In this document: positions 1-50,771 of the stretch, piece after piece
Position numbering within the stretch: the first letter of the stretch is position 1
Layout: the number at the start of each line of letters is the position of its first letter
Source: Idiomarina sp.
GTDB lineage: Bacteria > Pseudomonadota > Gammaproteobacteria > Enterobacterales > Alteromonadaceae
DNA: 50,771 bases
Assembly (NCBI GenBank): GCA_020832105.1
Contig: JAFIFH010000063.1
Coordinates: forward strand, 1 to 50,771
Reading direction: 5' to 3'
Notes under the pieces: model-generated
The model's input: only the letters and a program-made list of their open reading frames with translations
What the model was told of the DNA's origin: nothing
The model's database searches: none
Program-made: the position numbers and the translations under genes

Positions 1-898
1 GGTACTTCACGTCGCCCGATTTGTCTGACTGCACACCTTTACCAGCAAACTCGTTGAAAAGCTCCTGCGGGTGCTTACCGAGCACGTTAATGAGCAAGTT
101 CAGACGGCCACGGTGAGCCATACCAATCACAACTTCTTTGGCACCACTCTCGCCACCACGATGAATCAGCGCTTTCATCAATGGAACCAGGCTGTCGCCA
201 CCTTCCAATGAAAAACGCTTAGCGCCAGGGAACTTAGAACCAAGGTATTTTTCCAGACCGTCAGCGGCCGTTAGTTCTTTGAGCAGACGCTTGCGCGCCT
301 CTTCACTGAACTTGGGCGCACCCAACTGAGATTCCAGGCGCTGCTGAATCCAGCGCTTCTCCTCAGTGGAGACAATATGCATGTACTCAGCACCAATTGA
401 ACCACAGTAGATTTTATCCAGCGCAGAACGAATTTCACCGAGTGTTGCAGTGTCCTTGCCAATCACAAGCGACCCTACATTAAACTCGGTGTTATCGTCA
501 TCTTTACTCAGAGCGTGGTATTCAAGGGCGAGGTCAGGAACCTGCTCCTGCTTCCACAAGCCTAACGGATCAACGTTGGCGTGCTGGTGTCCACGAAAGC
601 GGTAAGCGTTGATCAGCTGTAAAACTTTAACCTGCTTTTCTGACATTTCAGAGTTACCAGCGCTCTGAGTGCCTGCAAGTTTCAGCTTATTCTTCGCCAT
701 ATCGCGAAACTGATCACGTACTTCGCTGTGCTTTATATCAACGCCGCCGGTCGGCATGCTGTCGAAAAATTCGCGCCATTCTTGCCCGACAGCGCTCGGG
801 TCATCCAAATACAGCTCGAAAAGTTCTTCGATGTAGCCGATGTTGCCACCAGCTAAGTGAGAAGACTCGATCCAGGCTTGCATTGCACCATCTCGCAT
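1..898 (-). CDS. sucA: 2-oxoglutarate dehydrogenase E1 component, N-terminal part (runs off the window)
   Basis: The reading frame stays open from the window edge up to an ATG at 898 and gives the first 299 residues of the thiamine-diphosphate E1 subunit of the 2-oxoglutarate dehydrogenase complex, which decarboxylates 2-oxoglutarate in the TCA cycle. The N-terminus (MRDGAMQAWIESSHLAGGN) matches the E1 lead segment that contacts the E2 core. Further in are the conserved stretches YRFRGHQHANVDPLG and GMAHRGRLNLL. An AAAGGA ribosome binding site lies just upstream of the ATG. It sits 44 bp behind sdhB on the same strand, the usual sdhCDAB-sucAB order, so it is probably co-transcribed with sdh. 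The catalytic C-terminal two thirds lie outside the window. Confidence 0.96.
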   Translation of the reverse strand, partial: MRDGAMQAWIESSHLAGGNIGYIEELFELYLDDPSAVGQEWREFFDSMPTGGVDIKHSEVRDQFRDMAKNKLKLAGTQSAGNSEMSEKQVKVLQLINAYRFRGHQHANVDPLGLWKQEQVPDLALEYHALSKDDDNTEFNVGSLVIGKDTATLGEIRSALDKIYCGSIGAEYMHIVSTEEKRWIQQRLESQLGAPKFSEEARKRLLKELTAADGLEKYLGSKFPGAKRFSLEGGDSLVPLMKALIHRGGESGAKEVVIGMAHRGRLNLLINVLGKHPQELFNEFAGKGVQSDKSGDVKY

Positions 899-942
899 TG
901 CTTTTCCTTTCAATCCGTTACCACTAAAAAAGCGGCGGTGGG

Positions 943-1656
943 TTACACCGCGCGGCTCAACAGCATCGATTTAATATGACCAATTGCTTTGGTCGGGTTC
1001 AGACCCTTAGGACAAACGTTAACGCAGTTCATGATACCGTGACAACGGAATACGCTGAACGCGTCATCAAGTTCGTCAAGACGTTGTTCAGTAGCTGTGT
1101 CACGGCTGTCCGCGAGGAAGCGGTACGCATGTAACAAGCCAGCTGGACCAACGAATTTATCAGGATTCCACCAAAACGATGGGCATGACGTTGAACAACA
1201 TGCACATAAAATACACTCATACAGACCATCTAGCTTAGCACGCTCTTCAGGTGACTGCAGATGCTCTCTCGCAGGTGGTGTTCTGTCTTCGTTGATCAGA
1301 TAAGGTTTTACCCGTTCGTACTGAGCATAGAACTGCTCCATGTCTACTATCAGGTCACGGATAACCGGCAAGCCTGGCAGCGGTCGCACAACGATTTTGT
1401 TCGACTTCAGCGACGACACAGAGGTAATGCAGCCTAGGCCGTTCTTACCGTTCATGTTAAAGCCGTCAGAACCACATACACCTTCACGGCATGAGCGGCG
1501 GAAAGAAAGACTCGGATCCTGTTCTTTCAGCTTAATTAAAGCCTCCAAAACCATCATGTCCTGATTATCTTCCATTTCCAGGGTGTAATCCTGCATGCGA
1601 GGCTTAGCATCGACATCAGGGTTGTAACGATAGATCGAAAACGTAATTTTTTTCAC
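943..1656 (-). CDS. sdhB: Succinate dehydrogenase iron-sulfur subunit
   Basis: 237 residues, the normal SdhB length. It carries electrons from the flavin of SdhA to the quinone site through three iron-sulfur clusters. The 2Fe-2S ligands are visible as SCREGVCGSDG followed by a later Cys in NGLGC (about residues 55-77). The C-terminal ferredoxin-like domain has CILCACCSTSCP and CHGIMNCVNVCPKGLNP for the 4Fe-4S and 3Fe-4S clusters. It is the last sdh gene, 12 bp after sdhA, and precedes sucA. Nothing unusual is seen. Confidence 0.97.
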   Translation of the reverse strand: MKKITFSIYRYNPDVDAKPRMQDYTLEMEDNQDMMVLEALIKLKEQDPSLSFRRSCREGVCGSDGFNMNGKNGLGCITSVSSLKSNKIVVRPLPGLPVIRDLIVDMEQFYAQYERVKPYLINEDRTPPAREHLQSPEERAKLDGLYECILCACCSTSCPSFWWNPDKFVGPAGLLHAYRFLADSRDTATEQRLDELDDAFSVFRCHGIMNCVNVCPKGLNPTKAIGHIKSMLLSRAV

Positions 1657-1668
1657 CGTTATTCCCTC

Positions 1669-3429
1669 TTAGTAAGTTCGCGCTTTTGGCGGGAAGGCTT
1701 CACGAGTTTTCGGCGACATGTTCACTTCGCGTTTAACCATTGAGTCGCTTTCCGGACGGTACACTGAGTGAACCAGCCAATTTTCATCATCACGCTCTGG
1801 GAAGTCCGCACGGCTGTGCGCACCACGACTTTCCTGGCGGAAGTTTGCTGCCACTGCAGTTGAGTAAGCAGTTTCCATCAGGTTATCCAGTTCAAGACAC
1901 TCAATACGCTGGGTGTTGAACTCTGAGCTTGTGTCGTCCAGACGCGCGTTGTTCAAACGCTCTCTGATTTCATTCAGCTCTTTCAACCCGCTTTCCATGG
2001 CGTCGCCTTCACGGAATACCGAGAAGTTCAACTGCATACAGCTTTGTAAATCTTTTTTGATTTGAGCCGGGTCTTCACCTTTTTGCGTGTTGTTCCAGCG
2101 CTCAGTACGTGCCATCGCTTGTTCAATATCGCTGGCTGACGCGTCACGTGCTTCGACATTGGCCGCCAGAGCTTCACCTAAGTGCAGACCAGTCGCGCGA
2201 CCAAAGACCACTAAATCAAGCAGTGAGTTACCACCTAAGCGGTTCGCACCATGGACAGACACACAGGCGATTTCACCACAGGCGAATAAACCTTGAATCG
2301 GCGTTGCCTGACCATGTTCATCAATTTGTAACGCCTGACCGTTCACGTTAGTGGGAATACCACCCATCATGTAGTGACAGGTTGGGATAACCGGAATCGG
2401 CTCAACCGCAGGGTCAACATGAGCAAAGGTTTTTGCCAGGTCACACACACCAGGTAAGCGAGACTCAAGAACATCGCGCCCCAAATGGTCAAGCTTCAGT
2501 TTAATGTGCGTTCCCCAAGGGCCTTCACAACCACGACCTTCACGGATCTCCGTCATCATTGAGCGGGCTACCACGTCGCGACCAGCGAGGTCTTTGGCAT
2601 TCGGCGCGTAACGCTCCATAAAGCGCTCGCCGTCTTTGTTCAACAGGTAACCACCTTCACCACGACACCCTTCGGTGACCAGTGAACCCGCACCTGCGAT
2701 ACCGGTTGGGTGAAACTGCCACATTTCCATGTCCTGCATAGGAACACCGGCACGCATCGCCATACCTACACCGTCACCAGTGTTGATGTGCGCGTTGGTA
2801 GTCGAGGCATAAATACGCCCTGCACCACCAGTCGCCAAAACTACAGCTTTGGCTTTGATAAAATAAATTTCGCCAGTTTCGATATGTAACGCCGTAGTAC
2901 CCACCACTGCGCCGTCCTGGTTTTTCACTAAATCAAGAGCGAACCATTCGGAAAATACTGTTGTCTTGTTCTTCACGTTTTGCTGGTAAAGCAAATGAAG
3001 AAGTGCGTGACCGGTCCGGTCAGCTGCAGCAGCAGTACGCGCTGCCTGCTCGCCACCAAACTCTTTTGATTGGCCACCGAACGGACGCTGATAGACTTTA
3101 CCGTTTTCGAAACGAGAGAATGGTAAACCCATGTTTTCCATTTCTAAAATGGCTTCAGGACCTGTCTTACACATGTACTCAATCGCGTCCTGGTCACCGA
3201 TGTAATCGGAGCCCTTGACCGTATCGAACATATGCCATTCCCAGTTATCCTCGTGCGCATTACCCAACGCGACGGTAATACCGCCTTGCGCTGAAACCGT
3301 GTGCGAACGGGTTGGAAATACTTTTGACATTAATGCACAGGTCATACCCTGCTGAGAAATCTGTAAAGCAGCGCGCATACCCGCGCCGCCAGCGCCGATA
3401 ACCACGGCATCAAATTGAAGTTCTTTCAT
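1669..3429 (-). CDS. sdhA: Succinate dehydrogenase flavoprotein subunit
   Basis: 586 residues from the ATG at 3429. The open frame extends three codons further to a GTG at 3438, but the ATG lies directly after the sdhD stop and has a GGGGTG ribosome binding site, so I prefer it. SdhA oxidises succinate to fumarate. Visible features are the N-terminal dinucleotide fold ([14 protein letters not shown]), the FAD-attachment segment [10 protein letters not shown] whose His carries the flavin covalently in this family, the HPTG segment of the active site, and [19 protein letters not shown] near the FAD. It is translationally coupled to sdhD and sdhB. Confidence 0.97.
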
Positions 3430-3430
3430 G

Positions 3431-3778
3431 TTATACACCCCACAACACGAACAGGCCGGTTAACCAGTAAGCAATTAAAGCTACGCTCACGATGAATTGC
3501 AGTACACCACGACCCAGAGAATTTTTGACATAATCGGTCAATACCTGCCAGACACCAATCCAGCCATGTGCTAGTAACGCAGTTAGCGCTAGCAAGGTGT
3601 AAACTTTCATCCAAAGATTACTAAATAGCCCTGCCCAGACGTCAAACGTCAGTTGCGGCGTTGCTACAAAGAAACTCACCAGAAATAGAACGTAAGTCAG
3701 TAAGATAATTGCGCTTGCGCGCAGAAGAATAAAGTCGTGCGTACCGCTACGACCGAAACTAGATGCAACCTTTACCAT
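3431..3778 (-). CDS. sdhD: Succinate dehydrogenase membrane anchor subunit D
   Basis: 115 residues with three hydrophobic helices. It anchors SdhAB to the inner membrane and shares heme b and the quinone site with SdhC. The start [18 protein letters not shown] closely matches enterobacterial SdhD, and the segment [16 protein letters not shown] contains the Asp-Tyr pair whose Tyr contacts ubiquinone in the E. coli complex. Its ATG overlaps the sdhC stop by 7 bp, and its stop is one base before the preferred sdhA start. Confidence 0.95.
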
Positions 3779-4146
3779 AACCAGACTCCTGCCAGCACTG
3801 ACAACACGACAGCCAGAGCGATAACCACTTTGGCGCTTAAATTACCTGAGTGCAGTTCTTCCCAGTAGCCAAGGTCCATCATGATATGACGAAGCCCGGA
3901 CAGTAAGTGGTAGCCAAGCGCAGTCAGGATTCCCCAAAGTACGAATTTGACCAATGGGTTGGCCATCACGCTGGCTGCCTGGGCAAAGCCCTCTGGGGAT
4001 GACAATGAAATAGCGAATAACCACACCAACAAACCCATAGTAACCAGCATAATAACGCCGGAGACTCGGTGTAAGATCGATGCAATCGCAGAAGGTGGAA
4101 AACTTATTGTGTTAAGTTCTAAATTAACAGGTCTTTGTTTTTTCAC
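3772..4146 (-). CDS. sdhC: Succinate dehydrogenase cytochrome b556 subunit C
   Basis: 124 residues if started at the GTG at 4146, which gives MKKQRPVNLELNTISFPP, nearly the E. coli SdhC N-terminus, with an AAAGG-type ribosome binding site upstream. The frame is open to an ATG at 4230, but that extension is not SdhC-like and covers the predicted sdh promoter (4188-4216), so I reject it. Three transmembrane helices are visible. SASILHRVSG-like sequence (AIASILHRVSGV) contributes to the quinone site, and the His in LLSGLRHIMMDLG is the family heme b ligand. First gene of the sdhCDAB-sucA operon. Confidence 0.93.
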   Translation of the reverse strand: MKKQRPVNLELNTISFPPSAIASILHRVSGVIMLVTMGLLVWLFAISLSSPEGFAQAASVMANPLVKFVLWGILTALGYHLLSGLRHIMMDLGYWEELHSGNLSAKVVIALAVVLSVLAGVWLW

Positions 4147-4187
4147 GATTGTTGCCTTTTTAAAAGCACAGAATGAAGAGTTCGCAA

Positions 4188-4216
4188 AGTATATCCAGCG
4201 TAGCTTACAATTACAA
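4188..4216 (-). promoter_or_regulatory. Predicted sigma-70 promoter of the sdh operon
   Basis: Read on the minus strand, TTGTAA (4211-4216) is followed by a 17 bp spacer and TATACT (4188-4193). The start site would fall near 4181, leaving a leader of about 35 nt before the sdhC GTG at 4146. Prediction by hexamer match only. Confidence 0.5.
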
Positions 4217-4420
4217 TTCCCCTCTTCCATCAGTTTTTTAATCCTCGGCGTACAGTTTCTAAGGGCTGACCTAATAAATTTGTGCTTTTATTAGACTAAA
4301 GTCGATCATCAAAAATCGTTTCTCACAGCAACCACGTATTAAGCTATAAATCCGCCCTACACAGGGTGGTAAGTGCTACAATTAAGCCTCATGATTTTCT
4401 AAACGGGCGTTTACCCAAAA

Positions 4421-4450
4421 TTGACAAACGACCGTCAGATCGAGTAAAAC
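4421..4450 (+). promoter_or_regulatory. Predicted sigma-70 promoter of gltA
   Basis: A consensus TTGACA (4421-4426) is followed after 18 bp by TAAAAC (4445-4450, four of six matches to TATAAT). The predicted leader would be about 55 nt long and contains the AAGGAG ribosome binding site just before the gltA ATG. Confidence 0.45.
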
Positions 4451-4510
4451 TAGCGCACTTTTTTGATTCGAAACCTTTTCGAACCCTAACGAAAGCAAGG
4501 AGAACTCCTT

Positions 4511-5791
4511 ATGGCTGACCGTAAAGCCACCCTGCAGATTGATGGCAAGAGTATCGACCTACCGGTGCTGTCCCCCACTGCAGGTTACGATGTTGTTGAC
4601 GTACGTACCCTTGGCAAACACGGCTATTTCACTTTTGATCCAGGCTTTCTCGCGACTGGGTCATGTGAATCTAAGATTACCTATATTGATGGTGAAAAAG
4701 GTGTGTTGTTACACCGTGGCTACCCGATTGATCAGTTAGCGACTCAGGCAGATTACCTTGAAGTCTGCTACATGCTGATTCACGGTGAAGCGCCAACCAA
4801 AGAAGAATTCGAGAAGTTCGAAAAAACGATTACTAACCACACCATGGTGCATCAGGGAATTCATAATTTCTTCAATGGATTCCGTCGTGACTCTCACCCA
4901 ATGGCGATGTTGTGTGCGATTGTTGGCGCGTTGTCGTCGTTCTATCATGATGACCTCGATATTTCTGATCCGAAGCAACGAGTTCGCAGTGCATACCGCC
5001 TGATCGCGAAAATGCCAACCATTGCTGCGATGTGCTACAAACACAGCATTGGTCAACCTTTTGTGTATCCTAAAAATGACCTGAGCTACTCAGAGAACTT
5101 CCTCAACATGATGTTCTCGGTACCTGCTGAAGACTACAAAGTGAACCCAGTCATCTCCAAAGCGATGGACCGGATCTTCACCTTGCATGCTGACCATGAG
5201 CAAAACGCGTCAACGTCGACGGTTCGTTTAGCTGGTTCTTCTGGTGCAAACCCTTATGCGTGTATTGCTGCAGGCGTTGCTTCTCTTTGGGGCCCTGCAC
5301 ATGGCGGCGCCAACGAAGCATGTTTGAAAATGCTTGCTGAGATTGGTTCTGTGGACCGTATTCCAGAATTTATCAAGCGTGCGAAAGACAAAGATGATCC
5401 GTTCCGCTTAATGGGCTTCGGTCACCGTGTTTACAAGAATTTTGACCCACGCGCCACAGTGATGCGTGATAGCTGTCATGAAGTACTGAAAGAGCTGAAC
5501 GTTGAAGATCCGTTATTAGATGTTGCGATGGAACTTGAACGCATTGCCCTTGAAGATGAATACTTTGTAGAGAAAAAGCTGTACCCGAACGTAGATTTCT
5601 ACTCAGGTATTATTCTTAAAGCGATCGGCATTCCAACCAGCATGTTCACCGTGATTTTTGCTTTATCACGGACCGTTGGCTGGATTTCTCACTGGCATGA
5701 GATGCTGGGCGAGAAAGGTCAGAAAATCGGTCGTCCTCGTCAGTTATACACTGGCGAAACCAAGCGCGATTTCTCTCCACTGAAGCGCTAA
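4511..5791 (+). CDS. gltA: Citrate synthase (type II)
   Basis: 426 residues, the length of the hexameric, NADH-sensitive proteobacterial enzyme. It condenses oxaloacetate and acetyl-CoA to citrate. The catalytic residues are in place: His in [15 protein letters not shown], His in [14 protein letters not shown] and Asp in PNVDFYSGI. The N-terminal beta domain typical of type II enzymes ([16 protein letters not shown]) is present. The ATG has a strong AAGGAG site 8 bp upstream. It is divergent from sdhCDAB and followed by a strong terminator, so it is probably monocistronic. Confidence 0.97.
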
Positions 5792-5820
5792 GCAAGCTTA
5801 AAAAAGGTCTCTTTGAGATT

Positions 5821-5858
5821 AAAAAAGCCGATCAACCTGAAGGGTGATCGGCTTTTTT
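5821..5858 (+). terminator. Bidirectional intrinsic terminator after gltA
   Basis: A perfect 14 bp inverted repeat (5821-5834 with 5845-5858, GCCGATCA core) with a 10 nt loop, flanked by six A on one side and six T on the other. It can stop gltA on the plus strand and the convergent gene ending at 5870 on the minus strand. Confidence 0.88.
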
Positions 5859-5869
5859 GTGGTTTGAAT

Positions 5870-6343
5870 TTAGCGGTTTAGCGAAAACGAATGCACGGAC
5901 TCAGTCAGTTGATCGCGCTCGGTTTCCCAGCGCTGGTCGAGACTGGTGGCGGTGACCACATAGTAATAGATACCGTCGCGGATAACCCGGGAGTACCAAT
6001 GAAACATGGTCCCCTGCATCTCGCCCCGATACTCATATAACAGTTCATTGTCGCCACGGCTGACGTCCACCACCTCAAACCCCAACTGCTCAAATTGCTG
6101 CTCACTAATGTTTGCATAGGCATCAAGATCGCCCTCAAACGGCTGAATTTGCATATTTACATTGGCTGCAAAGCCATCCGCAGCGGGTAAAAAGTACTGG
6201 AAAATCTGGCCGCCCACTTCTCGGGGATAGTCAGGCGGCGTGATACTAAAATCGTTATTCGCGTTGGCCTGTATACTGAACAAGGCAAGACTCGCAGTTA
6301 AAAGGGTAGCCTGTAGATAAGATGTCAATCGTGTTTTATGCAT
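5870..6343 (-). CDS. Secreted PsbP/DcrB-like protein of unknown function
   Basis: 157 residues. A clear Sec signal peptide covers about residues 1-28 (hydrophobic ATLLTASLALFSI, cleavage after AnA). The mature part is short and alternates beta strands and helices: YPREVGGQIFQYFLPAADGF, then a central FEGDLDAYANISEQQFEQLG helix, and a C-terminal strand pair ending YYYVVTATSLDQRWETERDQ. This layout resembles the MOG1/PsbP fold seen in DcrB and DUF1795 proteins, but that is a fold-level impression. No catalytic motif is visible. It stands alone between the gltA terminator and the glycosylase gene. Probably periplasmic; function unknown. Confidence 0.7.
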   Translation of the reverse strand: MHKTRLTSYLQATLLTASLALFSIQANANNDFSITPPDYPREVGGQIFQYFLPAADGFAANVNMQIQPFEGDLDAYANISEQQFEQLGFEVVDVSRGDNELLYEYRGEMQGTMFHWYSRVIRDGIYYYVVTATSLDQRWETERDQLTESVHSFSLNR

Positions 6344-6442
6344 AGTGTTGTCTTTTTCAAGGTTTTTATTCGTGGAGTAAAATTAGCACCACCTGCCCCA
6401 GGCTACAAGCACGAGAGCAACGAGATTCAGTTGCGATGGAGA

Positions 6443-7039
6443 CTAAGTCGCTAACAGTGTTTGCACGCGCTGACGAATTTTCGGCACCAGCTCAGCTTCA
6501 AACCAAGGATTGTGTCGTAACCAGCGGTTATTGCGCGGACTCGGATGAGGTAACGCGACCTGATCAGGCCACATCGACTGCCAATCTTCGACAGCCTCAC
6601 GCACCGAACCATAGCGCTGCTGGCAGTGCCAATTAATCGCATAGCGACCAATTAACAGGGTAAACTGGCGACTCTTCAACTGCTCCAACAGGGGCTCCCG
6701 CCAGGTAGGCGCGCACTCAGGGCGTGGTGGTAAATCCCCACTTTTACCGGTGCCCGGATAACAAAACCCCATTGGCGCTATAGCAAATTTGGAATCGTCA
6801 TAGAAAGCCTCACGGTCCACCCCGAGCCAGGTACGTAAGCGATCGCCGCTGGCGTCATCAAAGGGCTTTCCAGACGCGTGGACTTTTCGCCCAGGTGCTT
6901 GACCCACCAATAAAATGCGAGCCTCTGTACTAGCTTGCACTACAGGGCGTGGGCCAAGGGGTAAGTGATTGATACAGAGATCGCAGCGCCGAATGCATTG
7001 TAATAATGAATCTAGTGGTTCGATAACGCTTCTCCTCAA
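6443..7039 (-). CDS. Uracil-DNA glycosylase-family protein
   Basis: 198 residues of the UDG superfamily (COG1573-like). Motif 1 is seen in ILLVGQAPGRKVHASGKPF, followed by DDASGDRLRTWLG, a central CYPGTG segment, and the C-terminal motif PHPSPRNNRWL equivalent to the DNA-intercalating HPSP loop. The first cysteines (CIRRCDLC) recall cluster-ligand positions of family 4 enzymes, but a full four-Cys set is not obvious, so an iron-sulfur cluster is not claimed. The start is odd: an in-frame TAA lies two codons before a TTG at 7039 and no ATG or GTG occurs at a suitable position, so TTG is used. Likely role: removal of uracil or related lesions from DNA. Divergent from rhlE. Confidence 0.82.
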   Translation of the reverse strand: MRRSVIEPLDSLLQCIRRCDLCINHLPLGPRPVVQASTEARILLVGQAPGRKVHASGKPFDDASGDRLRTWLGVDREAFYDDSKFAIAPMGFCYPGTGKSGDLPPRPECAPTWREPLLEQLKSRQFTLLIGRYAINWHCQQRYGSVREAVEDWQSMWPDQVALPHPSPRNNRWLRHNPWFEAELVPKIRQRVQTLLAT

Positions 7040-7211
7040 TCCTTAAACACCAAGCCCGGTGACGCCTCGCCATCATTATAAATCCGCTCGTTACCAGGTC
7101 AACGCAATGGCCCGTGAGCAGCGCCAATTTGCACAGTTGCGCCCACTCCTGTATTCTTCGCGCCGTATAACACGCTGCCGACAACTGGCGGCATTACCGA
7201 AAAAGGTTCCC

Positions 7212-8486
7212 ATGAGTTTTGCAAACCTCGGCCTGTGCGCCGAAATTCTCGACGCCTTAAACAAACAAGGCTACACCACCCCGACACCGATTCAACAACA
7301 AGCGATTCCCGCCGTACTCGAAGGGCGTGACGTGATGGCTGCGGCACAGACCGGCACGGGTAAAACCGCCGGCTTTACCCTGCCAATTTTACAGAAATTA
7401 AAAGATGGCCCTAAGGTCAAGCCAAACCATGCGCGAGTTCTGGTGATTACGCCCACTCGCGAACTGGCAGCCCAGGTCAGCGAAAGTGTAGCGACTTACA
7501 GCAAAGGGCTGAATCTCAGCTCCACTGTTGTATTTGGCGGTGTGAAAATTAATCCGCAAATGATGAAACTGCGCAAAGGCGTGGACATTCTCGTGGCTAC
7601 ACCAGGTCGTTTATTAGATCTTTATCAGCAAAATGCGGTGAAGTTTAATCAGCTGGAAGTGCTGGTATTAGATGAAGCCGATCGCATGCTTGATATGGGT
7701 TTTATCAACGATATTAAGAAAATTTTTAAGCTGCTCCCTGCGCAACGCCAGAACCTGCTGTTCTCGGCCACCTTCTCTGATCCTATCAGAGCGCTGGCCA
7801 AAACCATGGTGAACAACCCGGTGGAGATCTCAGTAACCCCACCGAACACCACGGTCGAACGTATTGAGCAGTTGGTTTTTCCAGTTACAAAAGGGCAAAA
7901 AACCAAACTGCTGATCGCTTTATTGCGTGAGCGTAACCTGCCTCAGGTGCTGGTGTTTACCCGTACCAAACATGGCGCAAACCGCTTAACCAAACAGCTT
8001 GAGGCCGATGGTATTGGCGCGGCGGCGATTCATGGCAATAAAAGCCAGGGGGCGCGCACCAAAGCACTGGCTGATTTTAAAAAGAATCAGGTACTGGTGC
8101 TGGTGGCCACAGATATCGCGGCTCGTGGGCTGGACATTGATCAGCTGCCCTTAGTGATCAACTATGAATTGCCGCAAGTGGCTGAAGACTATGTCCACCG
8201 CATCGGCCGAACTGGCCGTGCCGGTGCCGCAGGTGCTGCGCTGTCCTTAGTCATGGAAGATGAAATTCGGCAGCTGCGTAGTATCGAGCGTTTTACTAAA
8301 CAGAAGCTCGAACTGGCAGACATGTCCGCATTTAAAACAGAGTTCACTGAGGTGTCACTGGATGGTCCTGGCAAGCCGCCAGAACCAAGAGCACCAAAAC
8401 CCCAGCGTCGACGCCCTGCTGGCGGTGGTTCAAACAGTGGCCAGAAAGCCGGTGCTCAGAAGCACCCTGCCAGACGATCCAGGTAA
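7212..8486 (+). CDS. rhlE: DEAD-box RNA helicase, RhlE type
   Basis: 424 residues from the ATG at 7212, which has an AAAAGG site just upstream; the open frame runs 51 codons further 5' but that part is not conserved helicase sequence. It contains the full DEAD-box set: Q motif ([14 protein letters not shown]), motif I AQTGTGKT, Ia PTRELAAQ, Ib TPGRLLD, II DEAD, III SAT, and [13 protein letters not shown] basic, Pro/Gly-rich tail after residue 380 is typical of RhlE and binds RNA. Expected role: ATP-dependent RNA unwinding in ribosome maturation and mRNA turnover. Its last 31 bp overlap the 3' end of murI on the other strand. Confidence 0.93.
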
Positions 8487-9232
8487 CTCTCATACATGCC
8501 TGCCGCGGCAACTTTTCCAGACCGGTAAAAAGTTGTCTGCGGCGGATGTTGTACCTCGCTTAAAGCATCAGCACCATGCAAGCTGCTTAAGCAGTCAAAC
8601 ACATGTCTCACCGTGCCCTGATTCCCATCAATCAGCGCCACATCGCTGCCAAATACCTTGCTAAGTGCAGGTTTAAAATAGCTAAAATGGGTACAACCCA
8701 GTACCACGGCACCGTAACTATTTAAGTCATAATGGCTAAGCTGGCTGCGAATATAGGCCTCTACCTCTGCACCGCTAAAACAATTCTGCTCAGCAAAATT
8801 AACCAGTTTATCCATCGCTAACTTGTCACAACGACCGCGCGGATCAAGCTTCTCCAGCAATGCCTCTAGTTTGACTTCCTGCAAGGTCAATGACGTGGCA
8901 AGTACCAGAACCCTGTCTCTGGCTACTTTGGCTAGTGCTGGCTTTACCGCCGGCTCCATGCCAATGACCGGAAACTCGTAACGCCCACGCAAGTCCTCGA
9001 TACAGACCGCAGTCGCTGTATTACAGGCAATGACCAACGCATCAGGCTGCAGGTCGGCGAGAAAATCACAGGCAGCGAAGACCAGATCGCGAACCTCTGC
9101 TGCGGGTTTTGCCCCATAAGGTGCATGCTCGGAGTCAGCGAAATAGATGTAATCATGATGGGGAGCGTGGTTCTGAGCCTGATGTAATACGCTCAACCCG
9201 CCAATCCCGGAGTCAAAAAAAGCAATTCGCAT
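8456..9232 (-). CDS. murI: Glutamate racemase
   Basis: 258 residues. It interconverts L- and D-glutamate, supplying D-Glu for peptidoglycan. The start [14 protein letters not shown] and ADSEHAPYG are family signatures. The two catalytic cysteines are Cys70 in VIACNTATA and Cys180 in VLGCTHF, as in the two-base, cofactor-independent mechanism. Convergent with rhlE, sharing 31 bp at the 3' ends. No operon partner is evident. Confidence 0.95.
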
Positions 9233-9287
9233 CAGTATCAGCGCCTTCTCATGCCAAGTGAAAACTAAGTCGCTGTATTATACATAG

Positions 9288-9590
9288 TTATGACTGACGT
9301 TTACGAATCGCTGCAACCAACTCTGATTTGTTCATTTTACTCCGCCCACTGATATCCAATTGCGCAGCACGGTTAGCAAGCTCCTGTCGCGTTCTCTGGT
9401 CCAGCGGGGTATTTGGATTACCAGTACCCTGGGTCGTTTTATTTGCAGTACGGGACTCGCCGCGGCGTTGTTTATTGACGGTTCGGGCCGCAACCGATTT
9501 GGCTTCCTGGTTGCTCTTACCCTGTTCCTTGGCTGAATCTTTCACGTGCTGATACTGGCGCTCGTCTTTGTCACTCCATGCGTCTGGCAT
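9288..9590 (-). CDS. Small Rho_N-type protein
   Basis: 100 residues if started at the ATG at 9590, which has an ideal GAGGAG site 7 bp upstream; the longer frame (to 9668) is not supported. The N-terminal half is charged and probably flexible (MPDAWSDKDERQYQHVKDSA, SVAARTVNKQRR). The C-terminal 40 residues (TRQELANRAAQLDISGRSKM, then NKSELVAAIRKRQ) look like the Rho termination factor N-terminal / SAP-like helix-extended-helix fold that binds nucleic acid. Proteins of this layout are often annotated as plasmid stabilisation or Rho-N proteins with no proven function. No plasmid gene is nearby, so I name only the domain. Confidence 0.78.
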   Translation of the reverse strand: MPDAWSDKDERQYQHVKDSAKEQGKSNQEAKSVAARTVNKQRRGESRTANKTTQGTGNPNTPLDQRTRQELANRAAQLDISGRSKMNKSELVAAIRKRQS

Positions 9591-9670
9591 TGGTTGTCTC
9601 CTCATTTTTTCAAGGCTTATTTGAGGTATAGCTAAGCCCCTTTTTAATTGCAACTTGCCCCTCGGCAATT

Positions 9671-9700
9671 AAAAAGGCCTGAACTTTACGTCCAGGCCTT
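9671..9700 (-). terminator. Intrinsic terminator downstream of ompW
   Basis: The inverted repeat AAGGCCTG (9674-9681) and CAGGCCTT (9693-9700) encloses an 11 nt loop. On the minus strand it is followed by TTTTTAATT, so it terminates transcripts from ompW before the Rho_N gene. Confidence 0.75.
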
Positions 9701-9737
9701 CGCTTAACCATGCAACTTGCTGAGAAAACCCAACGTT

Positions 9738-10439
9738 TTAAAATTGCCAGCGCAAGCCAACCATGGTGACCACCGGATCAATATCAACGCTAACTGACTG
9801 AACGGTCTCACCGTTGACCCGAACGCGGCCGGTGGTTGAAATATCCATGCGGCTGACCATCGCGTGGATGCCTAACTGTGGCGTTAGCTGTACGTTTACA
9901 CCGGCTTGCAGTGCCAGCCCCCAGGAGTCAGACAGCGTCAGGCTCACTGCGTCGGCGTCGGTGGTTACACCCAGGCTGTTTAAAGCGCCACTTAATTGCG
10001 GGTCGATACTCTCGTCAAAGAAGGTCGTATAGTTTACGCCAACACCAATAAACGGCTGCCAGCGGTCACCGAACTGAGTAAAATGATATTGCCCCAACAG
10101 GGTTGGTGGCAAATGTTTGGTATTGCCCACAGCCAACCCATCGATAGCAGACCCCTGCACCCGAATATCATGACTAAACGGCGTTGCTGCTATCAACTGA
10201 ACCGCCCAGTTAGGGTTGAACTTATAATCGATGGTAATTCCTAACTGAACATCGTCATTGACCCTTAAGGCGGTTGAGCCAGGCTCAAGTTCCGCCACTT
10301 GCTCAATCACATTCAAGCTCGAGCTGCTCGAATCTGGTGCAACATACACAGGTCCAATATTCACGGCCCAGTTCGCCTGTGCGGATGTGGACAACATAAG
10401 TAGCGCGGCACTGGTGGCAGCAGTTAGCATTTTCATCAT
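9738..10439 (-). CDS. ompW: OmpW-family outer membrane protein
   Basis: 233 residues with a signal peptide (LTAATSAALLMLSTSAQA, cleavage about residue 22) and a mature sequence of alternating beta strands ending in Phe (VTMVGLRWQF), the sorting signal of outer membrane barrels. Family features are GPVYVAPDSSSS near the N-terminus, LGITIDYKFNPNWAVQLIAA, HLPPTLLGQYHF, and WQPFIGVGVNYTTFFDE. OmpW proteins form eight-stranded barrels with a hydrophobic gate for small apolar compounds. It is divergent from the Asp-box lipoprotein gene and followed by its own terminator. The start region has an AAGGAA site and two adjacent ATG codons. Confidence 0.93.
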   Translation of the reverse strand: MMKMLTAATSAALLMLSTSAQANWAVNIGPVYVAPDSSSSSLNVIEQVAELEPGSTALRVNDDVQLGITIDYKFNPNWAVQLIAATPFSHDIRVQGSAIDGLAVGNTKHLPPTLLGQYHFTQFGDRWQPFIGVGVNYTTFFDESIDPQLSGALNSLGVTTDADAVSLTLSDSWGLALQAGVNVQLTPQLGIHAMVSRMDISTTGRVRVNGETVQSVSVDIDPVVTMVGLRWQF

Positions 10440-10649
10440 CTTTTCCTTAGTTATAAGAAGTCACCCCTGCATTGTCAGCGTTTGCGGATAAATATCCTTG
10501 TGGAAGATCAAGTTCTGCAGCTGAGCTGCGAACCTTAACAAGCGAACCTTGCCCTATATCAAATAATTTGCCCTCTCTGGTATATGCCGACTAAACTGAT
10601 TAAAAATCAACCACCACCCAATGCAGCGTTGCCATTACAGGGACTGTCC

Positions 10650-11798
10650 ATGAAACTGCTTAGATATTCAGTAATTTGCCTGCTCGGCACACTCATATTA
10701 ACCGCCTGCCTTGGCTCCTCAACGCCGCCTGAACAATCGCCGCCTCCGCTTCCGCCCATCGTGGGCGATACCATTAGATACAACCACCTGGGCCTCGACT
10801 CGGTCGCCGTCGAAGCGCTCTACCACGCTGGCGGTTCAGTTTGGGCTGCAGGCGATGGCGAGATATACGTCAGCCGCAACATCAATGCCCGAAATCCGGA
10901 CGAAGCCAATTGGCAAATACAGCTGGACGGAGCGCTATTTACTCATCTTAGTGGCTTTGACGAGCAAGTCTTGTTTGCGCTTGGTCTCGTCGTCGGTGCG
11001 ACAGCAAGCGAAAATGCTGTGGAGCTGTATCGTAGCCAGGACAGCGGAGAAAACTGGGAGATCATAAAACACAACTTTGGCGCTGCCGAGGATGGTCACC
11101 ACTCGGTTCTAGAGGCTTTGTTCCCCGATTCAGCAACTGGGTATCTGTATGGCGTTGGACAGGACCTGCTGGCTATTTCCTATGATCAGGGTGAAACCTG
11201 GGAGACCCTTTTTGGCCAACCCGGCATGACCTCACGCAACTTTTCACTGGCACTACAAGAGACTCGCAATGACCTTTGGTGGGGCGGTCAAAATGCAATT
11301 GAACAATTGTCGCTGCAACGTTTTTCCCTCAATCATGGCACTCATCAGAGCTGGGGTGAGTTATTCCCTTCCCCTTCTACCATTGAACATATCGCTTTTG
11401 ATCGCACCAATACAGACCGAGTATTCATTGGCACAGAAGGCGGGGTCGGGCTCAGCGAAAACTATGGCGAGGATTGGCAGCAGGTTGTATTTCATGACGA
11501 TTACGCCTTTTATATGGCCATCGCACAATCCTTTGCCGAACCAGACGTATGGTACAGCGCGCGCTGGGAGAAAGGTCGGCAACATCACCCGTTAGTATTC
11601 GAATATTCAAAGGACGCAGGTTATACCTGGCAACAAAGTCGTCACCCGGCTACGCAGGAACACTTCGGGATGCGCGATATGGTGTTATTAGCGACCCAAC
11701 AGGATAGCCAGGATGTACTTTGGCTGGCGATGCAGAACGGACAATGGGAAGGTGGCGGGGTGATGCGGATAAGTGTCGCACTCGAGTCCTTCAATTAA
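10650..11798 (+). CDS. Lipoprotein with Asp-box (BNR/Ycf48-like) beta-propeller repeats
   Basis: 382 residues from the ATG at 10650; the frame is open 22 codons further upstream, but the signal sequence begins here. The N-terminus is a lipoprotein signal with lipobox LTAC followed by a Ser/Pro-rich linker (SSTPPEQSPPPLPPI). Four Asp-box motifs are visible: SQDSGENW (residue 129), SYDQGETW (177), SENYGEDW (269) and SKDAGYTW (320). Together they imply a beta-propeller of the sialidase/Ycf48 fold. I see no sialidase Arg triad that I can assign, so an enzyme function is not claimed. Ycf48-type propellers often assist assembly of membrane complexes. It lies 30 bp before the end of ctaG on the other strand, so a link to the oxidase island is possible but unproven. 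Confidence 0.8.
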   Translation: MKLLRYSVICLLGTLILTACLGSSTPPEQSPPPLPPIVGDTIRYNHLGLDSVAVEALYHAGGSVWAAGDGEIYVSRNINARNPDEANWQIQLDGALFTHLSGFDEQVLFALGLVVGATASENAVELYRSQDSGENWEIIKHNFGAAEDGHHSVLEALFPDSATGYLYGVGQDLLAISYDQGETWETLFGQPGMTSRNFSLALQETRNDLWWGGQNAIEQLSLQRFSLNHGTHQSWGELFPSPSTIEHIAFDRTNTDRVFIGTEGGVGLSENYGEDWQQVVFHDDYAFYMAIAQSFAEPDVWYSARWEKGRQHHPLVFEYSKDAGYTWQQSRHPATQEHFGMRDMVLLATQQDSQDVLWLAMQNGQWEGGGVMRISVALESFN

Positions 11799-11827
11799 GC
11801 TCGTTCAGTCGGGTACGCCTACCTGAC

Positions 11828-12625
11828 TCAGGCGTTGTGCATGCGCCGATTGAGCTGACGGTACCAGCGGTGTCCCGCCCAAATTGACGCTGCCATATAA
11901 GGTACACCGCCCACAACCCACATCAGTAGCCCCGCGAGCTGCTGATCCTGCAAATGACGTGCTTCACTGTACAAAGGTGCGTTGGCAAAGGTCAGCAGCG
12001 CGCCAAGAAAGCCGGTGTGCATTAAGGTCAAAAGCAATGCCAATAATGCAAATGGAACCTTGCGCGATGCCGCATATAAACATGCCCACCAGAACCACAC
12101 CCCACTGAGCAAAAAGCAAAAGTGAGCGAAAGCGTGCACCCAGGAGTTCTCGACCGCGAGCATATAAAATAATGGAATGTGCCAGACCCAAATCACCACC
12201 CCATGCAGATACGCACAAAACATCGGGTATTGCGTGATTTTAAACAGGCTGCCCCATAATGGTTTGCCTCGTTTCCCGGTCGCTACCATGAGCTGTGGCA
12301 AAGGTTTACTCAGTGCTACCAGCGGTGCGATCAGTACAATAATGAGCATATGCTGTGCCATATGCATGGCTGCACTGACCTCGGCTAACCGATCGATTGG
12401 CCCCACTACCGTGAACAAGGTCACCATCAGAGTACCGCGCAACAACCAGCGCCGCCACGGCTTCACCGGCGTGCGCTGGGCCCCCCGTTCATAGAGTAGC
12501 CACAACCCCACGAGTGCAGCCACGGTCAGGATAGTTGTCCATTGCTCAGCACTGCCGCCGCGAAGTTCGGGTGCAGCCATGACATTAAAAGGTGCGAGCA
12601 CCAGAACTAGCAGAACTACAAACAT
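11828..12625 (-). CDS. ctaG: Cytochrome c oxidase assembly protein, caa3-type CtaG
   Basis: 265 residues from the ATG at 12625; a longer frame to 12766 overlaps the upstream gene and is not favoured. A signal-like first helix (VVLLVLVLAPFNVMA) is followed by about seven transmembrane helices. Family features are the His-rich segment AAMHMAQHMLIIVLIAPL, WVWHIPLFYMLAVENSWVH, and GLLMWVVGGVPYM. This CtaG family (PF09678 type) is unrelated to Cox11-type CtaG and supports copper delivery or assembly of Bacillus-style caa3 oxidases. It ends the coxB-coxAC-orf-ctaG run and overlaps the preceding gene by 10 bp. Confidence 0.9.
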   Translation of the reverse strand: MFVVLLVLVLAPFNVMAAPELRGGSAEQWTTILTVAALVGLWLLYERGAQRTPVKPWRRWLLRGTLMVTLFTVVGPIDRLAEVSAAMHMAQHMLIIVLIAPLVALSKPLPQLMVATGKRGKPLWGSLFKITQYPMFCAYLHGVVIWVWHIPLFYMLAVENSWVHAFAHFCFLLSGVWFWWACLYAASRKVPFALLALLLTLMHTGFLGALLTFANAPLYSEARHLQDQQLAGLLMWVVGGVPYMAASIWAGHRWYRQLNRRMHNA

Positions 12626-12954
12626 GGCGGATAAATAGCACCCGGAAAGCCCACCAATAGCGTCGCGACGGCGGAAAGTAGATAAAGCACCGCTGCCAGG
12701 CGCATCATAAAACGGGCCTGGGTTGGCTCCGCCGGTGTGCGCTGGTGGCATAGCCAGGCGAGCCATAACAGCGGGATAGTAAAGGCAATGGTTACCAGTA
12801 GCACAAAGGCATTCACCACTGTCCAGGGCCCCTGCTGATTACTCACATCTGTAATTTCGCAGCCCACCGACATACCGCCGTAAACCACGACAAAATATAT
12901 CGCCCATATGGTCAGTCCAAGCACCAGGTGCACAGGATGCGGTTTAACGGTCAT
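12616..12954 (-). CDS. Small membrane protein of the cytochrome oxidase cluster, unknown function
   Basis: 112 residues from the ATG at 12954, whose ATGA overlaps the coxAC stop; the upstream extension in this frame lies inside coxAC. Three hydrophobic helices are visible: HLVLGLTIWAIYFVVVYGG, VVNAFVLLVTIAFTIPLLWL and LAAVLYLLSAVATLLVGFPG. A single Cys follows helix 1 (VGCEITD) and one is near the C-terminus (YPPCL). I do not recognise a named family. Its tight coupling between the oxidase gene and ctaG suggests a small accessory subunit or assembly factor of this oxidase. Confidence 0.75.
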   Translation of the reverse strand: MTVKPHPVHLVLGLTIWAIYFVVVYGGMSVGCEITDVSNQQGPWTVVNAFVLLVTIAFTIPLLWLAWLCHQRTPAEPTQARFMMRLAAVLYLLSAVATLLVGFPGAIYPPCL

Positions 12955-15449
12955 ACGCCACCTCCCCATACCATCGGCAACAGTAAGAATGTGGCGAAGC
13001 TGACCCAGAAGATCGCTGTCGTGAAAAACCATAACGGTTTCAATACCACAGGTTCATACGGCAGTAATTTGCTGACATAACCATACTTCACTCGCCAGCT
13101 TTGCAGGGCGGTAGTTACCGTCACCAGTGCACTGTGGAAAATCTGAAACATCAACATCAGCAGCAGTACTGCGTCATGGGAGTTTTCGGTGAACGCCAGG
13201 TCTGCGCTCACAGTCACCCACAGCAGCACCAGCAGGTGCGCCATCGCAAGTAAGGCCGTCAGTCCTAAACGCCCCATCAGGCCACTGTCGTCGCCCCCAC
13301 ATAAACGTTTCACATTTTGTCGGTAAAGCCAGGTACCAATACTCAGTAACGCGCCGCTTAGCAGCAGGCCTGGCAACGAAATCGCCGAAGATTCAGGCAC
13401 CACCCAGTTTGGTGACACGGTCCACAGGTACAACCAACCAAATAGTAGTGAGAGGTAAAGCGCCGCGTCCGCAAGCATAGTAATGTTCATACCCCATAAA
13501 CCGGGCCCGTCGCAGGTTCGCGAATGCAGAGGAGGTTCGTCGCGCTCATGTTCTTCTTGGGTCAACGGCGCCATCACCCGGTGGCCCCCGTTCTCCCAGC
13601 TCCACCGTAGCAAGCTGCAGGCAGCCAGCACCGAGAAGATAATCGCCACCGGATACACACGTACCAACAGGCTGATACACACAAAGGCCAAAAACCCAGC
13701 GCTAATCATCGGCCACCAGGAATTGGTGGGTAAGTGAATCACCTCTTTCAGCTTGCCGGTAATGGCATCGGTACCGTAAATCTCCCGCCGCCCATGGTCA
13801 ATGTCAGACAAGCCGTGTTCACCACGCGCCATTTCATCGGCTAGTTCAGGTTTGTCCCATAATGGGTGGCGGGTTTCAATGCGCGGAATACTGGCAAAGT
13901 TATAGGGCGTTGGCGGTGTTCCCGTGGCCCATTCCAGGGTGTCCGCCTTCCACGGATTGTGTGGTGCTTTGCGGCCAAACTTAAAGTGCAACGCGACATC
14001 CAGGATAATCATGCCAACCCCGGCTGCCATTACAAAACCACCGACCGATGAGAGTAAATTGAGCCAGTCCCAGCCAAGTCCGCCGGAGTAGCTATACACC
14101 CGCCGTGGCATGCCCAGCAAGCCGGTGAGATGCATCAACAGGAAGGTGGCATTAAAGCCAATAAAAGTTAGCCAGAAGCCCCAGCGACCCAGGGTTTCAG
14201 ACGGCATTCTGCCGGACAATTGCGGTAGCCAATAATAGAGACCAGCAATTAACGGGAAGAACATGCCGCCAACCAGCACATAGTGTAAGTGAGCCACTAC
14301 AAAGTGGGTGTCATGGGCTTGCCAATTAAATGGCACCAGCGCCAGCATGACGCCAGTTAAGCCGCCACAGACAAACACAATCAGGAATCCAAATACCCAC
14401 AGCATGGGTAAGTTATACGTGACTTTGCCGTGCCATAGGGTGGCTATCCAGGCAAAAATTTGAATCGCGGTCGGGATTGCGACCATCATGCTGGCAATGG
14501 AGAAGAACGCCTGCGCAAGCTGCGGGATGCCCACCGTAAACATATGGTGCACCCACAAACCGAAACTGATAAACCCGGTCAGAATAATCGCCAGCACAAT
14601 CCAGCGATACCCCACCAAAGGCCGCCCGGCAAACACTGGAATAATGGTCGAGATAATCCCCGCGGCAGGTAAGAAAATGATGTAAACCTCAGGATGGCCA
14701 AACAACCAGAACAGATGTTGCCATAGAATCGGGTCGCCTCCGGCTGCCACTTCAAAGAACGGCATGCCCGCGGCACGCTCCAGTTCGAGCATAATACTGG
14801 CAAGGATCAGTGGCGGGAAACCAAAGACAATCATTAATGCCATGGCCAGAATATACCAGGCCATAATTGGCATTTTACTCAAGGTCATGCCTGGGGCCCG
14901 GGTGCGCAAGATGGACACGGTGATTTCCACCCCGGCCGCCATCGCGGAGATTTCCACAAAGGTGATACCCAACAACCAGAAATCAGAACCCGGCCCTGGT
15001 GAGAATTCGCTGCTACTCAGCGGCGTGTACATGAACCAGCCAGAGTCAGGAGCTATCCCCAGGACCAGGCTCGACATGATAATAATGCCGCCGAACAGGT
15101 AACAAAAATAGCCTAACGAACTGATTCGCGGAAACACTAAATCCCGGGTTCCTATCAATTTCGGGATCATGTAAATCGCCATCCCCTCAAGAATGGGGAT
15201 AGCGAACAGGAACATCATCACCGTGCCATGCATGGTAAAGACCTGGGCATACACGTTCGGGTTGAGAATTTCCTGAGCAGGCAAGGCGAGCTGTGTGCGG
15301 ATCAGCATGGCGAGGATGCCGCCGATAATAAAGAATACCGCGCCAGTCAGCATAAAGCGTCGGCCAATGGAGGTGTGATTTACTGCCGCCAGTTGACCCC
15401 AACCCGGCAAGTTACCCCATATTTTTTCAAACTGCTGATGCCGGGTCAT
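12951..15449 (-). CDS. ctaD: Cytochrome c oxidase subunit I fused to subunit III
   Basis: 832 residues. Residues 1 to about 550 are the heme-copper subunit I: His74 (in TMHGT) and His389 bind the low-spin heme, His252 and Tyr256 (GHPEVY) form the cross-linked pair at CuB, His301-His302 complete CuB, and His387 ligates the active-site heme. The D-channel entry Asp (Asp103 in TRDLVFPRIS) and Glu254 are kept. The K-channel Lys of A1 oxidases is Gln330 (AIPTAIQIF). After a linker, the region from about residue 590 to the end has the helices of subunit III, starting PGLWGMNITMLADAALYLSL. The enzyme reduces O2 with electrons from cytochrome c and pumps protons. Overlaps coxB and the next gene by 4 bp each. 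Confidence 0.95.
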   Translation of the reverse strand: MTRHQQFEKIWGNLPGWGQLAAVNHTSIGRRFMLTGAVFFIIGGILAMLIRTQLALPAQEILNPNVYAQVFTMHGTVMMFLFAIPILEGMAIYMIPKLIGTRDLVFPRISSLGYFCYLFGGIIIMSSLVLGIAPDSGWFMYTPLSSSEFSPGPGSDFWLLGITFVEISAMAAGVEITVSILRTRAPGMTLSKMPIMAWYILAMALMIVFGFPPLILASIMLELERAAGMPFFEVAAGGDPILWQHLFWLFGHPEVYIIFLPAAGIISTIIPVFAGRPLVGYRWIVLAIILTGFISFGLWVHHMFTVGIPQLAQAFFSIASMMVAIPTAIQIFAWIATLWHGKVTYNLPMLWVFGFLIVFVCGGLTGVMLALVPFNWQAHDTHFVVAHLHYVLVGGMFFPLIAGLYYWLPQLSGRMPSETLGRWGFWLTFIGFNATFLLMHLTGLLGMPRRVYSYSGGLGWDWLNLLSSVGGFVMAAGVGMIILDVALHFKFGRKAPHNPWKADTLEWATGTPPTPYNFASIPRIETRHPLWDKPELADEMARGEHGLSDIDHGRREIYGTDAITGKLKEVIHLPTNSWWPMISAGFLAFVCISLLVRVYPVAIIFSVLAACSLLRWSWENGGHRVMAPLTQEEHERDEPPLHSRTCDGPGLWGMNITMLADAALYLSLLFGWLYLWTVSPNWVVPESSAISLPGLLLSGALLSIGTWLYRQNVKRLCGGDDSGLMGRLGLTALLAMAHLLVLLWVTVSADLAFTENSHDAVLLLMLMFQIFHSALVTVTTALQSWRVKYGYVSKLLPYEPVVLKPLWFFTTAIFWVSFATFLLLPMVWGGGV

Positions 15450-16216
15450 TCGCTCTGCTCCCTGCTATTGTCAATAATACGTGGTTCATCTGTGGCCTGT
15501 TCCTGCCAGGCTGCGTAGTCTTCTGCGCTATGCGCGTGCACGATAAAATCCATATAGGTATGGGCGACACCGCAGTATTCTGCACATTGGCCCTGGAAAC
15601 TTCCGGTTTCACTGGCCTGTAAGCGTAATTGATTGGTTCGCCCAGGTATCGCATCCACTTTGCCACCTAAGCGTGGTACCCAAAACGAGTGAATCACATC
15701 CTGACTGCTGATTTGAAAATTCACCGGGGTGTCCACCGGGATATGAATTTCATCAATCAGGGTGATATCTAAATCTGGATAATACACCTGCCAATACCAT
15801 TGACGGGCTTCAATTTCGATAGTCATCACTCCGTCGGTATCAAGGGGTAGCATACGATGACCGATGGGGATGCCAAAGGCGAGGAGTAAGGTTATCGCCC
15901 CGGTCGGTAAAGCGATGCCGCCCCACAGCACCCAACTATTTTGTTTTTTTTGCAGATCTTCGGGCGCCGTGTTGGTACCGTCACGGCGCATTGCCCGCCA
16001 CCATAGCCAAGTCATTCCAATCAGCACAATAGTTGCGAACCAGAACATTCCCCACCATAACCAGGCGACCCCTTGTGCGTGGGGACCGGATGGTTCCAGC
16101 GTCGATAGCGGACCACTGCAGCCAGTCAGGCTTAACACCATGGCGATAATAGAAACCTCTGCTAACCTCTTGATACAGGAGTTTTCTTTTAATTCTCGTC
16201 GCTTGCGATTACTCAT
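15446..16216 (-). CDS. coxB: Cytochrome c oxidase subunit II
   Basis: 256 residues from the ATG at 16216, which has an AAGGAG site; the frame extends further upstream without support. The N-terminus carries a lipobox (LTGC, Cys33), so it is probably a lipoprotein as in Bacillus oxidases. Two transmembrane helices follow, then the periplasmic cupredoxin domain. The CuA ligands are all visible: His in VIHSFWVPRLGG, then CAEYCGVAHTYMDF with Cys, Glu, Cys, His and Met. ARQWYWQVYYPDL is the aromatic electron-entry segment. There is no fused cytochrome c domain, so this is aa3-like rather than caa3. First gene of the oxidase run and divergent from the DUF2231 gene. Confidence 0.95.
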   Translation of the reverse strand: MSNRKRRELKENSCIKRLAEVSIIAMVLSLTGCSGPLSTLEPSGPHAQGVAWLWWGMFWFATIVLIGMTWLWWRAMRRDGTNTAPEDLQKKQNSWVLWGGIALPTGAITLLLAFGIPIGHRMLPLDTDGVMTIEIEARQWYWQVYYPDLDITLIDEIHIPVDTPVNFQISSQDVIHSFWVPRLGGKVDAIPGRTNQLRLQASETGSFQGQCAEYCGVAHTYMDFIVHAHSAEDYAAWQEQATDEPRIIDNSREQSE

Positions 16217-16278
16217 GAGACTCCTTCGCATACTTCTGACATCGGATTGACCCTGAACCATAGGAGCATTGCTTTACC

Positions 16279-16761
16279 ATGCCATACGCTAAAATCGAAA
16301 GTCGGGCAGCTTTGCGTGGCCACCCTCTTCACCCCGTGCTGATTCATTTTCCAATTGCCGCATTGATGATGCTGTTGCTGGCTGACATCGCGTATCTGTT
16401 CATCGGCGACCCATTCTGGGCTCGTGCAGGCTTTTATCTGGCTGCTGCCGGTGCCATTCTGGGTGCTGTTTCCGGGATTGCGGGGGCGATAGACCTGTTC
16501 ACCGTGGGACGCATTCGTCGGCTGGTAACGGCTTGGGCGCACGGTATACTTGCAGTGATGCTGCTCAGTCTGGCCGCATTCAACTTCATGCTGCGCTGGG
16601 GGCCCGACCCAGCTGCGATGATCATGCCCTGGGGTATTTACACCAGCGCATTGACCGTTATGCTGATAAGCGTAACCGGGTTCCTCGGTGGCCAGTTGGT
16701 TTACGAATATGGCGTCGGTGTCGATGTTAAAGAGGCAACCACCCGGGATGTGAAGCCCTGA
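16279..16761 (+). CDS. DUF2231 membrane protein
   Basis: 160 residues with four hydrophobic helices. The N-terminal signature RGHPLHPVLIHFPIAALMM is characteristic of DUF2231 proteins, whose two His-Pro pairs suggest a heme or metal site near the membrane surface. It is divergent from coxB across 62 bp and stays in the oxidase neighbourhood. A link to heme or copper handling for the oxidase is an inference from context only. The C-terminal 25 residues are soluble. Confidence 0.85.
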   Translation: MPYAKIESRAALRGHPLHPVLIHFPIAALMMLLLADIAYLFIGDPFWARAGFYLAAAGAILGAVSGIAGAIDLFTVGRIRRLVTAWAHGILAVMLLSLAAFNFMLRWGPDPAAMIMPWGIYTSALTVMLISVTGFLGGQLVYEYGVGVDVKEATTRDVKP

Positions 16762-16793
16762 GGTTTGCGTTGGTTGGGTGGGACGGAGACATA

Positions 16794-17303
16794 TCATAGC
16801 CACTGTTCCACCCAACCTGGCGTGGCTGGTTTACCCAGCACAATCCACACAATGGCAATCATCAAAATACTAAGAATCACCAGGAAGCTTCGGCAATACA
16901 ATGTCATCCATTTAAATTGACCGCGTTCTGCGCGGATAATCACCAAGCCCATCATCGCCTGAGTCACACACATCAGCGTCACCAGGGTCAGCTTAGCCAA
17001 CAGCCAGAAATGGTGGCTTTGATTCAGCAAAAACACCGCACTCCCTGCGCTGATACTGATAATGGCAGCCGGGCTGGCAACGTGGGTAAAAACGAAACGC
17101 GCGATGGAGTCAACGCCGCGAGGCGTGTCCCGAAACCCCGCTTCAGAGCCTTCACCAAGCTGGTTGTCAATGCTCACTTCAGCGGCGGGTAAAAACCCCT
17201 CCTGCTGCTGACGAGCTCGAACAAGTAAGAGTACCGCCACATAAAGCACCGAGGCACTCCACACTGACAACGACATGATGTGCAACGATAAAACCCAGAG
17301 CAC
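16794..17303 (-). CDS. CopD/HemJ-like membrane protein
   Basis: 169 residues with four hydrophobic helices. It starts at a GTG (17303) with a strong AAGGGGG site. The first helix has WVLSLHIMSLSVWSASVLYV, whose His matches the conserved membrane His of the CopD and HemJ group, and later RFVFTHVASPAAIISISAG and FWLLAKLTLVTLMCV resemble the HemJ segments with PAMI and HxKL-like patterns, although the second His is absent. A loop after helix 1 is polar (residues 30-65). Proteins of this type occur in oxidase islands. Whether it works on copper or protoporphyrinogen cannot be told from the sequence. Confidence 0.6.
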   Translation of the reverse strand: MLWVLSLHIMSLSVWSASVLYVAVLLLVRARQQQEGFLPAAEVSIDNQLGEGSEAGFRDTPRGVDSIARFVFTHVASPAAIISISAGSAVFLLNQSHHFWLLAKLTLVTLMCVTQAMMGLVIIRAERGQFKWMTLYCRSFLVILSILMIAIVWIVLGKPATPGWVEQWL

Positions 17304-17500
17304 CGAACCCCCTTAACCCTCAAGCTGATACAAACCTATTGTTATTCTCATCTAGCTTTGCAGAAGTTTCGATTTTTTCAAGTTTTCTCAGTGTGTTGCG
17401 CTTCCCTTTTCGACCATCAGAATTGGCCCGACCACTTGCGTGATGATGCGCAGCCCGGCATACTTCTGAGCAACAATCTTCATTCTGCAGGCTATTTGTG

Positions 17501-17971
17501 ATGGCAACCGATAACTATCTTTTAGCACTCTACCAAAAGTGCCAGCGCTTACCTCGTGGCAAACACATTTTCTCACTGATGTTTGCGCGCAAAGCCCCCT
17601 ACTTTAAAAGCATTAAGCCCGTTATCACTGAGCTACGTGAAAATTATTGTGAGCTGCGGTTTAAAAAACGTAAAGCAGTGCAGAACCATATCGGGACTGT
17701 GCATGCGATCGCTTTATGTAATGGCCTGGAAATGGCCATGGGTGCGGTAGCAGAAGCGAGCATTCCGAAACACTTACGCTGGATCCCAAAGGGAATGACC
17801 GTTAACTACACCGCCAAAGCCAACTCCGATATCAGGATTGAAGCCAGCACCCCGGCAGACGCCTGGGCACCGGGGGATCTGGCGGTGAATGTGCGGGGCT
17901 ACCGTGCGGATGGTACTGTGGTCATTGAAGGTACCATTACTATTTACGTGTCGGAGAAACCGGCGCGTTAA
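17501..17971 (+). CDS. Hotdog-fold thioesterase-like protein (DUF4442 type)
   Basis: 156 residues from the ATG at 17501 (a GTG directly precedes it). The pattern is that of a single hotdog domain: CELRFKKRKAVQNHIGTVHA, then the helix ALCNGLEMAMGAVAEASIP, then beta strands MTVNYTAKANSDIRIEAST and VVIEGTITIYVSEK. The Asn-His-Ile-Gly and the following helix are typical of PaaI/YiiD-like acyl-CoA thioesterases and of DUF4442 proteins. The substrate is unknown. Its stop overlaps that of the convergent diguanylate cyclase: the palindrome GTTAAC supplies both stop codons. Confidence 0.82.
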   Translation: MATDNYLLALYQKCQRLPRGKHIFSLMFARKAPYFKSIKPVITELRENYCELRFKKRKAVQNHIGTVHAIALCNGLEMAMGAVAEASIPKHLRWIPKGMTVNYTAKANSDIRIEASTPADAWAPGDLAVNVRGYRADGTVVIEGTITIYVSEKPAR

Positions 17972-19461
17972 CGGCTATTGCGACGCCGTTTTTTGTCCTC
18001 GTACATAGCGGTGTCTGCGCGACTAATGGCGATATCTGAATCCCGGATATCTCCTGGCTGCCACTCGATAAAGCCAATACTGGGGCCGCCATACTGCATA
18101 CGCACCTGACCTAGATGATACTCGCCGGTGGTAGCCTGGCGAATCCGCTCCACCAATATTTTGCTCACTTTAGCAAAATCATCGTCCGGGCTACCTAACC
18201 CAACGAAGACGAATTCATCCCCACCATACCGGGCCACCAAATCATGGCCACGCAGGACCTTACTCAAGCGTTTAGCGAACTCGCGTAAAAATAAGTCACC
18301 CACATCATGCCCATGATCATCATTGAGCTTTTTGAAACCATCAAGATCGATAAAGGCAATGTAGACCTGAGTTTCCAGGCGCTCACCTTCAAGCAGTTTG
18401 TCTTCCAGCATTTCAATTAAAAAACGTCGGTTTGGCAGTCCGGTGAGCACATCGTGCAATGCATGGTGTTCAAGCACCTGATTCGCCGCTTCCAATCGGT
18501 TATGGTCAGCAAGCCGCGCGGCAAGTAACGATAACGAGTTGGCTGAGGCGGTCAGCAAATGCAAACTATCCTGACAATGCCCCAGCGGCTCTACCATATG
18601 TACTAAGAGCAAGCCTTCAACCCGATCGTCAGAGGTAATCACCAGGGCCAGAGTTTGTTCTTCAGCATCGGCCCACAGAATGGGCTCTTCCTGTTTGCGC
18701 ACAATCAGTTGTAACGGCGTTGAATCATCCGTCATCACCTGTCTGGCCAAAGCAACACTGTGTTGATTGGCGTCATTCAAGTTATCTATGGTGCCGTCAC
18801 TGACCCGGAATGCATCAATTCTTGACCATGCAATTTCGCCGTTGAGTAGCTCGGCGACTCGGCTCAACGCTATGCGCAGCGAACTCGCTTCCAGGCACTG
18901 GCGCGAAATCTGACTCCCTAACGCGACTTTATTGAGACGGGTTTCTGCGTCCTCCGCGCGGCGCTCTGCACTCACGAGCTGGTCGCGACGCGCTAATTGC
19001 GCGGCAATCAGCTCCGCACATAAATGGAGTAAATCGATAGTGTCGTCGGACACTTGCAGCGTTTCATGACTTGCCCCGCATAGCGTACCAAACAAGGAGT
19101 TATCAAATGCATGCACCGGTACGCTGGCATAGGTCTGTAACTTGAGTGCTTTCGCGGCCTCTGAATCTCCCCAGCAGCGGGGCACATCATTAGTCAGATA
19201 ACGCCCTTCTTCCAGTGCCCGCTTACATAGGGTGTCTGCCCAGGGCACCGTCAGCCCTTCAGGTATATCTAGTGTGCCTTCGTTTTGCACAAACCATACC
19301 CGCTGTTGATTGTTGTCAAGATCGATCATAGTGAGATAGACAGACTCCAACCCGCTACACCGATTGACTAACTTAAGAATCGGCCGGACAAAGGCTTCAA
19401 TGTCGTCAGCATGGGCTACCGACTGCGCTAAAACGCGTAATTCGTCATCCATAGATGCCAT
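17968..19461 (-). CDS. GAF-GGDEF diguanylate cyclase
   Basis: 497 residues. Residues 1 to about 160 look like a GAF sensor domain (SGLESVYLTMIDLDNNQQRV, then CKRALEEGRYLTND). Residues about 170-320 are a second, more diverged sensor-like region joined by helices. The C-terminal GGDEF domain starts near ALHDVLTGLPNRRFL, has an intact GGDEF signature at about residue 412 (ARYGGDEFVFVG), and an inhibitory RxxD site (RGHD) exactly five residues before it. So it should make cyclic-di-GMP with product inhibition. No transmembrane segment is seen, so it is cytoplasmic. No EAL domain. The stimulus is unknown. Confidence 0.92.
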   Translation of the reverse strand: MASMDDELRVLAQSVAHADDIEAFVRPILKLVNRCSGLESVYLTMIDLDNNQQRVWFVQNEGTLDIPEGLTVPWADTLCKRALEEGRYLTNDVPRCWGDSEAAKALKLQTYASVPVHAFDNSLFGTLCGASHETLQVSDDTIDLLHLCAELIAAQLARRDQLVSAERRAEDAETRLNKVALGSQISRQCLEASSLRIALSRVAELLNGEIAWSRIDAFRVSDGTIDNLNDANQHSVALARQVMTDDSTPLQLIVRKQEEPILWADAEEQTLALVITSDDRVEGLLLVHMVEPLGHCQDSLHLLTASANSLSLLAARLADHNRLEAANQVLEHHALHDVLTGLPNRRFLIEMLEDKLLEGERLETQVYIAFIDLDGFKKLNDDHGHDVGDLFLREFAKRLSKVLRGHDLVARYGGDEFVFVGLGSPDDDFAKVSKILVERIRQATTGEYHLGQVRMQYGGPSIGFIEWQPGDIRDSDIAISRADTAMYEDKKRRRNSR

Positions 19462-19508
19462 GTCACATACTCTTTTTTTCTTTCACTTAATGTGTATACC
19501 AGCATAGG

Positions 19509-20618
19509 GTGGTAAAATCAGCAAGTCGAATCCCGAGAAAAAAGACACAGGTTGGCATCATCTTGAGCCAGGTTTTACTTAGTCCACTGCCCCCTTTGTG
19601 CGCCACAATGGGCCATCAGGAGTTTCCCCAGCGATTGCTAGCCAGCGCAGCGCGGGGTGCTGCGCGCATGCTCAACGTTGGCTTGCTCAATCTGATGCCG
19701 AACAAAGATGTCACCGAGCGTCAGTGGTTACGTTTGTTGCTCAAAGCTGAGCACCCCCACCCGGTTAAACTACATTTACTTAAGCTCGCCAGTTGGCGGC
19801 CCACCCATGCCAACCCCATGCATATGGCGCGTTATTACACCACCATTGAACATTCGCTGGCTGCTAATCAACTGGACATGCTAATCATTACTGGTGCGCC
19901 GCTGGGCCGCTTAGAATATGCCGACGTGCGGTATTGGGGGGAACTGAGTGCGTTAATGTGCGAGCTTGAAGTACGTGCTATTCCAACTTTGTTCTCATGC
20001 TGGGCAGCACAGGCTGCACTGCACCATCTGTATCAGGTACCGACATTGCGCCGGGAAACCAAATTAAGTGGCGTGTTTGCGCAGCACGTCAATACGAGTA
20101 CCTCCAGCAACGCGCTAACCCAGCGTATGCTCTGCGCACTGAATGATTTTGCCAGCGCTGCAATGGCCGCTGACCCCAGCATAATATCGCCATTACCTAT
20201 GCCGCAGTCTCGCTTTGCCTTGCCAGATCCAGAGGTTTTGCAGCAACGACTGTTAGCGTCTCAGCGCCAGCCTTCGGGGCAAGGGCTGCACGCATTGCTC
20301 ACCGGACACGACACCGGGGCTTCGGTGTTAAGCGATGCCCACAAAAACCGTCTGTTTTTTCTTGGCCACCCGGAGTATGAACACAACACGCTGGCTCTGG
20401 AATATGCCAGAGACCTTGCCAGCGACCCTAAGACCAAACCCCCGTTGCATTACCAATTACCTGAGCTGCTACCTGCTGGTCGCCCTGGCAGCCAGCCCGC
20501 TATTTACAGCGGCAATGCCCAGCCTGTGACAGGCGAACCTGCAAGCGCGCAGTGGCAGGCACTTGGCGCGGTCATCTTGCGCCAATGGTTAGCTCAGGGG
20601 CAGACACTGGTCAGGTAG
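19509..20618 (+). CDS. metA: Homoserine O-succinyltransferase
   Basis: Up to 369 residues, against about 310 for E. coli MetA. It acylates homoserine, the first dedicated step of methionine synthesis. Signatures are NVGLLNLMPNKDVTERQWLR, the catalytic Cys in LFSCWAAQAALHHLY, KLSGVFAQH, and GHPEYEHNTLALEYARD with the catalytic His and Glu. The acyl-CoA selectivity position in ITGAPLGRLEY is Gly, as in succinyl-transferring E. coli MetA (acetyl-transferring relatives have Glu). The start is unresolved: GTG at 19509 gives an unusual 53-residue lead, and ATG at 19608 lacks a ribosome binding site. Convergent with metY, 8 bp apart. Confidence 0.88.
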   Translation: MVKSASRIPRKKTQVGIILSQVLLSPLPPLCATMGHQEFPQRLLASAARGAARMLNVGLLNLMPNKDVTERQWLRLLLKAEHPHPVKLHLLKLASWRPTHANPMHMARYYTTIEHSLAANQLDMLIITGAPLGRLEYADVRYWGELSALMCELEVRAIPTLFSCWAAQAALHHLYQVPTLRRETKLSGVFAQHVNTSTSSNALTQRMLCALNDFASAAMAADPSIISPLPMPQSRFALPDPEVLQQRLLASQRQPSGQGLHALLTGHDTGASVLSDAHKNRLFFLGHPEYEHNTLALEYARDLASDPKTKPPLHYQLPELLPAGRPGSQPAIYSGNAQPVTGEPASAQWQALGAVILRQWLAQGQTLVR

Positions 20619-20626
20619 TCTCTTGC

Positions 20627-21919
20627 TTAGGCGCTCGCCAGCGCCTGTTCCACATCCGCAATAATATCGTCGATATGTTCAATGCCCACTGAAATACGCA
20701 CCAAATCCTCGCTGGCTCCGGCTTTTGCCAGTTCCTCAACGGATAATTGGCGATGGGTGGTGCTTGCTGGGTGACAGGCGAGCGACTTTGCATCACCGAT
20801 ATTTACCAGCCTCAGGATCAACTGTAACTGATCGATAAAGCGAACCCCTGCGTCACGCCCACCGGTTAAGCCAAAACTAAGAATACCGCTGGCTTTACCG
20901 GAGCTTATGCGTTGAAGAGCCGAGTAATACGGGCTGTCGTCAAGCCCTGCGTAGTTGACCCAGGCCACTTTCGGGTGTTGCTGCAGGTATTGCGCTAAAC
21001 GCAGTGCATTGTCACAGTGACGCTCCATGCGTAAGGCCAGCGTTTCCAGGCCCTGCAGGATATTAAACGCGCTTTGTGCAGCCAGGCATGCGCCGGTATT
21101 ACGCAGTGGCACCACCCGGGCTCGACCAATAAACGCCGCCTCGCCTAGCGCTTCGGTGTACACCACGCCATGATAAGACGGGTCAGGCTGATTTAATTGC
21201 GGATACCGCTGAGGTTGGGCGGCCCAGTCAAAGCGTCCACCGTCAATAATAATGCCGCCAACAGTGGTGCCATGCCCACCGATATACTTGGTGAGCGAGT
21301 GAATGACAATATCAGCCCCCAGTTCAAATGGCCTGCACAGCACTGGGGTTGCCACCGTATTATCAACCACTAGTGGCACCCCATGCTGGTGTGCCACCTC
21401 CGCCCACTTGTCGATTTCGACGACATTACCTGCCGGGTTGCCAATGGATTCACAAAACACCAGCTTGGTGTTCTCGTCAATCAGCCCAGCTAATGACTCA
21501 AGGTCATCTTGGTCTATAAACCTGACTTCAATGCCCTGTTGCGGTAATGAGTGAGCAAAAAGATTGTACGTACCGCCGTAAAGCTGGCTGATACTGACAA
21601 TGTTGTCACCGGCTCGCGCAAGCGTTTGAATGGTGTAAGCTATCGCCGCCATGCCCGAAGCTAATGCCAACGCGCCAATCCCCCCCTCTATTGCTGCCAG
21701 GCGTTGCTCCAGCACCGCATTGGTGGGGTTCATGATGCGCGAATAGATATTACCCTCCACCTTCAAATCAAATAGATCCGCGCCATGCTGGGTATCATCA
21801 AAGGTAAACGAGGTGGTCTGATAAATTGGCACCGCCGCTGCGCGTACCGGTGCTTCTGCACTATAGCCATGGTGAAGTGCAAGGGTTTCTAGTCGTGGGG
21901 TGTGGTCTGCTGTGGTCAT
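20627..21919 (-). CDS. metY: O-acetyl/O-succinylhomoserine sulfhydrylase (MetY type)
   Basis: 430 residues from the ATG at 21919, which has a GAGGA site; eight upstream codons are open but unsupported. It is a PLP enzyme of the Cys/Met-metabolism family that makes homocysteine directly from acylhomoserine and sulfide. Signatures: PIYQTTSFTFDD, YSRIMNPTNAVLEQRLAAIE, ALASGMAAIAY, and the PLP lysine in VIHSLTKYIGGHGTTVGG. The length and the Gly-rich segment fit MetY (about 430) better than MetZ (about 400). The MetJ operator at 21981-22004 lies 60-85 bp upstream. Convergent with metA. Confidence 0.93.
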   Translation of the reverse strand: MTTADHTPRLETLALHHGYSAEAPVRAAAVPIYQTTSFTFDDTQHGADLFDLKVEGNIYSRIMNPTNAVLEQRLAAIEGGIGALALASGMAAIAYTIQTLARAGDNIVSISQLYGGTYNLFAHSLPQQGIEVRFIDQDDLESLAGLIDENTKLVFCESIGNPAGNVVEIDKWAEVAHQHGVPLVVDNTVATPVLCRPFELGADIVIHSLTKYIGGHGTTVGGIIIDGGRFDWAAQPQRYPQLNQPDPSYHGVVYTEALGEAAFIGRARVVPLRNTGACLAAQSAFNILQGLETLALRMERHCDNALRLAQYLQQHPKVAWVNYAGLDDSPYYSALQRISSGKASGILSFGLTGGRDAGVRFIDQLQLILRLVNIGDAKSLACHPASTTHRQLSVEELAKAGASEDLVRISVGIEHIDDIIADVEQALASA

Positions 21920-21980
21920 GCCATTCTTCCTCAAAGTTTGCATATCTTGGTTAGCACTACTGGCAGATAATAAAACACAT

Positions 21981-22004
21981 AAACATCTAGACGTCTATAC
22001 GCCC
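21981..22004 (-). promoter_or_regulatory. MetJ operator (tandem Met boxes) upstream of metY
   Basis: Three adjacent 8 bp units fit the MetJ consensus AGACGTCT: AAACATCT (6 of 8), AGACGTCT (8 of 8) and ATACGCCC (5 of 8). A TATTAT on the minus strand at 21967-21972 is a possible -10, which would place the boxes over the -35 region, a position suited to repression by MetJ with S-adenosylmethionine. metJ itself is not in the window. Confidence 0.75.
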
Positions 22005-22056
22005 AGTATATTTTTCTTGCCTCCTCCACCGCCTGCAACGGTGATGCGTAATCACA

Positions 22057-22069
22057 CCAATGATTGGTC
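22057..22069. promoter_or_regulatory. Candidate operator palindrome upstream of the RND operon
   Basis: ACCAAT-G-ATTGGT is a perfect inverted repeat with a one-base centre, directly adjacent to the shorter repeat GTGAT (22042-22046) / ATCAC (22052-22056). The size and position, about 175 bp before the adaptor ATG, suit a dimeric repressor, but no regulator gene is adjacent and I cannot assign a family. Confidence 0.35.
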
Positions 22070-22243
22070 TCTTCTACTAATAGTTCGCATTTATCACTCT
22101 GCTACACTTCAGCCGAAACCATGCAAGCCATTGATTTTATTTGCTTATTATTATTTAACATGAATGGCACAGAGGTTGCTCTAGAAGGTGAACGACTTAA
22201 CTCGCGTGCTGCTCACGCTTTTCATATGTTCAAGGAAGTTATT

Positions 22244-23320
22244 ATGCGTACTCATATTTTTTTATTCTGGCTACTGAGTGTTGCTGCCATGGCAGCCCTC
22301 ACCGGATGTCAGAATGCCGATGCCACCCCTGCGCCAGAGACTGCAGAACAAACTAAGCCAGATAACGCGTTGCCAGTGGAAACCTTAGAGGTGTCCAGGG
22401 CCACCATGCATGCCAGCTTTACCACAACGACAGTGCTTGAAGCCCTTGATGAAGCTGATGTGATTGCCCGGGTGAGCGGTATTGTGGAAGATATTCTGGT
22501 GGAAGAAGGTGACTATGTTGAGCGAGGCCAGATCCTTGCTGAAATAGATAAAGAGCGTTTTGAGCAGGCCATGCATCAGGTGGCAGCTGAACTGCGTGGG
22601 GTAGAGCAAGAACTACGTCGGATGCAGGAAATGGCGAACCGACAAATGGCCAGTGCGGATGCCGTTGAACGTCTACAGGCCAACCGCGATACGTTGAAAG
22701 CCCGCTATCGCCTGGCTGAAATCGATGTGGAAGCCGCCACTCTGCGCGCGCCTATCAGTGGTGTGATTGCCCAGCGTTATGTCAAAACCGGTAATCTGGT
22801 ACAGCAACATGAGCGCCAGGGACTCTTTCATATTGTTGACTTGTCGTCGCTGCAGGCAACGTTACATATTCCAGAGCGCGATATCACTCAGGTGATACCG
22901 GGTCAGGCGGTTGAACTTGAGTTCGCCCAGCAACAGATTCAAGCCACCGTTACCCGGGTGAGTCCAGCAGTCGATCGCGTCGCCGGTACGTTTCGGGTGA
23001 CCGTTGAAATTGAAAATCCAGAGGGTAGATTGCGCGCCGGCATGTTCGCCCGTGCCCGCCTGCATTACCAACACTTTGACGATGCCCTGCGGGTTCCCCA
23101 CTACGCCCTGGTCCAACTAGACAGTCAGCAGTATGTATTTGTGGTGGAAGACGGTATCGCCACCCGGCGCAAAGTGGACACGGGTATACGCGATGGGCAA
23201 TGGGTCCAAGTTCTCGATGGTCTCTCTGACAACGCCAGAGTCGTCATCACCGGACAAAATAACCTCAATGACACCGCGCCGGTGATTGATGTAAATCGCA
23301 ACGCAGACATTTCCTCTTAA
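22244..23320 (+). CDS. RND efflux periplasmic adaptor lipoprotein
   Basis: 358 residues from the ATG at 22244, which has an AAGGAAG site; 60 open codons upstream are not supported. A lipobox LTGC (Cys22) anchors it to the membrane. The membrane fusion protein layout is visible: biotinyl-lipoyl half motif (IARVSGIVEDILVEEGDYVE), a short alpha-helical hairpin (residues about 110-160), the second lipoyl half (LRAPISGVIAQRYVKTGNLV), then beta-barrel and membrane-proximal domains. The hairpin is short, as in adaptors of the MexA/AcrA class. It is followed after 13 bp by the first pump gene. No outer membrane factor gene is adjacent. Confidence 0.93.
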   Translation: MRTHIFLFWLLSVAAMAALTGCQNADATPAPETAEQTKPDNALPVETLEVSRATMHASFTTTTVLEALDEADVIARVSGIVEDILVEEGDYVERGQILAEIDKERFEQAMHQVAAELRGVEQELRRMQEMANRQMASADAVERLQANRDTLKARYRLAEIDVEAATLRAPISGVIAQRYVKTGNLVQQHERQGLFHIVDLSSLQATLHIPERDITQVIPGQAVELEFAQQQIQATVTRVSPAVDRVAGTFRVTVEIENPEGRLRAGMFARARLHYQHFDDALRVPHYALVQLDSQQYVFVVEDGIATRRKVDTGIRDGQWVQVLDGLSDNARVVITGQNNLNDTAPVIDVNRNADISS

Positions 23321-23333
23321 GGTAAACCCACCG

Positions 23334-26300
23334 ATGAAAATAATTAAAATTGCGGTAACCCGCCCGGTGACCATCGCGATGTTTACCCTCGCTGTTGTGC
23401 TGTTTGGCATGGTGAGTTTGTCGCGCCTTGCGGTAACCTTACTGCCCGATTTAAGTTACCCCACGCTGACGATTCGCACCGACTACCCAGGCGCAGCACC
23501 GGCTGAAATCGAACAGCTGATCAATCGGCCCATTGAAGAAACCATTGGTACCGTGCGCGGTATCAGTCAAATGACCTCCATTGCCCGCAGCGGTCAGTCC
23601 GACGTCGTGCTGGAGTTTGCCTGGGGCACCGATATGGACATGGCTGGCCTTGAGGTTCGCGAAAAGCTGGACATGGTGATGCTACCACTGGACGTAGAAA
23701 AACCAGTGATACTGCGCCTGAATCCATCGATGGACCCGATCATGCGCCTTGCTCTGGCCCTGCCTGCGGATCAGGAGGTGAATGACGAGAACCTGCGTCA
23801 ACTGCGCACCTATGCCGACGAAGATCTCAAGCGTTTATTGGAATCAACCAACGGCGTGGCGTCAGTGCGCTTTGGCGGTGGACTTGAAGATGAGATTCAT
23901 ATTCTGGTTGATCAAGGTGCCATGGCGCGGCTCAACATCAACATGGATACTCTGGTCAATCGGCTGCGTGAGGAAAACCTCAACCGTGCTGGTGGCCGGG
24001 TGGAAACCGAGCGCTATGACTACCTGGTGCGCACGCTTAATCAGTTTGAAAGCCTTGAGGACATTGCTCAGGTCTATATTGCCGAGCGCAATGGTCGGCA
24101 TATTCAGTTGCAGGACATCGCCGAGGTGCGCAGTGGCGCCAAAGACCGCACCTCAATTACCCGCTTGAATGGCCGCGAGGCAGTGGAGGTTTCGCTGTAC
24201 AAAGAGGGTGATGCGAATACGGTGCAGGTCTCTGCGGCAGTCAATCAACGCCTGCAGAGGATCCGCCAGGAGCTGCCGGCCGGATACCAGTTAAATGTTA
24301 TCAGTGATCAGTCTACCTTTATCGCCAACGCGATTAGCGAAGTAAAGAGCAATGCGATGGTTGGGGGTGGCCTGGCAATGCTGGTGATTTTCTTTTTCCT
24401 GCGCCGTATTTGGCCAACCATCATCGTCTCCCTGGCGATTCCGGTCTCCATCGTCGCCGCCTTCATGCTGATGCACGCCGCATCCGTTAGTCTGAATATC
24501 ATGTCTCTGGGCGGTATTGCGCTGGCAGTAGGTTTGTTGGTCGACAACGCCATCGTGGTCTTAGAGAACATTGCTCGCCGCCGCGAAACGGGCGAGGATA
24601 TTGCTACAGCGGCCGAACAGGGAACCAGCGAAGTAGCCAGCGCCATAAGCGCATCCACATTAACCACCCTTGCGGTGTTTGTACCGCTCATTTTTGTCAG
24701 CGGTCTTGCCGGGCAACTGTTCAAAGATCAAGCGTTGACCGTGACCTTTGCCCTGCTCGCGTCTTTGCTGGTCGCTTTAACCCTGATCCCAATGCTCGCC
24801 TCGCGCCAGCGCCAGCCCACTAACAGTGCAGCGCCACACAACGTTAACGCTATGGATCCCGAGCCGCCCGCCACACCAGCGCGTCTGTCTGGCTGGCGCC
24901 GTTTGAGCCGAGTGACCATTCAACTCCCCTGGCAGCTGCTCACCTTTTGGCTGCCGGTTTACTTGCTACGTGGGTTGCGCTTTATCGGCCGGGGCGTTGT
25001 ACTGATGTGCACTTTACTGTTGCGGCCATTCCTACGTGGCTTTGACTTCGCCTACCACAAGACCGAAACCTTTTACTCAGGTTTACTGGCAAGAGCACTG
25101 GCCTGGCGTGCTGCGACCTTTATGCTGATTACCGTGCTGGCACTTGCCTGCTTTGCCCTGCTACCCAGAGTGGGCACTGAGCTGATGCCGGATATGGCAC
25201 AACATGAATTCTTTTTTGATATTGAATTACCCCACGGCAGCCCGATTTATCAAACCGACCGTGTGCTGGGGGATTTACAGCGTGCTATCAGTGCACAAGA
25301 CGGTGTTTTGCACAGCTACAGTATTGCGGGCATCGGCAGTTTGATGAACCCAAGTGCCAATCAAGGCGGCGAGTACTGGGGCCGTCTTCAGGTGGTCATG
25401 CAGCCCGGCTCGAGCCCACAAGTTCAAGCGCACATCCAACGTCAGTTGCGCCAGCGACTGAACCAACATCCCGGGGTCAGCGCCCGCATAGGTCGCCCTG
25501 AACTTTTTAGCCTGGCCCAGCCACTGGTTATCGAGCTCGCCGGCTTTGACCTCGCCCAGCTGAGTCTTGCCAGTGAAGACATCACCGAGCGACTGCGTGA
25601 TAACCCCCGTTTTAGTGACGTCCAAAGTACTCTGCGTGCTGGCCAGCCTGAACTTGAAGTACGCTTTGACCATGCCCGGCTGGCGATGGTGGGCCTCGAT
25701 GCCGGTACCCTTGGTGAGTTATTAGCCCTCCAGGTAGGTGGCCGTGTGGCCACCCGCTACAACTTACTTGATCGGCAGATCGATATCCGCGTGCGCCTTG
25801 ATGAAAGTCAGCGCCATAGCGCGGAAGCGATTTCAGCACTGATCGTGAACCCCGGCGCCGAGATTGAATTACCTTTACGCGCAGTGGCTGATATTCGCCA
25901 AAGCACCGGCCCGGGGGAAATCACCCGGGTGGCGCAACAGCGCGTGGCTTTGGTCGCTGCGAACCTCGCTTATGGAGATCTAGGCGAAGCCACTGAGGTT
26001 ATCAGCGCATTGCTGGCCGATACGCGCTTACCGGCTGGCGTTGACGCACGGATTGGCGGACAGAGTGAAGCCCAGCAAGAAGCCTATGCATCGTTAATGT
26101 TTGCGCTCGCCCTGGCGATATTTTTGGTGTACCTGGTGATGGCGTCGCAATTTGAAAGCCTCGGCCACCCTTTACTCATCATGTTCACGGTGCCACTGGC
26201 GGCAGCAGGGTCGGTATTGGGTTTATGGATAACCGGCACGCACCTTAGTGTGGTGGTGTTTATCGGTTTGATCATGCTCGCCGGTATTGTGGTGAATAAC

Positions 26301-26609
26301 GCCATCGTACTGATTGACCGCATTAACCAGTTACGCGAGCAAGGCTTAGTTAAACTGCAGGCCATTCAACTTGCGGCGCAGCAGCGTTTGCGGCCGATTA
26401 TGATGACCTCCTTAACCACCATCCTGGGTCTCATGCCCCTTGCCATTGGCGCCGGTGAAGGTTCCGAAATGCGCGCCCCGATGGCTATCAGCGTCATCTT
26501 TGGGCTGCTGTTCGCGAGTATGTTGACCCTGGTGTATATCCCTGTGTTGTATGCGCTGTTTGATCGCAAGCGCTTTAATCAGGTTCGCGCAGAAGGAGTA
26601 GTGGCATGA
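23334..26609 (+). CDS. RND efflux pump subunit, first of a pair
   Basis: 1091 residues of the HAE1/AcrB class with 12 transmembrane helices and two large periplasmic loops. The N-terminus is typical (PVTIAMFTLAVVLFGMVSLS, LPDLSYPTLTIRTDYPGAAP). It is longer than the usual 1020-1050 because of an insert of about 100 residues after helix 6 (about 24810-25080) that is Pro-rich and then strongly hydrophobic (LLTFWLPVYLLRGLRFIGRG). In helix 4 the AcrB Asp-Asp pair is Asp404-Asn405, and the helix 10 Lys is Asn988. The ATGA overlap with the second pump gene implies equal expression and a likely mixed trimer, as in MdtBC. Substrate unknown. Confidence 0.93.
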   Translation: MKIIKIAVTRPVTIAMFTLAVVLFGMVSLSRLAVTLLPDLSYPTLTIRTDYPGAAPAEIEQLINRPIEETIGTVRGISQMTSIARSGQSDVVLEFAWGTDMDMAGLEVREKLDMVMLPLDVEKPVILRLNPSMDPIMRLALALPADQEVNDENLRQLRTYADEDLKRLLESTNGVASVRFGGGLEDEIHILVDQGAMARLNINMDTLVNRLREENLNRAGGRVETERYDYLVRTLNQFESLEDIAQVYIAERNGRHIQLQDIAEVRSGAKDRTSITRLNGREAVEVSLYKEGDANTVQVSAAVNQRLQRIRQELPAGYQLNVISDQSTFIANAISEVKSNAMVGGGLAMLVIFFFLRRIWPTIIVSLAIPVSIVAAFMLMHAASVSLNIMSLGGIALAVGLLVDNAIVVLENIARRRETGEDIATAAEQGTSEVASAISASTLTTLAVFVPLIFVSGLAGQLFKDQALTVTFALLASLLVALTLIPMLASRQRQPTNSAAPHNVNAMDPEPPATPARLSGWRRLSRVTIQLPWQLLTFWLPVYLLRGLRFIGRGVVLMCTLLLRPFLRGFDFAYHKTETFYSGLLARALAWRAATFMLITVLALACFALLPRVGTELMPDMAQHEFFFDIELPHGSPIYQTDRVLGDLQRAISAQDGVLHSYSIAGIGSLMNPSANQGGEYWGRLQVVMQPGSSPQVQAHIQRQLRQRLNQHPGVSARIGRPELFSLAQPLVIELAGFDLAQLSLASEDITERLRDNPRFSDVQSTLRAGQPELEVRFDHARLAMVGLDAGTLGELLALQVGGRVATRYNLLDRQIDIRVRLDESQRHSAEAISALIVNPGAEIELPLRAVADIRQSTGPGEITRVAQQRVALVAANLAYGDLGEATEVISALLADTRLPAGVDARIGGQSEAQQEAYASLMFALALAIFLVYLVMASQFESLGHPLLIMFTVPLAAAGSVLGLWITGTHLSVVVFIGLIMLAGIVVNNAIVLIDRINQLREQGLVKLQAIQLAAQQRLRPIMMTSLTTILGLMPLAIGAGEGSEMRAPMAISVIFGLLFASMLTLVYIPVLYALFDRKRFNQVRAEGVVA

Positions 26610-29600
26610 CTTCGTCTGCTGTCCTGACGCGCTGGGCGCTGCGCCGCCCTGTCACCGTCTGCATGATATTTCTTAGTATGCTGGTTCTGGGCATTTTGGC
26701 GACCCGTCTGCTCCCGTTGGAGAAAATACCCGGCGTGGATATTCCACAAATTATGATCCAGGTGCCCTACCCGGATGCGTCCCCTGCTGAGGTGGAACGC
26801 TTAATCACCCGCCCACTAGAAGAAGCCCTGGCAACTTTGTCTGGCGTGCAGGAAATGCGCTCGTTCTCCCGTGAGAACGGCGTTGACCTAGTCCTTGATT
26901 TTGCCTGGGACGACAATATTAACGCGCGTAATATCGAGGTGCGAGAGCAAATCGATAGCATCCGCGGCATACTGCCGGTGGACGTAGAGCGCATTTTTGT
27001 TTATCAGTTTAACACCGAAGATTTACCCGTCTTTCAGCTGCGAATCAGTAGTGAAGAAGACCTCAAGTTTGCCTGGGATTTGCTTGAACGGCATCTCAAA
27101 CGCCCGATGGAGCGGGTTGCTGGGGTGTCCCGAGTGGAGCTGTATGGTGTGGATAAACGTGAAATCGTGATTCGCTTGCAGGAAGACGCGATGCGCAGCT
27201 TTGGCCTTACTATCGCTCAAATCAGCGAGCCTCTGCGACGGGCCAATTTTTCATTAACCGCAGGCTATGTTGAGGACGAGCAACAACGTATTTTGCTCAA
27301 CCCTGTGGGAGAATTTCGCTCGCTGGATGATATTCGTGAGCTACATATCACCCGCCATATTCAATTAAAAGACCTCGCCGAGGTCGCCTATGAATTGCCA
27401 GAACGCCGTGACGGACGGCATTTTAATCAATCTTATGCGATTGGTATGAATGTGTATAAGGACTCCACCGCCAACCTGGTGGACGTGTCGGAACGTGCCT
27501 TACAGGTGGTCGAAGCCGCTCGGGTGCATCCGCAGTTCAGCAATATCGATTTAATGTTGATGGACGACACTGCCGCCAGTGTGAAGTCATCGCTCAATGA
27601 CTTATTAATGGCCGGCATGCTGGGCGCTTTCCTCTCGGTGATTGTGCTGTACACCTTTTTGCGCCACGCGGTCACCACGTTAATCGTGGTCATCTCGGTG
27701 CCGGTGGCGATTTTCCTAACCCTGGCCGTGATGTATCTGCTTGGTTACAGTCTCAATATTTTATCCATGATGGGACTAATGCTGGCGATTGGCATGCTGG
27801 TGGACAACGCAGTGGTTGTGACTGAAAGCATTCAGCAGGAAGGCGATGCCGAGCGCGGGATAAGCAAGGTTGCACTGGCCGTGATCGCCGGTACACTGAC
27901 CACAGCCATTGTATTTTTACCAACCATCTTCGGCGCTAAAGTGGAGATCACCGTGCTCCTTGAGCACGTTGCCATTGCTATCTGTATTTCCTTACTGGCC
28001 TCTCTTTTAGTCTCACAAACCCTGATCCCCTTGCTGCTGCACCATCTACCAGCACGGTTAATGCAGGAAAAGCCACGTAAGCCGCGCCTGAAGAAGGCCT
28101 ACCTTGCGAGTTTAGGCTGGAGTCAACGCCACCCGAAAAGCACAACTGTGCTGTTGTTATTGTTGCTGGCGTCAACCGTCATCCCCCTAGGTCAGGTCAC
28201 GACTGACCAGCCGGACATGGCCTACAACGATCGCTTAATTCTTAACTATCACCTGAAGGGCCAGTATCGTCTGGATGAGGTACAGGCTGAGGTGGCGTTA
28301 ATGGAAGCATATTTATACGCACACAAAGACGAATTTGAAATTGACCACGTGTATTCGTACTTTGCCACCAACCAGGCATTTTCGATGCTGCTGCTAAAGC
28401 CTGAGCGCAGCCTCTCGGTGAGTCAAATCCAGCAACGGGTGCGCGACAACTGGCCGCATCTAGTGCGCAGCGAACCGCAGTTCGGTTGGCGCGGTGGCAA
28501 TAACGGTGTGCAGATCACCCTCAACGGTACCTCCACCACCCGTTTGCAACAAATTGCTGATGACCTGGTGCCTGTGCTCAGCCAAATTGAAGGGCTTAGC
28601 GACGTGCGCTCAGAGGCGGACTCTGCGCAACACGAACTGCAGATACGGATCAACCGCACCCAGGCTCAGCGCCTGGGGTTATCAACCTCTGCCATTGCGA
28701 ATCAATTAAGCACCGCCTTACGCGGCGATCAGCTACGCTCTTTTCGCCATCACCCAAGCGGCGAGTTACGCATTCGCCTGACCTATGATGAAGCACTGGC
28801 ATCGTCCCTTGAGGCAGTTCAGCAACTGGTGATTGCCCAGTATCAGGGGCAACCGATTGCCCTCGCACACATTGCGGAATTTGAGCTGGTGCCGCGCTTG
28901 AGTGTGATCCGCCGCTATGATCGACAAACCTCCCTGCGGATAGGCGCTAATTTAGACGATATAACCATGCAGCAAGCCCGTGAATCGATCACGCTGGTGA
29001 TGCAGCAAGTGACCCTCGACGAAGGCTATCAATGGAGCCTGGATGGCGGCTTTCGTAGCTTTCAGGAAACCAGTAGCGTGATGCAAATCAATATGCTGCT
29101 CGCCCTGTGTTTAATTTACCTGGTGATGGCGGCGCTGTTTGAATCGCTGCTGTTACCCAACGCAGTGATTGGCTCCCTGCTGATGGCCATGGCCGGGGTC
29201 TTCTGGGCGCTATGGATCACCGGCACGCCGCTGGATATGATGGCCATGATTGGAATGCTGATCTTAATGGGCATTGTGGTCAACAATGGCATTGTACTGG
29301 TGGATAGGATTAACCAGCTAGCCACCACCATGGCGATTGATGAAGCGGTCATGCTGGCAGCCGAACAACGCGTGCGCCCAATTATGATGACCGTCAGCAC
29401 CACCATTCTCGGTTTATTACCCCTCGCATTTGGCACCACGCAGATAGGCGGCGATGGACCTCCCTATGCGCCCATGGCAATCGCTATCGTCGGTGGCTTA
29501 TTATTTTCCACCTTAACCAGTCTGTACTTTGTACCCCACGCATACCGGCGCCTGCTGGCGTGGAAAAGTTACTGGAATAAGGTCATCGCTTACAGCGCTA

Positions 29601-29635
29601 GCCCACGTGTAGCAAGGGGCATAGGCAAAGGCTGA
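26606..29635 (+). CDS. RND efflux pump subunit, second of a pair
   Basis: 1009 residues, HAE1/AcrB class, related to but clearly distinct from its upstream partner. Signatures: RRPVTVCMIFLSMLVLGIL, QIMIQVPYPDASPAEVERL and REQIDSIRGILPVDVERIFV. Helix 4 has Asp400-Asn401 (GMLVDNAVVV) and helix 10 has Asn893 (VVNNGIVLVDRIN), the same pattern of changes from AcrB as in the partner. The central region is short (28050-28140, Lys/Arg-rich), without the insert of the first pump. The start codon overlaps the partner's stop (ATGA). Ends the operon; the next gene has its own promoter. Confidence 0.93.
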   Translation: MTSSAVLTRWALRRPVTVCMIFLSMLVLGILATRLLPLEKIPGVDIPQIMIQVPYPDASPAEVERLITRPLEEALATLSGVQEMRSFSRENGVDLVLDFAWDDNINARNIEVREQIDSIRGILPVDVERIFVYQFNTEDLPVFQLRISSEEDLKFAWDLLERHLKRPMERVAGVSRVELYGVDKREIVIRLQEDAMRSFGLTIAQISEPLRRANFSLTAGYVEDEQQRILLNPVGEFRSLDDIRELHITRHIQLKDLAEVAYELPERRDGRHFNQSYAIGMNVYKDSTANLVDVSERALQVVEAARVHPQFSNIDLMLMDDTAASVKSSLNDLLMAGMLGAFLSVIVLYTFLRHAVTTLIVVISVPVAIFLTLAVMYLLGYSLNILSMMGLMLAIGMLVDNAVVVTESIQQEGDAERGISKVALAVIAGTLTTAIVFLPTIFGAKVEITVLLEHVAIAICISLLASLLVSQTLIPLLLHHLPARLMQEKPRKPRLKKAYLASLGWSQRHPKSTTVLLLLLLASTVIPLGQVTTDQPDMAYNDRLILNYHLKGQYRLDEVQAEVALMEAYLYAHKDEFEIDHVYSYFATNQAFSMLLLKPERSLSVSQIQQRVRDNWPHLVRSEPQFGWRGGNNGVQITLNGTSTTRLQQIADDLVPVLSQIEGLSDVRSEADSAQHELQIRINRTQAQRLGLSTSAIANQLSTALRGDQLRSFRHHPSGELRIRLTYDEALASSLEAVQQLVIAQYQGQPIALAHIAEFELVPRLSVIRRYDRQTSLRIGANLDDITMQQARESITLVMQQVTLDEGYQWSLDGGFRSFQETSSVMQINMLLALCLIYLVMAALFESLLLPNAVIGSLLMAMAGVFWALWITGTPLDMMAMIGMLILMGIVVNNGIVLVDRINQLATTMAIDEAVMLAAEQRVRPIMMTVSTTILGLLPLAFGTTQIGGDGPPYAPMAIAIVGGLLFSTLTSLYFVPHAYRRLLAWKSYWNKVIAYSASPRVARGIGKG

Positions 29636-29660
29636 AATGGCGGTCGGTTTTCTGTATAAT
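29632..29660 (+). promoter_or_regulatory. Predicted sigma-70 promoter of the KamA-family gene
   Basis: CTGAAA (29632-29637) is followed by a 17 bp spacer and a perfect TATAAT (29655-29660). The leader would be about 55 nt. The -35 box overlaps the stop of the preceding pump gene, so the aminomutase gene can be expressed independently. Confidence 0.6.
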
Positions 29661-29722
29661 ATGACGCCTTTGATATGATCATCCTTTTGCTTTAGCAAAC
29701 AGAACGGGGAAGATAGGCATAT

Positions 29723-31063
29723 ATGCAGCAAGTAGTTAACATCCAACCGCCACAGTTTTTGCCGCGCAAATTTAAGGTGTATCAGCATCGTCAGCTGGAC
29801 AAGATAGAAGCGTTGAAACACGTGCCTGACGAGATGCTGTTTGAAATGAAAGTGGTTGCCAATGTATTACCGTTTCGGGTCAACGAGTATGTGTTCAACG
29901 AGTTGATCGATTGGGACAATGTGCCCAATGACCCGGTGTTTCAATTGGTGTTTCCACAGCGTGAAATGATTGACCCGAAAGCCTACGATCGTATGGCCGA
30001 GTTGATGCAAAGTGGTGGCACCACGCAGGAGATTTTTCAGCTGGCAGAAGTGCTGCGCGCTGAGATGAACCCGCACCCGGCCGGTCAGACGGAGATGAAT
30101 GTACCGACGATTGATGGTGAGCCGCTCGAAGGCATGCAGCATAAATATCGTGAAACGGTATTGTTCTTCCCGTCACAAGGTCAGTATTGCCACTCTTATT
30201 GCACCTTTTGCTTTCGCTGGGCGCAGTTCGTCGGTAAATCGTTACGCATGAACTCCAATGACGCCGAGTCGTTGCATGCATATTTAGAAGAGCATAAAGA
30301 AGTCACTGACCTATTGGTCACTGGTGGTGACCCTATGGTCATGCGCACGAAAAAACTGCGTGAGTACCTGGAGCCACTGACCGACGCTAAATATGACCAT
30401 GTGCAGACGATCCGTATTGGTAGTAAATCACTGACCTTCTGGCCCTACCGGTATATCAGCGATCCCGACGCGGATGAGCTGCTTGCGCTATTGGAAAAGC
30501 TGGTCAAAGCCGGTAAGCACGTGTCCTTTATGGCGCACTTTAATCACCCTCAGGAAATGCGCACCGAAGTTTGTCACGAAGCAATCCGTCGTATTCAAGC
30601 AACAGGTGTGGTGATTCGCTGTCAGGCACCGCTATTGAATAACCTCAACAATGATTCACAAGCCTGGGTAGAGATGTGGCAAGAGCAGGTTCGTCTTGGC
30701 ATGGTGCCCTATTACATGTTTGTGGAGCGTGACACCGGCGCTAAGCGGTATTTCGAAGTACCGCTCTATCGTTGCTGGGAAATCTTCCGCGAGGCTTACA
30801 AGCAGGTTTCAGGTCTTGCGCGCACGGTTCGCGGTCCTTCTATGTCAGCAGGCCCGGGTAAAGTTGAAGTGCAAGGGGTCAGCGAAATTGCTGGCGAGAA
30901 AGTCTTTGTGCTGCGCTTTATCCAAGCGCGAAACCCAGATTGGGTACAGCGTCCGTTTTTCGCTAAGTACGATGAGACAGCGACCTGGTTGAATGATCTG
31001 CAACCTGCATTTGGTGAAGACAAGTTCTTCTGGCAGGACGAATATGAAGCCATGCAAGGCTAA
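29723..31063 (+). CDS. KamA-family radical SAM aminomutase, substrate uncertain
   Basis: 446 residues. The radical SAM cluster motif is Cys156, Cys160 and Cys163 (CHSYCTFC), followed by GGDP at 201-204. A gapless comparison, from memory, with Clostridium subterminale lysine 2,3-aminomutase from the PYY segment to the PLP lysine places Lys380 (AGPGKVEV) at PLP-binding Lys337, and Arg165 at the carboxylate-binding Arg134. The two Asp residues that hold the lysine side chain (Asp293, Asp330) are replaced by Arg336 and Ser373. Glutamate 2,3-aminomutase has Lys and Asn there, so an acidic substrate is plausible. It is longer than EpmB (about 340), and no acetyltransferase partner (AblB) is near. 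Single gene between its own promoter and terminator. Confidence 0.85.
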   Translation: MQQVVNIQPPQFLPRKFKVYQHRQLDKIEALKHVPDEMLFEMKVVANVLPFRVNEYVFNELIDWDNVPNDPVFQLVFPQREMIDPKAYDRMAELMQSGGTTQEIFQLAEVLRAEMNPHPAGQTEMNVPTIDGEPLEGMQHKYRETVLFFPSQGQYCHSYCTFCFRWAQFVGKSLRMNSNDAESLHAYLEEHKEVTDLLVTGGDPMVMRTKKLREYLEPLTDAKYDHVQTIRIGSKSLTFWPYRYISDPDADELLALLEKLVKAGKHVSFMAHFNHPQEMRTEVCHEAIRRIQATGVVIRCQAPLLNNLNNDSQAWVEMWQEQVRLGMVPYYMFVERDTGAKRYFEVPLYRCWEIFREAYKQVSGLARTVRGPSMSAGPGKVEVQGVSEIAGEKVFVLRFIQARNPDWVQRPFFAKYDETATWLNDLQPAFGEDKFFWQDEYEAMQG

Positions 31064-31085
31064 TAAGTAGCTGCTCACTGCAGAC

Positions 31086-31121
31086 AAAAAAGGCGCGCCG
31101 GGTCATCGGCGCGCCTTTTTT
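31086..31121 (+). terminator. Bidirectional intrinsic terminator after the KamA-family gene
   Basis: Perfect 15 bp inverted repeat (31086-31100 with 31107-31121, GGCGCGCCG core) with a 6 nt GGTCAT loop, flanked by six A and six T. It serves the aminomutase gene and the convergent kdsB operon, whose last gene ends at 31150. Confidence 0.92.
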
Positions 31122-31149
31122 AATCGCTAAGTGAGGTCAATACGCTGGT

Positions 31150-31920
31150 TTAACTGCCACCCAGGGACTTACGTACGCGCTCGAGATCCTCTGGGGTGTC
31201 AATACCTGGGGGCGGCTCAGCAATGGCCTGAGCCACGTGAATACGCTCACCGTACCACAACACTCTGAGTTGCTCTAATGACTCGAGACGCTCCAGCGGG
31301 CTGGCGTCCCACTCAGCATAACGGTGAATAAAGCCCGCTCGATAAGCATAGATGCCAACGTGGCGCAAATAGCCCTCGCTGAGTTCTGCGACATCCCCCG
31401 GTTGCTGAGCGGCCATAAACTGTGCCCGATCATACGGGATCGGCGCACGACTGAAATATAAAGCATAGCCACTACCATCCAGTACCACTTTGACTGCATT
31501 AGGATTGAATACTTCGTCCACGCTAGTCATTGGTACCGCCAGTGTCGCCATCGGCGCGTTACGCTGAGAGGCTAAATTTTCAGCTACCTGACGAATAATT
31601 TGCGGCGGTATTTGCGGCTCGTCGCCTTGCACGTTCACCACCACTTCGTCATCCGCCAGTGCCATTAAATCAATCACTTCAGCTAAACGCTCAGTGCCGG
31701 AGCGGTGTTCCGTTGAGGTCATCACAGCCTGGCCGCCAAACGACTTCACTGCGTCGACAATGCGTTGATCATCAGTGGCCACAATAACTTCCGCCGCACC
31801 ACTTTCCAAAGCACGCTCATAAACGTGCTGGATCATGGGCTTGCCCGCAATATCCGCCAAAGGCTTGCCGGGTAACCTGCTCGAGTCGTGACGCGCGGGA
31901 ATGACAACGGTAAAGCTCAT
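31150..31920 (-). CDS. kdsB: 3-deoxy-manno-octulosonate cytidylyltransferase
   Basis: 256 residues. It activates Kdo with CTP to CMP-Kdo for lipopolysaccharide inner core synthesis. Signatures: [20 protein letters not shown] for nucleotide binding, [46 protein letters not shown] with the metal-binding Asp, and [11 protein letters not shown]. The ATG overlaps the ycaR stop (ATGA). Last gene of the comEC-msbA-lpxK-ycaR-kdsB run, next to a strong terminator. Confidence 0.96.
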
Positions 31921-32117
31921 GATTTTGCCACCTTCTCCAGCTCATCGGTGGACAGCTCTCGTGCTGCGTCTGCCAGTAGAGCCGGAATACCGTCATTCAC
32001 CGGGTACGCCAGGCGCTCACCACGGCACACTAATTCGGTTTTATCGTTATTCCAGACTAACTTTCCCTTACAGGATGGACAGGCCACGATAGCCAGTAAG
32101 TTTGCATTAAGTGTCAT
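31917..32117 (-). CDS. ycaR: Trm112-family small zinc-ribbon-like protein
   Basis: 66 residues from the ATG at 32117; the open frame continues upstream inside lpxK without support. It starts [20 protein letters not shown] with one CPSC knuckle, and the second pair of zinc ligands is reduced to a single Cys ([20 protein letters not shown]), as in E. coli YcaR. It occurs between lpxK and kdsB in many gammaproteobacteria. Function is not firmly known; Trm112 homologues stabilise methyltransferases in eukaryotes and archaea. Overlaps lpxK by 11 bp and kdsB by 4 bp. Confidence 0.93.
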
Positions 32118-33183
32118 CGATATGCTCCTGCACTCGTTGAATAAACTGTTCAATAAATCCGTCTGGCAACACCGCCCCAACCTTTAGATAATACCAATGG
32201 GGCCTTGCAAAGGCGCGGCATTTGACCGCATCTTTCTCGGTCATTACCAGTGGATACAGATTGCTTATATCAAAAAAATCCGCTGCCTCATACGCATGAT
32301 GATCGCTAAATACACGCGTCTCCGTAATATGCAATTGCTGTGTCGCCAACAAGTCAAAAAATCGCCGCGGGTTACCAATGCCTGCCACTGCAATCACCGA
32401 CTCGCCATCTGGCGTTTCAATAGGTTGCTGGTCTTTCACCCGGTACCAGCCCAGCGGCTGAATTTGCATGGCCACGCTGTGCAGCGAACTTAACGCGGGT
32501 ACATTCTGCAGTCTTTGCTGGGCGTTGGACGAGGCCGGGGCATCTGCAACCTGCGCGCCATTGAGAATCACGTAGTCGACCCGCTTTAAGCGAGATTTCG
32601 CTTCACGCAAAGGCCCACATGGCAACCGCCAACCGTTACCCAACCCGCGGCTGGTATCCACCACCGCAAATTCAATATCCCGGGCAAGGGCATAATGCTG
32701 CAAGCCATCATCGCTAATAATGACATTACAGTCATGGTTTTCTAACAAGAAGCGTGCGGCTTCACTGCGCTTAGGGCTGACCACCACAGGTACCTGCGAA
32801 ATCGCATGCAACATAAAAGGCTCATCGCCAACCTGCGCCGGGTCGCTTTGGTTACTCACCGCTTGCGGAAACGGCCCTTTGCCGCCATAGCCCCGTGACA
32901 CGATGCCCGGTTTAAAACCACGTGCAAGCAGCGCGTCCACCAGTGCCATGGTCAACGGGGTCTTGCCGGTGCCGCCGACACTGATATTGCCCACCACAAT
33001 CACCGGCACCGGTGCACGATACTGACGTCGAAGCCTGAGCTTAAAGGTCAAACGGCGCAAACCACTTAGCAGCACAAATAGCCAGTTTAGCGGAATCAAC
33101 AACCACAACAGCGGATGTAACCAGGGTTGATACCACCACCGGTTTATTCGCCCGGTTTCACTCGTGGCATGTTTATCATTCAC
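32107..33183 (-). CDS. lpxK: Tetraacyldisaccharide 4'-kinase
   Basis: 358 residues; start is a GTG (33183) overlapping the msbA stop as GTGA. It phosphorylates the lipid A disaccharide at the 4' position at the inner membrane. The N-terminal membrane-associated helix (LHPLLWLLIPLNWLFVLLSG) is followed by the P-loop VGNISVGGTGKTPL. Further family features are SRGYGG, GDEPFMLH, ISDDGLQHYAL and VTMTEKDAVK-like VMTEKDAVKCRAFA. Gene order msbA-lpxK is standard, coupling lipid A completion to export. Confidence 0.95.
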   Translation of the reverse strand: MNDKHATSETGRINRWWYQPWLHPLLWLLIPLNWLFVLLSGLRRLTFKLRLRRQYRAPVPVIVVGNISVGGTGKTPLTMALVDALLARGFKPGIVSRGYGGKGPFPQAVSNQSDPAQVGDEPFMLHAISQVPVVVSPKRSEAARFLLENHDCNVIISDDGLQHYALARDIEFAVVDTSRGLGNGWRLPCGPLREAKSRLKRVDYVILNGAQVADAPASSNAQQRLQNVPALSSLHSVAMQIQPLGWYRVKDQQPIETPDGESVIAVAGIGNPRRFFDLLATQQLHITETRVFSDHHAYEAADFFDISNLYPLVMTEKDAVKCRAFARPHWYYLKVGAVLPDGFIEQFIQRVQEHIDDT

Positions 33184-34931
33184 TCAATACCACCAAACTG
33201 CATATTATGTAACTGGGCATACGCCCCACCCTGCGCGAGCAAGGTTTCGTGATTGCCGCGCTCTATCACCCGGCCATGTTCAAGTACCAGAATTTCATCT
33301 GCACTTTCGATGGTCGACAGGCGATGCGCGATCACTAACGAGGTGCGGTTCTGCTGCAGGTTATCCAGCGCTTGCTGGATGTGCCGTTCTGATTCGGTGT
33401 CCAGTGCCGACGTTGCCTCATCGAGAATAAGTACGGGTGCGTCACGTAGCAAGGCCCGTGCAATGGCTAGCCGCTGCCTTTGACCACCAGAGAGCATCAC
33501 GCCATTTTCACCCACCACGGTATTTAAACCTTGTGGCATATTGTCGATAAATTCATCGCAATAGGCTAAACGGATAGCTTCATCAATCCGTTCCTGACTG
33601 ACTTTGCCAGCGGCGCCGTACGCGATATTGTTCGCAATAGTGTCGTTGAATAAGGTGACGCTTTGCGAGACCACCGCAAACTGGCGACGCAGGGACTTCA
33701 GCGTATATTCGCGAATGTCGTGACCGTCAAGTTCAATACTGCCGGTTTCATAATCATAAAAGCGGGTGAGCAACGACGAAATTGTCGACTTACCACTGCC
33801 TGAACGCCCCACTAGCGCCACGGTTTTACCCGCCTCCACGGTGAAGCTGACATCATGTAATGCCGGTTCTTCCGCTTCTGGATAGCTAAAGGTGACGTTC
33901 TTAAATTGCAGATCACCTTTTGCCCGGTCCAGCACACGCTTGCCGGTATCAACCTCTTTTTGCTGATCAAGCACCGAGAATATACTCGCAGCGGCCGCCA
34001 GACCACGTTGAAAATCAGCGTTCACATTGGTTAATTGTTTGAGCGGACGCAGCAGCATAATCATTGCCGTCAGCAAGGTCGTAAACGCCCCTGGCGTGAG
34101 CTCTTCGAGCATGGTGGGGAAGCTCGCAATCACCAGCACCATGGACAGGCTAAAAGAGGCGATAAGCTGAATTACGGAGGTACTGACGGTGCGTGTATTG
34201 ACCAGCTTCATATTCTGCTGGCGGGTTACCTTATTGATTTCACTAAAGCGCTCGGCTTCCTGTTTCTGGCCTTCAAACATCACCACCACCTGGTGGCCGT
34301 TGATCATTTGTTCGGCAGTGGTGGTGACATTACCCATTGCAGTTTGAATACGCCCACTGACCTGACGAAACCGCTTAGATACAACCGCCACGACTTTGCC
34401 AATCACCGGACCTATCAACAGGAACACCAACGATAATTGCCAGCTATGGTAAAACATCAGGCCAAGCAGACCGATGACGAAAGCGCCGTCACGGATCATG
34501 ATCAGTAATGCGCGACTACATGCTTCTGCAAGCTGTTGGGTGTCGTAAGTAATTTTCGATATTAAATCACCGGTAGACACCCTGTCGTGGTAAGACACTG
34601 GTACTCGCATCAGGTGTTCAAAAAGTTGTTGCCGCATCGTGCTGACGATATGAAAGCCGACATAACTGAGAAAATAGGTGGACGCGAAGTTGAAAAACCC
34701 ACGCAATAAAAATATGAAAGGCACAAAAATCGCACCATAAATTAAGATGGTTGGGTTACTTTGCGCCAGCCCATCGTCAATCAGCGTTTTGATATTGGCA
34801 AAGAAAAAGGTATCAACGCCTGCATAGCCAATCATACCCACGACCGCGGCGATAAACGCTAGTCGATAAGGTTTGACGTACTTGATTAAGCGACGGAAAG
34901 TTTGCTGTCGGACTGCTTTTTGTGAATCCAT
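33180..34931 (-). CDS. msbA: Lipid A ABC exporter, ATP-binding and permease protein
   Basis: 583 residues from the ATG at 34931, the usual MsbA length; the open frame runs to 35081 inside comEC and that part is not conserved. Six transmembrane helices (residues about 25-310) are followed by an ABC ATPase domain: Walker A GRSGSGKST, signature LSGGQRQRLAIARALL, Walker B VLILDEATSALD, and the switch His in VIAHRLST. It flips lipid A-core across the inner membrane. The ribosome binding site is weak. It lies 74 bp behind comEC and overlaps lpxK. Confidence 0.96.
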   Translation of the reverse strand: MDSQKAVRQQTFRRLIKYVKPYRLAFIAAVVGMIGYAGVDTFFFANIKTLIDDGLAQSNPTILIYGAIFVPFIFLLRGFFNFASTYFLSYVGFHIVSTMRQQLFEHLMRVPVSYHDRVSTGDLISKITYDTQQLAEACSRALLIMIRDGAFVIGLLGLMFYHSWQLSLVFLLIGPVIGKVVAVVSKRFRQVSGRIQTAMGNVTTTAEQMINGHQVVVMFEGQKQEAERFSEINKVTRQQNMKLVNTRTVSTSVIQLIASFSLSMVLVIASFPTMLEELTPGAFTTLLTAMIMLLRPLKQLTNVNADFQRGLAAAASIFSVLDQQKEVDTGKRVLDRAKGDLQFKNVTFSYPEAEEPALHDVSFTVEAGKTVALVGRSGSGKSTISSLLTRFYDYETGSIELDGHDIREYTLKSLRRQFAVVSQSVTLFNDTIANNIAYGAAGKVSQERIDEAIRLAYCDEFIDNMPQGLNTVVGENGVMLSGGQRQRLAIARALLRDAPVLILDEATSALDTESERHIQQALDNLQQNRTSLVIAHRLSTIESADEILVLEHGRVIERGNHETLLAQGGAYAQLHNMQFGGIE

Positions 34932-35005
34932 GCATGCGCCATATGTGGAAAAAGACCGTCGCATTTTACCTGAAAGGTGCCCCTTGTGACCAGCACCGAC
35001 CAATT

Positions 35006-37360
35006 TTAACGAATTTGGTTGAACCAATAGGGTGAAAAATAACCACGCGCGGTCATCGGATGCCAGGCTCCCCGATACCACAGCAGGCTCACCTGCCCCT
35101 CATTTGCGGTGTTCAAAATGCGAGCCTCAGTCTCCGCTAAGCGTTGCAAACTTTCTGCATGTGGCTGATTAAAACGGTTGAGATATCCACTACTGATTAA
35201 GGCCCATCGAGGCTGCACACGTTGTAGGAAATAGCGATGACTGGACGTACGCGAACCATGGTGTGGCACCAGCAACACATCGCTGCGCAGACGATCGCCA
35301 TAACTGCGGACCAGGCGAAATTCCCCCAACCGTTCAATATCTCCCGGCAGCAGGACCACCTGGCCCTGATATCTCAACTGCACCACGCAACTATGGTTGT
35401 TGACCCCATAAAATGCATGCCCGGTTGGCGCGAGGATATGCACCTGTGCGCCTTGCCAGTGCCAGGGCATGCCCCAGGTGCAGGGTAAATAATCGCCGTT
35501 AGTATCAATCACGCTCATCGCCGGGTAGTGGTGTATCAGCTCTGCAGCGCCACCAATGTGGTCCCAATGTGGATGCGTGAGCACCAGCACATCCGGTCTC
35601 AGCTCACGGGCTTGTAAAAACGGGATCAGCAGGCTGCCCGCCAGGTTGAAGTCCTGATATGCCGGTCCGCTATCAATCATCAGCGCACGCCCACCACGTT
35701 CCACCACCAGAGCACTGCCTTGGCCGACATCCAGCATATGTAACCACAAACGTGGATCCTGGCTGCGCAATGTCGGCTGAACCACCAGTAACAAGACCAC
35801 ACTCATGAGAATCGCTGCGCCAGCACTGCAGCGGTGGCGCAGCGACACTGGCAGATAGAAAACCAGCACAATGAGCAGCGCCATCAAGGCGCCTGCAGCA
35901 TTCATCGTGGGCAGAAACGACCAGGGCTGAAGCCATGTCAGCAGTCCCCACAACCACTGCAGTACTGTGTCTGCGGTGTGCAGCAAGGCACTGGCAAGTA
36001 CCGGGTGTAACGGCAATAGCACCACGCTGATCAGCGCAAGTGGCAACACCACCAGACTAAAAACTGGTACGGCTAATAAATTAGTCAGGGGGGCGATCAC
36101 TGACACCCCGGCGAAGTAGATGACGCTCAGTGGCACCAGCACCAAGGTTAACATCACTTCCAGGCGCCACAACTGATGCAGATGAGAGATCCAACCTGGC
36201 CGTGGCTGCGTGGGTAGGCGCCACAGCCAGACAAATATACTGAATACCGCCACACAGGAAAGCCAAAAGCCGGGGTCAAGAAATGCCAGTGGATCGAACA
36301 CGAGCACCAGCACCACAGCGCGTAATAGCGTGCGGATTGGCGTTGAGTGCAGACCCGATATCCGCATCAGTAAAAACAGGCTAATCAGCAGTAAGGCGCG
36401 TAAGGTGGCCACCGAAAAGCCCGCAAGCGCAGCGTAAAAGCATGCGCAGCACCAGGCAGCAAGCCATGCGACAGGCAAAATAAAGGGCCGTCGGGGTGCG
36501 GTCCATAACCGGGACAGCCAACTCAGGAGCCAGCGCAGCACGACGAAACTGGTAGCGAACACCATACTTAAATGCAATCCGGAGATCGCCATCAAGTGAG
36601 CCACCCCGGTATGCTGAAGCAAGGTCCAGTCCTCGCGGCTAATCCAGCCTCGCTCAGCCATACTTAACGCGAGCAGAATGTCCCCGTGTATCAGGTCAGT
36701 GCGCCGTGCTGAGTATTGATTGTATAGATATTGACGAAACTGACTGAAGTTTGCCCGCCCACCGCGTGCAGGCTCTATAAGCTCGGCTGTGGTGATATAA
36801 CCTGTCGCTTTAATGCCCTGGCGGAGCAGCGCCGCCTGATAATTAAAACCCACTTGGTTCAATTGACTTACCGGCGGGCGTAAACGCACCTCTGCGAGCC
36901 ATAATTCACCGAGCTGCGGCCGTTCACCTTCAGCGCCATACCACTGTAAGCGAACTTTAATCGGCTGTTGAATCGCACTCGCCTCATTAGGCTCCAGCCG
37001 GGCGTCAAAGCGCCAGCGAAATCCGTTATCATCTACTATGCTGTCAATGCGCATGGGCAAAGCCAGTGACTGGCGATGCAGGTGCTCAGGTAAATTCCAG
37101 GAAAGCGCGACTTTGGCATTGATTAAAGACCACTGCATACCGCACAATACGCCGATGCAGAAAAGAAGTACGATGCGCCTGATCATGGAAAGGTGACTAT
37201 CAGTGCTATTGCGTTCACCGCAAGGTGAACGTCGTGTCATTAGGTAAAGCAGGAACCCAACGCCCAGGGTAAGCCCGACAAATGGCCATAGCGGCCATGA
37301 GGGAGGCAACCAGGGCGAGAGTAAGGTGCCTAGCAAGGCACCAAGGAACCACCCATCCAT
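35006..37360 (-). CDS. comEC: DNA internalisation competence protein ComEC/Rec2
   Basis: 784 residues. It has an N-terminal soluble (OB-like) domain after two to three helices, a central multi-helix competence domain (HTGVAHLMAISGLHLSMVFA), and a C-terminal metallo-beta-lactamase domain from about residue 540 (LHMLDVGQGSALVVE, metal motif THPHWDHIGG, then LLPGDIERLGE and VPHHGSRTSS). ComEC forms the inner membrane channel for single-stranded DNA in natural transformation, and the MBL domain may degrade one strand. First gene of the envelope operon; its ATG is only 30 bp from that of the divergent DUF2062 gene. Confidence 0.94.
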   Translation of the reverse strand: MDGWFLGALLGTLLSPWLPPSWPLWPFVGLTLGVGFLLYLMTRRSPCGERNSTDSHLSMIRRIVLLFCIGVLCGMQWSLINAKVALSWNLPEHLHRQSLALPMRIDSIVDDNGFRWRFDARLEPNEASAIQQPIKVRLQWYGAEGERPQLGELWLAEVRLRPPVSQLNQVGFNYQAALLRQGIKATGYITTAELIEPARGGRANFSQFRQYLYNQYSARRTDLIHGDILLALSMAERGWISREDWTLLQHTGVAHLMAISGLHLSMVFATSFVVLRWLLSWLSRLWTAPRRPFILPVAWLAAWCCACFYAALAGFSVATLRALLLISLFLLMRISGLHSTPIRTLLRAVVLVLVFDPLAFLDPGFWLSCVAVFSIFVWLWRLPTQPRPGWISHLHQLWRLEVMLTLVLVPLSVIYFAGVSVIAPLTNLLAVPVFSLVVLPLALISVVLLPLHPVLASALLHTADTVLQWLWGLLTWLQPWSFLPTMNAAGALMALLIVLVFYLPVSLRHRCSAGAAILMSVVLLLVVQPTLRSQDPRLWLHMLDVGQGSALVVERGGRALMIDSGPAYQDFNLAGSLLIPFLQARELRPDVLVLTHPHWDHIGGAAELIHHYPAMSVIDTNGDYLPCTWGMPWHWQGAQVHILAPTGHAFYGVNNHSCVVQLRYQGQVVLLPGDIERLGEFRLVRSYGDRLRSDVLLVPHHGSRTSSHRYFLQRVQPRWALISSGYLNRFNQPHAESLQRLAETEARILNTANEGQVSLLWYRGAWHPMTARGYFSPYWFNQIR

Positions 37361-37390
37361 AGTAGTGACCTGTAGTAGGTATCAGCATCC

Positions 37391-37921
37391 ATGCCGAAAA
37401 AAACGATCCAGCGCTTTTTACCGAATCCGCGCAAAATTGCCAATTCCAAGGCAGTGCGTATTTTTGGTAGCTTAGGGCAACAGGCTAATCTATGGCATCT
37501 TAATCGACGCTCGGCGTCGCGGGCTTTTGCCATTGGCCTCTTCGTTGCGTTTTTACCGATCCCGATGCAAATGATGGCAGCCGCCGCACTGGCAATCTAT
37601 TTTCGCGCAAACTTACCTCTTTCCGTCGCCTTAGTCTGGATCAGCAACCCAATCACCATGCCCGCGCTGTTTTACGCGTCCTACCAGGTGGGTGCTTTTT
37701 TACTTGGGCGACGAACAGAACCCTTTCTGTTCGAACTCTCGTGGGGCTGGTTCATGGCAAGTTTAGGGTCCGTTGGGCCTGCCTTCGTGCTTGGCTGCAT
37801 TGTGCTCGGCAGCCTTGCCGGGCTAACGGGTTTTATTACTATCCGCGTGCTGTGGCGCCAGGCCGCGATTAAAGCCTGGCGTGAGCGTCAACGGGAACGC
37901 GCGGCAAAGCGTCGAGCCTAG
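37391..37921 (+). CDS. DUF2062 membrane protein
   Basis: 176 residues with three to four hydrophobic helices. The signature is RRSASRAFAIGLFVAFLPIP followed by MQMMAAAALAIYFRANLPL and VWISNPITMPALFYASYQVG, typical of DUF2062 proteins. The C-terminal tail is highly basic (KAWRERQRERAAKRR) and probably cytoplasmic. It is divergent from comEC across 30 bp, the usual partner arrangement in gammaproteobacteria. Function unknown. Confidence 0.9.
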   Translation: MPKKTIQRFLPNPRKIANSKAVRIFGSLGQQANLWHLNRRSASRAFAIGLFVAFLPIPMQMMAAAALAIYFRANLPLSVALVWISNPITMPALFYASYQVGAFLLGRRTEPFLFELSWGWFMASLGSVGPAFVLGCIVLGSLAGLTGFITIRVLWRQAAIKAWRERQRERAAKRRA

Positions 37922-37947
37922 CTAGCCTAGTTTCTCCTGCCCAACGT

Positions 37948-39189
37948 CTATTCGCCAATTAAGGCCCGCGCCGGGTTTACCTGGGTCGCTTTCCACGCTG
38001 GATACAAGGTAGCCACCACACTGGTTACCAAAGCCACTACCAGTACCAACACGATATCCTGCCATTGCAATTGGGTGGGAATCGAGCTGACAAAATAAAT
38101 ATCTTCTGGCAACAATTTAAATGCGAAGGTGTGTTCCAGACCACGCAATAATGTCGGTAACTTCCAGGCGAGCAGCACACCGGCGATACCACCAATCACA
38201 ATGCCCAACAGCCCGTTCATGGTCCCTTGCAAAACAAAGGTGCGCATAATCAATGCATCACTAGCGCCCATTGTTTTGAGGATCGCAATGGCGCCGCGTT
38301 TTTCCTGCACCACCATCACCAGGGTTGAAACAATATTGAAGCTTGCTACCGCCAATACCAGCACCAGTACTAAATACATTACGCTACGGACCAACTGGAT
38401 GTCACGGTAGAGATGACCTTCAGTGCGCGTCCAGTCGCTAATATACGTATATTCGGACAATTCACTGGCAATTTGCGATGCCACCACTGGTGCCTGGTAG
38501 ACATCACGGATACGTAAACGTACGCCATTGGCTTCAGTACTCAAGCCCATAGCCTGCTGACCTGCACTTAAATGCAAATACGCCTGTTGATAATCAAGTT
38601 CGCCACCGAGGCGAAAGGTGCCGGCTAACTGCAAATGCACCCGCCGCGGGGCTTGCAGGCTTTGCCGACCTCGTTCGACGCGGGGCACCAATAACGTGAT
38701 GGTATCGCCCACCTCGAGCCCGAGCTCTTGAGCCAGACCAAACCCCAGAATCACGCTTTGCGGATCCCCCGCGAAGCGTTGCCAGTCATCAGCGCTGACA
38801 AAATCATTGATGCCTGAGACCCGTGGCTCGAGCTCCGGGTCAATCGCCCTTGCGCTGACGCCTTTAAAACTGCGCCCTTGTTGCAACATACTATTGACCA
38901 CCGTGACCGGTGCTGCGGCAATCACCTGCGGGTGCTGTTGCGCCGTCTCGACAACTGTCCGCCAGTCACGCAAACCGTCTCTTACCGCCTGATACTCAAC
39001 ATGTGGCACCAATGACAAGAGTTGCTCTTCCAGCGCCTTTTGAAAACCGTTCATCACCGAGAGCAGCGTAATCAGCGCCGCGCAGCCCAGCGCAATGCCC
39101 ACCGTTGACGATGCGGAAATAAAGTTAACGAAACGGTTTTTATGTTTACTGCGACGAAAGCGGCGCGCCATCAGCCAGGACAGACCCAT
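37948..39189 (-). CDS. lolE: Lipoprotein-releasing ABC transporter permease LolE
   Basis: 413 residues: one N-terminal transmembrane helix (FVNFISASSTVGIALGCAAL), a large periplasmic domain, and three C-terminal helices with the FtsX-like coupling segment (EKRGAIAILKTMGASDALIM). With LolC and LolD it extracts outer-membrane lipoproteins from the inner membrane and passes them to LolA. It lies 2 bp after lolD. I call it LolE because it is the third gene, as in E. coli lolCDE. Confidence 0.93.
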   Translation of the reverse strand: MGLSWLMARRFRRSKHKNRFVNFISASSTVGIALGCAALITLLSVMNGFQKALEEQLLSLVPHVEYQAVRDGLRDWRTVVETAQQHPQVIAAAPVTVVNSMLQQGRSFKGVSARAIDPELEPRVSGINDFVSADDWQRFAGDPQSVILGFGLAQELGLEVGDTITLLVPRVERGRQSLQAPRRVHLQLAGTFRLGGELDYQQAYLHLSAGQQAMGLSTEANGVRLRIRDVYQAPVVASQIASELSEYTYISDWTRTEGHLYRDIQLVRSVMYLVLVLVLAVASFNIVSTLVMVVQEKRGAIAILKTMGASDALIMRTFVLQGTMNGLLGIVIGGIAGVLLAWKLPTLLRGLEHTFAFKLLPEDIYFVSSIPTQLQWQDIVLVLVVALVTSVVATLYPAWKATQVNPARALIGE

Positions 39190-39191
39190 GC

Positions 39192-39893
39192 TTAGTCCCC
39201 TGCCCGAGCTTGCGCCTTCAGCTCTACCAGTTCGCCACCGTGCAGGCTCACCTGGCGCGGCAAGCGCGCGGCAAGCTGTTGATCGTGAGTCACCACCACA
39301 AAAGCCGTATTCAAGCGCCGGTTCAGGTCCGTCATCAGACTGTAAATGGTTTCCGCAGTGTCTTCATCAAGGTTGCCGGTGGGTTCATCCGCCAAAACCA
39401 GCACCGGGTCATTCACCAGTGCACGGGCAATCGCGACCCGTTGTCGCTCTCCGCCAGACAGCTTGGCCGGTGCATGTTGAGCACGATGACTCAAACCCAC
39501 CTGCTCAAGCATCTGGGCCGCTCGGTGTTTGGCCTCTGCCGGCTTCACCCCGGCGATTAACAGCGGCATCGCCACGTTCTCGGCGGCGGTAAATTCACCC
39601 AGCAAATGGTGAAACTGATAAATAAAGCCGAGGTTCTGATTGCGCCAGCGAGCCCGTTGACCGCCTCTCAGTTGACCTAGAGCCTGGCCACTGACAAAAA
39701 TTTCTCCGGCAGTGGCGTCATCCAGGCTGCCGAGTATATGCAGTAATGTACTTTTCCCTGAGCCGGATGAGCCAACAATCGCCATCATCTCACCTCCATT
39801 CAGGGTGAAGCTGACATCCTGCAGCACACGAACCTGCTGCTCTCCGTCATCAAAGGTTTTTGAAATATGTTCACAGCGGATTAGTTCAGTCAT
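39192..39893 (-). CDS. lolD: Lipoprotein-releasing ABC transporter ATPase LolD
   Basis: 233 residues from the ATG at 39893, exactly the E. coli LolD length and 4 bp after the lolC stop; an alternative ATG at 39905 would overlap lolC. ATPase motifs: Walker [10 protein letters not shown], signature [16 protein letters not shown], Walker [14 protein letters not shown] and the switch His in [10 protein letters not shown]. The segment [19 protein letters not shown] is typical of LolD and its MacB-like relatives. It energises lipoprotein release by LolCE. Confidence 0.95.
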
Positions 39894-39897
39894 TAGA

Positions 39898-41136
39898 TTA
39901 CTCATATCGTAAAGCTTGTGCGGGTTGCACGTGGGACGCACGCCAGGCGGGATATAATGTTGCCAGCAATGTCAGCACCACCGCAAGACCGGCTATCGCA
40001 GCAACCTGAAGCGGCTGAATTAAGAACGGCAAGCCTTCACCTTCGGTGTAGGCCATCAGCTGCAAGCCGAGCATGTTCATGATCGGGTTAAGCCCAAAAG
40101 TCAGGGCAACCCCCAAGATAACCCCAACCAGTGCTCCCACCACCCCGTTGACGGCCCCCTGCACGGTGAGCATCACATACACACCGCGCCGGCTCAGCCC
40201 AAGGGTTTGTAAAATCGCGATATCATAGCGTTTATCATGAATGACCATCACCAATGCCGAGACCACATTGAACGCAGCCACCGCAACCACCAACGCAAGC
40301 ATAAATAACATCATGCCCTTTTCCATGCGAACCGCTGCAAATAAACGACCATATCGCTCGGACCATTCCCCCACCCGTAGGTTTTCTGCTGCAGGTTGTT
40401 GGCGTAAGTTTTCGGCAACCCGTTCAGCCATAAAGGCATCATCCAGATACAAGCGAATTCCGCTCACTGAGCCGGCCGGAAACCTAAGGAGTCGGGCGAC
40501 ATCGTCGGCATGGGCAATGGCCAACTGACGGTCAATATCAGCACCCACCTCAAATAGGCCCATTACCGTAAACATGCGCTGAGCAGGCATCACCCCCACT
40601 GGCGTGAACTGCCCCCCGGCAGCAGCTACCAGCCTAATTTGCTCGCCTACCTGAACATCTATTTGATGCGCAAGGGGGCGCCCGATAAACACGCCGTAGC
40701 TGCCAGGCTGAAGATCATTCAAGCGACCGCGGACCAGATGTTGACCCACCATGTTGTGCTGCGATTCGTACTCTGGGTAAATCCCTTGCAGCATCACCGC
40801 GCTGAGCTGGCTGCGCCCCTGTAGCAGGCTTTCAATTTGCACAAAAGGCGCACGATGCAGCACCTGCCGGGGGTAATCAATGCTCGCGTCAATGGCTTGC
40901 CAATCAGGCATGGAATCATTCCGTTCGCTAGTTAAGGTTACTTGTGGAACAACCCCTAGAATACGGTTTTTAAGCTCGTTTTCGAATCCGTTCATCACTG
41001 AGGTGACGACAATCAGTGCAGCCACGCCAACAACAATACCGAGCAGTGAAAAGCGCTGAATAAAGCGAGTAAACGCAGACCCTTGGCGACTGCGACTAAA
41101 ACGCAAGCCAATATAGAGGGCGGCGGGCTGAAACAT
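39898..41136 (-). CDS. lolC: Lipoprotein-releasing ABC transporter permease LolC
   Basis: 412 residues from the ATG at 41136 ([20 protein letters not shown]), a typical LolC N-terminus; an upstream extension to 41277 is not conserved and runs into the divergent gene. It has four transmembrane helices, a long periplasmic domain that in LolC carries the LolA-binding hook, and the coupling segment [20 protein letters not shown]. First gene of lolCDE, divergent from the PilZ-like gene. Confidence 0.94.
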
Positions 41137-41225
41137 AGAATTACGCCTGTTCAAGGTTGTTTTGCTACAGTAAAGTGTGCAGCATAATGTCAATATGCGA
41201 TTGGTACAACTGGGAAAGCGAACTG

Positions 41226-41873
41226 ATGACCGACACCGATGCACGCCATGAGACTGAAGGCTCTCCTGATCCAGCAACCGCTATGTTGCAGTATCAGGAG
41301 TATTACGCGATTCGTGAGCAACTCGATATTAACGTAGTGCCCTTGCCACAACCGCAGGTACTCCCCCCTGAAGACGCGTTCAGTGCGCATATTCCTGACG
41401 TCTTTCGGTTAGCCAGTGAACTGCAGATTGTTGATGCTGCGGCCCTGGCTCAGTTACGTCGATTTGGTGACGCCGCGCAGGTGATTAGCGATTTACTGAA
41501 TCAGCAAAATCGTAAATTAAATGCCTTACTTGGCTACCTGCTGCGCCGGGAAGATCATCCAGAGCAACGCAAAACTGCATTCGAGTATGGGGGGGCCGGG
41601 GTTGGTTTTTATAGTGCAACCCCCTACCCGCTGAATGAGCTGATCGAGTTAAAGCTATTTATGCCCGCTGAATCTGCTGCGCTATATACCATTGCCGAAG
41701 TGATTCAGTGCGAGGCCGCAGAGCATAACGCTGAGGAGGGCGAGACGTATAAAGTCACCGCTCTGTTCCGGCGGATCACCGATGATGACCGCGAACTGAT
41801 GGTGAAAGCGAGCCTTCATGCGCAATCACGTCTTCTCAAAAAACGTGCAAATGAGCGTGCGAATCAACCTTAG
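41226..41873 (+). CDS. PilZ-domain-like protein
   Basis: 215 residues from the ATG at 41226; the longer frame from 41157 lies over the lolC promoter side. No signal peptide or membrane helix. The first 80 residues are acidic and mostly helical (MLQYQEYYAIREQLDINVVP). A helix QVISDLLNQQNRKLNALLGY leads to a beta-rich C-terminal half with TAFEYGGAGVGFYSATPYPL and LIELKLFMPAESAALYTIAE, which matches the DxSxxG region and following strands of PilZ domains. The canonical RxxxR is not present in a clear form and the first motif is degenerate, so cyclic-di-GMP binding is uncertain. Confidence 0.6.
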   Translation: MTDTDARHETEGSPDPATAMLQYQEYYAIREQLDINVVPLPQPQVLPPEDAFSAHIPDVFRLASELQIVDAAALAQLRRFGDAAQVISDLLNQQNRKLNALLGYLLRREDHPEQRKTAFEYGGAGVGFYSATPYPLNELIELKLFMPAESAALYTIAEVIQCEAAEHNAEEGETYKVTALFRRITDDDRELMVKASLHAQSRLLKKRANERANQP

Positions 41874-41967
41874 CCAGCTGTATTTTGCTACACTTGGCGC
41901 GACGTGGCACGGGCAGCACCCGGGTTTCTCCTGTTGACAGATACTTTTACCAGAGCGCAGTACATTC

Positions 41968-44900
41968 ATGGCAGCAATTTCAGTATTTACCGCAGACGCA
42001 GTTCCAACCCAAAATGACGATAAGACATGGCGCGAGTTAGCCGGCAGTAGCACCGCACTGGCGCTGGCCAGCCTTGCTGAACAGCAACCGAGACGGATCC
42101 TGTTAATCACCGAAGACGCTCCCGCGGCTTATCGTCTGGAACAGGAGATTCGCTTTTTCTCGCCACGTTTAGCGCCCCATGTCAGCGTCTTCCCGGACTG
42201 GGAAACCTTGCCCTATGATACCTTTTCGCCACATCAGGATATTATCTCTGAGCGCTTGCGGGTACTGGCAAAACTACCGGAGAGCCAGCAAGGTGTTTTG
42301 ATTGTGTCACTAAACAGCTTGCTGCACCGTATTGCCCCGGCCAGTTTTATTCAGGGCCAGGCATTTATGCTCAACACGGGCGAGCGTAAACCGTTAGAAA
42401 AATTTCGCCGCCAGCTTGAACAGGCAGGCTATCGAGCGGTGAATCAGGTGATGGAACACGGCGAGTACAGTGTGCGTGGTTCCATCATGGACATCTTCCC
42501 GATGGGCAGCGAGACGCCTTATCGCATCGACTACTTTGATGACGACATCGACAGTATTCGCCCCTTCGACGTGGAAACCCAACGCTCTGAGGCCCCCATT
42601 GACAGCGTTCATCTGCTGCCGGCACATGAATTCCCCACTAATGATGCTGGCATTGAAATGTTTCGGCGTCAGTACCGCGACGCGTTTGACGCCAATACTG
42701 CACGGGAATCTGTCTATCAGCAGGTGAGCCACGGCAGCTGGCCCGCCGGTATTGAATATTATCTGCCGTTATTTTTTGAGCAAACCGCGACGCTGTTTGA
42801 TTACCTGCCCGATGACGTTCTCTTAGTGACCCAGGGTGATATCCAGAAGCATCTTGATAGCCTTTGGGCTGATATTGAATACCGCTATGAAGACCGCCGC
42901 TGGGACACCAACCGCCCCCTGCTCAAGCCTGGTCAGGTATTTATGCGCGCGGACGAGCTTAACAGCGAGCTTAAGCAGCGCCCGCGCATCCGTATTCAGG
43001 TACCGGAAGGCACGCGCCAGCCAGGCCCGGTCAAGTTTGCCACCAAAGAAGTCACCGACATTCAAATAGATCACCAGCAAGAGCAGCCACTGGCAAGCAT
43101 TGCCAAGCTATACAAGAAAGCACTGGATAAAGGTGAAAAAGTGCTTTTTGCAGTGGAGTCCGCCGGTCGTCGCGAGAGCTTACTTGAGCTACTTGGACGA
43201 GTTCGCATCCACCCCCAGGCATGCAAGAGTTTTTCTGATTTTGTCAGCAGTGATGCAGCGTGCGGTATCGTTGTGAGCCCGGTGGTGCACTCGTTTTATG
43301 CACAACACCCACAGGCCAACTTATGGTTTATCACCGAGAGCGAGCTGCTAGGGGCAAAAATTGCGCAACGTCGCCGCAGTGACAAACGCCAAACCCAAAG
43401 CGCCGATGCGATGATCAAGAACCTGGCTGAGCTGTCGGTAGGCCAGCCAGTGGTGCACCTCGATCATGGTGTGGGTCGTTATCAGGGGTTAACAACCATT
43501 AATGCTGCTGGCACTGATACCGAATTTGTCACCATCGAATATGCACAAAAATCTAAGCTCTTTGTGCCAGTGGCCTCCCTTCACTTAATCAGCCGCTACA
43601 GTGGTGGCGAAACCGACTCGGCCCCTCTCAACAAATTGGGTAATGACACCTGGGAGAAAGCCAAACAAAGAGCCGCTGAAAAAGTTCGCGATGTGGCTGC
43701 TGAGCTGCTCGCGGTATACGCCAAACGTGAATCAAAGCCTGGCTACCCGTTTAACATTAATGAGGCGGATCACGCACGCTTTGCCGATGGCTTTGGCTTT
43801 ACCGAAACCGACGATCAGTTGCAGGCTATTCATGCGGTGCTGGCTGACATGCAAGCGCCCCGGGCGATGGACAGGCTGGTATGTGGTGACGTGGGCTTTG
43901 GTAAAACCGAGGTGGCGATGCGCGCTGCGTTTACCGCGGTCAATGACGGCAAGCAAGTCGCCGTATTGGTACCCACCACCTTGTTAGCACAGCAGCATTT
44001 TGACAATTTCCGCGATCGCTTTGCCGATTGGCCAGTGCGCGTTGAGGTGCTGTCACGCTTTCGTAGTGCTAAGCAAACCACTGCTGTACTCGCTGATCTT
44101 GAAGCTGGCAAGGTGGACATTGTCATCGGGACTCACAAACTGCTGCAAAAAGACATTAAGTTTCATGACCTTGGGCTGCTAGTAGTGGATGAAGAGCACC
44201 GCTTTGGTGTGCGCCAGAAAGAACAGGTTAAACGCCTGCGCGCCGAGGTGGATATTCTCACCCTCACCGCAACACCGATTCCGCGAACCCTAAATATGGC
44301 AATGAACGGCATGCGCGACCTGTCGATCATCTCAACCCCCCCGGCTAAGCGCCTGGCGGTGAAAACCTTTGTGCGCGAGTTCGATAAAGCGACCGTGCGC
44401 GAGGCCATTTTGCGCGAAACCCTGCGCGGTGGGCAGGTATATTTTCTCCATAATAATGTGGAAACCATCGCCAAAACTGCAGAAATGCTCAATGAACTGG
44501 TACCCGAAGCGCGTATAACCACAGCCCACGGGCAAATGAATGAGCGCGAGCTCGAGCGCGTTATGGCAGATTTTTATCACCAGCGCTTTAACGTTCTCAT
44601 TTGTACCACCATTATTGAAACCGGCATTGATATTCCTACGGCCAACACGATTATTATGGACCGCGCAGATCACCTTGGCCTGGCCCAATTGCACCAGCTT
44701 AGAGGCCGCGTCGGTCGTTCACATCATCAGGCCTACGCCTACTTGTTGACGCCACATCCGAAGCGAATGACCAAAGACGCCGGCAAGCGACTAGAAGCCA
44801 TTGCGCAACTGGAAGATCTCGGCGCTGGCTTTGTGCTTGCCACCCACGACCTTGAAATACGTGGTGCCGGTGAGCTTTTAGGTGATGACCAGAGCGGCCA

Positions 44901-45441
44901 GATTGAGAGCATTGGTTTTAGTCTGTATATGGAAATGCTTGAAGAAGCTGTCACTGCTTTGAAAGAAGGCAAAGAGCCAAGTATCGATCTGTTGCTGCGT
45001 CAGCAAACTGAGATCGAACTACGTATCCCGGCACTGCTACCCAGTGACTATATTGCCGATGTGAATACCCGCTTGAGCTTGTATAAACGCATCGCAGGTG
45101 CCCGCTCAGACGCCGATCTTGAAGACTTACAAATTGAGATGATTGACCGTTTTGGGTTATTACCTGAAGCCGCCAAGCACTTAATTCGCATCAGTGAACT
45201 ACGCTTACTGGCCGAACCCATTGGCGTGCGCAAAATTGAAGTGGGCCCTCAAGGTGGCCACATTGAATTCAGTCAGGACACCAAAGTTGACCCTGGCCGG
45301 ATCATTAGCATGCTGCAGCGCGAGCCCGATATATTTGCGCTAGACGGTCCGACCCGCTTAAAAGTGAAGTCAGGGGTCGAAGATACTCAATCGCGGATAA
45401 AACTGCTACAGTCGATACTGCACGAATTAAGTGCGGCGTAG
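41968..45441 (+). CDS. mfd: Transcription-repair coupling factor
   Basis: 1157 residues, normal Mfd length. It removes RNA polymerase stalled at DNA damage and recruits UvrA. Domain order: UvrB-homology region (residues 1 to about 340; FFSPRLAPHVSVFPDWETLP), RNA polymerase-interacting CarD-like domain near 480-550 (LSVGQPVVHLDHGVGRYQGL), RecG-like helicase with Walker A GDVGFGKTE (about 640), motif II DEEHRFG (about 740), TATPIPRTL, and HQLRGRVGRS. The C-terminal TRCF domain runs from about 1000. A TTGACA occurs at 41934-41939, but no -10 at a good distance. Confidence 0.97.
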   Translation: MAAISVFTADAVPTQNDDKTWRELAGSSTALALASLAEQQPRRILLITEDAPAAYRLEQEIRFFSPRLAPHVSVFPDWETLPYDTFSPHQDIISERLRVLAKLPESQQGVLIVSLNSLLHRIAPASFIQGQAFMLNTGERKPLEKFRRQLEQAGYRAVNQVMEHGEYSVRGSIMDIFPMGSETPYRIDYFDDDIDSIRPFDVETQRSEAPIDSVHLLPAHEFPTNDAGIEMFRRQYRDAFDANTARESVYQQVSHGSWPAGIEYYLPLFFEQTATLFDYLPDDVLLVTQGDIQKHLDSLWADIEYRYEDRRWDTNRPLLKPGQVFMRADELNSELKQRPRIRIQVPEGTRQPGPVKFATKEVTDIQIDHQQEQPLASIAKLYKKALDKGEKVLFAVESAGRRESLLELLGRVRIHPQACKSFSDFVSSDAACGIVVSPVVHSFYAQHPQANLWFITESELLGAKIAQRRRSDKRQTQSADAMIKNLAELSVGQPVVHLDHGVGRYQGLTTINAAGTDTEFVTIEYAQKSKLFVPVASLHLISRYSGGETDSAPLNKLGNDTWEKAKQRAAEKVRDVAAELLAVYAKRESKPGYPFNINEADHARFADGFGFTETDDQLQAIHAVLADMQAPRAMDRLVCGDVGFGKTEVAMRAAFTAVNDGKQVAVLVPTTLLAQQHFDNFRDRFADWPVRVEVLSRFRSAKQTTAVLADLEAGKVDIVIGTHKLLQKDIKFHDLGLLVVDEEHRFGVRQKEQVKRLRAEVDILTLTATPIPRTLNMAMNGMRDLSIISTPPAKRLAVKTFVREFDKATVREAILRETLRGGQVYFLHNNVETIAKTAEMLNELVPEARITTAHGQMNERELERVMADFYHQRFNVLICTTIIETGIDIPTANTIIMDRADHLGLAQLHQLRGRVGRSHHQAYAYLLTPHPKRMTKDAGKRLEAIAQLEDLGAGFVLATHDLEIRGAGELLGDDQSGQIESIGFSLYMEMLEEAVTALKEGKEPSIDLLLRQQTEIELRIPALLPSDYIADVNTRLSLYKRIAGARSDADLEDLQIEMIDRFGLLPEAAKHLIRISELRLLAEPIGVRKIEVGPQGGHIEFSQDTKVDPGRIISMLQREPDIFALDGPTRLKVKSGVEDTQSRIKLLQSILHELSAA

Positions 45442-45529
45442 TAGTAAACCGACGGTAAAATATTATTGCTTACCTGCACTGAGCGCATTGGCTCGCCAGT
45501 GCGCGTATAAGAGTTAAGAGGAATCATCA

Positions 45530-46768
45530 TTGCGTTGTCATACGAACTCATTTGCAACTCGCCCCTGGCATAAATTTGTCCCAGGCCGCAAAATATGCGC
45601 CACTTTAAGTGCGCTCACTTTTTGCTGGCTCAGCTTTCATGCGGTGGCCGAAGATGAGCCGCAGGAGCAGCAGGTTGGTGCCGGTTTACGCTGGTTTGAA
45701 ATCGAAGTGATCGTGTTCAAACAGTCAGCTCAGTACCATGCTGACGAAGAATACTTTCCGCTGCAAGTGCGCCCGGTTCCCCTTACTCGCTATTATGATT
45801 TGCTGAGTCCTTTGCAAAGCAGTAGTTTTGCGCCTATCGCCGCCTCTTTATTGCTGCCATGCGAACCACAGGCAAACGAGGATCAATGGTTACCAGTGCT
45901 CAATGCCAATCAAACCCGCGCCGAAAGCATACGCCAGCGCCTTGAGCGGGATCCGCTATGTATTGAAGAAGGTGAGCAGGCGTTAGTAGATAGTTGGTAC
46001 TATCCACCTGTGAGCCAACAATATTCAGGGCCCCGAGAAATTGCTGAAGCGGTTATTGATGGGGCCGGCGGTAATATGCGAACTACCCGCGAACCATTTT
46101 TGATGCCAGCGAATAACCTTGAGCTACGCAGCCTGCGCCAGCGCCTTGAGCAACAAAGTGATAAAACCACACTGCTACATACCAGCTGGCGGCAACCGGT
46201 TTTTAATCGCAATCAGGGTCGTAAAATTCGCTTATTCGGCGGCGAGAACTTTACCCGCGACTACGACTACCTGGGCTTCGCCCATGACCATTACCTGACG
46301 CCGTTAGAACCTGTCAACGATCGCGATCAAATCCGCTCGCCTGACAATACCCCTTTAGCTCGCATCGAGAGACTGCTTGGGGTCATTGACCGCGGCGGCA
46401 AGCCATTTAGCAGACCTGATAGCCAGGCGCTAGGCTTACCAGAACAACCGCGTCAGTATCCACCTAATTTACCGGTGGACGTGTGGGAATTTGATGGCCT
46501 GATGCATATCTACTTAGTAGGTAATTTCCTCCATATCGATGGTGATTTCAATCTGCGCAAAGAAGTAGAAGTGCCATTGCAGGCAACCTCACTGGAAGCC
46601 CAGGCGCAAGCAGCACTGCGTGAGGAAGAAGCCTTGGTGCCATTCCTCAAAGCCTATCACTATAATCAGTTACGCCGGGTTATCAGCCACGAGACCCATT
46701 ATTTTGACCATCCTGAATTTGGCATTATTGTGCAAATTCGCAGAACTGATTTGTCCTCACGACGATAA
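45530..46768 (+). CDS. csiV: CsiV-family periplasmic peptidoglycan-associated protein
   Basis: 412 residues starting at a TTG (45530) with an AAGAGGA site. A signal peptide covers about residues 22-41 (ATLSALTFCWLSFHAVA). The mature N-terminus GLRWFEIEVIVFKQSAQ is the hallmark of the CsiV family (PF10972), which follows mfd in Vibrio and Shewanella. In Vibrio cholerae CsiV supports cell-shape integrity and activates the LpoA/PBP1a peptidoglycan synthase in the presence of non-canonical D-amino acids. The C-terminal part (VWEFDGLMHIYLVGNFLHID, SHETHYFDHPEFGIIVQIRR) is the second conserved block. Confidence 0.88.
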   Translation: MRCHTNSFATRPWHKFVPGRKICATLSALTFCWLSFHAVAEDEPQEQQVGAGLRWFEIEVIVFKQSAQYHADEEYFPLQVRPVPLTRYYDLLSPLQSSSFAPIAASLLLPCEPQANEDQWLPVLNANQTRAESIRQRLERDPLCIEEGEQALVDSWYYPPVSQQYSGPREIAEAVIDGAGGNMRTTREPFLMPANNLELRSLRQRLEQQSDKTTLLHTSWRQPVFNRNQGRKIRLFGGENFTRDYDYLGFAHDHYLTPLEPVNDRDQIRSPDNTPLARIERLLGVIDRGGKPFSRPDSQALGLPEQPRQYPPNLPVDVWEFDGLMHIYLVGNFLHIDGDFNLRKEVEVPLQATSLEAQAQAALREEEALVPFLKAYHYNQLRRVISHETHYFDHPEFGIIVQIRRTDLSSRR

Positions 46769-46780
46769 TCTTCAGCACAC

Positions 46781-46817
46781 AAAAAAGCCTGTCGCGAATT
46801 GCTTTCGCGACAGGCTT
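46781..46817 (-). terminator. Intrinsic terminator between csiV and the AztD-like gene
   Basis: A perfect 14 bp stem (46785-46798 with 46804-46817, GCCTGTCGCGAA core) and 5 nt loop, preceded on the plus strand by a run of A at 46781-46786. The U-run is therefore on the minus strand, so it mainly stops transcription from the AztD-like gene; csiV could use it only weakly. Confidence 0.82.
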
Positions 46818-46845
46818 ATCATCGTACGACTAAGCTGACTTGTGC

Positions 46846-48192
46846 TTAGTGATTGTGATCGTCTTCTTCTTCAGTAAAACCTAACCACACCGCCCCAGCT
46901 GGGGTAAAGCTGAGGTCACGGGTGTCAATGATTTCACCGTCATGCAAATCAACAATGACGATTTGGTTGTGTTCAGCATCTGTAATATACGCTTGATGAT
47001 TCACTGCGCTGACTGTCATCGCAGCGTTGCCATCATGCAGATGCTCTAAGACTTCAAAACGACTCTGGATTTGGTACGGATAGTTCTCGTGATCGTGATC
47101 ACGTAACCGGATGATAGTGAGCTCACCGGTACTGTCCAGCACCGCAAAGCGGTTACCTGAGTAGTTAAAGGCAACACTGACGATAGTTGTGTCTGTATGG
47201 CCTTCAGCGCGCCAATCGATGACCTGCATACCATGGTCGTGGTCGGCATCGATAACCACCAGCGACTGACCGGCACGGCCAATCATAAAGTTATGCGCTT
47301 CGTGAGCCCACAAGCTGCCCACACGGCCTTCAAAACCTTCTGGATTGGCAATTTTCGCCGCTTCAAAATCAGCATGATCATGGTCGTGACTATGCGCATG
47401 GCTGTCTTCAGTAATCAGTAATACACCGTCGGTGCAACCAAAGGCAACGCTGGTCAGGTTAATCGCACTACCGTGCAAGCCTGGGCATGGCTCTTCAAAG
47501 CGTTGCACGAAGTCATAATGGTCACCGTGTTGCTCATACACTTCAACATAATCAGGTAAGGTTGAGCTTGCTGCAGGATCGCTCCGGTAAGTCGCAAACA
47601 AGTGTTCGCCACGTACTTCCGCCGCGCCGTGCATATTTGTCGACAGGCCTAGGCTAGCCACCAGACGTTCTTCACCAATACTGTGGTCAGAAATCACCTC
47701 AACTTTTGATGATACGCCGTCACTACCGTCATAGAATACTGCGCCACGGGTAAGGAAGTAGTCATAATGGGTGGGCATCTCGCCGATCAGGCTGTAGCTC
47801 AGTAAGCTTGGATCATGCATATGGTTATGATTGTGGTCGCCGTGCGGTTCTACCTCAAAGCCACCATCAATCAAACGCACTTGCCCTTGCTCGCGCTGCA
47901 CTGCTAAAGCATAACGTTGTCCTGGGCTGGCGTAAATCGCGCTCTCAAAACCAAGGTCAATCGCATCGAAAGTATGGTCATCAGCAAGATCGTAAACATG
48001 CGCACGGGTGCTACCTGATTCCATCAATACCAGGCGACCGCTCGACTCAGCGTGGCCGTGATCATGATCGTGATCGTGGTCATGACCATGATCATCCGTT
48101 TCCGTCACGTTGATGCTGGTATCACAAGCACTGAGTACGAATACAGAGGCGATAGCCAAGGCCAGGCTACCTAGCTTGAACTCTCTTTTCAT
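46846..48192 (-). CDS. His-rich AztD-like zinc-binding lipoprotein
   Basis: 448 residues. The signal sequence ends in a lipobox LSAC (Cys23). Residues 35-47 alternate His with Asp or Gly (seven His in 13 residues), and further His clusters are seen (HGDHNHNHMH, DSHAHSHDHDHADF, and a C-terminal DDHNH). The remainder consists of repeated beta-strand units (YALAVQREQGQVRLIDGGF, FAVLDSTGELTIIRLRD, AYITDAEHNQIVIVDLHDG) that look like propeller blades. His-rich N-terminal loop plus propeller is the design of the zinc metallochaperone AztD. Tandem Zur-box-like sites upstream support a zinc role. No aztABC or znuABC genes are adjacent. The assignment to AztD is by layout, not by alignment. Confidence 0.78.
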   Translation of the reverse strand: MKREFKLGSLALAIASVFVLSACDTSINVTETDDHGHDHDHDHDHGHAESSGRLVLMESGSTRAHVYDLADDHTFDAIDLGFESAIYASPGQRYALAVQREQGQVRLIDGGFEVEPHGDHNHNHMHDPSLLSYSLIGEMPTHYDYFLTRGAVFYDGSDGVSSKVEVISDHSIGEERLVASLGLSTNMHGAAEVRGEHLFATYRSDPAASSTLPDYVEVYEQHGDHYDFVQRFEEPCPGLHGSAINLTSVAFGCTDGVLLITEDSHAHSHDHDHADFEAAKIANPEGFEGRVGSLWAHEAHNFMIGRAGQSLVVIDADHDHGMQVIDWRAEGHTDTTIVSVAFNYSGNRFAVLDSTGELTIIRLRDHDHENYPYQIQSRFEVLEHLHDGNAAMTVSAVNHQAYITDAEHNQIVIVDLHDGEIIDTRDLSFTPAGAVWLGFTEEEDDHNH

Positions 48193-48320
48193 TAGTAAAT
48201 ACTCTCTTATTATATGAACCGAATATTGGCGTTCTGAATGTTCACCTGGGCTACATTTACAAGCTGGCCAGGTGCGCTAGTACGGGCGATGGTATTGTAA
48301 GTGTTCGCTAATGCGTCAAT

Positions 48321-48362
48321 GGTTACAATATAACATCACATTCATTATGTTATATCATAACA
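48321..48362 (-). promoter_or_regulatory. Two Zur-box-like palindromes upstream of the AztD-like gene
   Basis: GGTTACAATATAACA (48321-48335) and TGTTATATCATAACA (48348-48362) each match the gammaproteobacterial Zur core TGTTATAATATAACA at 13 of 15 positions. Their centres are 27 bp apart, 135-165 bp before the ATG at 48192. A TTGACG (-35-like, minus strand, 48314-48319) abuts the first box, although the -10 that follows is poor. Derepression in zinc shortage is expected. Confidence 0.75.
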
Positions 48363-48430
48363 AAGACTTTGAAAAGAGAGGATCCGAATATTAGCGTGGG
48401 CAGAGAACAATCTGGTTTGTGGTGGTGGAA

Positions 48431-48458
48431 TAAAAACGGGGAGGCACACCGCCTCCCC
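48431..48458 (-). terminator. Intrinsic terminator after asnB
   Basis: GGGGAGGC (48438-48445) and GCCTCCCC (48451-48458) form an 8 bp GC-rich stem with a 5 nt loop. On the minus strand it is followed by GTTTTTATT. It lies 10 bp after the asnB stop. Confidence 0.88.
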
Positions 48459-48467
48459 AGCTTAACA

Positions 48468-50483
48468 TCAGGCACACCAGCCTAATGCTTTGGCACGCTC
48501 TGCTGCTTGCGCTGGCACATCCGTTGCCACAAAATGCTGATGCAATACCTGTACACCCAGCATATGGTTGATGACTGCATCTAACTGAACCTGTAACTCA
48601 GCTGGCGCATCATCGGCGTCATGCAGCGCGAATAATGCATTCACTTCGCTGTAATCAAGCAGCCCTGCTTCTTCCACTGCCGTTTTATTTAAGTACTTCC
48701 GCGACAGTGTGCGCATGGCTTCCCACTTTTTCGGGTCGGTATGCGCAGGAGGCGCCATAAAGGCAAATTTCTCACGTTTGTACAAAGTTTCCGGCAAAAT
48801 CCCTTTCATTGCTTCGCGCAAGACCCACTTTTCCTTGTTTTCACGAATTCGCAAATGGGGTGGAATTTTAAACGCATACTCGGCCAGTTTGTGGTCTAAA
48901 AATGCTGGCCTGGCCTCCATCGAATTGGCCATATCCACTCTGTCACCACCCCAGGTCAGGATTTGCCCTTCAAGCATGGTTTTAGTCCATACGTACTGTG
49001 CTTTATCCAGTGGGTGGCGCTCTGCTAACATGTCTGCATCCAAGGTGTCTGCAATGGCTTGCCCGGCGTCGTAACCCTGCATCCTCTTGCGACGTTCAGG
49101 CGCTAACAGTTTGTCGGCAAAACCAGAACACGACAGCCAAGGCTGCAGGCAGCTCGGGGTAAAACCCATTTTCGCCACAAATGCGTCGCTGACAAATTCT
49201 TCCCGGGCCAGCATCGCCCCTTTAAATAGCTTGTTCTTTTCCTCTAGCATCGCCTGCCACTTAGCACGCTCTTCAGCAGGCAAATGATCTAAACCATACA
49301 TAAACAAGTCTTTTCTAAATGACGGGTAACCTGCAAAGAGCTCATCCGCGCCCTCCCCCGTCATCACGACCTTATAGCCGACGTCCCGCACCTGTTGGCT
49401 CATCAGGTACTTGGCAACTCCAAGGGTGTTGTAAATAGTGCGCTCGGTATGCCACAGGGTCTGTTCAAAGTGATCGTACAGGTCATTTGAATCCAGGGTC
49501 ATTACATGATGGTCGGCCTCGGTGGCTTCTGCCATTTCACGGGCAATGGGGGTCTCATCATAGGCCGCTGAGTCAAAGCCGATCGTGAATGCCTTAACTG
49601 GTTCCTGGCTGGCGGCAGACGAAAGTCCAAGAATAGCGCACGAATCAATCCCACCTGAGAGGTAGCAGCCCACCGGCACATCTGCGGTTAAGCGGTGTTG
49701 CACCGCTTCCAATAGCTCCCGGCGCACGCCTGCAATATATTCATCGGCACGTTTATCATCTTTATCATGCTCGTGTTCAAGGGGGAACTCCATGTCCCAG
49801 TATTTGCTTTCTTCCACGTGCAACTTGCCATTAGCCCGCTTCACACTGACCACATGCCCTGGCATGACCTGGTGAATGCCCTTAAAAGCGGTAGTGCCCG
49901 GGACCATGGTCTGAATCAGTTGGTGGTAAACGCCGGCGTCAGAAAATTCACGCTCAACTTCAGGGTGGGCAAAAATTGTTTTTAGCTCCGAACCAAACAC
50001 AATGCCTTTGTCAGTCTGGGTATAGTACAGCGGCTTCACGCCGAAGCGGTCGCGCACCAGGAACAATGTGTCTTCTGCCTGATCATACAAAGAGAAGGCA
50101 AACTCGCCGCGTAAATACGGCAACATACCCAACATGCCGTACCGCGGGTAGAGGTGCATAATAATTTCCGAGTCGCTTTTGGTACGAAAGCGTGCACCAT
50201 CTGCAGTCAATTCCGCTCGTAAGCGTTTAAAATCATAAAATTCGCCGTTATGGGCCATCAGTAAGCGTTGATCTTCTGAAATAAAAGGCTGGCGAGCACG
50301 ATCACCGACCAGGTCGATAATCGATAATCGCGCGTGAGAAAAGCCTACCCCACGCTCTGGAATGGTTTTATAACCAAAGCCGTCGGGCCCGCGATGATGC
50401 ATAATGGCGGCCATATTGACCAGAACCTGAGACTCAATTAAATGCTTTGGCTGTTGATAAAAAACCCCTGCAATTCCGCACAT
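48468..50483 (-). CDS. asnB: Asparagine synthase (glutamine-hydrolysing)
   Basis: 671 residues, somewhat longer than E. coli AsnB (about 554). Cys2 (MCGIAGVFYQ) is the glutaminase nucleophile, with HHRGPDG, HARLSIID and the AHNGEFYDF loop completing the class II amidotransferase domain. The synthetase domain has the pyrophosphate loop YLSGGIDSCAI (about residue 275), FTIGFDSAAYDE and VMTGEGADELFAGYPSF. Near the C-terminus WGGDRVDMANSMEARPAFLD is the substrate-site segment. Extra length lies mostly in the C-terminal domain (residues about 415-480) and the tail. The ATG has an AAGGAAG site and follows the pyrB stop by 20 bp, so co-transcription is likely. It could also be a divergent amidotransferase of this family. 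Confidence 0.92.
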   Translation of the reverse strand: MCGIAGVFYQQPKHLIESQVLVNMAAIMHHRGPDGFGYKTIPERGVGFSHARLSIIDLVGDRARQPFISEDQRLLMAHNGEFYDFKRLRAELTADGARFRTKSDSEIIMHLYPRYGMLGMLPYLRGEFAFSLYDQAEDTLFLVRDRFGVKPLYYTQTDKGIVFGSELKTIFAHPEVEREFSDAGVYHQLIQTMVPGTTAFKGIHQVMPGHVVSVKRANGKLHVEESKYWDMEFPLEHEHDKDDKRADEYIAGVRRELLEAVQHRLTADVPVGCYLSGGIDSCAILGLSSAASQEPVKAFTIGFDSAAYDETPIAREMAEATEADHHVMTLDSNDLYDHFEQTLWHTERTIYNTLGVAKYLMSQQVRDVGYKVVMTGEGADELFAGYPSFRKDLFMYGLDHLPAEERAKWQAMLEEKNKLFKGAMLAREEFVSDAFVAKMGFTPSCLQPWLSCSGFADKLLAPERRKRMQGYDAGQAIADTLDADMLAERHPLDKAQYVWTKTMLEGQILTWGGDRVDMANSMEARPAFLDHKLAEYAFKIPPHLRIRENKEKWVLREAMKGILPETLYKREKFAFMAPPAHTDPKKWEAMRTLSRKYLNKTAVEEAGLLDYSEVNALFALHDADDAPAELQVQLDAVINHMLGVQVLHQHFVATDVPAQAAERAKALGWCA

Positions 50484-50503
50484 AGTGATTACTTCCTTAA
50501 AAT

Positions 50504-50771
50504 TTAAACAACATCAATCACGCGCTCAGCACGTTCGACCATACAGGTTAACAGTGCCATTCTTACAAAAACGGCACCTCGGGCCTGGCTGAAATACCAG
50601 TTATGGGGGGTGTTATCGAGCTCTTTGGCCAGTTCTTCTCCGCGCGCTAAAGGGTGCAGAATAATCCCGTCCTGCTTGAGCGGTGAATCGCCATTTAAAA
50701 TAAATTTCTTACCATAGGTTTCAAAACTGTCGCCTTCCCAGGCAATGGCATTAATGTAAGTAACATCAAGG
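50504..50771 (-). CDS. pyrB: Aspartate carbamoyltransferase, C-terminal part (runs off the window)
   Basis: The last 88 residues of a carbamoyltransferase are open to the window edge. The segments DVTYINAIAWEGDS, IILHPLARGEELAKELDNTP and HNWYFSQARGAVFVRMALL align with the C-terminal aspartate-domain end of E. coli PyrB (LHPLPRVDEI, TPHAWYFQQA, FARQALL). It would condense carbamoyl phosphate and aspartate in pyrimidine synthesis. The Pro after HPL, which forms a cis peptide in E. coli PyrB, is Ala here. An ornithine carbamoyltransferase is less likely because TPHxWYFxQA is PyrB-like. Stop at 50504; asnB follows after 20 bp. Confidence 0.88.
   Translation of the reverse strand, partial: LDVTYINAIAWEGDSFETYGKKFILNGDSPLKQDGIILHPLARGEELAKELDNTPHNWYFSQARGAVFVRMALLTCMVERAERVIDVV

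Follow-up and report, generated by a model that had tools for sequence, protein, structure and literature searches.

The window analyzed here, a stretch of 50,771 nucleotides, carries a KamA-like gene that is a real open reading frame, with an ATG start and a product of 446 amino acids. Its neighbors are RND pump genes and kdsB, and no macrolactam gene cluster surrounds it. The features of the locus, with LAM denoting lysine 2,3-aminomutase, are as follows.

29632..29660, + strand: promoter-like CTGAAA-17-TATAAT, from a pattern scan
29723..31063, + strand: KamA-like radical SAM/PLP aminomutase gene, most likely for a glutamate 2,3-aminomutase
30188..30211, + strand: codons 156-163 with the cluster cysteines C156-x3-C160-x2-C163, R165 next (position calculated from the residue numbers; no variation among 42 rows)
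30728..30730, + strand: codon of Arg336, equivalent to LAM Asp293 (computed from the residue number)
30839..30841, + strand: codon of Ser373, equivalent to LAM Asp330 (computed from the residue number)
30860..30862, + strand: codon of Lys380, the PLP Schiff-base lysine by homology with LAM K337 (computed from the residue number)
31086..31121, no strand assigned: convergent terminator of A6, 9-bp GC stem, 6-nt loop and T6, common to kdsB on the - strand (read by eye)

An earlier note on this DNA had credited the gene with its own promoter and terminator, of which the terminator stood and the promoter match is no more than chance would give. The hairpin was read by eye at 31092-31121 (GGCGCGCCG-6 nt-CGGCGCGCC-T6, with A6 ahead), and since A6 precedes the GC hairpin and T6 follows it, the terminator would be shared with the convergent kdsB. 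This bidirectional element at 31086-31121, clear by eye, was absent from the pattern-scan list, probably because the flanking A6/T6 pairs lengthen the stem into the T tail. The promoter-like pattern was matched once in 29400-31300 versus 1.6 matches expected in shuffles, and read-through from the upstream RND gene is possible, given that this gene stops only 87 bases 5' of the aminomutase start codon. Neither an operon partner nor a glutamate-linked neighbor was seen beside the gene in the source lineage, and the lpxK-Trm112-kdsB block is kept in 12 same-genus genomes without the aminomutase gene. An Rfam scan of the window returned nothing above threshold, which argues against a Na+ riboswitch such as that described upstream in the literature for ablA and eam (PMC9337991). 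The lack of an adjacent beta-lysine acetyltransferase, already pointed out in the earlier note, extended to the whole genome (92.8% complete), in which the AblB family had no match; ectoine synthase likewise had none there, and one EpmB-like copy, so labeled by tree and residues and unscored against TIGR03821, is located elsewhere in it.

Comparison with six curated models revealed that the protein fell below every cutoff, namely, TIGR00238 (KamA family; 139.8 bits versus 199.2, E 9.5e-41), TIGR03820 (AblA; 115.1 versus 525.4), the AblA-like-2 model (111.6 versus 396.25), TIGR04368 (clostridial-type glutamate 2,3-aminomutase; 98.1 versus 650), TIGR03821 (EpmB; 96.3 versus 369.3), and TIGR04468 (arginine 2,3-aminomutase; 94.4 versus 600). 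The scores of three other members, one each from an actinomycete, a phage, and a contig with an archaeal-type TFB gene, were also under all six. The KamA-type superfamily marks, i.e., the CxxxCxxC motif, the PLP lysine, and a LAM-like predicted fold (22% identity with 2a5h over 333 aligned residues), are present, and judged from these scores and marks the protein is KamA kin outside the curated TIGR00238 subfamily. In a tree of 69 rows, built by a quick method with SH-aLRT support, it fell with full support into a 52-row clade apart from the LAM-type and EpmB-like rows; the placement of two long rows (L183 and L184) inside this clade is unsure, and the actinomycete rows nest within gammaproteobacterial ones. 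Hereafter, the clade denotes the 131 rows (126 distinct sequences) with at least 46% identity to the 446-aa protein, among which at least one species, Pseudoalteromonas caenipelagi, occurs twice (L008 and L035). No clostridial-type glutamate 2,3-aminomutase scored above cutoff in 398 Pseudomonadota genomes. We regard the protein as a stand-alone, widespread variant within a known superfamily, one uncaptured by the curated models tried and probably close to a known, biochemically unproven subtype.

Some more distant relatives were observed as well. L183 (G055:C1:748500-752500) is a nearly full-length relative (33% identical) that retains one cluster cysteine of three and neither the Arg for the carboxylate nor the Lys for PLP, and is possibly a pseudoenzyme of a radical SAM aminomutase; the same genome also holds a clade member. 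An outer subfamily on Rhizobium etli and Bradyrhizobium plasmids (L189 and L190; 33 to 34%) has Arg at the same position and a PLP loop one residue shorter, next to an annotated ectoine synthase or to gamma-glutamyltransferase and ATP-grasp genes.

The active-site reading of the earlier note was borne out. Cys156, Cys160, Cys163, Arg165, and Lys380, described there as kept, are invariant in a 42-sequence alignment, and its gapless placement of Arg336 at Asp293 and Ser373 at Asp330 was reproduced by phmmer against 2a5h, where query residues 337-383 align with LAM 294-340 without a gap, so that R336 equals D293, S373 equals D330, and K380 equals K337. R336 is kept in 131/131 clade rows versus Asp at position 293 in 13/13 LAM-type rows, and the change is not a matter of chance. 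Position 373 is Ser in 124 clade rows, Val in 6 (all actinomycete), and Ile in 1, and Ser373 is thus no strict signature; from the alignment, Arg336 is the informative change of the pair. Across all 166 aligned rows, the residues at positions 293/330 were R/S in 127, R/V in 6, R/I in 3, D/D in 14, D/E in 14, E/I in 1, and M/I in 1. R165, R367, R370, and K380 are kept in every clade row and R299 in 128 of the 131. Several further LAM residues also differ (R112 to Lys141, R116 to Thr145, R136 to Gln168, and Y290 to Phe333), indicating that the pocket is altered at more than one position. The predicted structure is of lower confidence around R336 (mean pLDDT of 76 for residues 331-340) and after the cluster loop (53 and 48 for residues 161-180).

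Relatives of the gene are widely but unevenly spread. In the same genus, 4/16 other genomes carry a copy (88 to 89% identical), compared with 1/17 other genomes of the same family (71%) and 1/24 of the same order (58%, with an in-frame TAG). Relative to the L004 copy, the only one of five pairs tried for which dS was obtained, dN was 0.075 with a saturated dS of 3.07 (NG86), or 0.072 with a dS of 1.61 (YN00). Matches above 500 bits occurred in 30 of 274 gammaproteobacterial genomes, the source genome counted, and named genomes hold at least 558 relatives. Among the best 80 of these, 50 belong to Marinobacter (23), Halomonadaceae (17), Pseudoalteromonas (6), Idiomarina (2), and Ferrimonas (2), and the others include Ectothiorhodospira, Thioalkalivibrio, Denitrificimonas, and a Nitrosomonas MAG; this ranking follows likeness to known relatives of the 446-aa protein and is no measure of halophile association. 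The nearest named kin among the matches listed is from Idiomarina (76%), where the gene adjoins kdsB too. Plasmid relatives, 46 to 55% identical over most of their length, occur in Streptomyces, Rhodococcus, Nocardia, Amycolatopsis, Nonomuraea, Mycetohabitans, and Burkholderia, and among the 19 such records listed with an identity of at least 46%, 13 bear the name lysine 2,3-aminomutase.

Gene clusters of actinomycetes bear on the substrate. Beta-glutamate is reported as an intermediate of incednine biosynthesis, in which inactivating idnL4, a radical SAM gene, confirmed that it contributes to starter-unit formation; the expected activity was unobserved in vitro, and in the accessible portion of that source the role of IdnL4 is supported by gene disruption and feeding only (PMC11284099). 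For pretilactam, plmK (450 aa), which adjoins the gene for a 419-aa PLP aminotransferase, is described as matching a record named L-lysine 2,3-aminomutase and was read as a glutamate 2,3-aminomutase (PMC6631532). We found a set similar to that of plmK in Streptomyces sp. NBC_00334 (L147), consisting of a KamA-like gene with a PLP enzyme, an AMP ligase, and PKS; the product lies in the clade, keeps R336, and is 48% identical to the 446-aa protein, and its type differs at R299 (Tyr in three rows) and S373 (Val in six rows). Another locus (L140) also has a PLP enzyme next to the gene, and this enzyme shares 50% identity with its L147 counterpart. Two Streptomyces loci have a clade member among NRPS-type genes, and a Nocardia locus has no such biosynthetic set around it. 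On plasmid pDK3 of Rhodococcus sp. DK176 (L142), a clade member was observed with genes for a cupin, a SidA/IucD/PvdA-type monooxygenase, a class I tRNA-ligase-like protein, and ATP-grasp proteins, a set reminiscent of N-N-bond-forming pathways.

A transporter in the Halomonadaceae bears on the same question. A TAXI binding-protein gene is next on the same strand in 16/17 loci (200 to 367 bases away in the 10 loci measured), and a fused TRAP permease and UspA then follow in 15 of those 16, the remaining one (L084) ending inside the first of these; at the 17th locus (L073), the 1.1 kb 3' of the gene holds no such transporter. These counts were taken from tblastn, since ORF calling lost the gene in at least 6 Halomonadaceae loci, and by tblastn the set was in none of the other 63 named loci, Idiomarina included (best 80 of at least 558). 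The binding protein of L054 matched VcGluP (8s4j) at E 1.1e-117, keeping its V44, Y45, Y46, S75, Q93, H123, E125, G156, Y200, and G203 and differing at S40, D157, and M201. VcGluP is reported to bind L-glutamate at 0.065 uM, with no binding of aspartate or lysine, and beta-glutamate has 0 occurrences in the accessible text of that paper (PMC11574862). As the loci all belong to one bacterial family, the transporter constitutes one line of evidence rather than sixteen.

We propose, with a probability of roughly 65%, that the product of the gene is a PLP-dependent radical SAM aminomutase interconverting L-alpha-glutamate and beta-glutamate (3-aminoglutarate), whose most likely role in a probably marine lineage would be to supply an anionic solute; substrate, direction, and role are what we infer from the homology, residue positions, fold match, clade, and neighbors of relatives described above. 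By homology with LAM, a [4Fe-4S] cluster on C156/C160/C163 would cleave SAM to give a 5'-deoxyadenosyl radical, while glutamate would be held as an external aldimine on PLP, freed from Lys380, with its alpha-carboxylate on Arg165. The radical would then abstract H from C3, and the nitrogen would shift from C2 to C3. Arg336, in the place of LAM Asp293, would bind the gamma-carboxylate rather than a lysine amine, and the conserved R299, R367, and R370 may assist it, depending on which of them come within range of the substrate. A limited literature search turned up no clade member with a reported activity.

The reading that fits best is an acidic substrate, with glutamate foremost, and it is well supported at the level of sequence. 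The earlier note had argued for it from the basic residue, and it gained strength from independent lines, namely, the clade-wide Arg, the nested macrolactam-type (IdnL4/PlmK-like) member, and the glutamate-type transporter in Halomonadaceae, which together favor glutamate. Aspartate can be dismissed by logic, because its 2,3-shift yields aspartate again. An aminomutase that acts on some other acidic or polar compound (glutamine, 2-aminoadipate, or an acylated or phosphorylated amino acid) in a small specialized pathway would also accommodate R336, which suits any carboxylate side chain, and the three more conserved arginines (R299, R367, and R370); moreover, other actinomycete members lie in differing NRPS or unusual biosynthetic clusters, such that substrates may vary across the clade. 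We nevertheless consider this quite unlikely for the present gene, in view of the gammaproteobacterial loci with callable genes, where conserved neighbors track lineage and none resembles a common biosynthetic partner (of the 80 named loci, at least 6 from Halomonadaceae were lost to ORF calling), and the nesting of actinomycete rows inside gammaproteobacterial ones makes glutamate as common substrate the simpler reading. That the enzyme is a plain lysine 2,3-aminomutase whose amine site has been rearranged, in line with the name on most of the plasmid records listed, is very improbable, considering that both amine-holding aspartates are absent, that Arg would repel the lysine amine, that the AblA score is far under its cutoff, and that the genome has no AblB.

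For the glutamate enzyme, the direction of use has to be weighed separately. Beta-glutamate is a known compatible solute (PMC1224877) and an osmolyte of methanogens, and in one study of Nitrosopumilus maritimus it was reported at 730 mM as the most abundant identified metabolite; beta-glutamic acid is also reported in seawater, rising with depth in two ocean profiles (PMC8269262). That the gene makes beta-glutamate as a metabolically inert anionic solute is plausible, at less confidence than the substrate. The host is presumably marine, judging from its Idiomarina-like kin, and the closest named carriers (best 80 of at least 558) are mostly marine or halophilic genera. The suggestion of the earlier note that such an osmolyte suits a marine host was partly upheld in these respects, while two salinity proxies, both based on an evenly sampled set of 274 gammaproteobacterial genomes, lent it little. 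Ectoine synthase co-occurred weakly (8/30 carriers versus 30/244 others; Fisher p 0.046, uncorrected for kinship), and proteome acidity did not differ (acid/base ratio of 1.071 in 23 carriers versus 1.055 in 33 noncarriers; p 0.58), the two sets differing strongly in GC. Acidity was computed from at most 20 kb of the first contig per genome; 30 carriers and 40 noncarriers were sampled, and 23 and 33 of them, respectively, yielded sufficient sequence. The noncarriers were the top of a list of genomes with another KamA-family match, with six skipped (five less than 90% complete, and G084 by oversight). With one proxy null and the other weak, we make no claim that the family is a halophile marker. 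The same enzyme might instead run the opposite way, converting beta-glutamate taken up from the environment to L-glutamate as a carbon and nitrogen source. The reaction type is reversible for LAM, an importer-type TRAP system lies beside the Halomonadaceae gene, and the compound occurs in seawater as noted above, but the characterized relative of the importer prefers L-glutamate, and no such transporter adjoins the gene in named loci outside Halomonadaceae (best 80 of at least 558), which leaves this use unlikely.

Clade members were also detected on viral contigs. Five IMG/VR contigs from uncultivated phages encode a 58 to 60% identical protein (the same one in L024 and L025), and in 5/5 the gene lies directly upstream of one ORF family, identified as terminase large subunit by PHROGs (E 2.6e-105; scored in L026 only). 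In L026, holin, methyltransferase, and aminotransferase matches surround the terminase-like gene, and the aminomutase-like protein had no PHROG match. The terminase is nearest that of large Sinorhizobium and Pseudomonas phages (48%). No close copy was found in 50,697 named phage records, none of the 19 weak matches covering 80%. On one phage contig, a 405-aa protein with radical-SAM-like cysteines (L152:2741-3958) was seen by eye some genes upstream of the aminomutase-like gene, adjoining NAD-epimerase-like and DegT-like ORFs (names by eye). One further IMG/VR contig (L028, 1-6045) carries a 56% identical gene beside a TFIIB-type gene (PF00382, E 7.4e-41; archaeal TFB), and its other half has a structural gene resembling those of Pelagibacter phages; because its two halves suggest different hosts, the contig stems from an archaeal virus or else from chimeric assembly. 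A scan of viral contigs for close relatives found no further copies like that of L028, and the context of L136, sister of the L028 gene, was uninformative. Limited literature searches found clade members in print neither on phage contigs nor on the TFB contig, and nothing that links KamA-family radical SAM enzymes with phage; among titles and abstracts, none was relevant to an aminomutase of Nitrosopumilus, and the accessible literature on beta-glutamic acid in N. maritimus reports the compound and no gene. It is a tentative and rather doubtful idea that the clade forms an unrecognized main route to marine beta-glutamate, through stand-alone enzymes of many Gammaproteobacteria, acquisition by phages as a metabolic gene, and perhaps this very gene in ammonia-oxidizing archaea, N. 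maritimus among them, the archaeal step depending on the one 6-kb TFB contig, which may be chimeric.

These results provide a concrete gene with which to look for who else makes beta-glutamate, i.e., a likely glutamate 2,3-aminomutase clade with many members named as lysine enzymes, for which Arg336 offers a simple residue-level handle for reannotation; a copy carried by a phage would stand out among phage metabolic genes. Among known systems, the clostridial glutamate 2,3-aminomutase (TIGR04368) shares with the 446-aa protein the superfamily, probably the reaction, and a basic residue at LAM position 293, but the protein scores far below that model and has Arg/Ser at the two LAM Asp positions, where we take the clostridial enzyme to have Lys332/Asn. 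LAM itself (2a5h, AblA/KamA) differs in its Asp pair, its AblB partner, and its low identity to the protein. EpmB, which acts in EF-P beta-lysylation, is of the same superfamily, whereas Asp/Glu occupies the two positions in 14 EpmB-like rows. For the IdnL4/PlmK type, the comparison was with L147, which resembles this type by its cluster make-up; L147 shares clade membership and the Arg at LAM Asp293 with the 446-aa protein, whereas the present gene is stand-alone, without PKS, and its Ser373 and Arg299 correspond to Val and Tyr in L147.
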